From NCBI GenBank assembly GCA_900316955.1, contig ONEX01000005.1:1-64000 (forward strand): a stretch of DNA of 64,000 bases, written 5' to 3'. The position numbers and the translations under genes are program-made. Under the pieces are notes generated by a model. That model did no database searches, had not been told where the DNA came from, and worked only from the letters and a program-made list of their open reading frames with translations. The DNA comes from an uncultured Bacteroidales bacterium (lineage in GTDB: Bacteria > Bacteroidota > Bacteroidia > Bacteroidales > UBA932). This document shows, in pieces, positions 1 to 64,000 of the stretch (its first letter is position 1; every line of letters starts with the position of its first letter).

Positions 1-57
1 GGAGGTGGATATTGCTTTGACTAAAACTCGCTCGAAAAAACGACATGGTCGGCGAGG

Positions 58-98
58 AAAAAAGGAAGGTGACCAATAATCACTTATTAGTCACCTTC
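58..98 (-). terminator. Rho-independent terminator after nifJ
   Basis: Read on the minus strand, a 9-bp stem (65-73 with 90-98), extended by an A/T stem of about 5 bp, is followed by a run of T (58-63 on the plus strand is A-rich). It lies about 25 bp beyond the nifJ stop codon and fits the end of the fabD-nifJ unit. Confidence 0.75.
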
Positions 99-122
99 TC
101 TTTTCATGTGTTCAGCGGGCAA

Positions 123-3100
123 TTACTTGCCGGCGAGGCGCTTGTAGGTGTTCAGGCGGACCTTGGCGAATTCCTCGGTCTTGGCGAGGAGTTCGTTGGC
201 GCTCTCCGGGAACAACTTGTACAGGGACGCGAAGCGGACCTCTCCCTTCAGGAAGTCCTGGAACTTGCTCCAGTCGGGCTCCTTAGAGTCGAGGGTGAAC
301 GGGTTCTTGTCCGTGCCTTCGAGAGCCGGGTTGTAGCGGTAGAGGTGCCAGTAGCCGCAGTCGACGGCCAGCTTCTCTTCCTTCTGGCTCAGGCCCATGC
401 CCGCCTTCAGGCCGTGGTTGATACACGGGGAGTAGGCGATGATGAGGGACGGGCCGTCGTAAGCCTCGGCTTCCTTGATGGCGTTGAAGAACTGCACCGG
501 GCTGGCGCCCATGGCGACCTGGGCCACATAGACATAGCCGTAGCTGATGGCCATCATGCCGAGGTCCTTCTTGCGGATCTTCTTGCCGGAGGCGGCGAAC
601 TTGGCGATGGCGCCGACCGGGGTGGCCTTGGAACTCTGGCCGCCGGTGTTGGAGTACACCTCGGTGTCGAGCACCAGGATGTTCACGTTCTCACCGCTGG
701 CGAGGACATGGTCCAGACCGCCGTAACCGATGTCGTAGGAGGCACCGTCACCACCGATGATCCACTGGCTGCGGGACGGGATGAAGTGCTGGAGTTCGAC
801 GAGCTTCTTGCAGGTGTCGCAGCTGCACTCCTGGGCGAGCGGGACGATCTTGTCCGCGACCTCGCGGGTGACGGTGGCGTCCTTCGGAGCCTCGAGCCAC
901 TTGGCGGCGAGGTCCTTGATTTCCTGGCTGCAGCACTCGCACTCGAGGGCCTGCTTCATCGTGGAGGCGACCGTCTCACGGATGCGGTCGGAACCGAGAT
1001 GCATGCCGAGACCGAACTCGCAGAAGTCCTCGAACAGGGAGTTCTGCCAGGCCGGGCCGTGGCCCGCGGCGTTGGTGCAGTACGGGCTGGCCGGGAAGGA
1101 AGCGCCGTAGATGGAGGAGCAACCGGTGGCGTTCGCGATCATCATGTGGTCGCCGAAGAGCTGGGTGATGGCCTTGATGTTCGGGGTCTCACCGCAACCG
1201 GCGCAGGCACCGGAGAACTCGAAGAGCGGCTGGGCGAACTGGGAGTTCTTCACGTTGGCGAACTTGTTCACATACTCCTTGTAGCCGACCTTCTTGTTCA
1301 GGTAGTCGAAGTTGGCCTGCTCGGCCTCGTGCTGGATGTACGGGACCATGGCGAGGGCCTTGTCCTTGGCGAGGCAGACGTCCACGCAGTTGCCGCAGCC
1401 CGTGCAGTCGTCCACGGAGACGGCGAGGGCGTACTTCCAGTCCTTGAGGTTCGCCTTGCCCTGGGCCATCTTGACGGTGGCGGGAGCGGCGGCGGCTTCC
1501 TCGTCGGTGAGGAGGAACGGACGGATGGCGGCGTGCGGGCAGACGAAGGCGCAGCTGTTGCACTGGATACACTTCTCGGCGTCCCACATCGGAACCATCA
1601 CGGCGACGCCGCGCTTCTCGAAGGCGGCGGTGCCGGCCGGCATGGTACCGTCGGCGTACGGCATGAAGGCGCTGACCGGGAGGGTGTCGCCGGCCTGGGC
1701 GTTCACGATGTCCGCGACTTCCTTGACGAAGGCGGGAGCCAGACGGTCCTTGTTCGGGTTCTCGAACTTGGCGGTGAGGTTCGCCCACTCGGCCGGGACG
1801 TGGATCTCGGTGTACTCGCCACCGCGGTCGACGGCCGCGTAGTTCATGTTCACCACGTTCTCACCCTTCTTGCCGTAGGACTTCACGATGGCGTCCTTCA
1901 TGTACTTCACGGCGTCCTCGTAAGGGATGATGCCCGTGATCTTGAAGAAGGCGCTCTGGAGGATGGTGTTCGTGCGGTTGCCGAGGCCGATCTCCGCGGC
2001 GATCTTGGTCGCGTTGATGATATAGACCTTGATGTGCTTCCGGCCGATAATCGCCTTCGCGTTGTCCGGGATGTTCTTGATGGTCTCTTCCTCGTCCCAG
2101 AGGCTGTTCAGCAGCAGGGTGCCGCCTTCCTTGATGCCCTTCAGGACGTCATACTTGCGGAGGTAGGACGGGACGTGGCAGGCCACGAAGTCGGGGGTGT
2201 TCACCAGGTACGGAGCCTTGATGGGCTGCTGGCCGAAGCGCAGGTGCGAGCAGGTGTAACCGCCGGACTTCTTGGAGTCGTAGTCGAAGTAGGCCTGGCT
2301 GTAGAGGTCGGTGTGGGAACCGATGATCTTGATGGTGTTCTTGTTCGCGCCCACGGTACCGTCGGAACCGAGACCGTAGAACTTGCACTCGGTGGTGCCG
2401 GGCTTCACGATGGAAACCTCGCTCTTGATCGGGAGGGACTTGAAGGTGACGTCATCGACGATGCCGATGGTGAAGTCCGCCTTGGGCTCCTTCATGTCCA
2501 GGTTGTCGAACACGGCGACGATCTGGGCCGGGGTGGTGTCCTTGGAGGAGAGGCCGTAGCGGCCGCCCACGATCTGGACGTTGTCCTTGCCCTGGAAGAG
2601 GGCCTTCACGTCGGTGTAGAGAGGCTCGCCCACGGCGCCGGGCTCCTTCGTGCGGTCGAGGACCGCGATCTTGCGGACGCTCTTCGGCAGGACGGCGAAG
2701 AAGTACTTCTCGGAGAACGGACGATAGAGGTGGCAGGTGATGAGGCCGTACTTGCGGCCGCGGCCGGCGAGGTAGTCGATGGTCTCCTTGATGGTCTCGG
2801 TGACGGAGCCCATGGCGACGATGATGTTCTCGGCGGTGGGGTCGCCGTAGTACTCGAAGGGACGGTAGCTGCGGCCGGTGAGCTCGGAAATCTCACCCAT
2901 GTAGCGGGCCACGATGTCCGGAACGGCGTCGTAGAACTGGTTGCGGGTCTCGACGGCCTGGAAATAGACGTCACCGTTCTGGGCGGTACCGCGGGTGACG
3001 GGGGCGTCCGGGTTCAGGGCGCGCTCGCGGAAGCGGGCGAGGGCCTTCTCGGAAACCATCTCCTTGAGCTTGTCTTCCGGAAGCGCCTCGATCTTCTGGA

Positions 3101-3644
3101 TCTCATGGCTGGTGCGGAAGCCGTCGAAGAAGTGCAGGAACGGCAGGCTGGCCTTGATGGAGGCCAGATGGGCCACGGCGGCGATGTCCTGGGCTTCCTG
3201 GACACTGCCGGAGGCGATCATGCAGAAGCCGGTCTGGCGGCAGGCCATGACGTCCTGGTGGTCGCCGAAGATGGACAGGGCGTGGCTGGCGAGGGCGCGG
3301 GCGGACACGTGGAACACGGTCGGGAGCATTTCACCGGCGATCTTGTACATGTTCGGGATCATCAGGAGGAGACCCTGGGAGGCCGTGAAGGTGGAGGTGA
3401 GGGCACCAGCCTGGAGGGAACCGTGCACCGCGCCGGCGGCGCCGGCCTCGCTCTGCATCTCCGTCACTTTGACGGTTTCGCCCCAGAGGTTCTTCTTCCC
3501 GTGGGCGGCCCACTCGTCGATGTTCTCGGCCATGGTCGAGGACGGGGTGATCGGGTAGATGGCGGCGTGCTCGCTGAACAGGTAAGCGATGTTCGAGGCG
3601 GCGTAGTTACCATCACAGGTGATGAATTTCTTTTCGTTTGCCAT
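123..3644 (-). CDS. nifJ: pyruvate:ferredoxin (flavodoxin) oxidoreductase
   Basis: Single-chain PFOR of 1173 aa, the usual length for this family. It oxidises pyruvate with CoA to acetyl-CoA and CO2 and passes electrons to ferredoxin or flavodoxin in the cytoplasm. The N-terminus carries the pyruvate-binding domain (SEHAAIYPITPSSTMAE). Two ferredoxin-type clusters follow near residues 690-760 (CIQCNSCAFVCP and CTGCGNCVDVC), then a C-terminal TPP-binding domain with ACAGCGE and the GDGASYDIGYGG motif. It starts 26 bp after fabD on the same strand with no clear promoter between them, so the two are probably cotranscribed. This is a central anaerobic enzyme and fits a fermenter. Confidence 0.97.
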   Translation of the reverse strand: MANEKKFITCDGNYAASNIAYLFSEHAAIYPITPSSTMAENIDEWAAHGKKNLWGETVKVTEMQSEAGAAGAVHGSLQAGALTSTFTASQGLLLMIPNMYKIAGEMLPTVFHVSARALASHALSIFGDHQDVMACRQTGFCMIASGSVQEAQDIAAVAHLASIKASLPFLHFFDGFRTSHEIQKIEALPEDKLKEMVSEKALARFRERALNPDAPVTRGTAQNGDVYFQAVETRNQFYDAVPDIVARYMGEISELTGRSYRPFEYYGDPTAENIIVAMGSVTETIKETIDYLAGRGRKYGLITCHLYRPFSEKYFFAVLPKSVRKIAVLDRTKEPGAVGEPLYTDVKALFQGKDNVQIVGGRYGLSSKDTTPAQIVAVFDNLDMKEPKADFTIGIVDDVTFKSLPIKSEVSIVKPGTTECKFYGLGSDGTVGANKNTIKIIGSHTDLYSQAYFDYDSKKSGGYTCSHLRFGQQPIKAPYLVNTPDFVACHVPSYLRKYDVLKGIKEGGTLLLNSLWDEEETIKNIPDNAKAIIGRKHIKVYIINATKIAAEIGLGNRTNTILQSAFFKITGIIPYEDAVKYMKDAIVKSYGKKGENVVNMNYAAVDRGGEYTEIHVPAEWANLTAKFENPNKDRLAPAFVKEVADIVNAQAGDTLPVSAFMPYADGTMPAGTAAFEKRGVAVMVPMWDAEKCIQCNSCAFVCPHAAIRPFLLTDEEAAAAPATVKMAQGKANLKDWKYALAVSVDDCTGCGNCVDVCLAKDKALAMVPYIQHEAEQANFDYLNKKVGYKEYVNKFANVKNSQFAQPLFEFSGACAGCGETPNIKAITQLFGDHMMIANATGCSSIYGASFPASPYCTNAAGHGPAWQNSLFEDFCEFGLGMHLGSDRIRETVASTMKQALECECCSQEIKDLAAKWLEAPKDATVTREVADKIVPLAQECSCDTCKKLVELQHFIPSRSQWIIGGDGASYDIGYGGLDHVLASGENVNILVLDTEVYSNTGGQSSKATPVGAIAKFAASGKKIRKKDLGMMAISYGYVYVAQVAMGASPVQFFNAIKEAEAYDGPSLIIAYSPCINHGLKAGMGLSQKEEKLAVDCGYWHLYRYNPALEGTDKNPFTLDSKEPDWSKFQDFLKGEVRFASLYKLFPESANELLAKTEEFAKVRLNTYKRLAGK

Positions 3645-3670
3645 AATTGATAGTTAAAAGTTATGTGGAT

Positions 3671-4552
3671 TTATTCAGATATTCCTTGGTTCTCTACTTC
3701 GGGCGCGATGCGCTTCACGAGGCCCTGCAGGACCGATCCGGGTCCGATCTCGAGGAAGCTGTCCGCGCCGTCCGCGACCATGTTCCGGATGGTCTGGGTC
3801 CAGCGCACCGGGGCGGTGAGCTGCCGCAGGAGGTTGTCCTTGATGACATCCGGGTCCGTGGAGGGGAGGGCGGTGACGTTCTGGTACACCGGGCACACGG
3901 GCGCCCGGAAAGGGGTCTTGTCGATGGCCTCGGCCAGTTCCAGCCGGGCCGGCTCCATCAGCGGGGAGTGGAATGCGCCGCTCACGGGAAGCGGGAGGGC
4001 GCGCTTCGCGCCGGCTTCCTTCATCTTCGCGCAGGCTTCGGCGATTGCCGCAGCCTCGCCGGAGATGACGACCTGGCCGTCGCTGTTGTAGTTGGCGGGA
4101 ATCACGATGCCGGTGCAGGAGGCGCAGATTTCCTCGATGGTTTCGGCGGGGAGATTGATGACGGCGGCCATCGTGCCGGGGACCTGCTCGCAGCATTTCT
4201 GCATCGCGGAGGCGCGGACGGCGACGAGCCGGAGGGCGTCCTCGAAGTCCATCGCGCCGGCGGCGGCGAGGGCGGAGAACTCCCCGAGGGAGTGCCCGGC
4301 GGCCATCGACGGAGCCTCCAGGCCGCTGCAGCGGGCCAGGACGACGCTGTGGATGAAGATGGCGGGCTGGGTGACACGCGTGGCCTTCAGGTCCTCCGCC
4401 GACTCCCCGAACATGATGTCCGTGATGGGGAATCCGAGGATCTCGTTGGCCTTGTCCATCATCTCCCGGGCCTCCGCGCTGCGCTCATAGAGCGCCTTCC
4501 CCATGCCGGGGAACTGGGAGCCTTGACCGGGAAAGATATATGCTTTGCTCAT
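3671..4552 (-). CDS. fabD: malonyl-CoA:ACP S-malonyltransferase
   Basis: A 293-aa FabD that moves malonyl from CoA to acyl carrier protein for fatty acid elongation. The N-terminal FPGQGSQFPGMG motif, the nucleophile elbow GHSLGE (Ser88) and the SGAFHSPLM segment with the catalytic His are all present, and the length is normal. It is the first gene of a likely fabD-nifJ unit. A promoter lies 30 bp upstream, and a perfect 8-bp inverted repeat sits at the expected transcription start, so expression may be regulated there. Confidence 0.96.
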   Translation of the reverse strand: MSKAYIFPGQGSQFPGMGKALYERSAEAREMMDKANEILGFPITDIMFGESAEDLKATRVTQPAIFIHSVVLARCSGLEAPSMAAGHSLGEFSALAAAGAMDFEDALRLVAVRASAMQKCCEQVPGTMAAVINLPAETIEEICASCTGIVIPANYNSDGQVVISGEAAAIAEACAKMKEAGAKRALPLPVSGAFHSPLMEPARLELAEAIDKTPFRAPVCPVYQNVTALPSTDPDVIKDNLLRQLTAPVRWTQTIRNMVADGADSFLEIGPGSVLQGLVKRIAPEVENQGISE

Positions 4553-4561
4553 ACGGTTTCA

Positions 4562-4583
4562 GTACGATAATCTAATATCGTAC
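4562..4583. promoter_or_regulatory. inverted repeat at the fabD transcription start
   Basis: GTACGATA (4562-4569) and TATCGTAC (4576-4583) form a perfect 8-bp inverted repeat with a 6-bp spacer. It touches the fabD -7 element and covers the expected transcription start and early leader. The position suits a repressor operator or a 5' mRNA hairpin; the binding factor is unknown. Confidence 0.45.
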
Positions 4584-4590
4584 AAATATA
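4583..4590 (-). promoter_or_regulatory. fabD -7 promoter element
   Basis: Reads TATATTTG on the minus strand, an exact match to the Bacteroidota TAnnTTTG element, 30 bp before the fabD ATG. Confidence 0.7.
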
Positions 4591-4659
4591 GGTAAAAAAG
4601 ATGAGCAAAGCAAGGCAAAGACCGGTTCCCGAAAGAACTTTCGGGGAGAGGTCCCCGCA

Positions 4660-5976
4660 TCAGGAAACCGCCCGATTCTCGACGTCTTCGACCAGCAGCC
4701 GGGTGTTCTTGATGAAGATGTCGAAGAACCGCTCGACGATGGCCCGGTCTTCCTCGTTTCCGCGGATGCACATGCCGATGGTGAGATCGTCCCCGAGGGA
4801 GCACGCCGACAGCAGGACATAGGGCTTGTACTTGACGGCGCCGGTGATGAACCCGTCGACAGGCGGGTTCCCCAGCAGGCGCAGGGAGGCGTCGTCCAGC
4901 TGGCCGATGTTGCTGAGCGAGGTGGGCGGGTTGTCATAGACGACCTTGATGCCGAACTCGGCGATGGCATGCGGCAGCACGTTGTAGATCGTGCCGATCA
5001 GCGGCAGTCCGTGCAGGCCCATGTACGGGTCCGCCTTGAATCCCGCCACGGATTCCCGGACGGCGTCGAGCGTCTCGGCCGGCGACGATCCCTTGCCGGG
5101 CGTCCGGCACTGCATCCACGCCGTGTGGTTGGTGATGCTCTCCTTCGCCGGGCCGGACAGGTGCCGGCGGAGGTCGATGGCGCAGGAGATGGACAGGCCT
5201 CGGTCCCGGGCATACCCGGCCAGGTCGTACAGGGACTCGAAGTAGGCGGTGAGGATGAGGTCGTTGATCGTGGCCCCGACCCTTTTCGCCGCGGCGCGCA
5301 TCTCGGGAAGCATCCCGGCCGGAAGCTTGCGGCGGATGATCATGATCCGGTCTCCTTCGGCCTCGGGCGTCAAGGGGAAGAAACTGTCGTCTTTCTCGTT
5401 GATGTTCTTCAGCTGGCGCAGGGCGCCTTTGCGCTTTTCGGGGGAGAAGCATTCGTAGACGGCCGTGTAGGCGCGGTCGCCCATCTTGATCTTCTCCGGC
5501 GTCTCGCCCCGGGAAATCTGGCCGTAGATGCGGCACAGGCACGCGAGGAAATACTTGAGGGATCCCGCGTCCATGCACATGTGGCTGACCAGCAGGCAGA
5601 TGGTGGATTTCTCGCCGTGGTAGAAGACGCGGATGCGGAGCTGCTCCCGCTCGGAGGGCGCGATGTAATCGGCCAGGAACCGCTCCTGCTGCTCCTCCAG
5701 GTCCGCGTCGGCGATCTCCTGGAAGGTGACGGTCTTATGGACGTCCCGGGGATGGACTTTCCAATGGGACCGGAAGAATCCGACTTCGAAAGAAGCGTGG
5801 AAGACGGGGACGCACTGGAGAATGTGGTCCATCGTGCGGAGGAAGACATCGGGGTCGATGTGGAATCCGTAGGTGAAGGAGGCATGGACCATGCGGTCGT
5901 TCACGTCGCGGAACAAGTAGTGCATGTTGTCCCAGAGCTCTCCACGGAGGCGGGAAGGGGAAGGAGGCTGGTTCAT
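4660..5976 (-). CDS. condensation-domain-like acyltransferase
   Basis: A 438-aa protein when started at the ATG at 5976; two codons further upstream lies only a TTG. It resembles the CoA-dependent acyltransferase superfamily (NRPS condensation domains, PapA and alcohol O-acetyltransferases). A HxxxD catalytic motif, SHMCMDAG, places His132 and Asp136 where expected, and a second lobe contains ISCAIDLRRHL and a late PTSLSNIGQ segment. There is no signal peptide and no attached carrier or adenylation domain. The substrate is unknown; neighbouring fabD hints at acyl chemistry but the two genes have separate starts. No clear promoter is seen other than the region after the tRNA-Val terminator. 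Confidence 0.75.
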   Translation of the reverse strand: MNQPPSPSRLRGELWDNMHYLFRDVNDRMVHASFTYGFHIDPDVFLRTMDHILQCVPVFHASFEVGFFRSHWKVHPRDVHKTVTFQEIADADLEEQQERFLADYIAPSEREQLRIRVFYHGEKSTICLLVSHMCMDAGSLKYFLACLCRIYGQISRGETPEKIKMGDRAYTAVYECFSPEKRKGALRQLKNINEKDDSFFPLTPEAEGDRIMIIRRKLPAGMLPEMRAAAKRVGATINDLILTAYFESLYDLAGYARDRGLSISCAIDLRRHLSGPAKESITNHTAWMQCRTPGKGSSPAETLDAVRESVAGFKADPYMGLHGLPLIGTIYNVLPHAIAEFGIKVVYDNPPTSLSNIGQLDDASLRLLGNPPVDGFITGAVKYKPYVLLSACSLGDDLTIGMCIRGNEEDRAIVERFFDIFIKNTRLLVEDVENRAVS

Positions 5977-5998
5977 AGTCAAGTTCGTGAATTGCTAC

Positions 5999-6023
5999 AA
6001 AAAAAGGCCGTCTGCTGACGGCC
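5999..6023 (-). terminator. terminator after tRNA-Val
   Basis: On the minus strand GGCCGTC, loop AGCA, GACGGCC is followed by seven T residues. This is a perfect 7-bp intrinsic terminator starting 4 bp after the tRNA. Confidence 0.9.
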
Positions 6024-6026
6024 CGG

Positions 6027-6101
6027 TAGGGACGATCGGATTCGAACCGATGACCTCTTCAATGTGACTGAAGCGCTCTAAACCAGCTGAGCTACGCCCC
6101 T
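6027..6101 (-). tRNA. tRNA-Val (anticodon CAC)
   Basis: A 75-nt cloverleaf on the minus strand. The acceptor strands AGGGGCG and CGUCCCU pair fully, the D stem is GCUC/GAGC, the anticodon stem is CUUCA/UGAAG with loop GUCACAU, and the T arm carries UUCGAAU. The anticodon by position is CAC, which reads GUG (Val). CCA is not encoded. Confidence 0.9.
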
Positions 6102-6121
6102 GTCTGTTTGAAACAGGACTG

Positions 6122-6152
6122 CAAAGATGAGGTTTTTTCCTCAATTATGCAA
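6122..6152 (-). promoter_or_regulatory. tRNA-Val promoter
   Basis: Minus-strand CATCTTTG (6122-6129), one mismatch from TAnnTTTG, with a TTG (6150-6152) 20 bp upstream as the -33 element. It sits about 20 bp before the tRNA 5' end. Confidence 0.5.
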
Positions 6153-6168
6153 GACTTTTCTGAAAAAC

Positions 6169-7062
6169 TTACCGCACGATGACGGCGTTCGGGACGATGC
6201 GCTGGCCCACATGGTCGAACTTCCCGTTGTCGCAGGGGTGGTTCAGGACGCCGCCCGGGAGGGTCCACAGGGTGGAGGACCCGCCGCCGTCCAGGTTGAG
6301 GGCTTCCACGAGGCCGAGCTTTTCGGAAAGGGCGGTGAGTTCCGCGATGGTCATGCCTTCCGCCTCGCCGGGGAAGCGGCCGTCCACGACCACGAGCCAC
6401 ACGCCGCCGTCGGCATCCTTGCCCATCAGCGTGCGCGGGTGGCGCTTGTTGTAGAACGACTTCCATTTGGGCATCTCCTCGCCGTAGGTGGCCGTTACCC
6501 CGTCATCGACCAGGACAGGACCGCTCGCGACGGCTTCCCAATCCTGCTCGAAGACCGCCGTCGTGTCGCAGGCCTCGACGCGGATCCCCTCCGGGTTCAG
6601 GACAAGGGCTCCGTTCGTCCGGAAAGTCTCGCTCGCCTTCGTGTCCCCGATGATGAAACCGTCGTCCTTGATGAAGGTGGTGGTCGTGAGACTGTCCATG
6701 TTGAAGTAACTCCCGTTGATGCCGGCGAAAGCGTCGTACTTCAGGCACAGCGCGCTGGTGCTGTCGGCCTGCTCCCTTTCGGCCGTCACGACCGTAGTCT
6801 GGAACGCCGCCGGATTGTACCGCACGAAGGCGATGAACTGGCCGTCCTCGTGGATCGTCCCATAATACCCGTCGGCCTTCGCGGCCTTCTTGACGCTGAG
6901 CTCGTTCCCCGTGCGGAGGTCGAACACCTTCTCCGCCCCCACAGGGATATGATTGACCGGCCGGCTGCAACCGGCGATGACCGCAAGCGCGATGACGAAT
7001 GAGGTTGCGAGGGCGAGTGCACTGACGCCGCCTATGTTGAGTGATTTCATGCGTGGAATCAT
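6169..7062 (-). CDS. exported phosphodiester glycosidase family protein (NAGPA domain)
   Basis: A 297-aa protein with an N-terminal hydrophobic segment ending near GCSRP, so it is probably a lipoprotein. The rest matches the NAGPA fold found in N-acetylglucosamine-1-phosphodiester alpha-N-acetylglucosaminidase and in bacterial exopolysaccharide proteins. Diagnostic segments are AGINGSYFNMDS, GFIIGDTKASE and the C-terminal LNLDGGGSSTLW. Such proteins cleave sugar-phosphodiesters in the envelope; the substrate here is unknown. Two Met codons, at 7062 and 7050, are both possible starts. The gene stands alone between a tRNA and a long repeat-rich gap. Confidence 0.87.
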   Translation of the reverse strand: MIPRMKSLNIGGVSALALATSFVIALAVIAGCSRPVNHIPVGAEKVFDLRTGNELSVKKAAKADGYYGTIHEDGQFIAFVRYNPAAFQTTVVTAEREQADSTSALCLKYDAFAGINGSYFNMDSLTTTTFIKDDGFIIGDTKASETFRTNGALVLNPEGIRVEACDTTAVFEQDWEAVASGPVLVDDGVTATYGEEMPKWKSFYNKRHPRTLMGKDADGGVWLVVVDGRFPGEAEGMTIAELTALSEKLGLVEALNLDGGGSSTLWTLPGGVLNHPCDNGKFDHVGQRIVPNAVIVR

Positions 7063-7099
7063 CTTGGACCTTAACGAAGTGGAATTGTCTTGTAACTCA

Positions 7100-7107
7100 C
7101 AAAGATA
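7100..7107 (-). promoter_or_regulatory. promoter element of the phosphodiester glycosidase gene
   Basis: Minus-strand TATCTTTG, an exact TAnnTTTG match, 37 bp before the first Met codon. Confidence 0.6.
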
Positions 7108-7167
7108 ACAATTGTTCGGATATCTTGCTAATCTTTCTTTCTACGACCTGCCCGTCCCCGGAGTGTG

Positions 7168-7259
7168 CCCGTAGGTCCACTTGAGGGACCGATGGGGCAA
7201 CTTTTCGCCGTTTTTCCGCCCGTAGGTACCGAGCCTGGACCTACGGGCAAACCGGCTGG
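7168..7259 (+). repeat. 90-bp repeat unit A, copy 1
   Basis: Pairs with 7911-8001. I see a few substitutions and a 1-bp indel between the copies. Internal dyads are GGTCC/GGACC (7174-7190) and CCCGTAGGT (7219-7227) with ACCTACGGG (7239-7247). Confidence 0.85.
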
Positions 7260-7265
7260 GAAGCC

Positions 7266-7308
7266 TTGTCGCGCGGAGCATCGCGATGTGCCACTGAAGG
7301 GCGCGCAA
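7266..7308 (+). repeat. 43-bp repeat unit B, copy 1
   Basis: Starts TTGTCGCGCGGAGCATCGCG and ends GGGCGCGCAA. It is identical to 7769-7811 except for one base. A shorter degenerate relative lies at 7703-7730. Confidence 0.85.
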
Positions 7309-7478
7309 GCCGACCGGAAAGCCCTGTTGCGCTGGGAGCCCCGTCGCTGCCCGTCGCCAAACAGGCGCACAGGAAGCCCCTTCCTACGCTTTGTGTCTAT
7401 GGTTGCGGTGCGTAGAGCCTGCCCTCCCGTGCGGCATTTTGGCGAAAACCCATTTAGCTACCGGGAAGCACGATAGTT

Positions 7479-7663
7479 GGCGCAGGTGGTGTCGATTCTT
7501 GGCGCAGGTGTCTAGGGTGTTTGGCGCAGGTGTGGAAAATGGGTGGGGACCTGCGCCACTGGAGGGCGTAGGAGGCCGATTTGCGGTGCAGGTCCCCCTC
7601 CCAAAAACACACCTGCGCAAAGGAAGCCTGGGACCTGCGCCAAGGAAACCTGGGACCTGCGTG
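7479..7663. repeat. dyad-symmetric 9-mer array, copy 1
   Basis: Eight 9-mers. GGCGCAGGT starts at 7479, 7501 and 7523 (plus); ACCTGCGCC at 7549 (minus); GGTGCAGGT at 7585 (plus); minus-orientation copies start at 7611, 7633 and 7655, the last degenerate. Start-to-start spacings are 22, 22, 26, 36, 26, 22 and 22, and every pair is symmetric about position 7571. The third and fourth copies, and the fifth and sixth, could form 9-bp hairpins with 17-nt loops. The function is unknown. Confidence 0.9.
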
Positions 7664-7768
7664 GGGGTGCCGGGAATAGGAGCCCAGCCCCAACCCGAAA
7701 TTCGCGGAGCATGTCAATGTGCCCCTGAGGTCCCTGTACGGCCTAATCCGATGCTTCGCCAGCCAAAA

Positions 7769-7811
7769 TTGTCGCGCGGAGCATCGCGATGTGCCACTGA
7801 GGGGCGCGCAA
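7769..7811 (+). repeat. 43-bp repeat unit B, copy 2
   Basis: Second copy of the unit at 7266-7308 with a single substitution (GAGGGG instead of GAAGGG near the 3' end). Confidence 0.85.
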
Positions 7812-7910
7812 CGGGGGTGGTGATGCTCTGCGTTTTTCGGGTTGGGGGGTGTCGCCTTCGTGAGTGTGCCCGTAGGCCCCCGGCCCGGCCTGCCGCCTCG
7901 GCAAGAATTT

Positions 7911-8001
7911 CCGTAGGTCCACTTGAGGGACCGACGGGGCAACTTTTCGCCGTTTTTTCCGCCCGTAGGTACCGAGCCTGGACCTACGGGCAAGCCGGCT
8001 G
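7911..8001 (+). repeat. 90-bp repeat unit A, copy 2
   Basis: Second copy of 7168-7259 in the same orientation. It keeps the hairpin CCCGTAGGT (7962-7970) with ACCTACGGG (7982-7990) at the same internal spacing. A further CCCGTAGG lies just upstream at 7868. Confidence 0.85.
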
Positions 8002-8069
8002 GCGAAAGGACGATCCAAAAGCAAATATAAAATTTTGGTAAAAAATTATTGAATTTCAATAAATATACC

Positions 8070-8077
8070 TATATTTG
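8070..8077 (+). promoter_or_regulatory. promoter element, nearly leaderless
   Basis: TATATTTG ends only 4 bp before the ATG at 8082. The transcript of the membrane protein would therefore have little or no 5' leader. Confidence 0.7.
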
Positions 8078-8081
8078 TGAC

Positions 8082-8960
8082 ATGAGGGAAAACGAGAATA
8101 GCACGATTGGGGATCTGATGATCTGGGTGACGGTCCTGGGGGCGGGGACGTTCGCTTTGGAGGGCCTGTGTGTGCACTTCATCGGCAAGGACTGGTTGAA
8201 AATCGTCTTTTTCCTGCTTGGTGTGCTTGTCCTGATCCGGGAGTCTGTCGTCGAGTGGCGGAAGCCAGGCAAATCGGCCGGGGCGGCCAAGTCGGCCCAG
8301 GTCGATAATAAGTCGGCCCAGGTCGAAAGTAGGTCGGGCAAGGTTGATAGCCTCTCGGGCCAGGCCGATAGCCAGTCGGGCCGGGCCGTGGGGAAATTGA
8401 CCTGGGCGGAGGCGACGAAAGTTTGTTCGATGGCGTTGACTGTTTTCCCAATCGTTTTCCTGCCGGGCAGCAATACCAGCCCGCTGGGCAAGGCGCTTTT
8501 GCTGATCGCGTTCTTCCCGCTGATGGTCTACGGCCTGTACCGCAGCCGGCGCAAGGAGGAGGCGGAGGCCCGGAAGGAGGAGGAGCGGCTGCGGGCGCCG
8601 TTGGTGCTGCGGGATCAGGTGGCGCGCTCGGCCCGGAAGGTTTTCATCGTCTGTGCCCATGCCCGGGAGGTGGACCTGCATTTCGAGGTGGACGACCGGA
8701 TGTTCCTGTACAGCCTGCCCGACGGCCGTTTCTTGGTGCTGTTCCGGAAAGATGTCCCCCTGGATGCCTTCCTGGGTACATTGGCCGATTTCCGGACCGA
8801 GGTCGATGCCGATGAGGACGCCATCGGCTGCTACGGTCTTCCGCACGACGGCCCCCGGCCCGACCTGCCGCTGGTTTTCGTGTGCAACAAGGATATGGAG
8901 AGCCGTCCGTTCGAGTTCGATCCGTCGACAGTTCCCATTTCTGCGGCGGTTCCGGTGTAG
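8082..8960 (+). CDS. two-helix membrane protein with heptad repeats, unknown function
   Basis: A 292-aa protein. The ATG at 8082 is chosen because a TATATTTG promoter ends 4 bp upstream, which rules out the earlier in-frame codon. One pair of hydrophobic helices lies near residues 8-60. Five 7-residue repeats of the type KSAQVDN follow, and then a second hydrophobic pair (VCSMALTVFPIVFL and LLIAFFPLMVYGLY). After a charged RRKEEAEARKEEE stretch comes a soluble domain of about 110 residues. I do not recognise the family. The two-plus-two helices with a cytosolic tail suggest an inner-membrane protein, possibly sensing or regulatory. Confidence 0.7.
   Translation: MRENENSTIGDLMIWVTVLGAGTFALEGLCVHFIGKDWLKIVFFLLGVLVLIRESVVEWRKPGKSAGAAKSAQVDNKSAQVESRSGKVDSLSGQADSQSGRAVGKLTWAEATKVCSMALTVFPIVFLPGSNTSPLGKALLLIAFFPLMVYGLYRSRRKEEAEARKEEERLRAPLVLRDQVARSARKVFIVCAHAREVDLHFEVDDRMFLYSLPDGRFLVLFRKDVPLDAFLGTLADFRTEVDADEDAIGCYGLPHDGPRPDLPLVFVCNKDMESRPFEFDPSTVPISAAVPV
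8289..8393 (+). repeat. five 21-bp tandem repeats inside the membrane-protein gene
   Basis: Five in-frame 21-bp units starting at 8289, 8310, 8331, 8352 and 8373 encode the heptad repeats. The first two are almost identical in DNA, so copy number could change by slippage without a frameshift. Confidence 0.8.
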
Positions 8961-8986
8961 GGGGCGTTTCTTTCGGAGAAAAACAC

Positions 8987-8994
8987 TATTTTTG
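8987..8994 (+). promoter_or_regulatory. promoter element of the GH2 gene, nearly leaderless
   Basis: TATTTTTG ends 4 bp before the ATG at 8999, in the short gap after the previous stop codon. Confidence 0.65.
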
Positions 8995-8998
8995 CGAT

Positions 8999-11554
8999 AT
9001 GAAAAAGGGTTTTTCTATCGCAAGGGCTATGCTTGCGCCCATGGTAAGGTCCCTGGTCGCGCCCATGGCCGTGGCCATGCTGGCCGCCGTGGCCTGTACG
9101 CCGGAGCTGGAGGTCACCGGGGAGTGGGGGTTGTATCTGGAGCCCGCGGCCGCGGCAACAGCCTGCCCCGCGGTGCCGGTCGATTCACTCCTGGGGGAGC
9201 GGGCGGATTCGCTGTTTGCCGACAGCATCGTCCTGCCCGGGACGACGGACCTGGCCGGGAAGGGGATGGCGGCGCCGGATCCGCAGTATGGCCTGCCCGT
9301 GGAAACCGGGCGGCTGACGCGCCGGCATTCGTTCGTGGGCAAGGCCTGGTACCGGAAGAAGATAGTAGCGCCGTATGTGTGGCGGGACAAGGAGCTGGCG
9401 CTGTACCTGGAGCGCACCAAGGCGACGACCTTGTACCTGGACGGCGCCCTGGTGGACTCCTGCAATGACGTGTCCACGCCGCAGCTCTACCGCCTGGGCA
9501 AGCTGAAACCGGGCGTGCATACGCTCACCCTCTGCGTGGACAATGGCGGGGGCGTGCCGATGCAGGTGATCAAGAACTCCCACCTCTATTCGGACGACAC
9601 CCAGACGAACTGGAACGGCGTCATCGGCCGGATCGAGTTCGGGCCGGTGGAGGAGTTTTCCGAGCTGCTTCCGGTTCCGGAGATGCCGCGGCTGGAGGTT
9701 GTGGGCTGTCAGTTCCGGGCCGACGGGCATCCGGTCTTCCTCCGCGGCAAGCACGACGCCTGCGTGTTCCCGTTGACGGGGCACACGCCCATGGACAAAC
9801 CCACCTGGATCCATTACTTCCAGCGCTGCAAGGATTACGGTATCAATCATGTCCGGTTCCATTCCTGGTGCCCGCCGGAGGCCGCTTTCGCCGCCGCGGA
9901 CGAGCTCGGGATCTACCTCCAGCCGGAGCTCCCGTTCTGGGGGACGCTGGAAGGGGAGGAACTGGTCTCGTTCCTGACGAAGGAAGGCCTGAACATCGTC
10001 CGCACCTATGGACGCCATCCCTCCTTCGCGCTGTTCTCCCTGGGCAACGAGCTCTGGGGCGATCCGGCGGTGATGCGGGAGATGGTCGATACCTTCCGCG
10101 CCGAAGCCCCGCAGATCCTGTACACCAACGGCACGAACGCGTACCTGGGCTGGCAGGGTTATGTCGATGGCATGGACTTCTTCGCTACCTGCCGCACCAA
10201 GGGCGAGGCGTACGGCGAGTATGACACCCACGTCCGAAGCTCCTTCGCTTTCTGCGACGCGAAGGACGGCGGCATCCTGAACCATTTCTATCCCGGCACG
10301 ATGCGGAACTACCACCAGGCGATCCTGGACGTGCCGATGCCGGTGATCAGCCACGAGACGGGCCAGTTCCAGAGCTATCCCGATTACGCGCAGATCGACA
10401 AGTACACCGGCCCGCTGGCTCCGTACAACTTGATGGAGTTCCGCCGCCGGCTCGGAGCGGCAGGCATGGCGGACCAGGCCGAGGACTTCCGACGCGCCTC
10501 CGTCCGCTGGGCCCTCGAGCTGTACAAGGCCGATGTGGAGATGTGCCTGCGGACCCCGGGCCTCGGCGGCTTCCAACTGCTGGACATCCAGGACTATCCC
10601 GGCCAGGGATCGGCCTATGTGGGGATGATGGACGCGTTCCTGGAGGACAAGGACACCCTCATCGCGCCCACCTGGAAGAACTTCTGCGGCGAGATGGTCC
10701 CGCTGGCGGAGTTCCAGAAATACTGCTGGACCACGGACGAGGTGTTCGAGGCCCATCTGCTGGTGTCCAAGTTCACCCCGAAGCCGCTCAACGGCGTGGC
10801 CTGGATCCTGGATCTGGGCGGGGACGTGAAGTCGGGCGGCGTGGACTGGTATTCCGAGGAGGGGCTCCTGAACCTGGAGACGGTGCGCACGGAACTGCCC
10901 CAGGTGGAGAAGGCCACCGCCGGGACTTTCTACGTGGACGCCTATTCCGGAGAGGAGCTCGTCCGGAACCGTTGGCCCATCTGGGTGTACCCCGCCCACA
11001 ACCAGCCGGACAGGAGCGGAATCACCATCGTCCGGAAGCTGGACAAGGCGGCCCGGAAGGCCCTGGAGGCGGGGGAGAAGGTGCTCCTGATGCCCGCCGA
11101 CACGACGAACACGGTGGGCGGTCTCTTCCAGACCGACTACTGGAACTACCGGATGTTCAAGCAGATATGCGAGAGCAACGGCAAGCCCGTGTCGCCCGGC
11201 ACCCTGGGCATCCTCACGGACCCGGCGCACCCGCTGTTCCGGGAGTTCCCGACCGAGGAACACACCGATTGGCAGTGGTTCCCGGTCCTGAAGGCTTCCC
11301 GGCCGATGATCCTGGACGCCCTGCGGGGGTACAGGCCCATCGTCCAGGTGATCGACAACGTGGAACGGAACCATCGGCTCGGACTCGTGTTCGAGTTCGC
11401 GGTGGGGAAGGGGAAGCTGCTGGTGTGCTGCTCCGACCTGGAGAGCACGCTGGAGTACCCGGAGGGCCGGCAGTTCTACAAGGCCGTCCTGGATTATATG
11501 CGTTCCGATGACTTCCAGCCGTCGGTGGAATTGGATGATAAACTCTCCCTATGA
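8999..11554 (+). CDS. glycoside hydrolase family 2-type enzyme
   Basis: An 851-aa exported protein. The start at 8999 follows a promoter directly and gives a signal peptide with a lipobox-like AAVAC. Domain order is an N-terminal sugar-binding jelly roll (about 40-230), a TIM barrel (about 235-560) and a C-terminal region of about 290 residues. Catalytic candidates are the acid/base Glu351 in GNELWGD and the nucleophile Glu453 in SHETGQ. The exact specificity (galactosidase, glucuronidase or other) cannot be read from sequence. The next gene, an esterase-GH43 fusion, overlaps its stop by 4 bp, so both probably act on the same branched glycan. Confidence 0.85.
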   Translation: MKKGFSIARAMLAPMVRSLVAPMAVAMLAAVACTPELEVTGEWGLYLEPAAAATACPAVPVDSLLGERADSLFADSIVLPGTTDLAGKGMAAPDPQYGLPVETGRLTRRHSFVGKAWYRKKIVAPYVWRDKELALYLERTKATTLYLDGALVDSCNDVSTPQLYRLGKLKPGVHTLTLCVDNGGGVPMQVIKNSHLYSDDTQTNWNGVIGRIEFGPVEEFSELLPVPEMPRLEVVGCQFRADGHPVFLRGKHDACVFPLTGHTPMDKPTWIHYFQRCKDYGINHVRFHSWCPPEAAFAAADELGIYLQPELPFWGTLEGEELVSFLTKEGLNIVRTYGRHPSFALFSLGNELWGDPAVMREMVDTFRAEAPQILYTNGTNAYLGWQGYVDGMDFFATCRTKGEAYGEYDTHVRSSFAFCDAKDGGILNHFYPGTMRNYHQAILDVPMPVISHETGQFQSYPDYAQIDKYTGPLAPYNLMEFRRRLGAAGMADQAEDFRRASVRWALELYKADVEMCLRTPGLGGFQLLDIQDYPGQGSAYVGMMDAFLEDKDTLIAPTWKNFCGEMVPLAEFQKYCWTTDEVFEAHLLVSKFTPKPLNGVAWILDLGGDVKSGGVDWYSEEGLLNLETVRTELPQVEKATAGTFYVDAYSGEELVRNRWPIWVYPAHNQPDRSGITIVRKLDKAARKALEAGEKVLLMPADTTNTVGGLFQTDYWNYRMFKQICESNGKPVSPGTLGILTDPAHPLFREFPTEEHTDWQWFPVLKASRPMILDALRGYRPIVQVIDNVERNHRLGLVFEFAVGKGKLLVCCSDLESTLEYPEGRQFYKAVLDYMRSDDFQPSVELDDKLSL

Positions 11555-13353
11555 AGATAAGATTGCTTTTCGTGGCCGCGCTGACGGCCGTGGTTTCCTG
11601 CGCTCCCCGCGAGCGGGTTCCGGCCGCGCCGGACTATGCCTCGCCCGAGGCGTGGTACGCCGTCGACCGCGGGGCGGACGTGGACCTGTTCTACATCAGC
11701 TCCACGGAGACTTTTGATGATACGGTGGGCCGGAAGGTGTACCATTTCGCGCAGGCGGCGGACTCCGCGGCCTGCCCCGGCATGCGCGCCGAGATGGAGG
11801 GCGTGGACCGGATCCTCTCCGGCGGTCTGAATTTCTATTCGCCCTACTATCGGCAGATGACCATGGAAACCTACCTGGATACGGCCCTGATCGACAGCCG
11901 CTTCCCGGTGGCGATGGGCGATGTCCGCGCGGCGTTCAAGCACTATGTCGACAACCTCTCCGACGGCCGGCCCTTCGTCCTGGCGGGCTTCAGCCAGGGC
12001 GGCGAGGTCCTCGTGGAACTGCTGAAGGAACTGCCCGACAGCCTGCAGGACCGCCTCGTCGCGGCCTATGTCCTGGGGTGGAAGATCACCCCGGAGGACC
12101 TCGCCGCCTCCGCCATCCGGCCCGCCCAGGGCGCCGACGACACCGGTGTCACCATCTGCTACAATTCCGTCGATGCGCCCGAGCACGCCAGCTTCGTGAG
12201 CAGCGGCAACACCGTCGCCATCAACCCGGTGAACTGGTGCACGGACGCCACCCCGGCGGTCTTGTTCGATTCCCTGACGGTCACCCTGGACCCGGAAACG
12301 AAGCTCCTCCTGGTCGATGGCTTCGAGGGCACCGGCTACGCCTGGAAGCCCTACTTCGAGGACGGCTGCTACCATACCTTCGAGATCCGCTGGTACGGGG
12401 AGTCCCTGCGGGAGAACATCGCCGAGCGGTGCGAGGCGTACCAGGTGGCGCACACGAGCGGCAACCCGCTCTTCGATGGCTGGTATGCGGACCCGGAGGC
12501 GGTGGTCTTCGACCAGGAATACTGGATCTATCCCACCTATTCGCATCCCTACGAGGAGCAGCTGTTCATGGACGCGTTCTCGTCGAAGGACCTGGTGCAT
12601 TGGACCAAGCACGACAAGGTGCTGTCGAAGGATAACATTTCCTGGCTCTGGCGGGCCCTGTGGGCGCCTTCCGTAGTCCGGAAAGACGGTCGGTATTACC
12701 TTTATTTCGGGGCGAACGACATGCACGAGAAAGGGGAGGGCGGCATCGGCGTCGCCGTGGCGGACAACCCCGCCGGCCCGTTCAAGGACGCCCTCGGGCA
12801 TCCGCTCGTGGACGAGGTCGTGAACGGGGCGCAGCCCATCGACCAGTTCGTCTTCCTGGATGACGACGGGACGTACTACATGTACTACGGCGGCTGGGGG
12901 CACTGCAACCTGGTGAAGCTGGGGGACGACCTGATGAGCCTCGTTCCTTTCAAGGATGGAAGCATCTACAAGGAAGTGACGCCGCAGGGCTATGTGGAGG
13001 GTCCTTTCATGCTCAAGCGGAACGGGACGTACTACTTCATGTGGAGCGAAGGCGGCTGGACCGGCCCCGACTACCATGTGGCCTACGCCCGTGCCGACAG
13101 TCCCTTCGGCCCCTTCCGGCGGGAAGGGACGATCCTCGAGTCCGACCCGGCCGTCGCCACCGGCGCCGGCCACCACTCCGTCATCCGCGGCCGCGGCGAG
13201 GACGAGTACTACATCGTCTATCATCGGCACCCGCTCGGCGCCACCGACGGCAACAACCGCGTCGTGTGCATCGAACGGCTCCATTTCGACGACTCCGGCC
13301 GCATCCTCCCCGTGCGGATCACCTTCGAGGGCGTTCCGGCCTCGCGGCTCTAG
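11551..13353 (+). CDS. DUF3089 alpha/beta-hydrolase fused to GH43
   Basis: A 600-aa lipoprotein (signal ending VVSC) with two enzyme-like domains. Residues 25-290 resemble DUF3089, an alpha/beta-hydrolase-like family, with nucleophile elbow GFSQGG at Ser148 and an early YASPEAWYA segment. Residues 305-600 form a GH43 five-bladed propeller with plausible catalytic Asp314 (WYADPE), Asp431 (QPIDQF) and Glu483 (GYVEGPF). GH43 enzymes are mostly arabinofuranosidases or xylosidases; the first domain may remove an ester from the same glycan, which is inference. It overlaps the GH2 gene by ATGA, which implies translational coupling. Confidence 0.85.
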   Translation: MKIRLLFVAALTAVVSCAPRERVPAAPDYASPEAWYAVDRGADVDLFYISSTETFDDTVGRKVYHFAQAADSAACPGMRAEMEGVDRILSGGLNFYSPYYRQMTMETYLDTALIDSRFPVAMGDVRAAFKHYVDNLSDGRPFVLAGFSQGGEVLVELLKELPDSLQDRLVAAYVLGWKITPEDLAASAIRPAQGADDTGVTICYNSVDAPEHASFVSSGNTVAINPVNWCTDATPAVLFDSLTVTLDPETKLLLVDGFEGTGYAWKPYFEDGCYHTFEIRWYGESLRENIAERCEAYQVAHTSGNPLFDGWYADPEAVVFDQEYWIYPTYSHPYEEQLFMDAFSSKDLVHWTKHDKVLSKDNISWLWRALWAPSVVRKDGRYYLYFGANDMHEKGEGGIGVAVADNPAGPFKDALGHPLVDEVVNGAQPIDQFVFLDDDGTYYMYYGGWGHCNLVKLGDDLMSLVPFKDGSIYKEVTPQGYVEGPFMLKRNGTYYFMWSEGGWTGPDYHVAYARADSPFGPFRREGTILESDPAVATGAGHHSVIRGRGEDEYYIVYHRHPLGATDGNNRVVCIERLHFDDSGRILPVRITFEGVPASRL

Positions 13354-13433
13354 GCGGGCGGCGGGCCCCGCCCGGGGGCGGGGCCACGGACAGGGCATTA
13401 GCGCCCGGCCCGCGAAAAATCCGGAAAGATTGC

Positions 13434-13462
13434 TTGCAAATCAACGAAAATTGTTAACTTTG
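13434..13462 (+). promoter_or_regulatory. tRNA-Arg promoter
   Basis: TTG (13434-13436) and TAACTTTG (13455-13462) are separated by 18 bp and lie 19 bp before the tRNA. Confidence 0.75.
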
Positions 13463-13481
13463 CAATCCCTTAACCGGGAAT

Positions 13482-13553
13482 GCCCCTGTAGTTTAAAGGA
13501 TAGAATTTCAGATTCCGGTTCTGACGGTCCCGGTTCGATTCCGAGCGGGGGTA
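13482..13553 (+). tRNA. tRNA-Arg (anticodon CCG)
   Basis: A 72-nt cloverleaf. The acceptor GCCCCUG pairs with CGGGGGU, the anticodon stem is UCAGA/UCUGA with loop UUCCGGU, and the T loop is UUCGAUU. The anticodon is CCG. One T-stem pair (C-A) is mismatched. CCA is not encoded. Confidence 0.88.
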
Positions 13554-13558
13554 CACGG

Positions 13559-13588
13559 AAAGCCAGGCTTCATCGCCTGGCTTTTTCT
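13559..13588 (+). terminator. terminator after tRNA-Arg
   Basis: AGCCAGGC (13561-13568), loop TTCATC and GCCTGGCT (13575-13582) are followed by five T residues. Confidence 0.9.
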
Positions 13589-13610
13589 GTTATTTGGGGA
13601 GCGGCCAGTG

Positions 13611-13762
13611 GGGTTGGGAACATGGACGTTTATAACATACTGTTATTCAGATTGTTACATAATGGATAGTACCAAGCCTGCTATTTTTGGGGAGGGTTGA
13701 GAACCAGCGGTTTTGCAAGTGATTGAGAATCAGTCGAGTATAAATAGTTCGGTTCCCAACCC
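13611..13762. repeat. 11-bp inverted repeats flanking a promoter-like element
   Basis: GGGTTGGGAAC (13611-13621) and GTTCCCAACCC (13752-13762) are a perfect 11-bp inverted repeat around 130 bp. The enclosed DNA holds TATTTTTG (13682-13689) and a related GGTTGAGAAC (13695-13704). The layout resembles an invertible promoter (inverton). No recombinase is visible in the window. Confidence 0.4.
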
Positions 13763-13962
13763 TGTGTAACCTATTTCAGGACAGGGTCACCTGCACTGCC
13801 TTCCAAGATTGATTCTGTGTAAACGTGGAGAAACGACTCACTCCTTTCGCTCGTAGAAGTATCCGGGTGTAGTCCTATCCCCGTAGTCATGCAGGTCAAG
13901 GCGCTTGACATCAGCAGAGGAATGCCGGGCAGCGGCATCGTCCGCCATGTTTCGCGGGCTTT
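13763..13962. other. gene-free stretch before the ankyrin gene
   Basis: About 200 bp between the inverted repeat and the ankyrin promoter. I see no gene; a small hairpin (ATGCCG/CGGCAT) lies near 13922-13938. Confidence 0.5.
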
Positions 13963-13990
13963 TTGTTTTGATTTGGAATCACTATCTTTG
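13963..13990 (+). promoter_or_regulatory. promoter of the ankyrin-repeat gene
   Basis: TTG (13963-13965) and TATCTTTG (13983-13990) with a 17-bp gap, 20 bp before the ATG. Confidence 0.65.
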
Positions 13991-14010
13991 AATCGAATAG
14001 ACCAGATAGT

Positions 14011-14688
14011 ATGAAAAAACTCTTTCTTGCAATTCGGCATAACGACCTTCAACAGGTCAAGGACATCATCAGCAAAAAACCGGATCTGGTTCATTGCACG
14101 GCCAAACAGCCGCCCAAGAAGGATGACGGGCAATCTCCTTTGCAGGTTGCTTTGAAGACGGGCAACTTCGATATTGCCGATTATTTGCTCGATATGGGGG
14201 CGGATCCCAATTTCATGGAATCGGAGAACTGCGTTTACAATGATTGGAGGGCGCCTGCGTTGCACGATGCCATCTGCGCCGCTGTTATGGAATCCAGATG
14301 GAGTGTGAAAAGAGGAGGATGGGGTGGTAAACCAGTCTATTATGAGGTAATGTCCAAACCTGAAGTAACCGAACACGCATACCGTGTTCTGGAAAGAATG
14401 ATTTCTTTAGGAGGCGATGTCAATAAGCTTGATTCGCTTGGAGATAATTCCATATGGCGATTCTTCATGGAGGCGCATCATATCATTCCCCGAGATGATG
14501 AAGACACAATCTATCAGTTTTCTGAGGAAGTGCACAGTGACCTTCTCAGAATCCTGAAACTTCTGAAATCTTCCGGAGCTCGCTTTGATGTCGTCAGACC
14601 GGATTTAGGCTGGACGGTAAAAGAGATGTTTAACAAAGGCGCCACTAAAATTCTTCTTGAAGAGATTACTGCCTGGAATGGAGATTAA
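14011..14688 (+). CDS. ankyrin-repeat protein
   Basis: A 225-aa cytoplasmic protein with no signal peptide. Ankyrin repeats are visible at residues 1-75 (AIRHNDLQQVKDIISKKPDL and SPLQVALKTGNFDIADYLLD, ending MGADPN) and less clearly around 85-190 (LGGDVNKLDSLGDN and SSGARFDV). Ankyrin repeats bind proteins; the partner is unknown. The gene is visibly A+T-richer than the enzyme genes on either side and is surrounded by repeats, consistent with acquired DNA. Its stop codon overlaps a 19-bp tandem duplication. Confidence 0.85.
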   Translation: MKKLFLAIRHNDLQQVKDIISKKPDLVHCTAKQPPKKDDGQSPLQVALKTGNFDIADYLLDMGADPNFMESENCVYNDWRAPALHDAICAAVMESRWSVKRGGWGGKPVYYEVMSKPEVTEHAYRVLERMISLGGDVNKLDSLGDNSIWRFFMEAHHIIPRDDEDTIYQFSEEVHSDLLRILKLLKSSGARFDVVRPDLGWTVKEMFNKGATKILLEEITAWNGD

Positions 14689-14724
14689 GGGTTAGGGATA
14701 ACGTCAAGGGTTAGGGATAACGTC
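14687..14724 (+). repeat. 19-bp tandem duplication
   Basis: AAGGGTTAGGGATAACGTC occurs twice head to tail (14687-14705 and 14706-14724), beginning inside the ankyrin gene's TAA. Confidence 0.9.
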
Positions 14725-14791
14725 TCTGAGTGCCCAAATTCTATCGAGATCTTCGAGAAATTGGTTCGATATTACTCCGGTTGCGGGTACG

Positions 14792-14826
14792 AAAAAAGGC
14801 TGACGCATCACGCGCCAGCCTTTTTT
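14792..14826. terminator. bidirectional terminator hairpin
   Basis: Six A, GGCTG, an internal loop, CAGCC and six T make a symmetric hairpin usable from either strand, about 100 bp after the ankyrin gene. Confidence 0.65.
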
Positions 14827-14870
14827 CGCTGTCTGGAGGTCGGGAAACCGGGTGACTCTTATGCCGCTGA

Positions 14871-14985
14871 GGGGGTTAGCACGTGTGCAAATGCAATTAA
14901 TTGATAATTAGGTAGTTGGGTTTTACTGCGTGCTGACCCGTCACATTTATTCGAGGGCTTAGCACGCTCCCGTGCTGACCCCTCC
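14871..14985. repeat. alternating inverted 10-mers
   Basis: GGTTAGCACG at 14874, CGTGCTGACC at 14929, GCTTAGCACG at 14957 and CGTGCTGACC at 14971 alternate in orientation. The last two form a tight hairpin with a 4-nt loop. They lie just upstream of the second 9-mer array. Confidence 0.6.
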
Positions 14986-15000
14986 AACAGTCATCACGAT

Positions 15001-15163
15001 GGCGCAGGTCCCCATACCTTTTGGCGCAGGTGAGGAAAAGAGGGCAGGACCTGCGCCACAGGAGCGCATGAGAGACGGATTCGTGGCGCAGGTCCCCCAT
15101 CAAAAAACACACCTGCGCCGAAAACCATCGACACCTGCGCCAAGAATAGGCAGGACCTGCGCC
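15001..15163. repeat. dyad-symmetric 9-mer array, copy 2
   Basis: Seven exact 9-mers: GGCGCAGGT starts at 15001, 15023 and 15085, and ACCTGCGCC at 15049, 15111, 15133 and 15155. Each spacing equals that of the array at 7501-7663, and only the outermost left copy is missing. The axis of symmetry is 15071. The central 27-nt spacer is partly conserved between the two arrays (GGAG and GATT), while the 13-nt spacers differ. Confidence 0.9.
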
Positions 15164-15240
15164 AAGCGGCCGGAACCGTCCATTCTCAGGTAGAACAATT
15201 GGTAGTTCAATTTTTCACAACATTCTTGCAAGATTATTGT

Positions 15241-15248
15241 TATCTTTG
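15241..15248 (+). promoter_or_regulatory. promoter element of the orphan lipoprotein gene
   Basis: TATCTTTG, 32 bp before the ATG at 15281. Confidence 0.6.
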
Positions 15249-15280
15249 ATTTTACTTGATGTAAATGGACAGATAAGTAT

Positions 15281-17011
15281 ATGCGGAGAAAGCATTCCAG
15301 CCTATATCTCGTCGTTTGTGCGACGTTCCTGCTGCTGCTATCCTGCAAGGAAAAGCAGGTGCCGTCCTCTATTACGACCATAGCCCTGGAAGAGTTCCAT
15401 GAAACGCTGGACGCGAAAGAGATTTTCCGGCGGAGCGACTACAATAATATGTCTGATTGGGTTGTTCCGGATGAAAAGGGCGATCTGAAGATTCAACTGG
15501 GAAGGGAAAGCACGGCGCGGAGCCTTTGGATGAGGAACGACGACCCCCTGGGTTTCTCTATGCAAGGAGGAGCGGAGAAGACCGTGAGGATTGATATCCC
15601 GCCCATCGGCGAGTCCGCGTCGATGGATGTCCCTTTTTCTTTCGAGGTTCCATGGTCTCTGTCTGCTGACGCTGTACCGGATATCTACAAGCGCCTGTTC
15701 GAAATCGGACTGTACCAGCGGGGTGAATTTCGATATGATTTTGGAGAAGATCTGCCTTTCATCAGCATTATTCCGGATATACGGCTCATTCTTCCGTCCT
15801 GCATGTCTCCCGACCCCGAGGATCACAATGTCATGCCGGAAGGGAATGGATATCGATTCTATGTCCAGTATTATGGACCTTCCCATGAGGATGTTTCCAT
15901 GGTCGCCTCCTTCGAAGTCCCGGACGAGTGCCAGTCGCTGCCGGATCGAGCAATCCGCATGGGCTCGAATCTTACGATCAGTGGAACGCTGCATCTGGAG
16001 AAAAAAAGCTTGAAGGAAAGCCGGGAATGGCCTGACCATCTGGATTTTTCCTTCTCCTTCGCGCACGAGGGCGGCCTTCTTCGGGCAAAAGGACTGTTCA
16101 ACCTTCCATCGGCGTACACCGTTCCGGATATTTCCTATCATTATGATTTGCAAATCCGACCTTTCCTGTTCCAGGAGGGTTCCTCGAACATCCACTTATA
16201 TGACACGCGCATCCGGCTGGACTTCATGAACAAAAGCCCGTTCCATGTCAGGCTCCGTGGGACCGTCGCATCTTATAAGAATGGAGAGGTCCTCCATTCG
16301 ATGCCCTTTGGCGACGACGGCCCGATCGAAGCGAAGCCATTCGATGCCGACCGGGCCAATTGGAGCTATGAAGGGGTCTGTGAAAAAACGATCTTCCTCA
16401 GCGAGTACGACCGGTTTCCGGTCAGCTTCCCGGGCTCGGAATTTCCGGACTATCAGGAACATGTCTCCCTTCAGGTCGATGGGCTCGCAAGCCTCATCGC
16501 TGGAGATCCGGACGACATCCGCTTCACCGATCTCCGGGTTGAAAGAGACCCCGATGAGATCATCGACCTGACGGTCAGCGATTTCGAAGAGGCGTATTTC
16601 AAGTTGAGTGGACAGGTCACCACGCCTCTCCAGGCTGGGAAAGATTTCTCCGCCCAGAAAGGACTCACGGTTTATTTCCCGAGGGACATATTCAAGGAGG
16701 ACGCCCCTCTGTATAAGGCCATGATAGAAGGGACATTGACATCCACGCTTCCGTTCTTCTTCGAACTGAAAGACATCGTTGTCAACCCGGGTATTACTTG
16801 TACCTGGGATAAGGTCCTCCTGCCCCCTTCTCTGGCCAATGAAACGTCTTCCGTCCATTTCACCATGCAGTTCGAATCACAGAAGGATTTGAAAAGCCTG
16901 TTGAGTGAAGCAACGTTTCTTTTCCGGCTTTACGCCGATGACTCCTGCGCCGGAAAGCCCATCAACGAGTCCGGCTGCATCTCCTTGACGGACGTGGTTG
17001 TCAAGTATTAA
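15281..17011 (+). CDS. lipoprotein of unknown function
   Basis: A 576-aa protein with a clear lipoprotein signal (LLLLSC, Cys at about residue 22). The remainder is rich in beta-prone segments and looks like repeated immunoglobulin-like or jelly-roll sheets. There are no enzyme motifs and no TonB, SusD or glycanase signature. I do not recognise the family. It has its own promoter, its base composition is more A+T-rich than the flanking metabolic genes, and no partner gene is adjacent, so it looks like accessory surface cargo. Confidence 0.75.
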   Translation: MRRKHSSLYLVVCATFLLLLSCKEKQVPSSITTIALEEFHETLDAKEIFRRSDYNNMSDWVVPDEKGDLKIQLGRESTARSLWMRNDDPLGFSMQGGAEKTVRIDIPPIGESASMDVPFSFEVPWSLSADAVPDIYKRLFEIGLYQRGEFRYDFGEDLPFISIIPDIRLILPSCMSPDPEDHNVMPEGNGYRFYVQYYGPSHEDVSMVASFEVPDECQSLPDRAIRMGSNLTISGTLHLEKKSLKESREWPDHLDFSFSFAHEGGLLRAKGLFNLPSAYTVPDISYHYDLQIRPFLFQEGSSNIHLYDTRIRLDFMNKSPFHVRLRGTVASYKNGEVLHSMPFGDDGPIEAKPFDADRANWSYEGVCEKTIFLSEYDRFPVSFPGSEFPDYQEHVSLQVDGLASLIAGDPDDIRFTDLRVERDPDEIIDLTVSDFEEAYFKLSGQVTTPLQAGKDFSAQKGLTVYFPRDIFKEDAPLYKAMIEGTLTSTLPFFFELKDIVVNPGITCTWDKVLLPPSLANETSSVHFTMQFESQKDLKSLLSEATFLFRLYADDSCAGKPINESGCISLTDVVVKY

Positions 17012-17025
17012 ACGCGGAGAAGGGT

Positions 17026-17505
17026 CTATTTCTCCCGCACGGCCTTGCCGCTCAGGTGGTCGATGGTGAATTCGAGCATTTCGGCGCGGGGGCCGTTCTT
17101 GAGGATGTCGGCCTCGGTGTCGTAGCCGTCGGGGAAGTATTTCTTGCCCAGGGAGCGGAGGCGGGCGAGGCGGTCGGCGTCATCGGCCAGGATGCGGACG
17201 CGGCCGAAGCAGATCACGCTCTTGACGTGGTACCACCAGTCGCCGGGCTCCTTCTCCGGCTCGTCCAGGACCGTGAAGCAGGCCTTGTCGCAGGCGCGGA
17301 GGGCGTCCAGCTTGTGGCCTTCCTTGGCGCAGTGGAAGTACAGTTTCCCGTCCTCGAACACGAAGTTGATGGGCACGGTGTAGGGATATCCGCCATCGCC
17401 GATGACGGAGAGGAAGCCCCGGTAGCCGCTCGCCAGGATCCGGAGGCATTCTTCCTCCGGAAGGGCTTGCTTGGACCGGCGCATGGGCCGGAAAATGGGT
17501 TCCAT
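17026..17505 (-). CDS. pyridoxamine 5'-phosphate oxidase family flavoprotein
   Basis: A 159-aa cytoplasmic protein of the PNPOx-like split-barrel family (NimA/5-nitroimidazole-reductase type). Visible segments are RPMRRSKQALPEEE, a VPINFVFEDGKLYFHCAKEGHK core and WWYHVKSVICFGRVRI. These proteins bind FMN or a related cofactor and reduce small molecules. The ATG at 17505 lies 2 bp after the flavodoxin stop, so the two form an operon and the flavodoxin could be its electron donor. Members of this family are often annotated as NimA, but resistance cannot be claimed from sequence. Confidence 0.85.
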   Translation of the reverse strand: MEPIFRPMRRSKQALPEEECLRILASGYRGFLSVIGDGGYPYTVPINFVFEDGKLYFHCAKEGHKLDALRACDKACFTVLDEPEKEPGDWWYHVKSVICFGRVRILADDADRLARLRSLGKKYFPDGYDTEADILKNGPRAEMLEFTIDHLSGKAVREK

Positions 17506-17507
17506 GG

Positions 17508-18053
17508 CTATTTGAGCCCGTCCGCCCAGGCCTTGATGTCGGCCTTGGAGGCGCCGTTCAGGGTCTTGCCGGCTTTCCAGTGGATGGCGGGATAGGCGGC
17601 GGCGAAGTCCTTGTTGGCCTTGTCGATGGAACTGCCGCCGGAGGTGGCGAAGAAGATGACCGTCTTGCCTTCGAAGCCGTAAGCCTCGATGAAGGTGTTG
17701 ATGATCGTCGGGGCCGTGTACCACCACACGGGGAAGCCGATGTACACCACATCATAGCTGTCGGCATCCTTCAGGTCCTTGACGATGGCCGGGCGGGAGG
17801 CCTTGTCCTGCATCTCGACGGAGCTGCGGGAGGCCTTGTCGCGCCAGTCCAGGTCGGCGGCCGTGTACTTGACCTCGGGCTTGATTTCGTAGAGCGTTCC
17901 GCCGGTGACATCGGCCAGGTCCTGGGCCACGGCCGCGGTGGTGCCGGTGGCGGAGAAATAGGCGACGAGGGTTTTCATTTCTTTCTTGTTGTTCTGGCCG
18001 CAGGCGGTGAGGGTCAATGCCAGGGCGGCGAGGGTGATGAGGATTCTGTTCAT
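17508..18053 (-). CDS. flavodoxin lipoprotein
   Basis: A 181-aa flavodoxin with an N-terminal lipoprotein signal (LTLTAC). The FMN phosphate-binding loop is YFSATGTT, and later flavin contacts are FPVWWYTAP and FFATSGGSS. The start at 18053 is preferred over an upstream in-frame codon because it gives the signal peptide directly. An exported flavodoxin is common in Bacteroidota and may feed envelope reductases. It lies 13 bp after the 62-aa gene and 2 bp before the PNPOx-like gene on one transcript. Confidence 0.9.
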
Positions 18054-18066
18054 AGCTATAGGTTTC

Positions 18067-18255
18067 TTATTCGATTCGGATGCTTCCGTCATCGTCGATG
18101 ACGACGATGTCTCCTTCCTGGACATTCACGAACCCGTCGTCCGTGAGGATGGACAGGATCGTAAGGCCCATGCAGAAGTAGGGATCCAGGACCCTGTCGC
18201 CCAGGACCTCCTTGAATTCGGCCTGGTTGGTGCCGGTGTAGGGGATCTTAGTCAT
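18067..18255 (-). CDS. small protein of unknown function (62 aa)
   Basis: A 62-aa acidic protein with no signal or membrane segment. Its ATG overlaps the stop of the upstream metallophosphatase by 8 bp and it ends 13 bp before the flavodoxin, so its position and coupling support a real gene. The C-terminal [18 protein letters not shown] resembles a short beta-barrel edge, but I do not recognise a family. Confidence 0.55.
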
Positions 18256-19330
18256 TCTTTCCTTTCAGTTTCAACACCAGGTATTCCGAGCGGGTGCCGA
18301 CGCGGATCTTGGCGCCCCAGAGGCCGAGGCCGGAGGAGATGTAGTAGCGGGTGTCGCCTTTGCGGTAGGGCCCCCAGGCTTTCTCGAACATCAGGTCGGT
18401 GGCCCAGGAGACGGGCCAGACTTGGCCGCGGTGGGTGTGGCCGCTGAACTGGAAGTCGATGCCCGCCTGCTCGGCTTCCTCCAGGTGGCTGGGCTGGTGG
18501 TCCAGGACGAGGGTGAAGCCTTCCAGGCCGGCGGCGAGGTCGCGCAGGGCGGCCCGGCCCGGGGTGGAGCGGTCCTTGCGGCCGATCACATCGACCCCCT
18601 TGAAATGGGCCACGGAGTCCTTCAGGACCCGGATTCCGGCGGCCTGGAAGAACTGTTCCGCCTGCGGGAGGCCGGCGTAGGTCTCGTGGTTGCCGAGGAC
18701 GGTCCAGACAGGCGCCTCGATGCGCCGGAACTCCTCCTCGTAGCGGCCTTCCGTCACCGGGCGCAGGCTCCGGTCGATGATGTCGCCGCCGATGAGCACG
18801 AGGTCCGGCTTCTCCGCGTTGATGAGGTCCACCCAGCGGGCGAGTTCCGCCTTCCGGTTGTGGTAGCCGATGTGCAGGTCGCTCGCGAGGACGATGGTCA
18901 GGGGCTGCTCCAGCGGCTTGTCCGTCTCGATGGTGAGTTCCTCGCGGTATTTGTGCGGGTAGTGGATGGCGCCCAGCGTCATGATGAGCGCCACAATGCC
19001 GACGGCGCCGAGGAGCCCTGCCGCGCTGTCTTTCAGGAGCGTCTTGGGCAGGAGGTGGCAGAGGGAGGCGATATCGGCCAGGAGGAAGACCAGCAGCAGG
19101 TACAGGAAGGCGATCATCCAGGTGTTGCCCACTTCGTAGAGCACGGTCGCGGCCCGGACGGGGACGCGCTCCGTGTAGGCGAAGCCGGCGAACATCGTGG
19201 CCATCCAGAGGACGAAAAGGCCCGTTACGACGAGTTTCCACCCGGAGGGGGATATCCGCCACAGATGCCAGCAAACGTAGCCTGTAAGCGCCAAAACAAG
19301 CGCGAAAATGGCAAGGAATCCGGCGCGCAC
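18248..19330 (-). CDS. membrane-anchored metallophosphoesterase (YkuE/YaeI type)
   Basis: A 360-aa protein when started at GTG 19330, 2 bp after the preceding stop; no ATG fits before the first membrane helix. Four or so transmembrane helices (residues 5-130) precede a calcineurin-like domain with ASDLHIGYH, GGDIID, LGNHET and FSGHTHRGQ, the complete metal-binding set. Relatives act on phosphoesters at the outer face of the membrane, and some are linked to lipid A precursor turnover; the substrate here is unknown. The frame remains open far upstream, but that part overlaps the previous gene and is not coding. Confidence 0.85.
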   Translation of the reverse strand: MRAGFLAIFALVLALTGYVCWHLWRISPSGWKLVVTGLFVLWMATMFAGFAYTERVPVRAATVLYEVGNTWMIAFLYLLLVFLLADIASLCHLLPKTLLKDSAAGLLGAVGIVALIMTLGAIHYPHKYREELTIETDKPLEQPLTIVLASDLHIGYHNRKAELARWVDLINAEKPDLVLIGGDIIDRSLRPVTEGRYEEEFRRIEAPVWTVLGNHETYAGLPQAEQFFQAAGIRVLKDSVAHFKGVDVIGRKDRSTPGRAALRDLAAGLEGFTLVLDHQPSHLEEAEQAGIDFQFSGHTHRGQVWPVSWATDLMFEKAWGPYRKGDTRYYISSGLGLWGAKIRVGTRSEYLVLKLKGKND

Positions 19331-19332
19331 GG

Positions 19333-20466
19333 CTATCTCAGTTGGAAGCGGTGGGACAGGAGCGTGCTGCTGCCCGCGTAGAAGTCCACGAAGATGTCTT
19401 CGGGGCCGACCAGGAGCTTGTAGGAGCCGGCCGCATCGGCCCAGCTGTAGCGGCGGACGCCGGGGCGGTACTCGTCGAAGATGTCCTTCACCGGGCCCGG
19501 CTCGCCGAGCTCGGGATGGCCCTTGAGCATCTGGGAGCCGTAGCCTTCGGGGGAGGAGACCTTCTCGGTCCAGGCGCCCTGGGCTTCCTTGGCCCAGACG
19601 CTGGACATGGTCATCTGGGTGATGCGGCCGCCGTCGCCGTACCAGTCCAGCAGCTCGGTCTTGTGCGTGTGCCCGCACAGGACGATGACCTCGCGGGAGG
19701 CCATCAGGCGGCGGATGCGGCGGCGCTCATCGGCCCGCCTGTCGTCGCGGCTGCCCAGCAGGAACCACCACCAGTAGGAGGCGCTGTCATAGGGGAAAAC
19801 GGGGCTGTGGACCACGACGAACGTGTGCCGGGCGCCCTGCGTTTCCTGGAACAGCCGCTCGATCCGGGCGACGTCGGGGTGCGTGAAGTCCAGGACGAGG
19901 TAGGCGTCGTCGCCCACGGAGAACCGGAAGTTGGTGTCCGTGATTTCCCTGCCCAGCTCCTTCGTGAGGCGGGCGGGCATATAGTCCGCATAGGCTTTCG
20001 TGGCGACGGCGTCGTCATTGCCCCGGAGGTCGTGGTTGCCGGCGACGGTGACGAAGGGGAGGCCGGGGGCCACTCCCTGCTTGAGGAGGTCGAAGGTGTC
20101 GGCCAGGAAGGCGGCGTGGACGGCCGCCGTGGCGGTGTCACCCTGGATCAGGTCGCCCATCTGCAGGACGAAGCGGGTGTCGCCGTCCACCAGGGCGGCC
20201 GCCCGTTTCACGAGGGCCGGGCAGCGCGCCTCCCACATGTCGGCGTTGCGCACGAACTCTTTCCGGTGGTTCGCTTCCCGCGTGGGATTCGGGTCCGTGT
20301 AGCCGGCGTGATACTTTTCGGGGTCCGGCGCGTCGTAGTGCGTGTCGCCCAGGATGACGGCGGAATAGGAGCCATCGTCCGCGGCGAAAGCCTTCGTAGC
20401 GCGTCCCAGCAGGGAAGCGCCCACCACCGCGCCGGCCGAATACTTGAAAAATGATCTCCTGTCCAT
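19333..20466 (-). CDS. Tat-exported metallophosphoesterase
   Basis: A 377-aa protein with an MDRRSFFK twin-arginine signal and cleavage near KAFA. The calcineurin-like phosphoesterase motifs are in order: ILGDTHYD, MGDLIQGD, AGNHDLRGN, VVHSPVFP and CGHTHKTEL. A C-terminal beta domain of about 100 residues follows. It is predicted to hydrolyse a phosphodiester or monoester in the periplasm or at the surface. It lies between the GH2 gene (15-bp gap) and the membrane metallophosphatase (2-bp gap) on one likely transcript. Confidence 0.9.
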   Translation of the reverse strand: MDRRSFFKYSAGAVVGASLLGRATKAFAADDGSYSAVILGDTHYDAPDPEKYHAGYTDPNPTREANHRKEFVRNADMWEARCPALVKRAAALVDGDTRFVLQMGDLIQGDTATAAVHAAFLADTFDLLKQGVAPGLPFVTVAGNHDLRGNDDAVATKAYADYMPARLTKELGREITDTNFRFSVGDDAYLVLDFTHPDVARIERLFQETQGARHTFVVVHSPVFPYDSASYWWWFLLGSRDDRRADERRRIRRLMASREVIVLCGHTHKTELLDWYGDGGRITQMTMSSVWAKEAQGAWTEKVSSPEGYGSQMLKGHPELGEPGPVKDIFDEYRPGVRRYSWADAAGSYKLLVGPEDIFVDFYAGSSTLLSHRFQLR

Positions 20467-20481
20467 AGGGATATGTTTCTT

Positions 20482-22524
20482 TTATAATGCTTTCCAGGTG
20501 ACTTCATCCGCGGTGCCGTCGGGGGAGACGACCTTGAAGACGGTGTCGCCCGGGCCCATGGTCACGTCCGCGAACTTCCAGATGACGCCGGTGGGCTCGC
20601 CGGTGGCGGCAAGTTCAGCCACCTTCTCGCCGTTGCGGAAGAGGGTGAGGCTCGGGGCGTTGGCATAGACGGTAAGCGTAAACTGCTGGCCTGCAGGACG
20701 ATAGTGCAGCCGTCTCTCCGTAATATACACCGTCTTTGCCTCGTGGTTCCACCAGGCCTTGTACAGGTAGAACACGTCCTTTTTCGTCTGGCGGTCCCGG
20801 GTGATGAGGCCCTTGTCGTTCATGTACATCCGGGCGGGGTTCACGACGTAGTTCACGCCGTCCTCCGAGTCCACGAAGCCTTCGTGCCGGTCGGCGACCG
20901 GGAAGTCGAACAGGATCCAGAGGGAGGTGAAGTTCAGCCACGGCATCTCGGCGATCTGCTGCGCGTGCGCCTCGTGCGAGCGGTTGCCGTAGGCCTCGAA
21001 GTGCAGGGAGTCGGTGCGGTCGCGGCGGACGGCGCTCTCGTCCCAGGTCTCGCAGTAGGGGTTGATGCCCACGCCGTATTCGGAGATGTTGGCCGGGCCC
21101 ATGACGTCGCGGATCTTCGTCATATCCGTGGTGAGGCCGCTGAAGTCGCCGTAGTTGTAGTACCAGCCGTGGTAGCGGTTCTCGGAATAGTAGTCGGCCT
21201 TGAGCTCGGTGTAGCGGTCGCGCTGGAAGACGGAATCGTCGGTGAGGCCCACCAGGCGGGTGGGATCCAGCGACTTCGCGTAGTCGTACAGCCGCGCGGT
21301 CTCTTCCACCACGCGGTCCGTGTCCAGCCAGCCCTGGTAGTTCGGGCGGTTGCCCCAGCTGTCCAGCTCGTTCCACATGCCCCAGAAGCAGATGGACGGG
21401 TGGTTGTACAGGCTCGTGACCATCTCCCACATCTGCTGGTGGATGTTGTCGAAATAGGCCTGGGTGGCGTTCGTGCCGCAGATATTGACCCAGGGAATCT
21501 CGGTCTGGACGATGATGCCCATGCGGTCGCACAGCCGGAATTCCTCGTCGTTGTGCGGATAATGCGCCAGCCGGAGGAAGTTGCAGCCCAGCTCCTTCAC
21601 GATGGCGTAGTCGTTCGCGATATCCTCCTTGGTCAGGGCCGACGCCTTCCCGGCCATGTCCTGGTGCATGGACACGCCCCGGAGGGAGTAAGGCTTGCCG
21701 TTGAGGCTGAAGCCTTTGTCCTTGTCCACGTTGAAATAGCGGAAGCCGACCTCGGTGCAGGCGACGTCCTTGTCGACCTGGATTTCCACCGTGTAAAGGT
21801 ACGGGTCCAGGACGCCGTTCCAGAGGTGCGGGTTGTCCAGGGTCAGGACCGTCGCATACTCCTGGCTCGCTCCGGCGGGAAGGTCGATGGAAGCGGTCTC
21901 CTTCGCGACCACCTTTCCATCGGCGGCCTTGAGCTGCGCCACCACCTGCTCCGTCCGGGCCTTCCCGGTGTTCCGGAGGTGGGCGCGGACCTCGGCAACA
22001 ACTTTATTGTCAGAGACTTCCTTCTGGACTACGTGCAGGCGGTACGGCCCGTATTCCTCCGGAGAGAAGAAGACATCGCCGTACACCAGCAGGCGGACGG
22101 GATTGTGGAGGCCGCCGTTCTTGTTGAAGTCGGAGCTGACGGGGATCATCTCGATGTCCTCCGTGTTGTCGCAGACCACTTCCACCTGGCCGCTATGCGG
22201 GAGCGGCACGACGAAGGGTGTGTAGCCACCCTTATGGGCCTTCAGGAGCGTGCCGTCCAGATACACTTCCGCCGCCTGGGCCGCGCCCTCGAAGAGCAGG
22301 AAGGCGTTCTTCCCGGAGGAGAAGGAAACTTCCCGGCGGTAATGGGCCTTGCCGCGGTAATATTTCTGGGTGGGTCCGTCCTGGGCGTTGTAGGAGTGGG
22401 GGACCGTGACGGCTTCCCACTGCTCCCCGTCCTTGGAGAACTGCCAGTCTTTCAATTCGGATTGCACGCCGCAGGCGACGGCGAGGAGGGAAAGGGCCAC
22501 GAGGCCCGGCAACAGGTTTTTCAT
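20482..22524 (-). CDS. glycoside hydrolase family 2 beta-galactosidase-like enzyme
   Basis: A 680-aa lipoprotein; the start at 22524 gives the signal LLAVAC. The three GH2 domains are visible: jelly roll (about 25-170), immunoglobulin-like (about 175-285) and TIM barrel (about 290-590) with a short C-terminal beta domain. The acid/base is Glu386 in MWNELDSWG and the nucleophile is Glu482 in ISEYGVG, with the conserved RLAHYPHN segment before them. Beta-galactosidase or beta-glucuronidase activity is most likely. It is the first gene of a minus-strand run with two phosphoesterases. Confidence 0.92.
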   Translation of the reverse strand: MKNLLPGLVALSLLAVACGVQSELKDWQFSKDGEQWEAVTVPHSYNAQDGPTQKYYRGKAHYRREVSFSSGKNAFLLFEGAAQAAEVYLDGTLLKAHKGGYTPFVVPLPHSGQVEVVCDNTEDIEMIPVSSDFNKNGGLHNPVRLLVYGDVFFSPEEYGPYRLHVVQKEVSDNKVVAEVRAHLRNTGKARTEQVVAQLKAADGKVVAKETASIDLPAGASQEYATVLTLDNPHLWNGVLDPYLYTVEIQVDKDVACTEVGFRYFNVDKDKGFSLNGKPYSLRGVSMHQDMAGKASALTKEDIANDYAIVKELGCNFLRLAHYPHNDEEFRLCDRMGIIVQTEIPWVNICGTNATQAYFDNIHQQMWEMVTSLYNHPSICFWGMWNELDSWGNRPNYQGWLDTDRVVEETARLYDYAKSLDPTRLVGLTDDSVFQRDRYTELKADYYSENRYHGWYYNYGDFSGLTTDMTKIRDVMGPANISEYGVGINPYCETWDESAVRRDRTDSLHFEAYGNRSHEAHAQQIAEMPWLNFTSLWILFDFPVADRHEGFVDSEDGVNYVVNPARMYMNDKGLITRDRQTKKDVFYLYKAWWNHEAKTVYITERRLHYRPAGQQFTLTVYANAPSLTLFRNGEKVAELAATGEPTGVIWKFADVTMGPGDTVFKVVSPDGTADEVTWKAL

Positions 22525-22580
22525 CGGCTTGATCCTTTGTTTTCCAATCGTGCAAGTTACGAATTCTTGGCGGGTCCGCC

Positions 22581-22615
22581 AAAAAAAAACCGGGGAAGAC
22601 AAGGTCTTTCCCGGT
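22581..22615 (-). terminator. terminator of the secreted-protein gene
   Basis: On the minus strand CCGGG-A-AAGAC-CTT-GTCTT-C-CCCGG is followed by nine T residues, 26 bp after the stop at 22641. Confidence 0.9.
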
Positions 22616-22640
22616 CGGTCGCAAGGGGCGAGGCTGTCGC

Positions 22641-23210
22641 CTACAGGTCCTGGCTGTTCAGCTCGTCCTGGCGGAGGCAGTTGATGGTGTCCTCGTAGAG
22701 CAGGTTGATGGCCGGCTGCTGGGTCATCGGATTGTTGGCGATCACGAGGTGGATCGTCCCCTCGGGCGAGACGAACCGGGCGTACCAGCGTGCCCGGCCC
22801 CGGCGGAGGGCCTCCAGTTCGCGTCCGTCACCGTCGGAGAAAGGAAGCTGGAATTCCTGGGTCAGTTCCACGGGCTCTCCATATTTGAAGGAGAGGCTCC
22901 TGAGGAGGGAATAGAAGTCTATGCGGAGGTTGCCCCAGTTCTCGGGCGAGGGGTAGTTCACCGCGACGCGGCTGACGTTCCCTTCTTCGTTGGGCATGAC
23001 GAAGACATCGACCGTCTTGCCGGTGAAGCGGCCGCTGAGGGATGCGCCGTGGGAGCCGTCGTGGACGAGGTGGAATTCGCTCTGGCAGAGGGCTTCGACG
23101 AACGCTTTCTCGGAGCCGTCCATGGGGATGTTCTTGAACTTGAGATGCTCCTGCGCCCCGGCCCAGCAGCAGACGCCCAGGGTGACCAGGAAGAGGACAA
23201 TTCTTTTCAT
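22641..23210 (-). CDS. secreted protein of unknown function
   Basis: A 189-aa protein with a cleavable signal peptide (about residues 1-19, ending WAGAQ). The mature part has segments FKNIPMDGS, GRFTGKTVDVFVM and FKYGEPVEL, typical of a small exported Bacteroidales family that I cannot name. It has its own promoter and terminator and is therefore a single-gene unit. Confidence 0.75.
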   Translation of the reverse strand: MKRIVLFLVTLGVCCWAGAQEHLKFKNIPMDGSEKAFVEALCQSEFHLVHDGSHGASLSGRFTGKTVDVFVMPNEEGNVSRVAVNYPSPENWGNLRIDFYSLLRSLSFKYGEPVELTQEFQLPFSDGDGRELEALRRGRARWYARFVSPEGTIHLVIANNPMTQQPAINLLYEDTINCLRQDELNSQDL

Positions 23211-23237
23211 AGTGGTGTGGTATTGGTTATCTGTGAA

Positions 23238-23245
23238 CAAAAATA
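23238..23245 (-). promoter_or_regulatory. promoter element of the secreted-protein gene
   Basis: Minus-strand TATTTTTG, 27 bp before the ATG at 23210. Confidence 0.6.
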
Positions 23246-23373
23246 GGTAAAAAATTAGAAAAGATGGTGGACATTTTTAAAAAAAGTACATTTTTCGGGC
23301 GTGCCCGCAACCGCTTGAAGAGAATTTGAAAGGATTTGGTGCGATTATGTAAAATCAAGGGGGGATTGTTGTG

Positions 23374-23381
23374 TAACTTTG
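23374..23381 (+). promoter_or_regulatory. promoter element of the carboxylesterase gene
   Basis: TAACTTTG, 44 bp before the ATG at 23426. Confidence 0.6.
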
Positions 23382-23425
23382 CTACAAGCAAAGATTCCTT
23401 GACACGAAACCAAACCTCATCTGAT

Positions 23426-24979
23426 ATGAAGAAACTCTATTTCCTGGCCCTTGCGGCCCTGCTGCTTGCCGCGTGCAAGACTGAGACAAAGGTCCCTGTG
23501 CTGACCATCGAAGGTGGTCAGGTCCAGGGCGTGACGACCGACATTCCGGGTGTCGTCGCGTATAAAGGCATCCCTTACGCCGCGCCGCCGATTGGCGACC
23601 TCCGCTGGAAGGAACCGCAGCCCGTCGTTCCGTGGGACGGCGTGATGCAGGCGGACCGCTTCGGCCATCCCGGCTACCAGGCCGTCCACTATCCCGGCGG
23701 CTATTTCACCGAGTGGGGCTATGGCGAGGAGGCCCAGTGCAGTGAGGACTGCCTGTACCTGAACGTCTGGACGACGGCCGCCGGCAAGCCCGGCGAGAAA
23801 CTTCCGGTCGCGTACTGGATCCATGGCGGCGGCTACCGCGAAGGCTGGGGCTCCGAGCCCGAGTTCGACGGTGAGGAATTCGCCAATCACGGCGTGGTGC
23901 TCGTGTCCATCAACTACCGCCTCGGCGTCTTCGGCTTCCTGGCCCATCCCGAGCTGGCGGCCGAGAGCCCGCACGGCGTGTCCGGCAACTACGGTGTCCT
24001 GGACATGATCCAGGGCCTGAAGTGGGTCAAGCAGAACATCGCCCAGTTCGGCGGCGATCCTGACAACGTGATGATCTTCGGCCAGAGCGCCGGCGGCGGC
24101 GCCGTCCGCACCCTGGTCGAGTCCCCGCTTGCCCGCGGCCTGTTCAACAAGGCGGTCATCATGAGCGCCGGCGGCATGGGCGGCATGGGCGGCGGCCGTC
24201 GTCCGGCTGCGCCTACGGCTCCGGCGAACGCCCGTCCTGCGGCGGCTCCCGCCTTCGCCGCACCGACCCTGGAGAGCATCCAGAACGCCAACAAGGAGAT
24301 CCTCGACTGGGCCGGCCTGACCGACCTGCAGAAGATGCGTGCGGCCGGCACCGAGACCATCTACGCCCTCAGCACCATCTACGCCGGCGCCAACGGCGCG
24401 GCCTCCAACGGCGGTTTCGGCCGCGGTCCCGCGCTCACCGGCGCTCCGATCGTGGACGGCTACGTCTCCCTGAAGTCCTTCGACGAGGCGGCCATGGACG
24501 GCTCCCTGGCGGATGTCCCGTACATGATGGGCTTCACCAAGGACGACATGGGCAACATGACCGAAGGTATCGCGAACTTCGCGCTGAACCGCCAGGAGAA
24601 GGGCGGCAAGTGCTACGCCTACCAGTTCGCCCGTCCGCTCCCGGACGACGGCAGCCAGAAGGTGTATGTCCTGAAGGGCGCCTTCCACTCCTCCGACCTC
24701 TGGTACGTGTTCAAGTCCCTGAAGCACTGCTGGCGTCCCTGGACGCAGGGTGACTGGGATCTCGCCGAGAAGGAAGTGACCTATTGGGCCAACTTCTGCA
24801 AGTACGGCGACCCGAACGGCCCGGACGGCGGTGAATGGACCCCTTACACCAAGGAGAACCCGAAGTTCATGATCTTCAAGCTGGACGATGCCGACAACGA
24901 GGCCTCCGCGATGGGCGATCCCGTCCTGGGCGAGCGCTTCAACTGGCCCCCGCAGCCTCCGAAGGAGGACGCGAAGTAA
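23426..24979 (+). CDS. type-B carboxylesterase lipoprotein
   Basis: A 517-aa alpha/beta-hydrolase of the carboxylesterase/para-nitrobenzyl esterase family with a lipoprotein signal (LLLAAC). Motifs are GIPYAAPPIGDLRW, EDCLYLNVWT, the oxyanion hole HGGGYREG and the nucleophile elbow GQSAGGGA with Ser221; the catalytic His is likely in KGAFHSSDLWYVF. A Gly/Met- and Ala/Pro-rich stretch (about residues 250-282) after the Ser loop is unusual. It probably cleaves acyl esters on glycans or aromatics, but the substrate is unknown. It stands alone and converges on the next gene. Confidence 0.92.
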   Translation: MKKLYFLALAALLLAACKTETKVPVLTIEGGQVQGVTTDIPGVVAYKGIPYAAPPIGDLRWKEPQPVVPWDGVMQADRFGHPGYQAVHYPGGYFTEWGYGEEAQCSEDCLYLNVWTTAAGKPGEKLPVAYWIHGGGYREGWGSEPEFDGEEFANHGVVLVSINYRLGVFGFLAHPELAAESPHGVSGNYGVLDMIQGLKWVKQNIAQFGGDPDNVMIFGQSAGGGAVRTLVESPLARGLFNKAVIMSAGGMGGMGGGRRPAAPTAPANARPAAAPAFAAPTLESIQNANKEILDWAGLTDLQKMRAAGTETIYALSTIYAGANGAASNGGFGRGPALTGAPIVDGYVSLKSFDEAAMDGSLADVPYMMGFTKDDMGNMTEGIANFALNRQEKGGKCYAYQFARPLPDDGSQKVYVLKGAFHSSDLWYVFKSLKHCWRPWTQGDWDLAEKEVTYWANFCKYGDPNGPDGGEWTPYTKENPKFMIFKLDDADNEASAMGDPVLGERFNWPPQPPKEDAK

Positions 24980-24982
24980 GCG

Positions 24983-27913
24983 TCAGACTTTCATGAACGC
25001 GCGGCCGCTGCGGCCATCGATGCAGATCTTGAGAGGCTCGTCCAGGCGGATGAGCCTCCAGTATTTTGTCTCCTCGGCGGCGGGGAGGGCGTCCAGCATG
25101 GACGTGTCGAACTCGTCCTCGCGGCGGGCGAACGGGTCCACATGGACGAAGCCCACGTTGAAAGAGGTGAGGTTCTGGAAGAAGTGCGTGCCCTGGCTCG
25201 GGTCGATGCGGAATTCCGGCAGGACGCACTCCACGAGGGCTTTCACCTCCGAGATGTCGCTCCATTTGACCGGGATGCCCAGGGACGGGATGCTGGTGCC
25301 CCAGCGGCCGTAGCCGATGAGGACGTAGCCGCGGCCTTCCTCCCGCATCCGGTTGTTGATGGCGGCGATCTCGTCGGCCATCGCCTTGGTCTCCATCTTG
25401 TCGAAGCGCTCCTTCGGGATATAGACGATGTCCTTCACGTCCGTCACCCAGCCGGTGCCGAGGGCGCTGCCGGAGCGGAGGAACGCGCCGCTGTCATCGA
25501 CCCCGTTCCAGTCCACTTCGGTGTCCAGGCTGTCGGACGAGATGGGGCGGATCTGCAGGACGTGGAAGGTGGCGGACCGGTCGGCGGGCTTGTCCAGGTT
25601 CGCGGCGAACTCGATCTCCACGCAGCATTTCATCTCCCGCTGGCCGATCTCGAGGAGCTCCTTCAGGATGTCCGCGAGCGGGAAGGTGTTGTAGCGGAGG
25701 ATATGGGCGAAGGTGACGAACTTGGGGCCGCGGGGGATGGGGGAGTCCACCATCCGCTGGTTCTCGTAGTCGAAGGTGGAGACGACCTTCTGCAGGTTCC
25801 GGAAGTCCTTGCAGTCGCTGATGCGGAGGCGCGCGAGGTTCACGGCGTCATCGACGGAGGTCTTGAAGGTCTCGGGCTTGAGGTTGAGGCCGTACATGTA
25901 CTTCTGGGTCTCCTGCATCGTCAGTTCCGGGGTGGAGGTCTGGATCACGTGGCCGGGGTAGGCGGGGGAGAAGCGGAGCGTCTGCTCGCCGTCCACGACC
26001 GCCTTTCCGAGGCCGAAGGCCAGGCGGACGATGCCCTCCTCGGGTTTCTCGTGGCCCACGGGATAGAAGTTCAGCGACCGGGCGACGCCGGAAAGCGTCG
26101 GGAACCACAGGCCGTGGTCCTCGCTGCCGCACACTTCCTGCAGGACGATGGCCATCTTCTCCTCGGAGATCATGTTGCCGGTGGCCAGGATATAGCTTCG
26201 GGCGGAGGCGTAATAGACGGATGCGTACACGCTCTTGATGGCCTTGGAGATGAGCCGCAGCTCCTGGTCCTCGTTTTCCGTGGCCGGGACCATGCAGGTG
26301 GAATAGACACCGGCGAACGGCTGGTAGTAAGAGTCTTCCAGCTTGGAGGACGAGCGGATGGCGAGCGGCTTGCGGACGTGGCGGATGAAGATGCGGAGGG
26401 CTTCCGTCAGGTCCTGGGGCAGGGTGGAAGCGACGAATTCCGAGAGGATTTCCTCGTCGGAAAGGTCCGCGTTGATCACGTACTGTAGGCCGTTCTCGAG
26501 GATGAACCGGTCGAAGAAAGTCGTCGTGATGACCAGGGTGCGGGGAACCAGCACGCGGACGCCTTCCCACTTGTCGTACAGGTCGTAGCGCTGGAGCATC
26601 TGGTTCAGGAAGGCGAGGCCGCGGGCCTTGCCGCCCAGCGAGCCGTCGCCCAGGCGGGCGAAGCGGATGGCGTCGTTGTAGCGTTCGGGCTCGAAGCGGG
26701 CCACCACGCCGAGGCCCTGCGCCATGCGGTAGCGCCGGATGGAGCGGATCGTCGTCTCCCGGCGTTCCGCCGAGTTGTCGAAATGACTCTTCTTGACCCG
26801 GTTGCCGACCTCGAACAGGCCGCGGGCCAGCAGCCAGCGGGAGATGTAGTTCTTGGAGGCCAGGCGGTCGAGGTCCTCGTCCGAAATGGTGGCGAGGATG
26901 CGCTCGGCCCCGTACAAGTCGCTGGCGCGGGCAGTCTCCTCGCCGGTCACGGGATCGGTGACGACGAAGTCGCCGAAACCGAATTCCCGGCCGATGAATT
27001 CCGCCAGGTCGTGGTTGAGGGTCTTGGAGCGCTTGATGAGGAAGCCGGCCTGCAGGGACTTGGCCACCGGCCGCATGCTCTCCTGCGAGGACTGCATCAG
27101 GATGGGCATCTTGGGGTCGTCCTTGCGGATCATCCGGCACAGGTCGATGCCCGCGTCCAGCTTCTCCTGCGAGGGCTTGTCGCCCCGGTGCAGGACGAAG
27201 CCGATGTCGGAGATGACGCCCAGCATGTTGCTCTTGTACTTCTCGTACATGGCCACGGCGTCGTCGTAGTTCGTGGCCATCAGGATCTTCGGCCGGGCCC
27301 GCTTGCGGAGGCTCTGCTGGCTCTCGTTGAGGGCGTCCCGGATGGCTTCGCTGTTCTGCAGGAGGATGAGGCGGTACAGTTCGGGAAGGTAGATGGAGTA
27401 GAAGCGGACCGAGTCCTCCACCAGGAGGATGCACTGCACGCCGTTCTCCAGGATGTCCACGGGCGCGTTCCGGCTGTCCTCCAGGAGCTTGATGATCGCG
27501 ATGATCAGGTCCGTGGAGTTGTTCCAGCAGAAGATGCCGTCGAAATGGCTCAGGTCGTGACTCTCCATCTTCTTGTAGATCTCCTTCGCGAAGGCGGTCA
27601 GGAGGACGACGGAGGTGTCCGGGTCGATGGCCTTGACGCGCTGGGAGAAGTCGAACACATCCACCTCGCCCACGTTGTACATCGTGATGACCAGGTCGTA
27701 CTGCGCCCCTTTCTCCATCATTTCCAGCGCTTCTACGGTGGATTCCGCCCGCTCGAAGACCGGCGGGTTGGAAAGGTTCAGCTCGGAGTATTCGGCGGTG
27801 ATCCGGGGCTCGATGCGTCCGTCCTCTTCGAGGGCGAACTTGTCGTAGTTGTTGCACACGAGCAGGATCCGGCGGATCCGCCGGGCCATCAGGGGAGAAG
27901 CCGTTTCAGTCAT
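24983..27913 (-). CDS. PEP/pyruvate-binding (PPDK N-domain) protein with two receiver-like domains
   Basis: A 976-aa cytoplasmic protein started at the ATG 27913; an upstream GTG in frame is less likely. Residues 10-160 and about 205-335 resemble response-regulator receivers. The first lacks the phospho-acceptor Asp (ITMYN at that place), while the second keeps ISD and a later Lys (FLIKRS). Residues about 400-950 match the ATP-binding domain of PEP synthase/PPDK (GGKARGLAFLNQM, IRSSSKLEDSYYQPFAG). The swivelling phosphohistidine domain and the PEP TIM barrel are missing, so it cannot be a full PEP synthase. A regulatory or phosphotransfer role is inference. Confidence 0.85.
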   Translation of the reverse strand: MTETASPLMARRIRRILLVCNNYDKFALEEDGRIEPRITAEYSELNLSNPPVFERAESTVEALEMMEKGAQYDLVITMYNVGEVDVFDFSQRVKAIDPDTSVVLLTAFAKEIYKKMESHDLSHFDGIFCWNNSTDLIIAIIKLLEDSRNAPVDILENGVQCILLVEDSVRFYSIYLPELYRLILLQNSEAIRDALNESQQSLRKRARPKILMATNYDDAVAMYEKYKSNMLGVISDIGFVLHRGDKPSQEKLDAGIDLCRMIRKDDPKMPILMQSSQESMRPVAKSLQAGFLIKRSKTLNHDLAEFIGREFGFGDFVVTDPVTGEETARASDLYGAERILATISDEDLDRLASKNYISRWLLARGLFEVGNRVKKSHFDNSAERRETTIRSIRRYRMAQGLGVVARFEPERYNDAIRFARLGDGSLGGKARGLAFLNQMLQRYDLYDKWEGVRVLVPRTLVITTTFFDRFILENGLQYVINADLSDEEILSEFVASTLPQDLTEALRIFIRHVRKPLAIRSSSKLEDSYYQPFAGVYSTCMVPATENEDQELRLISKAIKSVYASVYYASARSYILATGNMISEEKMAIVLQEVCGSEDHGLWFPTLSGVARSLNFYPVGHEKPEEGIVRLAFGLGKAVVDGEQTLRFSPAYPGHVIQTSTPELTMQETQKYMYGLNLKPETFKTSVDDAVNLARLRISDCKDFRNLQKVVSTFDYENQRMVDSPIPRGPKFVTFAHILRYNTFPLADILKELLEIGQREMKCCVEIEFAANLDKPADRSATFHVLQIRPISSDSLDTEVDWNGVDDSGAFLRSGSALGTGWVTDVKDIVYIPKERFDKMETKAMADEIAAINNRMREEGRGYVLIGYGRWGTSIPSLGIPVKWSDISEVKALVECVLPEFRIDPSQGTHFFQNLTSFNVGFVHVDPFARREDEFDTSMLDALPAAEETKYWRLIRLDEPLKICIDGRSGRAFMKV

Positions 27914-27933
27914 CTTTCGTCCGTTTAATCCCA

Positions 27934-27941
27934 CAAATATA
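27934..27941 (-). promoter_or_regulatory. promoter element of the PEP-binding gene
   Basis: Minus-strand TATATTTG, 20 bp before the ATG. It is back to back with a plus-strand promoter 12 bp away. Confidence 0.65.
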
Positions 27942-27953
27942 CGAAAAGATTCG

Positions 27954-27961
27954 TATCTTTG
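27954..27961 (+). promoter_or_regulatory. promoter element of the first DUF4230 gene, nearly leaderless
   Basis: TATCTTTG ends 5 bp before the ATG at 27967. The divergent promoter starts 12 bp to the left, so the two must compete for polymerase. Confidence 0.65.
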
Positions 27962-27966
27962 CCCAG

Positions 27967-28536
27967 ATGCGTCCGCTCCTCCATACCGTTCCGCTGCTGC
28001 TCGCCGTCGTCCTGGCTGTGTCCGGATGCCACGGCCGCGCGGACGTGGAGGACATCGTGCAGCGGGAAATCGAGGCCATCACCGCGATGAAGCAGCTCAG
28101 CCTGGTCGAATACCGGGTGAGCAAGATCGTGAAGGCTGACGACGAAGGCGCCTGGTACAAGATCGGGGACCGGAAGATCCTCCTCAGCTGCACGGCCTAC
28201 CTGAAGGCCGGCATCGACCTGGCCACTTTCGGTCCGGACGATGTGGGCATCGACTGGACCGGCAAGCGTGTGTCCGTCACGATTCCCCATGCCACCCTTC
28301 TTTCGCTGGATATGCCGGCCTCGGAAATCCGGGAGGAATATGACCACGTGACGATGTTCCGCCAGTCCTTCACCGCGGAGGAGCGCAACGCCCTGCTCCG
28401 CCAGGGCGAAAAGCAGATCCGCCGCAGCGTCCCTTCCCTCGGCATCCTGGAGAAGGCCGATGAGAACGCCCGCCGCTTCTTCGAATCGGTGTTCCAGAAA
28501 ATGGGGTTTGAAACCGTCGAAGTGGCATTCAAGTAG
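27967..28536 (+). CDS. DUF4230 lipoprotein (pair A)
   Basis: A 189-aa exported lipoprotein (VSGC) of the DUF4230 family. The core LVEYRVSKIVKADDEGAWYK, GDRKILLSCTAYLKAGIDL and the late ARRFFESVFQKMGF are shared almost segment by segment with the gene at 29914-30519, so the two are paralogues. The function is unknown. It is followed 8 bp later by a membrane-anchored DUF4230 gene. Confidence 0.85.
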   Translation: MRPLLHTVPLLLAVVLAVSGCHGRADVEDIVQREIEAITAMKQLSLVEYRVSKIVKADDEGAWYKIGDRKILLSCTAYLKAGIDLATFGPDDVGIDWTGKRVSVTIPHATLLSLDMPASEIREEYDHVTMFRQSFTAEERNALLRQGEKQIRRSVPSLGILEKADENARRFFESVFQKMGFETVEVAFK

Positions 28537-28544
28537 GAGGGCCC

Positions 28545-29198
28545 ATGGAGAAGAAAATCATCGTCAAGATCACTCCGGCGGCCGTTTTGCTGGTCGTCCT
28601 CCTACTCGTGGGCGCCTTCCTGCTGCACCGGGGCGTCCGGCAGGAGAAGCGTCCCCTCACCATCGACGACACGCCCGTCATCGTCTCGAAAATCCGCTCG
28701 CTCGGCGAGCTGACTACGGCTTGCTATTACGACGAGATGGTCCTTTCCCGGACCAAGGAGAACGCCTTCTCGTCCTCCGCCCTGGGCTCCCTGGCCGAAG
28801 GGCTCGGCAAGGACGTGGACGACCACCTCGTCCTCATCGCGAAGGGAACGGTCCGCGCGGGACTGGACCTGATGGACATGAGCGAGGAGGACGTCCGTTT
28901 CGTGGGCGACACAGCCTATATCCGCCTCCCCGCTCCGCAGTATCTGGACGTGATCGTGAATCCCTCCGATTTCGAGGTGTTCGCCGAAACCGGGAAATGG
29001 ACGCACGAGGAGATTACCGGCCTGCAGGAAACGGCCCGGACGCGGCTCCTGATGGGCGCGGACCACTATGGGCTCAAATCAAGGGCCTATGCCGGGGCGA
29101 TGGATGCCGTGACCGAACTGCTCGTCGCGTCCGGCTACACGTACATCCGGTTCGATCACCCGGGCTCCTACATCCGGATGCCTATGCCTCGGGAGTGA
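28545..29198 (+). CDS. membrane-anchored DUF4230 protein (pair A)
   Basis: A 217-aa protein with one N-terminal transmembrane helix (about residues 8-28) and a DUF4230 domain (TIDDTPVIVSKIRSLGELTT, then GTVRAGLDLMDMSEEDVRF). It is paralogous to 29182-29904. Its 3' end overlaps that convergent gene by 17 bp. The function is unknown; with its lipoprotein partner it probably forms an envelope complex, which is inference. Confidence 0.85.
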   Translation: MEKKIIVKITPAAVLLVVLLLVGAFLLHRGVRQEKRPLTIDDTPVIVSKIRSLGELTTACYYDEMVLSRTKENAFSSSALGSLAEGLGKDVDDHLVLIAKGTVRAGLDLMDMSEEDVRFVGDTAYIRLPAPQYLDVIVNPSDFEVFAETGKWTHEEITGLQETARTRLLMGADHYGLKSRAYAGAMDAVTELLVASGYTYIRFDHPGSYIRMPMPRE

Positions 29199-29904
29199 CG
29201 TTCTCGTCCTCGGTTGTCGTCCCGGTTTCGGGGTCCGGAAGGTTGATGGGCCCGGACGGGGTGTGCGTGACGAAGACGTGTTTGTAGCCGCAGGCAGTGA
29301 GGAACTCCGTAACGATGTCCTCCGCGCCCTGGCTGGCTTTCTCCATCGCCTTGGAAGCCTTCGCCCGGTTCAGCAGGGTGTCTTTGACCGGTTCCAGCAC
29401 TTCCTGGAACTGCTCGAAGGCCCATTTCTTGTTCCTCGACGTGGTCTCGGAATAGATGTCGGTGTCGGTCGGGTTCATGATGACATGCAGGCATTCCACA
29501 GGCGGGAGGGTGATCCGGATCGTCGTGTCTCCCTCTACTTGGATATCCTCGTCGCGCAACTGGGCCAGGTCCACACCGATGCGGACATGGGCCTTCTGGA
29601 TAATCACGATTTCGCCCGTGTGACCGTCATTCGTGTTGACGAGCTCTTGCTTGTTGCGCTTGATGATCATCTCGTCATAGAAGCTGGCAGTCACGAGCTT
29701 GCCCACGGCCCGGACGTCCTGGATGGTCATCGGCGTGTTCTCGATGGTGATGGCGGGTTTCTGCCGCTTGAAGGAGAACAGGGAACCGGCGAAGATGCCG
29801 CCTCCGGCTGAATAGAGGAGAAGGGCCACCGCAACGACGGCCAGGAGAACCTTGAGGAATAGGTTGATGATGAAATTCACCGTGTTCTGCGTCTTGTTTT
29901 CCAT
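29182..29904 (-). CDS. membrane-anchored DUF4230 protein (pair B)
   Basis: A 240-aa protein with an N-terminal helix (about 14-35) and a DUF4230 domain (TIENTPMTIQDVRAVGKLVT, AHVRIGVDLAQLRDEDIQVE). It follows the pair B lipoprotein gene by 9 bp. The C-terminal tail is Thr/Glu-rich and lies in the overlap with the convergent pair A gene. Confidence 0.85.
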   Translation of the reverse strand: MENKTQNTVNFIINLFLKVLLAVVAVALLLYSAGGGIFAGSLFSFKRQKPAITIENTPMTIQDVRAVGKLVTASFYDEMIIKRNKQELVNTNDGHTGEIVIIQKAHVRIGVDLAQLRDEDIQVEGDTTIRITLPPVECLHVIMNPTDTDIYSETTSRNKKWAFEQFQEVLEPVKDTLLNRAKASKAMEKASQGAEDIVTEFLTACGYKHVFVTHTPSGPINLPDPETGTTTEDENVTPEA

Positions 29905-29913
29905 GGCATCCTC

Positions 29914-30519
29914 CTATTTTTGGACGGGTTGTTTGAAGGAGATGTAAACGCTGGCGAACCCGAGATGCTTCAGCGCGGGTTCGAAGAACAGTCGGGCGTT
30001 CTGCTTCGCCTCGTCGATGAGGCCCAGGGCGGGAACGCAATCCAGGATCTGCTGTTCGCCCAGGCGGAGGATCTTGTTGATTTCCGCCATCTCGAAATCG
30101 TCGCGGAGTCCCGTGATTCTTTCGTCCGCCACCTCGACTTCCTGGAGGGGCATGTCCATGGACAGCAGGGTGGGGCAGGGAAGCGTGATGGAAATGGCCT
30201 GCCGTTCTTCATCGACGATCACGTCCGTCAGCGGGTTGAAATCGGTCAGGTCGATGCCTCCCTGCAGGTAGGCCTTGCAGGTGAGTAGCAGTTTCCGGTC
30301 ACCGATCGTGTACCAGGCGCCTTTGTCGGAGGCTTTGACGATCTTGTGGATTTCATACTCGACCAGTTCGAGCTGTCGCTCGGAACTGACCTGGTTGATG
30401 CACTGGAGGGCGGCATCCGTCAAGGACTTCCCCGCGTCCGGTGACGCGCAACCGGCCGCCGCCAGCAGGCCGATGCCGGCCGCCAGAAGCCATTTCAAAA
30501 GGGTTAAGTTCGTTTTCAT
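29914..30519 (-). CDS. DUF4230 lipoprotein (pair B)
   Basis: A 201-aa lipoprotein (AAAGC) paralogous to the pair A lipoprotein: LVEYEIHKIVKASDKGAWYT, GDRKLLLTCKAYLQGGIDL and a Phe-rich C-terminus. Only 27 bp without a promoter separate it from the DUF4861 gene upstream, so it probably sits at the end of the kduD-kduI transcript. The function is unknown. Confidence 0.85.
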   Translation of the reverse strand: MKTNLTLLKWLLAAGIGLLAAAGCASPDAGKSLTDAALQCINQVSSERQLELVEYEIHKIVKASDKGAWYTIGDRKLLLTCKAYLQGGIDLTDFNPLTDVIVDEERQAISITLPCPTLLSMDMPLQEVEVADERITGLRDDFEMAEINKILRLGEQQILDCVPALGLIDEAKQNARLFFEPALKHLGFASVYISFKQPVQK

Positions 30520-30546
30520 ATCAGGTGTGTTTTGTGTGTTGGCGGG

Positions 30547-31401
30547 CTATTGTTCCGTCACCAGCTGGAACCAGTCCTGGGCGGTCTTGATATCACCCTT
30601 GGACCAGCAGGATCCGAAGGAGTAGCGGACGGGCTGGCCGGAAGTGACGTACTTCCAGACGAGGAGATGGTTCCCGTCCTCGGAGAGGCTGGTGCCGTCG
30701 GCGTCAGGCATCACGACGGCGACGCCCAGCATTCCGTCCTCGGGTTCGAAGGTCTGGTCGGAGGCGTGCTCCCAGATGGCCACGCGGCCGGGCTGGACGA
30801 GCTGCTTGTCGACGGTCTCCAGCGCGGCGTGGATGTTCATGCCGGCGGCGATGGCGAGGGTTTCGGCGCCCTCGAAGGTATAGACGTCCTCCACGGCGCA
30901 GAAATAGGTGTCCGGGACCACGGTGACGGTCTTGTCCAGCGCGACCTTCACGCTGTCAGCGGCCTGCCACTGCGGGTAGTGGAGCGTAAAGACGACCTTC
31001 TTCGGGCTGTTCTCCACGATGTCCCAGGAGCGGTAGTTCGTGGCCGGATAGCAGAGTTTCCCGTCGATGAGCGGGGACGAGGCGCCGCCGCCCAGGGAGA
31101 CGGCCACCTTGTAGCAGTCCTTGCCGCCGTGGTCGTGGTGGTAGTATTCGTCGCTTTGGGTCTCGAAGCCCTTGTACCACTCGTCGGCGACGAGCTTGCC
31201 GGGCAGTTTCACCCAGATATCCAGGCCGGGGGAGGTTGGATTCCCCTCCAGCGCCTTGCCGTAGAAGCGGCCGGCGATGAGGTTGTTCTCGAAGACGAAG
31301 TCGTCGGACCGCTCGGGAACGAAGCGGGCCATCACTTTTTTATCCTGGGAGCAGGCGCACAGGGCGGCCAGCGCGAGGAGGACGATGAAAATGCGTTTCA
31401 T
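30547..31401 (-). CDS. DUF4861 family lipoprotein
   Basis: A 284-aa lipoprotein (ALCAC) that looks like a beta-sandwich. Segments FENNLIAGRFYGKALE, a His-rich DEYYHHDHGGKD and YRSWDIVENSPKKVVF are typical of DUF4861, a family often found with uronate-degradation genes. The His cluster may bind a metal or catalyse. It begins 1 bp after the kduI stop, so it is tightly coupled to uronate catabolism although it is exported. It may process unsaturated uronate products outside the inner membrane, which is inference. Confidence 0.8.
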   Translation of the reverse strand: MKRIFIVLLALAALCACSQDKKVMARFVPERSDDFVFENNLIAGRFYGKALEGNPTSPGLDIWVKLPGKLVADEWYKGFETQSDEYYHHDHGGKDCYKVAVSLGGGASSPLIDGKLCYPATNYRSWDIVENSPKKVVFTLHYPQWQAADSVKVALDKTVTVVPDTYFCAVEDVYTFEGAETLAIAAGMNIHAALETVDKQLVQPGRVAIWEHASDQTFEPEDGMLGVAVVMPDADGTSLSEDGNHLLVWKYVTSGQPVRYSFGSCWSKGDIKTAQDWFQLVTEQ

Positions 31402-31402
31402 A

Positions 31403-32248
31403 CTATTTGAGGTCCTTGGTGGCGCACCAGTCCATGTCGTTGTAGTCGTCGTTCTCGCCGCACATGCCCCAGATGAAGGTGTAGTTGCGGGTGGCGCAGG
31501 CGGAGTGGATGCTCCACTGCGGGGAGATGACGGCTTCCTCGTTGTGCATCCAGATGTGGCGCGTCTCCTGGGGCTCGCCCATGAAGTGGCACACGGCCGC
31601 GTCTTCCGGAAGCTCGAAGTAGAAGTAGACCTCCATGCGGCGGTCGTGGGTGTGGGCGGGCATCGTGTTCCAGGTGCTGCCCGGGGCGAGCTCGGTCATG
31701 CCCATCTGGAGCTGGCAGCAGGGGACCACTTCCTTCACGAGCAGACGGTTGATCGTGCGCTCGTTGCTCTCCTCCAGGGAACCGAGGTGCATCACGACGG
31801 CGTCCTTCTTGGAAACCTTCTTCACGCCGGTCTCCTTGTGAGCGGTGGCGGAGCAGAAGTAGAAGTGCGCGGGCTTCGCGGGGTCGAGGCTGCGGAAAGC
31901 GACGTGGCGGTTGCCGCGGCCGACGTAGATGGCCTCCTTGTAGGGAATCTCGTACTCCTCGTCACCGACTTTCACGACGCCGGTTCCGCCGACGTTGATG
32001 ATGCCGATCTCGCGGCGCTGGGTGAAATATTCGGCGCGGAGAACCTCCGGGGCCTCGAGGACGAGTTCCTCATCGACGGGGACGGCGCCGCCGGCGATGA
32101 TGCGGTCGAACATGGAATAGACCATGTTGATCTCGCCGGGAACCATGATGTTCTGCACGAGGTACTCCTTGCGGATGCGCTCGGTGTCGTAATGCTTCGC
32201 GTCCACGTTGCTGGACGCCTGACGGACGGTGCAATTCACTTTTGCCAT
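31403..32248 (-). CDS. kduI: 5-keto-4-deoxyuronate isomerase
   Basis: A 281-aa cytoplasmic KduI, full length. It converts 5-keto-4-deoxyuronate (from unsaturated galacturonate) to 2,5-diketo-3-deoxygluconate. The cupin metal ligands lie in the HTHDRRMEVYFYF and SIHSACATRNYTFIWG region. It sits between kduD (39-bp gap holding a REP-like repeat) and the DUF4861 gene. It feeds KduD and then KdgK/Eda, encoded nearby. Confidence 0.97.
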   Translation of the reverse strand: MAKVNCTVRQASSNVDAKHYDTERIRKEYLVQNIMVPGEINMVYSMFDRIIAGGAVPVDEELVLEAPEVLRAEYFTQRREIGIINVGGTGVVKVGDEEYEIPYKEAIYVGRGNRHVAFRSLDPAKPAHFYFCSATAHKETGVKKVSKKDAVVMHLGSLEESNERTINRLLVKEVVPCCQLQMGMTELAPGSTWNTMPAHTHDRRMEVYFYFELPEDAAVCHFMGEPQETRHIWMHNEEAVISPQWSIHSACATRNYTFIWGMCGENDDYNDMDWCATKDLK

Positions 32249-32261
32249 AAGTTTATTCTTT

Positions 32262-32290
32262 TGTCATTCCGAACGAAGTGAAGGAATCTA
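32262..32290 (-). repeat. REP-like element between kduD and kduI
   Basis: On the plus strand TGTCATTCCGAACGAAGTG continues into AAGGAATCTA (29 bp). It shares length and most bases with 40245-40273 and resembles 62748-62775. It overlaps the kduD stop region. Confidence 0.7.
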
Positions 32291-33091
32291 TTTCGGCTGC
32301 TTGCCGATGTAAGCGAGGATACCGCCGTCCACATACAGGATGTGGCCGTTCACGGCGTCGGAGGCGTGGGAGGCGAGGAACACGGCGGGGCCGCCGAGTT
32401 CGGACGGGTCGAGCCAGCGGCCGGCCGGGGTCTTCGCGCAGATGAAGCTGTCGAAGGGATTGCGGCTGCCGTCGGGCTGGCGCTCGCGCAGGGGAGCGGT
32501 CTGCGGCGTGGCGATGTAGCCGGGGCCGATGCCGTTGCACTGGATGTTGTACTCACCGTACTCGGAGCAGATGTTGCGGGTGAGCATCTTCAGGCCGCCC
32601 TTCGCGGCGGCGTAGGCGCTCACGGTCTCGCGGCCGAGCTCGGACATCATCGAGCAGATGTTGATGATCTTGCCTTCGCGGCGCTCCATCATCTCGGGGA
32701 GGACGGCGGAGGCGACGATGAACGGGGCGACGAGGTCCACGTCGATGACGGCCTGGAACTCGGAGCGCTTCATCTCGTGCATCGGGATGCGCTTGATGAT
32801 GCCGGCGTTGTTGACGAGGATGTCGATCTGGCCCACCTCGGCGTGGATCTTCTCCACGAGGGCCTTCACGTCGTCTTCCTTGGTCACGTCGCACACGTAC
32901 CCGTGCACGTTCGTGATGCCCGCTTCCTTATAATTGTTCAGGCCCCGCTCCAGCGCGGCCTCGTTGATGTCGTTGAAGATGATGTTCTGGATGCCCGCCT
33001 CGACAAAAGCCTTGGCGATGTTGAAACCGATTCCGTAAGAAGCGCCGGTGATCCAGGCGTTCTTGCCTTCGAGGGAGAAGATGTTTGTCAT
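32288..33091 (-). CDS. kduD: 2-deoxy-D-gluconate 3-dehydrogenase (2,5-diketo-3-deoxygluconate reductase)
   Basis: A 267-aa short-chain dehydrogenase. The Rossmann motif is TGASYGIGFNIA, with NNAG, and the catalytic Ser-Tyr-Lys set is in ICSMMSELGRETVSAYAAAKG. It reduces 2,5-diketo-3-deoxygluconate to KDG with NAD(P)H in the cytoplasm. It is the first gene of kduD-kduI-DUF4861 and is controlled by a promoter overlapping a LacI-type operator. Confidence 0.95.
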   Translation of the reverse strand: MTNIFSLEGKNAWITGASYGIGFNIAKAFVEAGIQNIIFNDINEAALERGLNNYKEAGITNVHGYVCDVTKEDDVKALVEKIHAEVGQIDILVNNAGIIKRIPMHEMKRSEFQAVIDVDLVAPFIVASAVLPEMMERREGKIINICSMMSELGRETVSAYAAAKGGLKMLTRNICSEYGEYNIQCNGIGPGYIATPQTAPLRERQPDGSRNPFDSFICAKTPAGRWLDPSELGGPAVFLASHASDAVNGHILYVDGGILAYIGKQPK

Positions 33092-33125
33092 ATCTGGATT
33101 AGTTTGGTTTTTCCGTTTCCGACCG

Positions 33126-33156
33126 CAAAGATAGGGAAGAATCCGGAAAAATACAA
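33126..33156 (-). promoter_or_regulatory. kduD promoter
   Basis: Minus-strand -7 TATCTTTG (33126-33133) and -33 TTG (33154-33156), 20 bp apart. The -33 lies inside the operator. The sequence between them is almost the same as in the promoter of the LacI gene at 36436. Confidence 0.8.
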
Positions 33157-33164
33157 ACGTTTGT
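33153..33164. promoter_or_regulatory. LacI-family operator at kduD
   Basis: A perfect palindrome ACAAACGTTTGT overlapping the -33 element, identical to 36390-36401. This is the classic shape of a LacI-type site with a central CG. The binding protein is probably the LacI regulator at 36436. Confidence 0.8.
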
Positions 33165-33171
33165 ACAAACT

Positions 33172-35157
33172 TTATTCCACCGTCAGCACGAAGCCGCCGG
33201 CGGATTCCATCGTAATCTCCAGCGGCTTGTCCGGGGAGACTTTCAAGACTTTCTTTTCCAGGATCTTCGGGTCCTTGGCGGTTTTCTTGCCGTCCATCCA
33301 GACCGTGGCCGTGTGGGTGCCGGCGGGGAGGAAGCCCAGGTCCACGGAGACCTTCTTTTTCACGGAATTGTTCAGTCCGCCCACGAACCAGGTGTCGCCG
33401 GAGCGCTTGGCGAGGAGCACGTATTCCTCCGGGGCGCCGCCCAGGAAGCGGGTGTCGTCCCAGACGGTGGGGACGACCTGCAGGAAATCGGCCCCCGGCT
33501 GGCCCAGGACGTGTTTGGGATGGTCGCAGAAGACCATGTACGGGCTGTCATAGATGACGAATTTCGCCAGTTCGGCGCAGCGGGTGTCGCACACCAGCGC
33601 CGGCGTCTGCCGCTTCCAGTCCTCGCGGCGGACGTTGAGGAAGCCGCCCGGGGTGTAGTCCATCTGGCCGGCGATCATCCGCGTGAAGGCGAGGGTGACG
33701 TTATGCTCGGGCGTCGGCAGCTGGCGGTCCTGGGCGAACTTGTAGTATTCGCTGCCCAGCACGCCTTCCCGCGTCATCATGTTGGGCCAGGTCCGGTCGA
33801 TGCCGTCGGGCTTGTAGGCGCCGTGGAAATCGACCATCAAATGGCATTCCGCCGCCCGCTCGATGACTTTCCGGTACCAGCGCACCATCTCCTGGTCCTC
33901 GCGGTCCATGAAGTCGATCTTGACGCCCGCGACGCCCCAGTCGCGGTAAATCGGGAACGCGTCGTAGAAGGCGTTGTTCCGGGCGGCGTCGTCGGAATGG
34001 ATCCAGAGCCAGCAGCGGACGTTCCTGTCCTCGGCGTAGGCGAGGATTTCCGGCATGTCCAGCTGCGGCGCGGCCTTGGTGATGTCCGCATTCGGCTGTG
34101 CGTACGGGCCGTACCACTGCCAGTCGATGAGCATGTAGGGCCAGCCCATCTGCGAGGCGAAGTCAATGTATTCCTTGATGGTGGGCATATCCACCTTGAC
34201 CTCGCCGCTCCACCAGTGGTCCCAGGCACTCAGGCCGGGCTTGATCCAGGAAGGATCCTCGATGGCGCAGGGCTCGTTCAGGGAATGGATGGCCTCCGAT
34301 TCGATGAACCGGCCGGGGTTGTCGGCGATCATCACCAGCCGCCAGGAGGAACGGATGACGTCGTCGAAGCGGACCTTGACGCCCTCCTCGTATTTCTTGA
34401 GATTGGCCCAGGATTCGGGCTCTTCCCAAGGGAGAGGGGAGAGGTGCGTTTCCAGCGTGCAGACACCGCCGGCGGTCTTGCCGACGCCCAGGTAGAAGCC
34501 GGACCAGTTGTCCATCGCGGCTTCGGTGATGGCCAGGTAGAGGTCGTCATCCGCTTTCAACAGCAGGGGAAGGCCGGTAATCTGGCTGTCCGGAACGGAA
34601 GCCAGCGGGGTCCGGGTGCGCCAGGCCTCCTGGGAGGAGCGGAACGGACGCGGATACTCCGTCATCCAGCCCTCCGTGCCCGCCGGGACGGCGAACTCGG
34701 TGAGCTCCCGCTGGACCATCCGGTCGCCCACGCGGGTGACAGGATATAAAGTGTACCGGAAGGCGACCCCGTCGTCCATCACCCGGAATTCCAGGTCCAT
34801 GCGCCGGCCCTCGTCAGCGGTTTCCTTCAACTGGAGCGTGAGGCTCTTCGAGGCGACGCTGATGTCGCTGTACTTGTTCGCGACCACCGGCTTCCAGGCC
34901 TCCACGTGCGCTTCTACGCAAGGGTTCCCCAGGACCGTGAAGGGCCCGGCCATCGGCTTTTCGCCTTTGAACTCGAATCCCATCGCGGAGGGGGCGATGG
35001 CCGTCCGCCCGTTCCAGGTGACGGAGTAGGAGAGTTTGTCCCCGTTGGACACGGTCAGGACGATGCTCCCGGAAGGGGAGGAAACCCGGTAATCCGCGGC
35101 GTGGCCGCTGAAACAGCCGGCGACGAAGGCCAGCAGGGCGAGAAGGAAGTGTCTCAT
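33172..35157 (-). CDS. glycoside hydrolase family 97 (alpha-glucosidase/alpha-galactosidase)
   Basis: A 661-aa exported enzyme; the start at 35157 gives a clean signal peptide (LAFVAGCFSGHA). Layout is an N-terminal beta-sandwich (20-280), a TIM barrel (290-560) and a C-terminal beta domain. GH97 signatures include IDWQWYGPYAQPN, CWLWIHSDD, GVAGVKIDFMDR and LMVDFHGAYKPDG. Retaining (Asp) and inverting (Glu) members differ in the catalytic base; KIDFMD suggests the retaining alpha-galactosidase type, which is tentative. It is divergent from the thioredoxin-like gene. No LacI site is seen at its promoter. Confidence 0.92.
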   Translation of the reverse strand: MRHFLLALLAFVAGCFSGHAADYRVSSPSGSIVLTVSNGDKLSYSVTWNGRTAIAPSAMGFEFKGEKPMAGPFTVLGNPCVEAHVEAWKPVVANKYSDISVASKSLTLQLKETADEGRRMDLEFRVMDDGVAFRYTLYPVTRVGDRMVQRELTEFAVPAGTEGWMTEYPRPFRSSQEAWRTRTPLASVPDSQITGLPLLLKADDDLYLAITEAAMDNWSGFYLGVGKTAGGVCTLETHLSPLPWEEPESWANLKKYEEGVKVRFDDVIRSSWRLVMIADNPGRFIESEAIHSLNEPCAIEDPSWIKPGLSAWDHWWSGEVKVDMPTIKEYIDFASQMGWPYMLIDWQWYGPYAQPNADITKAAPQLDMPEILAYAEDRNVRCWLWIHSDDAARNNAFYDAFPIYRDWGVAGVKIDFMDREDQEMVRWYRKVIERAAECHLMVDFHGAYKPDGIDRTWPNMMTREGVLGSEYYKFAQDRQLPTPEHNVTLAFTRMIAGQMDYTPGGFLNVRREDWKRQTPALVCDTRCAELAKFVIYDSPYMVFCDHPKHVLGQPGADFLQVVPTVWDDTRFLGGAPEEYVLLAKRSGDTWFVGGLNNSVKKKVSVDLGFLPAGTHTATVWMDGKKTAKDPKILEKKVLKVSPDKPLEITMESAGGFVLTVE

Positions 35158-35179
35158 CTTGAATGAATGGCTATCTGTA

Positions 35180-35187
35180 CAAAGATA
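35180..35187 (-). promoter_or_regulatory. GH97 promoter element
   Basis: Minus-strand TATCTTTG, 22 bp before the GH97 ATG. Confidence 0.65.
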
Positions 35188-35223
35188 ATAAGAAAGTACG
35201 AGATTAACTTGTCGGTTTTTTCG

Positions 35224-35231
35224 TATCTTTG
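35224..35231 (+). promoter_or_regulatory. promoter element of the thioredoxin-like gene
   Basis: TATCTTTG, 16 bp before the ATG at 35248, divergent from the GH97 promoter. Confidence 0.65.
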
Positions 35232-35247
35232 CCAAAATTAGCTGAAA

Positions 35248-36342
35248 ATGAAAAAGATTATCATTGCTCTTCTGGCGGTGATGGCGACCGTGGGGTGCGC
35301 CAAGAATACCGCGAAGTATGCCATCAAGGGTTCCGGTCTCGAGGACGGAGCGACTGTCCAGCTGATCGACAAGCTCACGGACGAACCCATCAACACGGCC
35401 GTTGTCAGTGGCGGTGTGTTCGAGATGAACGGCGAGGCCGCAAAGGACGCCTTCCTGTCCATTTCCACGGAAAGCTCCACCTGGAGCTTCCCGGTCATCA
35501 ACGATGGAAAACCCATCGAAGTGGATTTCTCCGACAATACCGTCAAGGCCGCTTCCGAGCAGAACCTGAAGCTCGCGGAATGTGACACGAAAACTGGCGA
35601 TCTGCTCAATGAATACCAGGATTTCGTCCGCGGACTGATGCAGCTCCCCGAAGAGGAAGTGGAGGCCAAGATGCCCGAATACCGGGCGTGGATCGGCAAG
35701 CTGAGCGATTGCTTCCTGGGTGTTTTCGCGGAGAACCAGGACAATTTCGTCCCTGTCGCGTTCATCGAGCAGGTCCGTTCCCTGGCCGGCCCGGAGAAGC
35801 TTGACTCCCTCATGGCTTCGGGCGCGAAGTTCGCCACGCATCCGTATGTGGTGGAATTGAAGCGCAAGATGGACGAGGCCGAGGCCAAGGAGAAGGAAAC
35901 CGAGGAAAAGAAGCAGGCCATCGTCGGCCAGAAGTTCCTCGACCTCGAGGAGGCCGATCCGGACGGCAATATGCACAAGTTAAGCGAGTACGTGGGCCAG
36001 GGCAAGTGGGTCCTCGTCGATTTCTGGGCCTCCTGGTGCGGCCCCTGCAAGGCGGAGATGCCCAACGTGGTCAACGCCTATGCGAAGTATCACGACAAGG
36101 GATTCGAGGTCGTGGGCCTGTCCTTCGACCGCGAGAAGGAGCCCTGGGTGGAAGCCATCAAGGAATGGGAGATGCCCTGGATCCACCTCTCCGATCTCAA
36201 GTACTGGAAGACCGTCGCCTCCGACGTGTACAACGTCAATTCCATCCCGGACAACCTGCTGATCGATCCGGAAGGAACCGTCGTGGCCCGCTGCCTGCGT
36301 GGTGAGGCCCTCGAGGCCAAGCTGGCCGAGATTTTCGACTAG
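35248..36342 (+). CDS. TlpA/ResA-like thiol-disulfide protein with DUF4369
   Basis: A 364-aa lipoprotein (TVGC). The N-terminal half (about 20-220) is a DUF4369-type beta domain followed by a helical, Glu/Lys-rich linker. The C-terminal 140 residues are an AhpC/TSA-like thioredoxin fold with the active site WCGPC (in FWASWCGPCKAEMP). It should reduce or oxidise disulfides in the periplasm. It is an independent transcript, with its own promoter and a strong terminator. Confidence 0.92.
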   Translation: MKKIIIALLAVMATVGCAKNTAKYAIKGSGLEDGATVQLIDKLTDEPINTAVVSGGVFEMNGEAAKDAFLSISTESSTWSFPVINDGKPIEVDFSDNTVKAASEQNLKLAECDTKTGDLLNEYQDFVRGLMQLPEEEVEAKMPEYRAWIGKLSDCFLGVFAENQDNFVPVAFIEQVRSLAGPEKLDSLMASGAKFATHPYVVELKRKMDEAEAKEKETEEKKQAIVGQKFLDLEEADPDGNMHKLSEYVGQGKWVLVDFWASWCGPCKAEMPNVVNAYAKYHDKGFEVVGLSFDREKEPWVEAIKEWEMPWIHLSDLKYWKTVASDVYNVNSIPDNLLIDPEGTVVARCLRGEALEAKLAEIFD

Positions 36343-36350
36343 TCCGATTG

Positions 36351-36377
36351 TAGCCCGGCCACCTGCCGGGCTTTTTT
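36351..36377 (+). terminator. terminator after the thioredoxin-like gene
   Basis: AGCCCGGC, loop CACCT, GCCGGGC and then six T residues, just before the LacI operator. Confidence 0.9.
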
Positions 36378-36389
36378 CGGAAAGATTGT

Positions 36390-36401
36390 ACAAACGTTTG
36401 T
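36390..36401. promoter_or_regulatory. LacI-family operator at the lacI-kdgK-eda promoter
   Basis: Palindrome ACAAACGTTTGT, identical to the site at kduD. It overlaps the -33 TTG (36398-36400), so the regulator probably represses itself. Confidence 0.8.
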
Positions 36402-36428
36402 ATTATTCCGGAATCTTCCCTATCTTTG
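36398..36428 (+). promoter_or_regulatory. promoter of the lacI-kdgK-eda operon
   Basis: TTG (36398-36400) and TATCTTTG (36421-36428), 20 bp apart; the ATG follows after only 7 bp. Confidence 0.8.
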
Positions 36429-36435
36429 CACCGCA

Positions 36436-37437
36436 ATGGTGACGATCTCCGACATAGCCGCCGCCCTTGGGGTGACGCCGTCCACGGTTTCGCGGGCGCT
36501 TTCCGGCAGCCCGCGTGTGAAGGAGGAAACCCGCCTGGCCGTCGAAAAGATGGCGGCGGAAATGGGCTATGAACGCAATATCGTCGCGTCCAATCTCCGG
36601 AAGGGACGGTCCGACATCGTCGGCATCATCGTCCCGCGCATCCACCGCAACTTTTTCTCCAACGTCATCGGCGGGGCCGAGTCCATCCTGGAAGCGGCCG
36701 GCTACTGCGTCCTCATCTGCCAGACGCACGAACGGTTCGAGGCGGAGGTGAAGGCGCTCCGGACGCTCAAGAACAACCAGGTGGCGGGCGTCCTGATGTC
36801 CCACGCCATCGGCTCGGACAACGGAAACCATATCCTGGAAGTGCTCGGGGACCGGATCCCGCTCGTGCAGTTCGACCGCGTGTTCAGCGAGCTGCCCGGG
36901 GCAAAGGTCGTGAGCAACAACTTCGAGGGCGCCTATGCCGCCACGAAGCATCTGGTGGAGCAGGGATATCGCCGCATCGGCACGCTCGCGGGCTATATGA
37001 ACTCCGAGGCGTATGCCGCCCGGTTGGAAGGGTACCGCCAGGCGCTCCGGGACAGCGGCCTTCCTGTGGACGAATCCCTCGTCCATTACGATACCATCGT
37101 CCGGGAAACCGGCTTCGAAGCGGGCCTCAAGGCTATCGACGCGGGCTGCGACGCACTCTACAGCGCCGGCGACTTCTCCGCCCTCGGCGCCATCGAAGCC
37201 GCGCGGGAGCGGGGCCTCCGCATTCCGGAGGACTTCGGCATCGTGGGCACGGCCAACGAAGCCTTCACGGCCCTGATGACCCCGTCCATGAGCTCCCTCG
37301 CCTTGAATCCCTTCGAGATGGGCCGCCAGGCCGCCCAGGCCTTCCTGGCCGGGGAGGAGGGGACCGTCGTCGTGCCCATGGAACTGAAAGTGCGGGAATC
37401 CTCCTGCCGCAACAAGCTACAAAACCTATCGATCTAA
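36436..37437 (+). CDS. LacI-family regulator of uronate catabolism
   Basis: A 333-aa repressor. The helix-turn-helix is at residues 3-25 (TISDIAAALGVTPSTVSRAL) with the hinge helix near GYERNIVASNLR, followed by a periplasmic-binding-protein-like effector domain. It is the first gene of an operon with kdgK and eda. Identical palindromes upstream of itself and kduD define a two-promoter regulon. KDG or a related uronate is the likely inducer by analogy with other KDG regulators; this is inference. Confidence 0.93.
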   Translation: MVTISDIAAALGVTPSTVSRALSGSPRVKEETRLAVEKMAAEMGYERNIVASNLRKGRSDIVGIIVPRIHRNFFSNVIGGAESILEAAGYCVLICQTHERFEAEVKALRTLKNNQVAGVLMSHAIGSDNGNHILEVLGDRIPLVQFDRVFSELPGAKVVSNNFEGAYAATKHLVEQGYRRIGTLAGYMNSEAYAARLEGYRQALRDSGLPVDESLVHYDTIVRETGFEAGLKAIDAGCDALYSAGDFSALGAIEAARERGLRIPEDFGIVGTANEAFTALMTPSMSSLALNPFEMGRQAAQAFLAGEEGTVVVPMELKVRESSCRNKLQNLSI

Positions 37438-37438
37438 T

Positions 37439-38476
37439 ATGCCTAAAGTAGTTACCTTCGGCGAAGTGATGCTTCGTCTCTCCACTCCCGGTTACCTGCG
37501 CTTCTCGCAGGCCCATCAGTTCGACGCCACCTTCGGCGGCGGCGAGGCCAACGTGGCCGTCTCCCTGGCCAATTACGGCATCGACACCCAGTTCGTCACC
37601 CGGCTTCCCAAGAATGACATCGCCGACATGTGCGTCGCGGAGCTCCGCGGCTTCGGCGTCGGCACCGACGGCATCGTCTGGGGCGGTGACCGCGTGGGCA
37701 TCTATTACCTGGAGACCGGTGCCGTGGCGCGCGGTTCCAAGGTCGTCTATGACCGGGCCCATTCCGCCATCTCCGAGATCCAGCCCGGCATGGTGGACTG
37801 GCACAAGGTCCTCGAGGGAGCCGACTGGTTCCATTGGACCGGCATCACCCCGGCGCTGAGCCAGGGCGCGGCCGACGCCTGCCTGGAGGCCATCAAGGTC
37901 GCCAATGAGATGGGCGTGAAGGTCTCCTGCGACCTCAACTACCGCAAGAAGCTTTGGAAGTATGGCAAGTCCGCTTCCGAGGTCATGCCCGCCCTCGTGG
38001 AAGGCTGCGACCTCATCCTCGGCAACGAGGAGGATGCGGAGAAGGAGTTCGGCATCAAGCCCGAGGGCTTCGACGCGGAAAAGACGGGCGGCGAGATCGA
38101 CCAGACCCGCTTCGAGAGCGTCTGCCGCCAGCTCATGGACCGTTTCCCGCGCTGCAAGAAGGTCGCGGTGACCCTCCGCGGCTCCATCAACGCGAACCAC
38201 AACACCTGGGGCGGCGTCCTCTATGACGGCAAGACCCTCTGGCAGAGCAAGCGCTACGACATCACCCACATCGTCGACCGCGTGGGCGGCGGCGACTCCT
38301 TCATGGGCGGTCTCCTGTACGGTCTCCTGGCTTACGACACCGATCAGCAGGCCATCGAGTTCGCGGCTGCGGCCTCCTGCCTCAAGCACACCATCATCGG
38401 CGACTACAACCGCGTCACCGTCGCCGAAGTCGAAGGTCTCATCGCCGGCGGCGGTTCCGGCCGGGTCAGCAGATAA
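37439..38476 (+). CDS. kdgK: 2-dehydro-3-deoxygluconokinase
   Basis: A 345-aa PfkB-family sugar kinase. The N-terminal VVTFGEVMLRLSTPG and the C-terminal DRVGGGDSFMGG (anion hole and catalytic Asp) are clear. It phosphorylates KDG to KDPG. It starts 1 bp after the regulator and precedes eda by 9 bp. Assignment as KDG kinase rests on the family, the gene partners and the surrounding uronate pathway. Confidence 0.94.
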   Translation: MPKVVTFGEVMLRLSTPGYLRFSQAHQFDATFGGGEANVAVSLANYGIDTQFVTRLPKNDIADMCVAELRGFGVGTDGIVWGGDRVGIYYLETGAVARGSKVVYDRAHSAISEIQPGMVDWHKVLEGADWFHWTGITPALSQGAADACLEAIKVANEMGVKVSCDLNYRKKLWKYGKSASEVMPALVEGCDLILGNEEDAEKEFGIKPEGFDAEKTGGEIDQTRFESVCRQLMDRFPRCKKVAVTLRGSINANHNTWGGVLYDGKTLWQSKRYDITHIVDRVGGGDSFMGGLLYGLLAYDTDQQAIEFAAAASCLKHTIIGDYNRVTVAEVEGLIAGGGSGRVSR

Positions 38477-38485
38477 ATTTGAACT

Positions 38486-39148
38486 ATGGCAAAATTCAAG
38501 AAATTCGATACCGTCGGTATCATCAAGGGCACCGGGATCGTGCCGGTGTTTTACAATGCGGATGTGGAACTGACCAAGAAGGTGGTCAAGGCTTGCTATG
38601 ACGGCGGGATCCGCGCGTTCGAGTTCACGAACCGGGGCGACGGCGCCCATCGGGTGTTCAAGGAGGTGATCTCCTTCGTGCGGGCGGAGTGCCCGGAGAT
38701 GGCGTTCGGCGCCGGAACGATTCTCGATGCGCCGACGGCTGCGCTGTATATGCAGCTGGGCGCGGACTTTATCGTGTCGCCGTGCCTGGTTGAAGAGGTG
38801 GCTCCGATTTGCAACCGTCGCGGCGTGCCTTACAGCCCCGGCTGCGGCACCGTGACGGAGATCGTTCACGCGATGGAGCTGGGCTGCGACCTGGTGAAGG
38901 TGTTCCCGGCCGGCACCGTGGGCGGTCCCGCGTTCGTGAAGAACGTCCTCGGCCCGCTGCCGTGGGCGATGATCATGTGCACCGGCGCGGTGGAACCCAC
39001 CGAGGAGAACCTCACGGCCTGGGCCAAGTCCGGCGTCACCGCCGTGGGCATGGGCTCCAAGCTCTTCCCGAAGGAGGTCATCAAGGCCGGCGACTGGGCC
39101 TCCGTCTCCACCCTCTGCGCGAAGTGCCTCACCTGGTTCGGCGCGTAA
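38486..39148 (+). CDS. eda: 2-dehydro-3-deoxyphosphogluconate aldolase
   Basis: A 220-aa class I aldolase that splits KDPG into pyruvate and glyceraldehyde-3-phosphate. The general base Glu is in FEFTNRGDG and the Schiff-base Lys in CDLVKVFPAG. It is the last gene of the lacI-kdgK-eda unit and the exit of the whole pectin pathway in this window. Confidence 0.95.
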   Translation: MAKFKKFDTVGIIKGTGIVPVFYNADVELTKKVVKACYDGGIRAFEFTNRGDGAHRVFKEVISFVRAECPEMAFGAGTILDAPTAALYMQLGADFIVSPCLVEEVAPICNRRGVPYSPGCGTVTEIVHAMELGCDLVKVFPAGTVGGPAFVKNVLGPLPWAMIMCTGAVEPTEENLTAWAKSGVTAVGMGSKLFPKEVIKAGDWASVSTLCAKCLTWFGA

Positions 39149-39180
39149 AATGGAAACGATTGACTGATCGTTCGTTATTA

Positions 39181-39214
39181 AAAGTGCTTTAGGTGAATCT
39201 GCCTAAAGCACTTT
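39181..39214 (+). terminator. 13-bp hairpin after eda
   Basis: AAAGTGCTTTAGG (39181-39193) and CCTAAAGCACTTT (39202-39214) pair perfectly around an 8-nt loop. The T tract after it is interrupted, so termination may be partial. Confidence 0.6.
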
Positions 39215-39255
39215 GTGTAATTGTTTGTGTTTGAACTAGTTCCATTTAACAGCCT

Positions 39256-42120
39256 ATGAAACGCACGCTGCTGCTCCTGTTGCTCCTGCTTCCGTTGAGC
39301 CTGACGGCCCAGTTCCGGTACCAGAATCCGGTGGTGCATGCCGATTATTCCGATCCGGACGTGTGCCGGGTGGGGGAGGACTATTGGATGACGGCGTCGT
39401 CGTTCAACTGCTTCCCGGGCCTGCCCATCCTGCATTCGCGGGACCTGGTGCACTGGGAGCTCGTGGGCGCGGCGCTGACGGAGTATCCGGGCGCCGGCTG
39501 GGAAGGTCCGGAGAACGATTTCCGGACGGTGGTGCACCACGGCAAGGCCGTGTGGGCGCCGGCCATCCGGTTCCACGAAGGCTGGTACTACATCTATGTG
39601 GGCGATCCGGACCGGGGCATCTTCATGGTGCGGACGCAGGATCCTGCGGGTCCATGGGAACCGCCCGTGTGGGTGGTCCGGGAGAAGGGGTTCATCGACC
39701 CGTGCCCTTTCTGGGACGAGGATGGAAAGGCTTATCTGTCACACGGTTGCGCCGGTTCCCGGGCGGGGAACAAGAGCATCCTGTTCGTCGCGCCGATGGC
39801 CCCGGACGGGACGCGCCTGCTGGGCCCTTCCCGCATCGTGTATGACGGGCATCTGAGCCAGCCGACCATCGAAGGGACGAAGTTCTACAAGCGGGACGGG
39901 AAGTATTACATCTTCTCGCCGGCCGGCGGCGTGGCCACGGGCTGGCAGACGGTCCTGCGGGCCGACAACCCGTTCGGCCCCTACGAGGAGCGCATCGTCA
40001 TGGCCTGGGCGCCGGGTACCATCAACGGCCCGCATCAGGGAGCCTGGGTGGATACCCCGGAAGGGGAGGACTGGTTCCTCCATTTCCAGGACAAGGGCGC
40101 TTACGGGCGCATCCTGCACCTCCAGCCGATGACCTGGCGGGCCGATGGCTGGCCGCTCATCGGCGTGGATCCCGACGGGGACGGCGTGGGGCAGCCGGTG
40201 GGGGACTATAGGAAGCCCACTGTCATTCCGGGCGAAGCTCCCACTGTCATTCTGAGCGAAGCGAAAGAATCTAAAACCGCATACAAGCCCTACGGCATCG
40301 GCCTGGAATGGCAGTATCCGGCGTTGCCGTCGCCGTATTGGCATTATGCGTTGCAGGACGGCGTACGGCTGTATTCGGTGCAGCAGACCTGGCCGTACAA
40401 GAGCCTCTGGGACTGCCCGAATTTCCTGGCGCAGAAGTTCCCGGCCGAGCGGTTCACCGTCCGGGCTAAGCTCGCTTTCCGGCCGAACCCGCAGCTCAAG
40501 GAGCGCGGCGAGCAGGCCGGTTTCGCCGTGATGGGGAACGACTACGCCGGCTTGCGCCTGACCGATACCGGAAAGGGCGCCGTCCTGGACTATGTCGAAT
40601 GCCTGAAGGCCAATGAGGGCGCTGTCGAGACGGTCCGCGAGCTGGCGGTGCTGCCGTATCGGTACGAGCCGCTGCCGCATGACCGGGAGTCGAAGAATGT
40701 CCCGTTGGTCAACTATCCCGATGTGCCCGTAGCGGCCGTCTGGGTGGAGCTGGACGTCCGGGCGAAGGCGGTGGAGGGGAATGTCCCCGACGCCGTCTGC
40801 CGGTTCCGCTACAGTCTTGATGGAAAGCGGTTTACGCAAGTAGAAGGCAGTTTCCTGGCGCAGCCCGAACTGTGGGTGGGCGCGAAGTTCGGCTTCTGGT
40901 GCAACCGGTTCGCGACCAAGAACGATTCCGGCTGGGTGGACGTGACGGACCTCGTCGTGAAGCCGGCCTTCGACCCGCTGGAAGGGTTCCTCTATGACGA
41001 GGAAAAGGTGCCGGCTTACGAGCTCCCGGACCTGCTCGCAGGTACGCGCACCGTGAAGGACTGGGAGAAGAAACGCCGTCCCGAGCTTGTGAAACTGTTC
41101 GAGGAAGAGATGTACGGCAGCGTTCCGGGCAAGCCGGCGGGCCTGCATTTCCAGGTCCGCGACAACGATTCCGCCGCGTTGGAAGGCCTGGCCACCCGGC
41201 GGCAGGTGCGGATCTTCTTCGATTCCGAAGAATCGGCCTACGAGGACCTTCTGCTGTATATTCCGAACCGTCGGAAAGGCCCGGCGCCGGCTTTCATGGG
41301 CGTCAATTTCTTCGGGAACCATACCATCGACCAGGACCCCGGCATCTTCCTGCCGGATTCGGTCCGGTACCGGAAGGACTATACCGTGGACCCGCGCGGC
41401 TCCCAGCAGCAGCGCTGGCCGCTCCGGGACATCCTGGAACGGGGCTATGCCGTGGCGACATTCTGTTGCGAGGATGTCGTGCCCGATGCGGACGGCTATC
41501 CCGGAATCCGCTCGAAGTATGACGGTTACACCTGGGGCGCCCTCGCCGCCTGGGGCTGGGGCCTGTCCCGCGCCCTGGACTATCTGGAGACGGACGCCGA
41601 GGTCGATGCGTCCCGCGTGGCGGTCTTCGGCCATTCCCGGATGGGCAAGGCGGCGGTCTGGGCCGGCGCCCGCGACACCCGCTTCGCGATGGTCGTCTCC
41701 AATGCCTCCGGCTGTGGGGGAGCGGCCCTTTCCCGCCGCCGCTTCGGCGAAACCGTCCGCCGCATCAACACGCATTTTCCGTACTGGTTCTGCGAGAATT
41801 ACCACAAGTACGGGGACAACGAGTCTAGGCTTCCCTTCGACCAGCACGAACTGCTGGCCCTCATCGCGCCGCGTCCGCTCTATGTGGAAAGCGGCAGCGA
41901 GGACCGCTGGTCCGATCCGCGGGGTGAATTCCTGGGACTGGCGAATGCCGCTCCGGTGTATCGACTCTATGGGTATGAGGGATTTGCGCCGTCAGAGTGG
42001 CCGGCCGTGGAACAGCCTGTCGTCAAGGGCCGCAACGGCTATCACATCCGGAACGGCCGTCACGAGATTCTGCGGTACGACTGGCTGCAGTATCTGGATT
42101 TCGCGGATAAGAATCTCTAG
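39256..42120 (+). CDS. GH43 glycosidase fused to a CE15-type glucuronoyl esterase
   Basis: A 954-aa secreted enzyme (signal ending SLTAQ). Residues 20-320 are a GH43 propeller (YSDPDVCRVGEDYWMTASSF), 345-580 a concanavalin-like beta-sandwich as in GH43 xylosidases, and 590-954 an alpha/beta-hydrolase of the CE15 type with GHSRMGKAA (Ser794), RPLYVESGSEDRW and a late His in NGRHEIL. It would remove xylose or arabinose and break uronoyl esters on one chain. Residues 322-340, between the first two domains, are encoded by inserted REP-like repeats. Its stop overlaps the convergent LacI stop. Confidence 0.9.
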   Translation: MKRTLLLLLLLLPLSLTAQFRYQNPVVHADYSDPDVCRVGEDYWMTASSFNCFPGLPILHSRDLVHWELVGAALTEYPGAGWEGPENDFRTVVHHGKAVWAPAIRFHEGWYYIYVGDPDRGIFMVRTQDPAGPWEPPVWVVREKGFIDPCPFWDEDGKAYLSHGCAGSRAGNKSILFVAPMAPDGTRLLGPSRIVYDGHLSQPTIEGTKFYKRDGKYYIFSPAGGVATGWQTVLRADNPFGPYEERIVMAWAPGTINGPHQGAWVDTPEGEDWFLHFQDKGAYGRILHLQPMTWRADGWPLIGVDPDGDGVGQPVGDYRKPTVIPGEAPTVILSEAKESKTAYKPYGIGLEWQYPALPSPYWHYALQDGVRLYSVQQTWPYKSLWDCPNFLAQKFPAERFTVRAKLAFRPNPQLKERGEQAGFAVMGNDYAGLRLTDTGKGAVLDYVECLKANEGAVETVRELAVLPYRYEPLPHDRESKNVPLVNYPDVPVAAVWVELDVRAKAVEGNVPDAVCRFRYSLDGKRFTQVEGSFLAQPELWVGAKFGFWCNRFATKNDSGWVDVTDLVVKPAFDPLEGFLYDEEKVPAYELPDLLAGTRTVKDWEKKRRPELVKLFEEEMYGSVPGKPAGLHFQVRDNDSAALEGLATRRQVRIFFDSEESAYEDLLLYIPNRRKGPAPAFMGVNFFGNHTIDQDPGIFLPDSVRYRKDYTVDPRGSQQQRWPLRDILERGYAVATFCCEDVVPDADGYPGIRSKYDGYTWGALAAWGWGLSRALDYLETDAEVDASRVAVFGHSRMGKAAVWAGARDTRFAMVVSNASGCGGAALSRRRFGETVRRINTHFPYWFCENYHKYGDNESRLPFDQHELLALIAPRPLYVESGSEDRWSDPRGEFLGLANAAPVYRLYGYEGFAPSEWPAVEQPVVKGRNGYHIRNGRHEILRYDWLQYLDFADKNL
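40221..40273 (+). repeat. REP-like repeats inserted in frame in the GH43-CE15 gene
   Basis: A partial copy (TGTCATTCCGGGCGAAGCTC, 40221-40240) and a full 29-bp copy (40245-40273) of the element also seen at 32262-32290. They are translated as part of an interdomain linker and keep the frame open. Confidence 0.75.
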
Positions 42121-43169
42121 TAATCCTCCACGTTATACCGCGTGAGGATGTCCATGTGCATGAAGTTGTCCTTGCGCGCGGGAGCCTTGCCCAGGAGGGC
42201 GTGCTTCGCGAGGGCCTCGATGGCGAGGCGCACCTGTTCGTCGGGCCGCTGGCCGATGAGGACGGAGACGGTGCCGTCCCGCAGGGCGTCCATGTTCGCT
42301 TTCAGATTGTCGAATCCCACCACGCGGCGCTCCGGATCCGGATGCGCGGCGAGCCACGGGACCAGGAGGTGGATGCGGGAGTTGAACATCACGATGTGCC
42401 TAACCTCCTGATGCTCCGCGAAATACCCGTCCAGGATGGTGTAGATGCCTTCCGGATCGTTCGGGTCCACGAATACGTTGTCGATCTTGCAGTCGGGGGC
42501 GTTCTCCAGCATGTAGTCCAGGAAGCCGGCGCGGCGGTTCACGGTGGGGTCCGACTGCTGGTAGCGGTCGCGGCGGACCCGGACGATCAGGGCGCCGCGG
42601 ATGTTCTGCCCGCGCGTGAGCTGGTCCGCGCACAGGTAGCCGCTCTTGTACAGCGGCATGCCGAAATACGCCAGGTAGCCGTTCGAGTCGGGCCTTGAGT
42701 CGATGAAGCAGTAGGGGATACCGCTTTCGGACAGTTTCCCGGTGAAAGCCTCCGTCTCGCCCTGGAAGATGGGGGCGAGGACGACGCCCGAAGGCTCGGC
42801 CGCGAGCACTTCGGCGCAGGCGGCGCGGAACGATTCGATGTCGTACTGGTCGTAGGGGAAGGAAACGGCTTCCACGCCGGCGGCGGTCACCGGATCGACG
42901 CCCCGGCCGATGCCGGAGGCGGCCAGCTCCCAGAAGGAGCCCGGCTCGCTGGCGGGAATGAGGACGGCCACGAGGTGTTTCTTGCCCTTCGCGAGGAGGG
43001 AAGCGTACACGTTGGGTTCATAGCCCAGTTCCCGGATCACCTCCATTACGCGCTCGTAGCTCTTGCGCGAGACTTCGCCCCGGTTATGCAGTACGCGGTC
43101 CACCGTGCCTTTGGAGAGGCCGGTCCGACGGGCGATGTCGTTGATGGTGATCTTTTCGTTCTGTGCCAT
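42117..43169 (-). CDS. LacI-family regulator of the pectin operon
   Basis: A 350-aa repressor started at ATG 43169, which puts the helix-turn-helix TINDIARRTGLSKGTVDRVL at residues 7-26. The effector domain resembles the ribose/galactose-binding type, with a substrate-binding-protein-like core (VLAPIFQGETEAF, RRVVGFDNLKAN). It is divergent from GH28, and two CGTGCACG palindromes lie between the genes, so it probably controls both itself and the pectin operon. Confidence 0.92.
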   Translation of the reverse strand: MAQNEKITINDIARRTGLSKGTVDRVLHNRGEVSRKSYERVMEVIRELGYEPNVYASLLAKGKKHLVAVLIPASEPGSFWELAASGIGRGVDPVTAAGVEAVSFPYDQYDIESFRAACAEVLAAEPSGVVLAPIFQGETEAFTGKLSESGIPYCFIDSRPDSNGYLAYFGMPLYKSGYLCADQLTRGQNIRGALIVRVRRDRYQQSDPTVNRRAGFLDYMLENAPDCKIDNVFVDPNDPEGIYTILDGYFAEHQEVRHIVMFNSRIHLLVPWLAAHPDPERRVVGFDNLKANMDALRDGTVSVLIGQRPDEQVRLAIEALAKHALLGKAPARKDNFMHMDILTRYNVEDY

Positions 43170-43230
43170 GTGGTTTCCGGTTGCAAATCTGCGAATAAAA
43201 AAGGGACTTTGCAAGAAAAAACGGAAAAAT

Positions 43231-43238
43231 CGTGCACG
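43231..43238. promoter_or_regulatory. putative operator of the second LacI regulator, site 1
   Basis: Palindrome CGTGCACG, 61 bp upstream of the lacI start codon. It matches the core of the site at 43293-43302. Confidence 0.55.
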
Positions 43239-43292
43239 GGCACGGAGGCCTCTGGCGTTATTAACATAAGATGTTGAAAAATATTTCCGTTA

Positions 43293-43302
43293 CCGTGCAC
43301 GG
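43293..43302. promoter_or_regulatory. putative operator of the second LacI regulator, site 2
   Basis: Palindrome CCGTGCACGG, 18 bp upstream of the GH28 -7 element, where the -33 should be. Confidence 0.65.
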
Positions 43303-43320
43303 AAATTCGAAAATACTTCT

Positions 43321-43328
43321 TATATTTG
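43321..43328 (+). promoter_or_regulatory. promoter element of the pectin operon
   Basis: TATATTTG, 33 bp before the GH28 ATG. It is the only clear promoter seen before uxaB. Confidence 0.7.
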
Positions 43329-43361
43329 TAGCCGTTGAAAAGTAACCGCACGTAACCACTG

Positions 43362-44825
43362 ATGAAAGCACGCTTCTTCCTCCTGCCGATCCTTGCCCTG
43401 GCCGTGGCCTGCCAAGGCGTCCAGAAAGACGAATTTGCCGCTCTGTATGAGGGACTTCCCTTCGATATGCCCCGGGTGGAACTGCCGTCCATCCCCAACC
43501 GTTCCGTCGTGCTGACGGACTTCGGCGGCGTCGGCGACGGCGTGGCGATGAACACGGACGCGTTCGCGGCCGCGATCGCCAAGCTCTCGCAGCAGGGTGG
43601 GGGACGCCTCGTCGTTCCCGCTGGAATCTGGCGCACCGGCCCGATCGAACTGAAGGACCATATCGAACTGTACGTGGACAAGGACGCCATCGTCGTCTTC
43701 GATCCCAACCAGGATCTGTACCCCATCATCGACACGAACTTCGAGGGACTGGACGTGCGCCGCTGCGTGTCTCCGCTCAACGCCACCGGCGCGCATGACA
43801 TCGCCATCACCGGCGGCGGCATCTTCGACGGAAGCGGAGAATACTGGCGCGAGGTCAAGCGCCGCAAGGTCTCCGACGACCAGTGGAAGGAGATCCTCAA
43901 GCGCGGCGGTTACATTCCGGAGGACGGCAAGACCTGGTTCCCGGACGAGGGCTACGCGAAGGCGCGCGCCACCGCGGGCTCGCTCAATTACCAGGATCCT
44001 TCCCTGGACGAGCAGGAAATCAAGACCTTCCTCCGTCCCGTGCTCCTGTCCTTCCGCAACTGCGAGCGCGTCCTCCTCAAGGACTGCACCTTCCAGAATT
44101 CCCCGTGCTGGAATCTTCACCCGCTGTACTGCAAGGATGTCGTGATCCAGGACATCATCGTCCGGAACCCGCATTTCTCCACCAACGGCGACGGCATCGA
44201 CATCGACGCCTGCGAGAACGTGATCCTCACCGGCTCCTCCTTCGACGTGGGCGACGACGCCATCTGCATCAAGTCCGGCAAGGACGCCGACGGCCGCAAA
44301 CACGGGAAGAAGTGCCGTAACCTCATCATCGCCGACTGCACCGTCTATCACGGCCACGGCGGCTTCGTGGTGGGCAGCGAGATGTCCGGTGGCGTGGAGA
44401 ACATCCGCGTCACGGGCTGCCGCTTCATCGGCACGGACGTGGGCCTTCGGTTCAAGAGCGCCCGCGGCCGCGGCGGCGTGGTGAAGGACATCTGGTGCGA
44501 CCACATCTACATGAAGGACATCGTCACCTACGGCGTCATCTTCAACCTCTACTACATGGGCGTTTCCGCCTCGGAGATGTCCAAGGACGGCGAAAGCGAC
44601 ATCCAGCCGGTGGACGAGACCACCCCGGAGTTCCGCGACTTCCACTTCTCTGATATCACGTGCGCGGGCGCGGAGCAGGCGGTGTTCGTGAACGGCCTCC
44701 CGGAGATGCCGGTGCGCAACCTCACCATCCGCAACAGCAACTTCACGGCCGACAAGGGCGTGGAAACCCATTATTACGAGAACGTCAACTTCGAGAACGT
44801 CACTGTCAACGGTACCAAGTTATGA
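43362..44825 (+). CDS. polygalacturonase, glycoside hydrolase family 28
   Basis: A 487-aa lipoprotein (ALAVAC) with a right-handed beta-helix. GH28 landmarks are LTDFGGVGDGVAMNTDAF near the start, then NGDGIDIDAC and VGDDAICIKSGKD supplying the catalytic Asp residues, and GHGGFVVGSEMSGG with the His. It hydrolyses alpha-1,4-galacturonan, probably at the cell surface or in the periplasm. It is the first gene of the pectin operon and overlaps the next by ATGA. Confidence 0.95.
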   Translation: MKARFFLLPILALAVACQGVQKDEFAALYEGLPFDMPRVELPSIPNRSVVLTDFGGVGDGVAMNTDAFAAAIAKLSQQGGGRLVVPAGIWRTGPIELKDHIELYVDKDAIVVFDPNQDLYPIIDTNFEGLDVRRCVSPLNATGAHDIAITGGGIFDGSGEYWREVKRRKVSDDQWKEILKRGGYIPEDGKTWFPDEGYAKARATAGSLNYQDPSLDEQEIKTFLRPVLLSFRNCERVLLKDCTFQNSPCWNLHPLYCKDVVIQDIIVRNPHFSTNGDGIDIDACENVILTGSSFDVGDDAICIKSGKDADGRKHGKKCRNLIIADCTVYHGHGGFVVGSEMSGGVENIRVTGCRFIGTDVGLRFKSARGRGGVVKDIWCDHIYMKDIVTYGVIFNLYYMGVSASEMSKDGESDIQPVDETTPEFRDFHFSDITCAGAEQAVFVNGLPEMPVRNLTIRNSNFTADKGVETHYYENVNFENVTVNGTKL

Positions 44826-46471
44826 AAAGAATCCTCTATCTCGTCGCCGTCTGGCTGGTAGCCAGCTCCTTCACGACCATCCACCTGATGGGCGATTCCA
44901 CGATGGCGGAGAAAGACCTCTCCGACGGCAAGCTCGAGCGCGGCTGGGGCATGATGTTCCCGAATTTCGTGGACAGCACCCTCCACGTCATCAACTACGC
45001 GCAGAACGGCCGCAGCACGAAGAGCTTCATCGACAAGGGCCTCTGGGACATGGTCGAGTACGCCCTCCAGCCCGGGGACTACGTGTTCATCCAGTTCGGC
45101 CACAATGACGCGAAGGCCGACGATCCAGACCGCTATGCGCCCGCCTTCGGCGCCTACCAGGAGAACCTCCGGACCTTCATCCGCGGCGCCCGCGAGAAAG
45201 GCGCGACGCCGATCCTCCTCACCCCGGTGGCCCGCCGCTGGTTCAAAAGCGGCAAGCTGGACCGCAACTGCCATACCGACTATCCCGCCGCGATGAAGCA
45301 GGTGGCCGAGGAGATGGGCGTGACGCTCCTGGACATCACCACGCCCACCCTGGACTGGCTCGAAAGCATCGGCGACGAGGCTTCCAAGGCCTATTTCATG
45401 ATCTCCACCGGCAAGGACGACAACACCCATACGGTCGCCTGCGGGGCGCGCAAGGTGACGGAGATCGTCTGCGACGCCCTCAAGAAGCAGGTTCCCGCCC
45501 TCGGCGAGCATCTCGTGCGGTACGACATCGTCGTGGACAAGACCGGCCACGGCGACTACATGACCGTCCAGGAGGGCATCAACGCCGTCCCGAACTACAG
45601 CCACAGCAAGATCACCACCATCCTCATCAAGGCCGGCACCTACAAGGAGGCCATCGACATCCCGCACACCAAGTTCCGGATGAAGATCATGGGCGAGGGC
45701 GCGGACAAGACCATCCTCACCTACGACCGGTATGCGGAGCAGCTGTGGCCGGACAACGACTTCAAGGTGGGCACTTCCGGCAGCGCCAGCATCTACATCC
45801 ACTCCAGCTACGTGACCTTCGAGGACATCACCTTCGAGAACACGGCGGGGGAGGGCAAGGAGATCGGCCAGGCCGTGGCGGTGTTCACCGACGGCGACTT
45901 CCTGTTCTTCCACCGCTGCCGCTTCATCGGCAACCAGGACACCCTCTACACCTACGGCCGTTTCGGCAAGGAAGGCGGCATCAAGCGGAACTATTTCCTG
46001 GACTGCTACATCGAGGGCACGACGGACTTCATCTTCGGCCCCAGCATCGCCTACTTCGAGAACTGCCAGCTCCATTCCAAGAAGAACAGCTATGTGACGG
46101 CGGCTTCCACCCTGCCGGGGCAGAAGTACGGCTACGTGTTCAAGAACTGCAAGCTGACGGCCGCTCCGGGCATCGACAAATGCTACCTGGGCCGCCCGTG
46201 GGGCGCCTACGCGAAGACCGTGTTCATCGGCTGCGAGCTGGGCCCGCACATCGTCGCGGACGGCTGGCACGACTGGGAGAAGGAGGGGAAGCCCAATACC
46301 AAGAAGAACTCCTACTACGCTGAATATCAGAATGCCGGCCCCGGCGCGAGAGGCCCGCGCGTGAAATGGGCGCACACCCTCACCGCGAAGCAGGCCGCCG
46401 AGTACACCTTCGAGAAGGTGATGTACCAGGCGCAGGACGGCATCCGCTGGAACCCTTATGACAACCGATAG
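44822..46471 (+). CDS. CE12 rhamnogalacturonan acetylesterase fused to CE8 pectin methylesterase
   Basis: A 549-aa exported protein started at 44822. Residues 20-225 form an SGNH hydrolase with HLMGDSTMAEK and QFGHNDAK, the CE12 type that removes acetyl groups. Residues 232-549 are a pectin methylesterase beta-helix with GNQDTLY, the catalytic Asp segment GTTDFIFGP and YLGRPWG. Together they strip both ester types so that the GH28 and PL1 enzymes can cut. It is coupled to GH28 by overlap and abuts GH105 directly. Confidence 0.94.
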   Translation: MKRILYLVAVWLVASSFTTIHLMGDSTMAEKDLSDGKLERGWGMMFPNFVDSTLHVINYAQNGRSTKSFIDKGLWDMVEYALQPGDYVFIQFGHNDAKADDPDRYAPAFGAYQENLRTFIRGAREKGATPILLTPVARRWFKSGKLDRNCHTDYPAAMKQVAEEMGVTLLDITTPTLDWLESIGDEASKAYFMISTGKDDNTHTVACGARKVTEIVCDALKKQVPALGEHLVRYDIVVDKTGHGDYMTVQEGINAVPNYSHSKITTILIKAGTYKEAIDIPHTKFRMKIMGEGADKTILTYDRYAEQLWPDNDFKVGTSGSASIYIHSSYVTFEDITFENTAGEGKEIGQAVAVFTDGDFLFFHRCRFIGNQDTLYTYGRFGKEGGIKRNYFLDCYIEGTTDFIFGPSIAYFENCQLHSKKNSYVTAASTLPGQKYGYVFKNCKLTAAPGIDKCYLGRPWGAYAKTVFIGCELGPHIVADGWHDWEKEGKPNTKKNSYYAEYQNAGPGARGPRVKWAHTLTAKQAAEYTFEKVMYQAQDGIRWNPYDNR

Positions 46472-47647
46472 ATGAAAAGGATCGCAATACTGGCCACTTT
46501 GCTGCTGGCGGCCTGCGCGCCGAAGACGGACCTCAAGACGGGACCTTATTCCGTCCGGATGGTGCGCTCGGAGATCAAGCGGGCGCCGGAAGCCACCTAC
46601 CTGGACGGGCAGGAAGGAAACTACAAGTGGAACTACACGACCGGCCTGGAGCTGCGGAGCTTCCTGGCCGTTTCCCGCGCCTATGACATTCCCGAATTCG
46701 ACGCGTATGTGCGCGCCTGGTATGACGGCGTCCTGGACAAGGGCGGTCAGATCGGCGGGAAATACGACCTCGAGAAATACAACCTGGACCATATCTGCCC
46801 GGCCCGGACGCTGATCGGCCTGTACCAGGCCACCCCGGACCTCCGGTACGCCGCCGCCATCGAGACGGCCCGGAAGCAGCTCGAGGGTCAGCCCCGCACC
46901 GAGGCGGGCGCCTTCTGGCACAAGAAGGCGTATCCGTACCAGGTGTGGCTGGACGGCCTGTACATGGCGGAGCCTTTCTATGCGGTCTATGCGGACATCA
47001 CCCACCGGGACGAGCTCTTCGACGATGTCGTCACCCAGTTCAAGGTGGCGGCGGAGAAGACCTACGACCCGGCGACCGGCCTCTACCGCCACGCCTGGGA
47101 CGAGTCGAAGCAGATGTTCTGGGCCGATCCGGTGACGGGCCAGTCCGCCCACTGCTGGGGCCGCGCCCTCGGCTGGTACACGATGGCCCTCGTGGAGGTC
47201 CTGCCGTTCTTCCCGGAGAACCATCCCGGCAAGGCGGAGTTGCAGGGCATCCTGGAAGGCATCCTCGCCACGCTCCCGAAATATGCCGATCCCGAGACCG
47301 GCATGTGGTACCAGGTCCTGGACAGCCCGGGCCGGGAAGGGAACTACCTGGAGGCCACCTGCTCCGCAATGTTCACCTACGCCTATCTGCGGGCCGCCCG
47401 CGAAGGCTATGCGGTCCCCGCGTCCGTCGACCCGAAGGCCCTCTACGAGGCCCTCGTGAAGAAGTTCATCCGCGAGGATGCCGACGGCACCCTGAATCTC
47501 ACCGACTGCTGCGCCGTCGCCGGCCTCGGCGGCAAGGAGAACCGCAGCGGCACCTTCGAGTATTATATCAACGAGAAGATCATCGAGAATGACCCGAAGG
47601 GCGTCGGCCCCTTCATCTGGGCTTCGCTCGAATACGAAAAGCTATGA
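46472..47647 (+). CDS. unsaturated rhamnogalacturonyl hydrolase, GH105
   Basis: A 391-aa lipoprotein (LLLAAC) with the (alpha/alpha)6 barrel of GH105. Recognisable segments are AFWHKKAYPYQVWLDGLYMA with the catalytic Asp, the HAWDESKQMFWADP stretch and WGRALGWYTMALVEVL. It removes the unsaturated galacturonate left at the end by lyases such as the PL1 next door. The product enters KduI/KduD. It begins directly after the previous stop and overlaps PL1 by ATGA. Confidence 0.94.
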   Translation: MKRIAILATLLLAACAPKTDLKTGPYSVRMVRSEIKRAPEATYLDGQEGNYKWNYTTGLELRSFLAVSRAYDIPEFDAYVRAWYDGVLDKGGQIGGKYDLEKYNLDHICPARTLIGLYQATPDLRYAAAIETARKQLEGQPRTEAGAFWHKKAYPYQVWLDGLYMAEPFYAVYADITHRDELFDDVVTQFKVAAEKTYDPATGLYRHAWDESKQMFWADPVTGQSAHCWGRALGWYTMALVEVLPFFPENHPGKAELQGILEGILATLPKYADPETGMWYQVLDSPGREGNYLEATCSAMFTYAYLRAAREGYAVPASVDPKALYEALVKKFIREDADGTLNLTDCCAVAGLGGKENRSGTFEYYINEKIIENDPKGVGPFIWASLEYEKL

Positions 47648-49533
47648 GAAAAGAACTGACCCTGATGGCCCTGTTCGCCCTCATCCTCGCCGCTTGCGGC
47701 GGGAAGGAGGATCCGGTCGTGGTGCCCGACACCCCCAAGGCCCCTTCCGCTCCAGCGAACGTGAAACTGCACAAGGCGACGGAAACCAGCCTGCAGTTCC
47801 AGTGGGACGCGGTCGAGGGTGCGGCTTCCTATTCCTGGGAACTCCAGAAAGACGGCGCCAAAGTGAAGGAAGGGACGGCCGGCACCCGCAACGCGACCGT
47901 CACCGAACTGACCAAGGCGACGAACTACCGGTTCGGCGTCAAGGCCGTCAATGCCGGCGGCTCCTCCTCCATGACCTGGGTCGATGCCCGCACGGAAGGA
48001 ACGGATGAACCCGATCCGCCCACCCCGCCGTTCGGCCAGTACTATGAGCAATTCTCCATTCCTGCGGCGGAAGAGGACGGCGTCGCCCGCGCCTTCCCCG
48101 GCGCAGAGGGCGGCGGCATGTACGCCACCGGCGGCCGCGGCGGCAAGGTCTACCACGTGACCTCCCTGGAGGACAACAACACGAATGGAACGCTCCGTTA
48201 CGGCATCGAGAATGCCGAGCGGCCGCTCATCATCGTCTTCGACGTCGCCGGTACGATCGCGCTGCAGAAGCAGCTCCAGATCAAGAAGGGCAACCTCACC
48301 ATCGCCGGCCAGACGGCCCCCGGCGACGGCATCTGCCTGAAGAACTACACCTTCCGCATCAGCGCCAGCAACGTGATCGTCCGTTTCATCCGCTGCCGGA
48401 TGGGCGACGAGAAAAAGACGGAAGACGACGCCATGCAGGTGATGAGCCACGACGACGACAAGTACGAGAAGATCATCATCGACCATTGCTCCGTGAGCTG
48501 GTGCACCGACGAGTGCGCCTCTTTCTACGGGATGAAGGATTTCACCTTCCAGTGGAACATCGTTTCGGAGAGCCTCCGCAACTCCATTCACGACAAGGGG
48601 TCCCACGGCTATGGCGGCATCTGGGGCGGCAACAACGCCACTTACCACCACAACCTGCTGGCGCACCACGACAGCCGCAATCCTCGCATCGACCACGACT
48701 ACGTGTCCACCCAGAAGGGCCCTGTGTCCATCTTCAACAACGTGATCTACAACTGGAAGGGCAACAGCACCTACGGCGGCGAGAGTTCCAACAAGTATGG
48801 AACCGACCACCGGAAGTACAACCTGTTCAACAACTATTACAAGCCGGGTCCCGTGACGCCCACCAACCACATCTGGTTCCTGCAGCCCACGACTTCCTGC
48901 AGCAATTGCGGCGGCACGATCCTGCCCGGTCACTTCTATATGGACGGCAACGTGATGCACGGGAAGAGCGACCTGACGGCCGACAACTGGAAGGCCGGCA
49001 AGAGTTCTCCGGTCTCCGTCTATATCAGCGAGGCCGATGCGGCCAAAATCAAGGAGGCGAACCGGTATGCCACGGACACCTACCAGAACGTCCACACCGG
49101 CGCGAATTGCCTGGATCCGGTCCTGAACTATGCGGGCGCCAGCTTCGCCCGTGACGGCATCGACACGCGCATCGCGAAGGAGACGAAGGACGGCACTTCC
49201 ACCTATCAGGGCAGCAACACGGCCGCCAGCGACCGTTCCACGAAGGGCCTCATCGACACCCAGACCGACGTCCAGGACGCCACCTGGAAGAACGGCTGGC
49301 CGGTGTACACCGCCACCGACGAGCAGAAGGCGAAGATCAAGGACTCCGACTCCGACGGCATGCCCGACTGGTTCGAGGATCAGTTCGGCCTCAAGAAGAC
49401 CGACAAGTCCGACGCCGGGACCGTCACTCTGGACAAGAACAACCGCTACACCAACCTGGAGATGTATCTCCACTATCTGGTGAAGGACATCGTCGCCGGG
49501 CAGAACGCCGGCGGCAGCTACATGAAACTCTAA
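47644..49533 (+). CDS. pectate lyase, family PL1, with FN3 domain
   Basis: A 629-aa lipoprotein (ILAAC). A fibronectin type III domain (about residues 35-120) precedes a PL1 beta-helix (about 145-560): ARAFPGAEGGG, DVAGTIALQKQ, DHCSVSWCTDE and HHDSRNPRIDH with the catalytic Arg. The last 60 residues include a Ca-binding-like DSDSDGMPDWFEDQFGL segment, as in thrombospondin type 3 repeats. It cleaves polygalacturonate by beta-elimination, giving 4,5-unsaturated ends for GH105. Confidence 0.93.
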   Translation: MRKELTLMALFALILAACGGKEDPVVVPDTPKAPSAPANVKLHKATETSLQFQWDAVEGAASYSWELQKDGAKVKEGTAGTRNATVTELTKATNYRFGVKAVNAGGSSSMTWVDARTEGTDEPDPPTPPFGQYYEQFSIPAAEEDGVARAFPGAEGGGMYATGGRGGKVYHVTSLEDNNTNGTLRYGIENAERPLIIVFDVAGTIALQKQLQIKKGNLTIAGQTAPGDGICLKNYTFRISASNVIVRFIRCRMGDEKKTEDDAMQVMSHDDDKYEKIIIDHCSVSWCTDECASFYGMKDFTFQWNIVSESLRNSIHDKGSHGYGGIWGGNNATYHHNLLAHHDSRNPRIDHDYVSTQKGPVSIFNNVIYNWKGNSTYGGESSNKYGTDHRKYNLFNNYYKPGPVTPTNHIWFLQPTTSCSNCGGTILPGHFYMDGNVMHGKSDLTADNWKAGKSSPVSVYISEADAAKIKEANRYATDTYQNVHTGANCLDPVLNYAGASFARDGIDTRIAKETKDGTSTYQGSNTAASDRSTKGLIDTQTDVQDATWKNGWPVYTATDEQKAKIKDSDSDGMPDWFEDQFGLKKTDKSDAGTVTLDKNNRYTNLEMYLHYLVKDIVAGQNAGGSYMKL

Positions 49534-49569
49534 CTCAATCATCAATAACCAACTTAAAACCATCCATTC

Positions 49570-52500
49570 ATGAAAAATCCAGTCAAGAAACTCGCGCTCG
49601 CGCTTCTCGGCCTGGTATCGGCATGGACCCTGTCCGCCCAGACGACCATCAAGGGCGTGGTGACGGACGAGTCCGGTGAGCCGCTCATCGGAGCGGGTGT
49701 GGTTGTCGAGGGTACGACCATCGGCACCGTCACCGGCATCGACGGCGACTACGAGCTGACCGTGCCCGCAGACGCGGTGAACCTGGTGTTCTCCTTCATC
49801 GGACTGAGTGATCAGACGATTCCCATCGCGGGACAGACCGTCATCAACGTGGTCCTGAAGGTGGACTCGACCTTCCTCGACGAAGTGGTCGTCGTGGGTT
49901 ACCAGACGGTCAAGCGCCGTGACCTCCTCGGCGCCGTCGCTTCCGTCGGTTCCGACAAGCTCACCGAACAGCCGGTGACCACTGTTTCCCAGGCTCTTTC
50001 CGGAAAGATGGCGGGCGTCTCCGTCATCACGACGGAAGGCGATCCGGACGCTGATATCAAGATCCGCGTCCGTGGCGGCGGTTCCATCACCCAGGACAGC
50101 AGCCCGCTCTACATCGTGGACGGCTTCCCGGTGGAGTCCATCAACGACATCCCGTCCTCCGAGATCCAGTCCATCGACGTCCTGAAGGACGCCTTCTCCA
50201 CGGCCATCTACGGTAGCCGCGGCGCGAACGGTGTGGTCATCGTCACCACCAAGAGCGCTGAAAAGGGACAGCGGGTCTCCGTGAAGTTCAACACGTACTA
50301 CGGTCTCAAGAAAATGGCCAACGCCGGCGCCATCGTCGCGATGGATCCGGAGAACTTCGTGAAGTTCCAGTACGAACTCGGTGTCATCCGCGACAACCTC
50401 AGCTCCTATTACGAGCCTTACTTCGGCAACTTTACCGATATCGACCTGTACAAAGGCCTGAAAGGTAACAATTGGGTCGATGCGGTCTTCGGCAACGTGG
50501 GTAATTCCTTCTCCGCCGACTTCTCCGTCTCGGGCAGCGGTGACAATGTGAACTGGACCCTCGGCTATGCCCACATGGGCGACGAGGCCATCATGTCCGG
50601 TTCCACCTATTCCCGCGACAACCTGAATTTCAAGGCGAATTTCAAGACCTCCGAAACCACCAGCATCGACGCCAACGTCCGTTATTCCCGCGTGAATGTC
50701 CGCGGTTCCGGCGCCAACGGCATCAACGATACCGGAACCACCTCCGGAAACGGTCGTCTGAAGCATGCGGTCTCCTATGCACCGATTCCTCTCGCCTCCA
50801 CCTTGGAAGGCGTGGACGAAGAGCAGGATTATGGCGACAACGCGCCGCCGCTCCTTTCGGTGGCCGATAACGATTCCCGCCGTATCCGTACCACCTGGAA
50901 TGCGAATGCAGCCTTCAACTGGAAGATCGTCGACAACCTCAACCTCAAGATCGAGGGCGGCCTGGAGAAGTACAACCAGACCGACGACCGCTTCTATGGC
51001 ATGACGACCTACTATGTCGCGAACAACTCCACCGACAAGACCGGCGTGTCCAATCAGCACAAGGAAGCGTTCCGCACCAAGTATCGCAATACGAACACCC
51101 TGAATTACAGCTTCGCCAACGTTCTCGGTGAGGACCACAACCTGACCCTCCTCCTCGGTGAGGAAATGACGATCGCCAAGTCGAACCTCCTGACCATCAT
51201 GGTGGATGGCCTCAATGCCTCCTACGACGCTCCCATGGCCTGGAATTTCCTTTCCTCCGGTACGCCCGCTTCGGTGAACAACTACTATGATCCGGACGAC
51301 AAGCTGCTCTCCTTCTTCGGCCGCGTGAACTACGACTACAAGCACCGCTATTCCATCGGCGGCACGCTCCGCGCCGACGGCTCCTCCAAGTTCGCCCGCG
51401 GTCACCGCTGGGGTTACTTCCCGTCCGCGGCGGCTTCCTGGACCATCTCAAACGAGCCCTGGATGGACAATGCCCACAGCTGGCTGGACCAGCTCAAGCT
51501 CCGCTACAGCTTCGGTACCGCCGGTAATAACAACATCCCTTCCGGACAGCTGCTGAAGCAGTATAGCGCCACCGTCACGGCCTGGCTCAGCCAGAGCAAC
51601 AATTACTGGATGGCCGGCAAGATCATGAACAATCCGGACCTGACCTGGGAGACCACGATCACCCACAACATCGGTCTGGACTTCGGCCTCTTCCAGGGTC
51701 GTCTGACCGGTAGCGTCGAGGTCTATCAGAACACGACGAAGGACCTCCTCATCAACTTCCCGATCACGGGTTCCGGTTATGACAGCCAGTACCGCAACCT
51801 CGGTTCTACGCGCAACCGTGGTGCTGAAGTTGCTTTGAACATGCCCCTCATCTCCAAGAAGGACGTGTCCCTGAACATCGGCGGCAACATCGCCTACAAC
51901 CAGAACCGGGTGACGGACCTGGGCGGACTGAACAGCATCACCGCACAGTCCTACTGGGCCTCCACTGAAATCGGTGACGACTACATCGTCGAGGTCGGCC
52001 AGCCGCTCGGCAACATGTACGGTTTCGTGAGCGACGGCATGTATTCGGTGGATGATTTCACCTGGACGGGCTCCAAGTGGGCCCTCAATGATGGAGTCGT
52101 TGACAATTCCGCCATCATCGGCGCGAACTACATGATTCCGGGCGCCATGAAGCTCAAGGACCTCACCGGCGACGGCAAGGTTACCGTGGCCGACCGCAAG
52201 GTCATCGGCAACGCTTCTCCTGACTTCACCGGCGGTTTCAACTTCAGCGGTTTTCTCTACGGATTCGACTTCAGCGCCAACTTCAATTACATGATCGGCA
52301 ACCAGGTTTACAACGCCAACAAGGTCGAGTTCACCTCCTCCCGCAAGTTCTCGAACCGTAACCTCCTGAACCTGATGACCGTGGATCAGCGCTGGACCAA
52401 CATCGACTGGGCGACCGGCGAGCAGATCTCGGATCCCGCCACGCTCAAGAGCCTCAACAGCGGCAAGACCATGTGGTCGCCGGCTATCGGCACGGCCGTG

Positions 52501-52770
52501 TTCAGCGACTGGGCGGTGGAAGACGCATCGTTCCTCCGCTTGCAGAGTGTCACCCTCGGTTATACGCTTCCCGAGGACCTGACCCAGAAAGCCCATATCC
52601 GTCGTGCGCGCGTATATGTGACTGGGACCAACCTTTTCTGCCTTACCAAGTATTCCGGTTACGATCCGGAAGTGGACACCCGCCGTTCCACCCCGCTGAC
52701 GCCGGGTGTGGACTATTCCGCTTATCCGAAGAGCATCGGCTTCGTCGCCGGTCTCAACCTGACTTTCTAA
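49570..52770 (+). CDS. SusC-like TonB-dependent outer-membrane transporter
   Basis: A 1066-aa protein with signal peptide (AWTLSAQ), a carboxypeptidase-regulatory-like domain (about 25-100), a plug (EVVVVGYQTVKRRDLLGAV, about 115-230) and a 22-strand barrel ending in Phe. It imports pectin oligosaccharides across the outer membrane using TonB energy, paired with the SusD protein 12 bp downstream. Location in the pectin operon sets the likely substrate. The length is typical. Confidence 0.96.
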   Translation: MKNPVKKLALALLGLVSAWTLSAQTTIKGVVTDESGEPLIGAGVVVEGTTIGTVTGIDGDYELTVPADAVNLVFSFIGLSDQTIPIAGQTVINVVLKVDSTFLDEVVVVGYQTVKRRDLLGAVASVGSDKLTEQPVTTVSQALSGKMAGVSVITTEGDPDADIKIRVRGGGSITQDSSPLYIVDGFPVESINDIPSSEIQSIDVLKDAFSTAIYGSRGANGVVIVTTKSAEKGQRVSVKFNTYYGLKKMANAGAIVAMDPENFVKFQYELGVIRDNLSSYYEPYFGNFTDIDLYKGLKGNNWVDAVFGNVGNSFSADFSVSGSGDNVNWTLGYAHMGDEAIMSGSTYSRDNLNFKANFKTSETTSIDANVRYSRVNVRGSGANGINDTGTTSGNGRLKHAVSYAPIPLASTLEGVDEEQDYGDNAPPLLSVADNDSRRIRTTWNANAAFNWKIVDNLNLKIEGGLEKYNQTDDRFYGMTTYYVANNSTDKTGVSNQHKEAFRTKYRNTNTLNYSFANVLGEDHNLTLLLGEEMTIAKSNLLTIMVDGLNASYDAPMAWNFLSSGTPASVNNYYDPDDKLLSFFGRVNYDYKHRYSIGGTLRADGSSKFARGHRWGYFPSAAASWTISNEPWMDNAHSWLDQLKLRYSFGTAGNNNIPSGQLLKQYSATVTAWLSQSNNYWMAGKIMNNPDLTWETTITHNIGLDFGLFQGRLTGSVEVYQNTTKDLLINFPITGSGYDSQYRNLGSTRNRGAEVALNMPLISKKDVSLNIGGNIAYNQNRVTDLGGLNSITAQSYWASTEIGDDYIVEVGQPLGNMYGFVSDGMYSVDDFTWTGSKWALNDGVVDNSAIIGANYMIPGAMKLKDLTGDGKVTVADRKVIGNASPDFTGGFNFSGFLYGFDFSANFNYMIGNQVYNANKVEFTSSRKFSNRNLLNLMTVDQRWTNIDWATGEQISDPATLKSLNSGKTMWSPAIGTAVFSDWAVEDASFLRLQSVTLGYTLPEDLTQKAHIRRARVYVTGTNLFCLTKYSGYDPEVDTRRSTPLTPGVDYSAYPKSIGFVAGLNLTF

Positions 52771-52782
52771 TCCGCCTTGAAT

Positions 52783-54612
52783 ATGAAAAAGATTGTTGAA
52801 TATATCCTTTCTGCGGCCGTCGTTTTGCTTTCCCTGTCCGCCTGCGACAAGATCCTGGACAGCGAATCCCCGTCCGCGTTCGATGCGGCGACCGTCTATT
52901 CCAACTATGCGCTGACCGAAGGTACCATCTTCGGCATCACCGAGGCTTTCTGCGAGGTGAACTCCTATCGCGGCCGTTTCCTGCCCTGGTATGGCTTCAA
53001 CACCGACGTGGAGTGGTACAATACATACAAGCCGGGTGACGGAAAGTCCGACATTGCCGCCTATGACTGCCTGCCGAACAATGCGCAGCTGAATCTCTCC
53101 AACGGTCCTTTCCCGCTCATGTATATGGGCATTGAACGGGCAAACCTGGTCATTGAAGGTCTCCGCGAATACGGCAATTGCGAAACACGATCTGACATGG
53201 CCTACCTGCTCGGCGAGGCCCTCACGCTCCGGGCAATGATCTATTATGATCTCACCAAGGCCTGGGGCGACGTCCCGGCCCGTTTCGAGTCGCTGACCTC
53301 CGAAACGATCTATGCCAAGAAGGAAAGCCGCGATGTCATCTACAAGCAGATCCTCGCCGACCTGGAAGAGGCGATCCCGTATCTCCCGAATCCGGGTGCG
53401 ACGACGGCCACTTCCCGGACCGACCGGATCAACAAGGTGTTTGCGGAAGGTCTGTATGCACGCATTGCCCTGGCTGCCTCCGGCTATGCGATTCGTCCCG
53501 ATGACGGCGCCGTGGGCACTGGCGACCTGGGAACGGTCCGCCTTTCCAGCGATTCCGAGCTCCAGAAGGCCACCCTCTATCCGAAGGCCCTGAATTACCT
53601 GAAAGCCGCCATCGCTTCCGGCAGCGCCTCCCTGGAACAGAACGTCGAAGCCTATTGGCGAAAGATGAACAATATGGACAACCTCACCGCCGGTCCCGCC
53701 TTCGAGACGCTGTACGTGATTCCGTTCGGCGCCGGCCGCGGTCGTTGGAACTTCACCTTCGCCATCTCTTCGGAGGGTGCCTCCATCTCCAACGGCGTGT
53801 CTCGCGGTGGTGATGCCGGCCCGCTTCCCACCATGTACTTCAAGTATGGCGAGAACGACCAGCGTCGCGACGTCACCTGCGTGAACTACAAGTGGAACAA
53901 GGACAACACCATCGAGCCCGCCGGCATCGGTAAGTGGTATTTCGGAAAATACCGTTTCGAGTGGATGGACGCCCAGCCGTATACCGGTGGCAACGATGAC
54001 GGCATCAAGCCCGTCGTGATGCGCTACGCCGACATCCTTCTGATGGCCGCGGAGATCGAGAATGAGCTGAATGGTCCCAACGGCGCCAAGCAGTATCTCC
54101 TCCCGGTCCGCGAACGTGCCTACAAGGGACACGAGAGCCAGGCCGAAGCCTATGTCGCCGCCATTTCTTCCAAGGAGGAGATGTTCCAGGCGATCGTGGA
54201 CGAGCGCGCGCTCGAGTTCTGCGGCGAGTTCCTCCGCAAGGGTGACCTCATCCGCTGGAACCTCTTGAAGACCAACCTGGACGCTGCGATCGATGACATG
54301 CTGGCCCTCCGCGACCTGCAGGGAGCCTATGCCAGCCTGACCGGCGACATCGCCTATGCCTATGCCGACGACAGCAAGTCCATCAACATTACCTTCCTCA
54401 CCACTGAGGGTGAGGTTCCGGCCGGGACGGAAATCTCCACCGGTTATGTGAACAAGTATGATGATGCAAAGTCCACCGGTTTCTACGAGGCGCGAATCCG
54501 TGGCCTCTATACCTACGATCCCGAGCAGCATATGTTCTGGCCCATCTTCAATGATACCATGACCAACAGCCAGGGATACATCAAGAACGACTATGGCTAT
54601 GACAGCATCTAA
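52783..54612 (+). CDS. SusD/RagB-like glycan-binding lipoprotein
   Basis: A 609-aa surface lipoprotein (LSLSAC) started at ATG 52783; an in-frame TTG two codons earlier is unlikely. It shows the tetratricopeptide-like helices of SusD (EALTLRAMIYYDLTKAWGDVP) and the C-terminal RYADILLMAAEIENELN and DERALEFCGEFLRKGDLIRW segments. It lids the SusC pore and binds the oligosaccharide outside the cell. Confidence 0.95.
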   Translation: MKKIVEYILSAAVVLLSLSACDKILDSESPSAFDAATVYSNYALTEGTIFGITEAFCEVNSYRGRFLPWYGFNTDVEWYNTYKPGDGKSDIAAYDCLPNNAQLNLSNGPFPLMYMGIERANLVIEGLREYGNCETRSDMAYLLGEALTLRAMIYYDLTKAWGDVPARFESLTSETIYAKKESRDVIYKQILADLEEAIPYLPNPGATTATSRTDRINKVFAEGLYARIALAASGYAIRPDDGAVGTGDLGTVRLSSDSELQKATLYPKALNYLKAAIASGSASLEQNVEAYWRKMNNMDNLTAGPAFETLYVIPFGAGRGRWNFTFAISSEGASISNGVSRGGDAGPLPTMYFKYGENDQRRDVTCVNYKWNKDNTIEPAGIGKWYFGKYRFEWMDAQPYTGGNDDGIKPVVMRYADILLMAAEIENELNGPNGAKQYLLPVRERAYKGHESQAEAYVAAISSKEEMFQAIVDERALEFCGEFLRKGDLIRWNLLKTNLDAAIDDMLALRDLQGAYASLTGDIAYAYADDSKSINITFLTTEGEVPAGTEISTGYVNKYDDAKSTGFYEARIRGLYTYDPEQHMFWPIFNDTMTNSQGYIKNDYGYDSI

Positions 54613-54625
54613 TACCCTGACAGTT

Positions 54626-57600
54626 ATGAACAAGATCAAATATGCCATCCTCGCCCTCGCGACTCTTGTTGCGGCAGCCTCCTGCTCGACGAAGGAGTTC
54701 GACGAGATTACCGAACTGAACCTTTCCCGCTGCCTCGCCCCGATGGGCCTGAACGCGCGCGTGAGCGCCGCCCAGGGTGATGTGGTGACCTTCTCCTGGG
54801 ATGTGGCCAAGGATGCGGAGGCGTACAATTTCGTCGTCTATACGGATGCTGCTGGTACCCAGGTGTACCTGAGCGAGACGGTCCTTCCGTCCCAGGTTCC
54901 GTACCAGAAGAAACTGGAGGCTGACCAGACCTACTGGTTCTCCGTCCAGGCTACGGCTTCCGGAAAGGGAGATTCCAAGATCGCCTTCCTGGAGAAGTCC
55001 TTCAAGACTTTTGCCGTGAAGGACAACCTCTTCCTGAAAGTCTCCGGACGTACCGTGAATTCCGTCTCCCTGGCCTGGTCCACGGAAGTGGCGGACTTCG
55101 AGGAGGTCGACCGGATCGAATATGGCCTGCCCGGGGCTGATGCCACCGAAACCCACACCCTCTCCGATTCGGAGATCAGTGGCGGAACGGCGACCATCGA
55201 CGGTCTGGATGCTTCCACGCAGTATGTCTTCACGCTGTACTATCTCTCCGCCAGCCGCGGCCAGGTGAACGCCTGGACGACGCCGGACATCAGTGGGACG
55301 ACCGAGGTCAATTCCACGGAAGCGCTGCTCAATGCGGTCAAGACCGCGGGCGCCAAGATCCTCCTCAAGATGGAAGGCTCCCCGTATGACATCGGGGCGC
55401 TGGACATCTCCAACGGCTTCACGCTGCTCGGTGAAGAAGCCGCCGACGGTACCAAGCCGGTGGTCCAGGGCGAATTCCACTTCGCCGACACCTGGGCTCC
55501 GGGCGCCGACCTCTATTTCGAGGGCGTCGAGTTCAACGGCGGTCCTACCGCCACCAGTCCTTCCGGTTTCGGTTTCGCCATCCAGAACAAGAACGGCGGC
55601 ACGGTGAAGGACAAGAACATCGGCAACATCACCTACAAGAACTGCGTGATCGCGAACTACACCAAGGGTCTCATGTATGAATGGGGCAACAACATGGTGC
55701 TGGGGAATGTCACGTACGACAGCTGCGACATCCATGACATCAACACCGACGGTACCGTGGGCGGTGATGTCTTCGATATCCGCCAGGCCACCACGCTGGA
55801 GAGCCTCTCCTTCGTGAACAACACCATCTGGCAGGGCATGCGCACGTTCGTCCGCTTCGACGCCGGCTCCATCGGCTCCCTGGTCTTCGAGAACAACACC
55901 CTGCAGAACCTGAACTTCGTGGACAACGCGAACAACGCGGGTGTCTTCGGACTCCAGATCACCCCGGGTTCCTTCTCCTTCAAGAACAACCTGTTCCTGA
56001 ATATGACCGGCAAGGCTGTGCTCGCGGGCGCCAACGCCAAGTACGTCCCGGCGGGCGACATGGGTGTCGCCGCTGCGAACAACTGGTTCTACAACCTGCC
56101 GAAGGGCGATGACGGAGCGGTTACCTATTTCACCGACAACTTCACCCAGGGCCAGGCGGCCGGTACGATTCTGGAGAACGATCCGTGCTACAATGCCGCG
56201 GGCGGTTACTTCAACCTCCTGGCGGACTGTGAAATCGCAGACAAGATGGTGGGCGCGTCCAAATGGTGGACTCCGTTCGTGGAGGAGCCGGAGGACCTCA
56301 CGCTGAATCTCCTTGCCGGCAACAAGACCTGGAACCTGGCGAACGCCAAGTTCTTCTCCGGCACCATCAAGAAGGAGATGGTCCGTGACGACCTGTATAT
56401 CAACGGCGGCGAATCCAACGCCATCGTGGTGGATGGCGGAAAACTCAACTTCCAGACGGCGGCGGTGACCAACCGCCAGGGTGTCCCCACGCTCAGCTAT
56501 GTTGCCTTCAAGGTGGACAAGCCTGGTTCCGTCCTTGTGAAGGCGGCCGATCCGGAGAGCCTGGGCAACCATTTCGTCGTGGGTGTCGGCCCTGTCGACG
56601 GCGGCTCTATCGCCCTCAAGGGTGGCGTTTCCGCGATGGCCGACATGACCACCCCGACCAAGATCCTGGTCACCACCATCACCGAGGAATCCCTCGTGTA
56701 TGTCTTCCCGTCCGGCCCCGTCTCCCTCGAGAAGCTGGCCTGGTCCACCGATGTCACTCCGGTCAACACGGCCCTGCCGACGCCGGCACCGACCGCCGAT
56801 CCCGCCTCCATCACGGCTGGCGAAGCCGCTGACATCACCATCAGCTGGGAGCCTGTGGAGAACGCCGGCAGTTATTCCGTCGTCTTCAACGGCAAGAGCA
56901 ACACCGTGTCCGAAGGTACTGAGTATGTCATTGGCGGTACTACCACCGGCATGCTGGATGCGGGCAGTTACAAGGTGGAAGTCTATGCCAATCCGACCGC
57001 GACCGATATCTACAACACCGAATCCGCTGCCGGTGTGGCTGCTTTCGCGGTCCTGCCGAAGGGCGGCGGCGGTGAAGGCGACGAATTGGTGGTCAACACC
57101 GTCGATGCCCTCAAGTCCGCCATCGAGGCCGGCAAGGAAGCCGTCACCCTCGCTCCCGGCGAGTATGACCTGGAGGGCGGCCTGACCATCACGGCCCCGC
57201 TGACCCTGAAGGGCCAGGATGGCGCCGTGGTCAAGGGCGGCTTCAAACTCAGCGGTGCGGTGGGCACCTTCGCGACCGACAACCTGGAGGTCGTCGCCAA
57301 CGGCGGTGACATCTTCATCAACCTGGACAATGCCGAGGGCGTGACCGCCGAGAAGATCGACATCCGCAATACGGTCATCGACGGTTTCTCCAAGAGTGTC
57401 ATCTATGCTTCCAACACGGCTGACAAGTTCGACATCGCCGACATTACTTTCTACAATGTCGTCGTGAAGAACCAGGGCACCGGGCAGGGCGTGTTCGATC
57501 TCCGCAACGGCCGGTACGGCTCCTTCACCCTGGAAGAGTCCACCTGCACGGGCGGACGTGACTTCCTCCGGATCGATGCCCCTTGCGTCATCAATGCGGT

Positions 57601-59785
57601 CTATGTGAAGAACAACACCCTGGACAACCTGAACAACCCGGCCAACGCGGGCGGTGTCCTGTGCGTGCGTGCCACGCCGACCACCTACGAGGTCACCGGC
57701 AACATCTTCGCCAACATTGTCAACTCCATCAGCGGCCGTACGGCTGCGATGAAGCCCAAGATGAAGAAGAATGTGTGGTACAACATCGGCGATGCCTTCT
57801 ACACGGGCTGCATCGACGCCGAACTGGCGGTCGACGGTGGCGGTGTGGTTCTTTCCGCCGATCCGTTCAAGGATGCGGCCAGCGGTGACTACACCCTGAC
57901 GAATGCCGTTGTCATGAGCCTCGGCGCCGGCGCTTCCCGCTGGAATCCCGCCGCCGCCTCCGCTTCTGACAGTAATGCGTTCACCGTGTCCTCCGTCGAG
58001 GAGTTCCAGGCTGCCATCGATGCCGCGAAGACCGACATCAAGTTTGCGGCCGGGTCCTATGACCTCTCCGCCGCGAACATCACCCTCACCGCCGGCATGC
58101 ACCTGAGCGGCGAGCCCGGCGCCGAGATCACCGTGTCCCAGTTCGACCTGGCGGAGGGTGACCTGGGTACCATCATCATCGAGAACCTTTCGATTACGGG
58201 GGGCGCCAACAATCTCGTGAGCGTCGGCGCGGCTTCGGTGGTCCGTTCCCTGGTGCTCCGTAACCTGGATGTCAACACCGTGGGCAAGAGCCTCTTCTAT
58301 GGCAATGCCGACGACTCCGAGTTCCAGGCGGTCGTGTTCGACAATGTCTTTGCGACGGGTCTGGGCGGCGGACAGGGTACGATCGATATCCGCAAGGGTA
58401 CCTATCACGCCCTCACCATCCAGAACTGCACCATCGTCGGCGGCCGTGACTTCATCCGGGCCGATGGGGGCAAGGTCACCGGCGCGGTGAACATCGTGAA
58501 CAACACGTTCGACGGCGTCACGCTGAACAACGGAAACGGCGTCCTGTACGTCCGTTCGACCCCGGACAGCTACGTGCTCAAGAACAACCTGTTCCTCAAT
58601 GAGAACGGAGAGAACAACCTGCTCTCCAAGGCTTCCGGCATCACGGTCCCGGACGAGGTCGCGAACAACTACTTCTATGGCTGCACGGCCGAGAAGTTCT
58701 GGACCGGTCTGATCAACCAGGAAGTCGCCCTCGCGAACGGTGGCGTCATCCTCGCCTCGGATCCTGTCAAGGATGCGGCGGGCCATGACTACACGCTCGT
58801 GGACGCCCTGTGCCTCGCTTCCAACGTGGGCGCAGCCCGCTGGAACCCGAATGCCGGCCGGGTGTCTTCCGAGATCACGGTCGCTTCGGTCATCGACCTG
58901 ACGACGGCCATCGACGCCGGCAAGTCCGCCATCACCCTGAAGGCGGGTGTCTATGACCTCCGTGAGGCGGTCGAGAGCGGCGTCATCAACCTGATCGCCC
59001 CGCTCTCGCTGACCGGACAGGGAACCGTCGAAATCATCGGCGGATTCAAGTTCGGCGCTGGTACTACCTCCTTCGAGGCTGAGAATGTGAAGTTCAACGG
59101 CGCTGAGAAGGCGATGGGCAATGCATTCGAGATTGCCGAGGCCGTGGAGATGTCCAAGATCCGGATCACGGGCTGTGACATCTTCGCCTACAACAAGAGT
59201 CTGTTCTATGGAAACGGCACCGATTCCAAGATCGCGGTCTTCGACTTCCAGAAGAACCTGGTCCATGGCTTCGGCACCGGCCAGGGCATGATTGACATCC
59301 GCAAGGGCGTGTACGATGCCATCATCGTCTCCAAGAATACGTTCTATGACGGTGGACGCGACTTCATCCGCTGCGACAAGGAAATCGCAGGGTCGGTTGC
59401 CATCACGAACAACACGTTCGCGGCTTGCTCCATCGATGCCGGAAACGGCCTCCTGTGGGTCCGTTCCTGTGCGGATGCGGCCCAGAAGTACAATGTCGCC
59501 AAAAACCTGTTCCTGAACCTGACCGGTGAGGCTACCATCCTCGCCAAGACGGGCGCGACGGTTCCGACGATGAATGCGAACTACTTCTTCAACGTGGGTC
59601 CGGCCTTCTGGAACGGGGCCATCAACCAGGAAACCGCGACCGTCGGTGGCGCCCTCCTCGAGGCCGATCCTTGCGCCGGTTCCGCCGAGTTCAACTTCAA
59701 GTTGACCGACGCGGACCTCCGTAAGGCCGACATCGGCGATCCGCGCTGGAACTCCGCTTCCCAGAACTATTCCCGGAGGAAGTAA
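54626..59785 (+). CDS. giant surface lipoprotein with four beta-helix modules (DUF4957/DUF5123 type)
   Basis: A 1719-aa lipoprotein (AAASC) started at ATG 54626. FN3-like domains lie at about 30-215 and again near 725-815. Four related beta-helix modules begin at about residues 227, 822, 1118 and 1417. Each opens with an EFQAAIDAAKTDI-like segment and AGSYDL, then a block with GQG-DIRKG and GRDFIR. The helices resemble pectin-binding folds; a surface glycan-binding role beside SusD is likely, and lyase activity cannot be excluded. No catalytic set is obvious. Confidence 0.85.
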   Translation: MNKIKYAILALATLVAAASCSTKEFDEITELNLSRCLAPMGLNARVSAAQGDVVTFSWDVAKDAEAYNFVVYTDAAGTQVYLSETVLPSQVPYQKKLEADQTYWFSVQATASGKGDSKIAFLEKSFKTFAVKDNLFLKVSGRTVNSVSLAWSTEVADFEEVDRIEYGLPGADATETHTLSDSEISGGTATIDGLDASTQYVFTLYYLSASRGQVNAWTTPDISGTTEVNSTEALLNAVKTAGAKILLKMEGSPYDIGALDISNGFTLLGEEAADGTKPVVQGEFHFADTWAPGADLYFEGVEFNGGPTATSPSGFGFAIQNKNGGTVKDKNIGNITYKNCVIANYTKGLMYEWGNNMVLGNVTYDSCDIHDINTDGTVGGDVFDIRQATTLESLSFVNNTIWQGMRTFVRFDAGSIGSLVFENNTLQNLNFVDNANNAGVFGLQITPGSFSFKNNLFLNMTGKAVLAGANAKYVPAGDMGVAAANNWFYNLPKGDDGAVTYFTDNFTQGQAAGTILENDPCYNAAGGYFNLLADCEIADKMVGASKWWTPFVEEPEDLTLNLLAGNKTWNLANAKFFSGTIKKEMVRDDLYINGGESNAIVVDGGKLNFQTAAVTNRQGVPTLSYVAFKVDKPGSVLVKAADPESLGNHFVVGVGPVDGGSIALKGGVSAMADMTTPTKILVTTITEESLVYVFPSGPVSLEKLAWSTDVTPVNTALPTPAPTADPASITAGEAADITISWEPVENAGSYSVVFNGKSNTVSEGTEYVIGGTTTGMLDAGSYKVEVYANPTATDIYNTESAAGVAAFAVLPKGGGGEGDELVVNTVDALKSAIEAGKEAVTLAPGEYDLEGGLTITAPLTLKGQDGAVVKGGFKLSGAVGTFATDNLEVVANGGDIFINLDNAEGVTAEKIDIRNTVIDGFSKSVIYASNTADKFDIADITFYNVVVKNQGTGQGVFDLRNGRYGSFTLEESTCTGGRDFLRIDAPCVINAVYVKNNTLDNLNNPANAGGVLCVRATPTTYEVTGNIFANIVNSISGRTAAMKPKMKKNVWYNIGDAFYTGCIDAELAVDGGGVVLSADPFKDAASGDYTLTNAVVMSLGAGASRWNPAAASASDSNAFTVSSVEEFQAAIDAAKTDIKFAAGSYDLSAANITLTAGMHLSGEPGAEITVSQFDLAEGDLGTIIIENLSITGGANNLVSVGAASVVRSLVLRNLDVNTVGKSLFYGNADDSEFQAVVFDNVFATGLGGGQGTIDIRKGTYHALTIQNCTIVGGRDFIRADGGKVTGAVNIVNNTFDGVTLNNGNGVLYVRSTPDSYVLKNNLFLNENGENNLLSKASGITVPDEVANNYFYGCTAEKFWTGLINQEVALANGGVILASDPVKDAAGHDYTLVDALCLASNVGAARWNPNAGRVSSEITVASVIDLTTAIDAGKSAITLKAGVYDLREAVESGVINLIAPLSLTGQGTVEIIGGFKFGAGTTSFEAENVKFNGAEKAMGNAFEIAEAVEMSKIRITGCDIFAYNKSLFYGNGTDSKIAVFDFQKNLVHGFGTGQGMIDIRKGVYDAIIVSKNTFYDGGRDFIRCDKEIAGSVAITNNTFAACSIDAGNGLLWVRSCADAAQKYNVAKNLFLNLTGEATILAKTGATVPTMNANYFFNVGPAFWNGAINQETATVGGALLEADPCAGSAEFNFKLTDADLRKADIGDPRWNSASQNYSRRK

Positions 59786-59802
59786 CTGTACAAAGGGAGC
59801 CG

Positions 59803-59818
59803 GGGGTGATACCCCGAC
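59803..59818 (+). other. intercistronic hairpin before uxaC
   Basis: CGGGG and CCCCG enclose a short loop, within the 66 bp between the beta-helix protein and uxaC. No T run follows, so RNA processing or stability is more likely than termination. Confidence 0.4.
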
Positions 59819-59851
59819 TCTCTTCCAAGATTATTCAAAACAAAGACTGAT

Positions 59852-61267
59852 ATGAGTTTCATCAACGACAACTTCATGCTCCAGACGGAGACCGCCCGCC
59901 AGCTCTACCACGAGCATGCGGCGAAAATGCCCATCATCGACTACCACTGCCACCTCGTGCCGCAGCAGATCGCCGAGAATATCCAGTTCCGCGACATCAC
60001 CCAGCTCTGGCTGGTGGACGGCCACTACGGCGACCACTACAAGTGGCGCGCGATGCGGGCGAACGGCGTTTCCGAGGACTACCTGACCGGCGGCAAGCAC
60101 ACTGCCTGGGAAACCTTCGAGAAATGGGCGGAGACCGTTCCGTACACGATGCGGAACCCGCTGTACCACTGGACGCACCTGGAGCTGAGCCGCGTGTTCG
60201 GCATCGACAAGCTCCTGTGCCCGGCGACGGCCCGCGAGATCTTCGAGGAGTGCAATGCGAAACTGGCGACGCCCGAGTTCCGCGGCCAGGCCCTCATCCG
60301 CAAGTTTGGCGTGGAGGTGGTCTGCACCACCGACGACCCGGCCGACGACCTCCGCTGGCACAAGATGATCGCGGAGAACCCCTTCGGCACGAAGGTGATT
60401 CCCGCCTGGCGCCCGGACAAGGCGATGGCGATCGAAAACCCGGCCGCCTACAAGGCCTATCTGAAGCAGCTCGGCGAGGCCGCCGACATGGAGATCGACT
60501 CCTATGCCGACCTCTGCGAGGCCCTGAAGAAGCGCCACGATTTCTTCGCGTCGATGGGCTGCAAGCTCTCCGACCACGGCTTGGAGAACTTCTACGCCGC
60601 CGACTACAAGGAGATCGAGATCGAACTGATCTTCAAGAAGGTCCTGATGGGCATCGCCCCGAACGCCAAGGAACTGGAGAAGTTCCGCAGCGCGTTCCTG
60701 CACGACCAGGCCGTGATGGACGCCGAGGCCGGCTGGGCCCAGCAGTTCCACATCGGCGCCATCCGGAACAACAACACGAAGATGTTCAACGAGGTGGGTC
60801 CTGACACGGGCTACGACGCCATCCACGACCCGGAAATCGCGGCCGCCGGCCACCGGTTCTTCGACCGGCTCACCCTGGAAGGCAAGCTCGCGAAGACCAT
60901 CCTCTACTGCCTGAATCCCAAGGACAACGCGGTGATGATGACGATGGCCTACACCTTCAACGACGGCACCTTCCCGGGCAAGATGCAGTTCGGTTCGGGC
61001 TGGTGGTTCCTGGATCAGGAAGTGGGCATGCGCCGTCAGCTGGACTCCCTGTCCGCGCTGGGTCTCCTGAGCCGTTTCGTGGGCATGCTCACGGACAGCC
61101 GCAGCTTCATCAGCTACCCGCGCCACGAGTACTTCCGCCGCATCCTCTGCGATGTCCTGGGCAAGGACGTGGAGCAGGGCAAGCTCCCGGCCTCCGAGCT
61201 CGATTTCATCGGCAAGATGGTCGAGGACATCTCCTACAACAACGCGAAGAATTACTTTAACTTCTGA
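59852..61267 (+). CDS. uxaC: uronate isomerase
   Basis: A 471-aa UxaC of normal length, converting D-galacturonate to tagaturonate (and glucuronate to fructuronate). An amidohydrolase-type fold is seen with the metal-binding IDYHCHLVP near residue 30, TTDDPADDLRWH and GSGWWFLDQ. It is cytoplasmic. It begins the catabolic part of the pectin run and overlaps uxaA by 1 bp. Confidence 0.97.
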   Translation: MSFINDNFMLQTETARQLYHEHAAKMPIIDYHCHLVPQQIAENIQFRDITQLWLVDGHYGDHYKWRAMRANGVSEDYLTGGKHTAWETFEKWAETVPYTMRNPLYHWTHLELSRVFGIDKLLCPATAREIFEECNAKLATPEFRGQALIRKFGVEVVCTTDDPADDLRWHKMIAENPFGTKVIPAWRPDKAMAIENPAAYKAYLKQLGEAADMEIDSYADLCEALKKRHDFFASMGCKLSDHGLENFYAADYKEIEIELIFKKVLMGIAPNAKELEKFRSAFLHDQAVMDAEAGWAQQFHIGAIRNNNTKMFNEVGPDTGYDAIHDPEIAAAGHRFFDRLTLEGKLAKTILYCLNPKDNAVMMTMAYTFNDGTFPGKMQFGSGWWFLDQEVGMRRQLDSLSALGLLSRFVGMLTDSRSFISYPRHEYFRRILCDVLGKDVEQGKLPASELDFIGKMVEDISYNNAKNYFNF

Positions 61268-62745
61268 TGGATTATATCAAGATCAACCCCGCCGACAACG
61301 TCGCCGTCGCCCTCCAGGACCTCTCCAAGGGGGCCGTGGTGGAAGGCGTGACCTTGTCGATGGACATTCCCCGCGGGCACAAGATCGTCCTGAGGGACCT
61401 CAAGGCCGGGGAGAACGTCGTCAAGTACGGCTTCCCGATCGGGCACGTGACGCGCGATGCGGCCGCGGGCACGATGGTGGACCACACCTGCATCAAGACG
61501 AACCTGGAAGGCCTGCTGGAGTATAGCTACCAGCCGGCGCTGGTGGATATCCCGGACGATCCGAAGAAGCGGACCTTCAAGGGCTTCCGCCGGGCGGACG
61601 GACAGGTGGGCGTTCGCAACCAGATTTGGGTCATTCCCAACGTGGGCTGCGTGAACGGCATCTGCCAGACCATCGTGGAGCGCTTCAAGGCGGAAATCGC
61701 CGGGAAGGAGGGGAGTGTCGACGCCGTCGTCGCGTTCCCGCACAACTACGGCTGCTCGCAGCTCGGCGCGGACCACGAGAATACCCGCACCGTCCTCGCC
61801 GACATGGTGCACCATCCCAACGCCGGCGGCGTGCTGGTGGTCTCGCTCGGCTGCGAGAACAACCAGCTGGACGCCTTCCGCGAGCTGGTGGGCCCGGTCG
61901 ATGAAAGCCGCGTGCGGATGTTCGTCACCCAGAAGGTGGACGACGAGATCGAATACGGCCTGCAGCAGCTCCGCGAGATCTTCGCCGTGTGCTCGAAGGA
62001 CGAGCGCGTGGACGTTCCCGTGTCGGAACTCCGCGTCGGCCTCAAGTGCGGCGGCTCCGACGGCCTCAGCGGCATCACGGCGAACCCGCTCCTGGGCGTG
62101 TTCTCCGACTGGATCGTCGCCCAGGGTGGCACGACCGTCCTGACCGAGGTCCCCGAGATGTTCGGCGCCGAGACGATCCTGATGAACCGCTGCCAGGACG
62201 TGGCCACGTTCGACAAGACCGTCCATCTGATCAACGACTTCAAGGAGTACTTCATGAAGCAGGGGATGCCCGTGTACGAGAATCCATCGCCGGGCAACAA
62301 GGCCGGCGGCATCTCCACCCTGGAGGAGAAGTCCCTCGGCTGCACGCAGAAGTGCGGCAAGAGCATCGTCCGCGGTGTTCTGAAATACGGCGAGCGCTTG
62401 AGCGTCAAGGGTTTGAACCTTCTCAGCGCCCCGGGTAACGATCTTGTGGCCTCCACGGCTCTCGCATCCTGTGGCTGCCAGATCGTCCTCTTCACCACCG
62501 GCCGCGGCACCCCGTTCGGCACCTTCGTGCCCACGATGAAGATCTCCACCAACACCCCCCTGTACGAGAAGAAGGGCAACTGGATCGACTTCAACGCCGG
62601 CGTCCTCGCCCAGGGCGAGCCGATGGCGGACGTCGCCGCGCGCTTCGTCGATTTCGTCCTCGCCGCCGCCTCCGGCGCCCCGGTGAACAACGAAAAGAAC
62701 GGCTGGCGCGAAATCGCCATCTTCAAATCCGGCGTAACGCTGTAG
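61267..62745 (+). CDS. uxaA: altronate dehydratase
   Basis: A 492-aa enzyme with an N-terminal SAF domain (about 1-95) and the large UxaA/GarD domain. Motifs are FPHNYGCSQLG, LGCENNQLD, LKCGGSDGLSG and the C-terminal GRGTPFGTFVPTMKISTN. It dehydrates D-altronate to KDG. Its ATG overlaps the uxaC stop. Confidence 0.96.
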   Translation: MDYIKINPADNVAVALQDLSKGAVVEGVTLSMDIPRGHKIVLRDLKAGENVVKYGFPIGHVTRDAAAGTMVDHTCIKTNLEGLLEYSYQPALVDIPDDPKKRTFKGFRRADGQVGVRNQIWVIPNVGCVNGICQTIVERFKAEIAGKEGSVDAVVAFPHNYGCSQLGADHENTRTVLADMVHHPNAGGVLVVSLGCENNQLDAFRELVGPVDESRVRMFVTQKVDDEIEYGLQQLREIFAVCSKDERVDVPVSELRVGLKCGGSDGLSGITANPLLGVFSDWIVAQGGTTVLTEVPEMFGAETILMNRCQDVATFDKTVHLINDFKEYFMKQGMPVYENPSPGNKAGGISTLEEKSLGCTQKCGKSIVRGVLKYGERLSVKGLNLLSAPGNDLVASTALASCGCQIVLFTTGRGTPFGTFVPTMKISTNTPLYEKKGNWIDFNAGVLAQGEPMADVAARFVDFVLAAASGAPVNNEKNGWREIAIFKSGVTL

Positions 62746-62747
62746 CC

Positions 62748-62775
62748 CGTCATTTCGAGCTTGTCGAGCAATCTA
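62748..62775 (+). repeat. REP-like element between uxaA and uxaB
   Basis: CGTCATTTCGAGCTTGTCGA continues into GCAATCTA. It resembles the elements at 32262 and 40245 (shared GTCATT, CGA and AATCTA) and contains the small dyad TCGAGC/TTGTCGA. Confidence 0.6.
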
Positions 62776-62793
62776 AAATTCTAAATCACTAAT

Positions 62794-64000
62794 ATGGAAA
62801 GATTAAACAGAACTTCCGCCCCGCAGGCGAAACAGTACACCGAAAAGGTCATCCAATTCGGTGAGGGCAACTTCCTCCGCGCGTTCATCGAGTGGATCAT
62901 CTGGAAGACCAACCAGAAAACCGATTTCAATGGCTCCGTCGTCGTGGTCCAGCCCATCGAGAAGGGCATGGTCGGCTGGCTCAACGAGCAGGACGGCCTG
63001 TATCACCTGAATCTCCAGGGCCTCCAGGACGGCCAGCCCGTGGACAGCGTCGACCTGATCGACGTCATCAGCCGCGGCCTGAGCCCGTATGAGGACTTCC
63101 AGGGCTACCTGAAGCTCGCCGAGCAGCCGGAGATGCGTTTCGTCATCTCCAATACGACCGAGGCGGGAATCGCTTTCGATCCGGCCTGCAAGCTGGACGA
63201 CGCCCCCGCATCGTCCTATCCCGGCAAGCTCACCCAGCTGCTGTACCACCGCTGGGAGTACTTCAAGGGCGACAAGACCAAGGGCTTCATCATTTTCCCG
63301 TGCGAGCTCATCTTCGAGAACGGCAAGCACCTGAAGGAGTGCATCCGCCAGTACATCGACCTGTGGAACCTGGGCCCGGACTTCCGCGCCTGGTTCGAGG
63401 AGGCTTGCGGCGTGTATTCGACGCTCGTGGACCGCATCGTTCCCGGTTATCCGCGGGACACCGCCGCGCAGCTGTGCGAGCGCGTGGGCTATGACGACCA
63501 TCTGCTGGACAAGGCCGAGATCTTCCACCTGTGGGTGATCGAGGCACCGGCGGAGGTCGCCGCCGAGTTCCCGGCCGACAAGGCCGGCCTGCACGTCCTC
63601 TTCGTCCCGTCCGAGGCTCCGTACCACGAGCGGAAGGTGACCCTGCTCAACGGCCCGCACACCGTGCTTTCGCCGGTGGGCTACCTGAGCGGACTGGACA
63701 CCGTGAAGGAGTGCTGCGAGGATCCCGAGGTGGGCCCGTTCGTGAAGAAGGTGATGTTCGAGGAACTCCTCCCGACGCTCAACCTCCCGAAGGAGGAACT
63801 GGAGAAGTTCGGCTGCGACGTGATGGAGCGCTTCCGCAACCCGTTCGTGAAGCACTTCGTGACGAGCATCATGCTCAACTCCTTCCCGAAGTTCAAGACG
63901 CGCGACCTGCCGGGTCTTAAGACCTACCTGGAGCGCAAGGGCGAACTGCCGAAGGGCATCGTCCTCGGCCTCGCCGCCATCTGCACCTACTACAAGGGCG
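62794..64000 (+). CDS. uxaB: tagaturonate reductase (altronate oxidoreductase), partial
   Basis: At least 402 codons, cut by the window end. It belongs to the mannitol dehydrogenase family: NAD-binding IQFGEGNFLRAFIEW near residue 20, VISNTTEAGIAFD, and the catalytic Lys region NPFVKHFVTSIMLNS. It reduces tagaturonate to altronate, linking UxaC to UxaA. The gap to uxaA is 48 bp and holds a REP-like repeat. Confidence 0.95.
   Translation, partial: MERLNRTSAPQAKQYTEKVIQFGEGNFLRAFIEWIIWKTNQKTDFNGSVVVVQPIEKGMVGWLNEQDGLYHLNLQGLQDGQPVDSVDLIDVISRGLSPYEDFQGYLKLAEQPEMRFVISNTTEAGIAFDPACKLDDAPASSYPGKLTQLLYHRWEYFKGDKTKGFIIFPCELIFENGKHLKECIRQYIDLWNLGPDFRAWFEEACGVYSTLVDRIVPGYPRDTAAQLCERVGYDDHLLDKAEIFHLWVIEAPAEVAAEFPADKAGLHVLFVPSEAPYHERKVTLLNGPHTVLSPVGYLSGLDTVKECCEDPEVGPFVKKVMFEELLPTLNLPKEELEKFGCDVMERFRNPFVKHFVTSIMLNSFPKFKTRDLPGLKTYLERKGELPKGIVLGLAAICTYYKG

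Follow-up and report, generated by a model that had tools for sequence, protein, structure and literature searches.

The window analysed here, that is, the whole stretch of 64,000 nucleotides, harbors an array of eight 9-bp sites between two divergently oriented genes, whose expression it might affect as a side effect. A gene caller that we built on codon usage placed no gene between 6942 and 8118; the longest open frame of the left gene extends to 7062. Re-reading the sequence confirmed all eight site starts (7479, 7501, 7523 and 7585 on the plus strand; 7549, 7611, 7633 and 7655 on the minus strand), and both the mirrored orientation about position 7571 and the spacing 22-22-26-36-26-22-22 are exact. 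The array had been described as perfectly symmetric, which holds for its geometry but not for its sequence, as three of the eight sites carry mismatches. Five sites (7479, 7501, 7523, 7549 and 7633) are exact copies of GGCGCAGGT; those at 7585 (GGTGCAGGT) and 7611 (ACCTGCGCA) deviate from it by one mismatch each and that at 7655 (ACCTGCGTG) by two. The features at the locus and its second copy are the following.

7479..7663, unstranded: eight-site array, + + + - + - - -
7523..7619, unstranded: conserved four-site core (26-36-26)
7523..7557, plus strand: left inverted pair of the core, with 9-bp arms and a 17-nt middle with an A tract
7558..7584, unstranded: inner spacer of 27 nt; its orientation relative to the flanks varies, by eye, among the genome's five copies
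7585..7619, plus strand: right inverted pair of the core, arms with one mismatch each, T tract read outside-in
7479..7522, plus strand: two outer 22-bp units, left
7633..7663, minus strand: two outer 22-bp units, right (7633 and 7655)
7459..7467, plus strand: left member of a near-direct 9-bp repeat, TACCGGGAA, at the junction with sequence common to the relative G003
7668..7676, plus strand: right member of the near-direct repeat, TGCCGGGAA
15001..15163, unstranded: second window copy, seven exact sites, 22-26-36-26-22-22
7168..7247, unstranded: neighbouring family B repeat with a CCCGTAGGT core, 20-31-20, separate from the array
7910..7990, unstranded: family B repeat, second copy, 20-32-20

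Absent from the initial annotation were the copy at 15001-15163, which has the spacing of the first array minus one outer unit, and two more repeat families beside the array. A 31-nt double pattern allowing up to two mismatches matched seven times in the window (four times in this array and three times in the second copy), whereas 100 dinucleotide shuffles averaged 0.02 matches. Scanning the 64-kb window with any 9-mer for the spacing 26-36-26 (each ±1) returned only this array and the copy at 15023, and the same scan of one plain 60-kb shuffle gave no match. Both window copies fold as single-stranded DNA far better than shuffles (z -7.4) and can adopt one long nested hairpin; this strong folding is expected because dyad symmetry alone gives it. 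Two other repeats were also seen in the window, a 19-bp tandem doublet at 14687-14724, just past an ORF at 14011-14688, and 21-bp repeats at 8289-8388 inside a 280-aa ORF at 8118-8960.

In the genome of origin (G000; 3.13 Mb, a draft of 38 contigs), a paired-pattern search returned 23 pairs, of which 22 collapse into five arrays, two on contig C15 (the window copies), one on C20 and two on C22; the remaining pair, on C12, is a stray match with two mismatches. All five arrays lie between called genes and have in common the core + 26 - 36 + 26 -; how many outer 22-bp units they carry varies. By eye, their 27-nt inner spacers resemble one another, those of the C20 copy and the first C22 copy being inverted relative to the A/T-tract flanks. 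The comparison behind this covers window 7558-7584 and the cores of L099 and L100; a length of 27 nt is very short for known inversion systems.

The layout recurs beyond this genome. The search of the genome and its relatives that the initial annotation had suggested, run with the paired pattern at up to two mismatches, matched 12 of 61 relatives, with runs of matches in G000, G005, G019, G023 and G028 and stray ones in the rest; relatives thus do keep the spacing, contrary to the outcome named in advance as speaking against the array. A core pattern with 24 bases fixed (at most three mismatches) was found in 46 of 400 genus genomes, with at least two cores in 31 and one in 15, and with up to 14 fixed-pattern cores per genome; a backwards-pattern control hit 4 of the 400 by our own count. 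Several species follow the grammar (+22)n + 26 - 36 + 26 - (22-)m; their words have drifted, for instance to GTCGCAGGT or GCCGCAGGT, and 26 is sometimes replaced by 25; in 2 of 20 stretches the regular expression used detected no run of sites. The four-site core (26-36-26) is the conserved part, and the outer 22-bp units vary in number. Arrays also grow through internal duplication: in L063 (G028:C67), from 2979 on, the inner part (-36+26-22-) of the array is repeated.

Comparison of matching loci revealed arrays present in one genome and absent from another. G003, which has 84-93 percent DNA identity at the compared loci and is the closest of the 61 relatives at the C20 locus, aligns window positions 7420-7467 and 7668-7844 side by side with the array absent. 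At the junction, G000 has TACCGGGAA and TGCCGGGAA at the two ends and G003 a single TGCTGGGAA. Neither a core nor a close transposase (best 7.8e-26) was detected in G003. G318 and G240 match only the left-hand gene at the window locus, with no array match listed on those contigs. Since G003, G318 and G240 show no array there, the simplest view from these alignments is that the window array was gained in the G000 line. At C22, a transposase unit of ~3.15 kb is absent in G003, where 2 bp separate the flanks; loss in G003 is at least as likely here because G318 carries the transposase unit beside the same left-hand gene. G034 is without an array at the C20 locus, at 69-77 percent identity and with ends that cannot be placed, and no locus matching the second window copy was found in six relatives. 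The near-direct repeat around the window array resembled a target-site duplication, which we rejected as a rule: flanking direct repeats of at least 7 bp occur at 11 of 121 arrays with ~9 expected, no excess.

A transposase gene at G000:C22:67197-68135 has an array copy on each side, and three of the five G000 arrays stand away from it. Twenty fetched regions together with the window yielded 17 pairs of arrays on the same contig, with an intact transposase gene between them in ten, a fragment in one (G225) and none in six (the window pair, G240:C25, G093:C80, G411:C42, G411:C2 and G375:C3). G019 supplies an eleventh intact gene, with a single array in the stretch examined. The two arrays of G093:C80:53547-55680 (L105) lie 2.0 kb apart with no detectable transposase between them and may be what is left of a decayed unit. 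Among the matches listed, many loci of this branch have a ~151-aa ORF upstream of the transposase. G000 itself contains one intact transposase copy of this branch against five arrays. Besides it we noted a paralogue of the AAGGT subfamily with one internal stop (G000:C23:82683-83612; L149, L249), close to a 24-51-24 core of ACAAGGT sites, and three more Y1_Tnp homologues above the Pfam cut-off (C12:100994-101839, C36:84688-85260 and C35:276969-277532).

The encoded proteins are 306-332 aa long, typically ~315 aa, in an 11-row alignment (A1), and have the motifs NHGH (10 of 11 rows; THCH in one) and Y[IV]P[RK]NA. The HxH and tyrosine residues (H68, H70 and Y128) are kept in all 80 relatives, the best 80 of 97 in named genomes. 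A second alignment (A2) comprises L099 and 57 of the 64 stop-free long rows among these 80, leaving out L169 (identical to L099) and six near-duplicates. Pfam Y1_Tnp (PF01797) is matched by 31 of 58 relatives, with a best E value of 1e-5, and not by the G000 protein itself, for which Pfam, NCBIfam, PHROGs and PDB sequence searches gave nothing usable; a PDB search with the 11-row profile found no meaningful match, and the plasmid and phage collections searched contained none at E 1e-5. Structure prediction (AF2) gave a pLDDT of 74 from 11 sequences and of 92 from 58. The best fold match of both models was PDB 4ER8, E. coli TnpA_REP with a REP hairpin (probability 1.00 and E 2.3e-3 for the 58-sequence model), in a Foldseek search in which no match reached E 0.001; IS200/IS605 transposases came next, with tRNA-His guanylyltransferases interspersed and a close ranking. 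The C-terminal part of the predicted model is helical. Weak MarR_2/HTH_29 matches, at 0.024 in the G000 search and at 0.0021 and 0.0041 in one member each of the 58 relatives, only hint at a C-terminal helix-turn-helix. By its catalytic residues and predicted fold, the linked protein is a divergent Y1/HUH transposase.

The association of repeat and gene extends across the branch. Among the best-matching transposase loci, 30 in number, 28 contained a core of any 9-mer with the spacing 25-27/35-37/25-27, and 21 contained at least two; in L141 the cores are crowded to one side of the gene. By title, 77 of the best 80 relatives are Bacteroidales, Bacteroidia or Prevotellaceae, many from the ruminant stomach, and three are Fibrobacter or Lachnospiraceae. 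The transposase loci with the latter titles are on short contigs (Fibrobacter, L169, identical to the G000 protein, and L229; Lachnospiraceae, L244), which are probably mis-binned. A motif-free scan allowing up to two mismatches detected a core in 65 of the 80 loci, and a looser scan requiring GGT at the end of the first site in 74. In 73 of the 80 loci a core is found no further than 1600 bp upstream or 700 bp downstream from the gene, some contigs ending nearby: on both sides in 39 loci, upstream only in 20, downstream only in 14 and on neither side in 7. Other subfamilies use the words GGGGAAGGT, GGGCAAGGT, GATCAAGGT and GTACAAGGT, mostly with a longer inner spacer.

Repeat word and spacing track the transposase tree, which was of a quick kind with SH-aLRT values and no bootstraps. 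Short and long spacers require 4 changes on the tree of 70 labelled loci, against at least 16 in 200 shuffles, and 20 nine-mer states require 25 changes over 73 loci, against at least 46 in 200 shuffles. Removing duplicates, incomplete cores and cores with a first spacing other than 25 or 26 reduced 127 cores to 123. In their 492 sites, G1 (490), A6 (449), G7 (482), G8 (474) and T9 (474) are nearly constant and positions 2-5 variable; positions 7-9 are partly constant by construction, as the scan demanded GGT in the first site, and the motif-free scans also yield words with AGG almost throughout. In the genus, 35 of 400 genomes match the transposase at E ≤ 1e-135, and by eye at least two fixed-pattern cores occur in 18 of these 35, against 13 of the other 365. 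Twelve of the remaining 17 show, by eye, the 25-bp form, which the fixed pattern misses, and 13 of the 31 genus genomes with at least two arrays, many of them incomplete MAGs, have no transposase match at that threshold (by eye). A protein profile (E ≤ 0.001) matches 311 of the 400 sampled genus genomes. At the level of the order it matches 12 of 295 sampled genomes, two of this genus and ten weakly (≤ ~39 bits), so that outside the genus 10 of 293 sampled order genomes match, all weakly.

We consider it very probable that the array is a dispersed REPIN-like element of a RAYT/TnpA_REP-type Y1 transposase encoded elsewhere in G000. The best reading of such an element here is a non-autonomous one consisting of two inverted palindromes around a short spacer, with a RAYT of its own. 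This conclusion draws on the shared architecture, the two-copy flanking, the predicted fold, the tracking of the transposase tree and the presence and absence in relatives. Of the options first offered for the array, the transposable palindrome fits best: arrays of the family sit on either side of a Y1 transposase gene and have evolved along with it, and a near relative has no array at the corresponding site.

The spacing of the 127 cores, a count that includes close relatives and is not of independent cases, falls into classes. The scan admitted first spacings of 14-40, yet 126 of the 127 cores have one of 25-27. For the inner spacing, 73 cores have 36-37, 45 have 46-49, five have 58, one has 68 and two have 80, and a single odd hit has the spacings 18-45, with 45 as its inner value; inner spacings of 38-44 and 50-57 do not occur among the 127. 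We rejected the values 80 (L178), 68 (L185) and 58 (L190) as clean spacers, since by eye further units lie between the palindromes, and a plain inner spacing of 58 was seen, by eye, only in L186, three times. The inner-spacer classes differ by 10-13 bp, which would match one turn of the helix. At 22 bp (±1), outer units accompany 47 of 52 GCAGGT-type short cores, 10 of 44 long cores and 1 of 19 other short cores, as well as 7 of 8 cores with D2 above 50; control steps of 11, 16, 28 and 33 in the 52 GCAGGT-type cores gave 1, 0, 0 and 2. The outer 22-bp units are probably mainly a feature of the GCAGGT branch. Over 134 variable positions, no hairpin-specific co-variation was detected: agreement was 0.43 for sites 2 and 4, which are not partners, and lower for the pairs 3-4 (0.33) and 2-3 (0.19), site-1 pairs having been left out of this comparison because the scan was anchored on site 1. 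That the outer units repeat the shared word, and that no partner-specific co-variation was seen, points to a protein as the reader of the word itself.

These features would also suit a duplex-DNA nucleoprotein site of the operator or chromosome-organizing kind, bound by a transposase-derived protein or another factor and not itself mobile: all sites use one word in both orientations, the inner spacers of the 127 cores fall into discrete classes, the sites do not co-vary preferentially with their hairpin partners, and 22-bp outer units are found in 47 of 52 GCAGGT-type cores against 0-2 of 52 at the four control steps. We regard this alternative as unlikely, as copies are missing at matching sites of relatives and the linked protein keeps HxH and Tyr in 80 of 80. 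The multi-site protein assembly initially proposed survives as a possible recognition mode of the transposase, with one 9-mer in both orientations and spacer classes of 36-37, 46-49 and 58.

Somewhat less credible is that the unit of array, small ORF, transposase and array is an ordinary insertion sequence and the dispersed arrays its solo ends. The presence of one intact branch copy in G000 against five arrays, and the fact that both flanking arrays are symmetric elements themselves, oppose this view, which would account for the two-sided flanking, the clean presence/absence difference of ~3.15 kb and the ~151-aa ORF that many loci have upstream of the gene. It is very improbable that the palindrome encodes a structured or regulatory RNA or a transcription terminator. 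The folding of the window copies as ssDNA (z -7.4), the point in its favor, follows from dyad symmetry alone; no Rfam match covers the array at gathering scores, the window scan giving only two tRNAs, and there is no hairpin-specific co-variation. The structured RNA of the initial annotation is hence not borne out by the Rfam search or by the 9-mers, which lack preferential co-variation with the hairpin partner. Chance or an assembly artefact, conceivable for a draft of 38 contigs, is refuted because the geometry recurs in both window copies, in all five copies of the genome and in many MAGs that were assembled separately.

For the REPIN-like element, we infer binding, cutting and movement by analogy with TnpA_REP and with REPIN excision. 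The transposase would bind GNNNNAGGT words, with their near-constant G and AGGT and subfamily-specific middle four bases, and would cut and rejoin the core as ssDNA, as E. coli TnpA_REP does with REPs; arrays would thereby be gained and lost in trans. The nested hairpin of the window copies would permit single-strand mobilization. The outer 22-bp units may give this protein additional half-sites to bind, which its C-terminal helical domain perhaps recognizes on duplex DNA.

More tentatively, and as a possibility that we would stop short of calling probable, this RAYT clade may have changed its recognition to a modular duplex word, G-NNNN-AGGT, on one helix face, in place of the GTAG-footed single-stranded hairpin. 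If so, the four middle bases would be a lineage-specific code, and the one-face layout would be expressed in the 22-bp outer units and in the inner spacer shifted by about one helical turn. The REPIN would then carry an expandable protein-assembly platform beside its cleavage core, and the genus would hold parallel, mutually insulated transposase-repeat pairs.

The family B repeats of the window are also absent in G003. A single family-B-like palindrome lies ~1.1 kb upstream of a Y1_Tnp homologue just outside the window (G000:C15:68645-69496; Y1_Tnp E 0.0023, below the Pfam cut-off), so that the intergenic region of the array may hold elements of two RAYT systems. A fixed 20-31-20 family B pattern with up to three mismatches matched nothing in G000, and it missed the window copies because their second site is degenerate. 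Family C (TTGTCGCGCGGAGCATCGCGATGTGCCACTGAGGGGCGCGCAA) was noted at window positions 7266-7308, 7697-7739 and 7769-7811, two copies being near-identical and one at 60 percent; the two right-hand copies are within sequence common to G003.

Among transposases that hosts keep with no clear benefit, RAYTs, with their REPINs, have been studied for a long time. The present family, from uncultured Bacteroidales, is a divergent, expanded RAYT branch concentrated in one genus and offers dozens of natural protein-repeat pairs. As their words differ mainly at four positions, the recognition code is directly testable, and so, with the same natural pairs, is duplex versus single-strand recognition. The family also accounts for repeats upstream of ordinary genes in these genomes.

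With the IS200/IS605 family (IS608, ISDra2) the system has in common the HUH/Y1 fold and the lack of a general target duplication, which that family is not known to make; unlike IS200/IS605, it has arrays that occur on either side of the gene as well as by themselves. The initial annotation had known no described family with this layout. For the layout this still stands, none having turned up in the accessible portions of the open-licence PMC literature; for the kind of element it does not, as REPINs and RAYTs are described. In the excerpted text of Bertels and Rainey (2011, PMC3116915), REPINs are, as here, inverted palindrome doublets with a spacer, extragenic, dispersed and linked to a Y1 transposase; reads with the doublet excised are reported, and copies number hundreds per genome, compared with up to 14 fixed-pattern cores here. 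A Y1 HUH gene, flanking repeats, dispersed extragenic doublets and repeat-RAYT co-evolution, the marks of REPIN/RAYT systems, were all found in our family. What sets the element apart from described REPINs is its four 9-bp sites (GNNNNAGGT) around 17-nt middles, its outer units at 22 bp, the grouping of its inner spacers at 36-37, 46-49 and 58, and a protein of ~315 aa.

The biochemistry of RAYT/TnpA_REP considered here comes from Proteobacteria; according to the available passages of PMC8266576, E. coli TnpA_REP binds, cuts and joins REPs as single strands, and GTAG is essential in E. coli. A GTAG/GTGG foot is the hallmark of described REPs. The 5' GT[AG]G foot of canonical GTAG-class REPs was not found at the 492 sites of the 123 cores. 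E. coli TnpA_REP (group 2, REP/BIME, 4ER8) is nevertheless the best structural match and likewise has HxH plus Tyr; it measures 165 aa against ~315 aa here, so that, by length, nothing in it corresponds to the helical C-terminal half. TnpAY1 subclass 2.6 of Bacteroidetes, as characterized in the consulted sections of Quentin et al. (2018, PMC6006769), resembles our system in its phylum and in its flanking GTAG-less repeats ("atypical secondary structures") copied elsewhere in the genome. Membership in that subclass, for which those sections give a median of 179 aa and the motifs NH[LIV]H and YIH[QN]NP, was rejected: with ~315 aa, mostly NHGH, and Y[IV]P[RK]NA, the present proteins are set apart by motif and length. 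The element is of the REPIN/RAYT kind, distinct from both the canonical GTAG REP and subclass 2.6.
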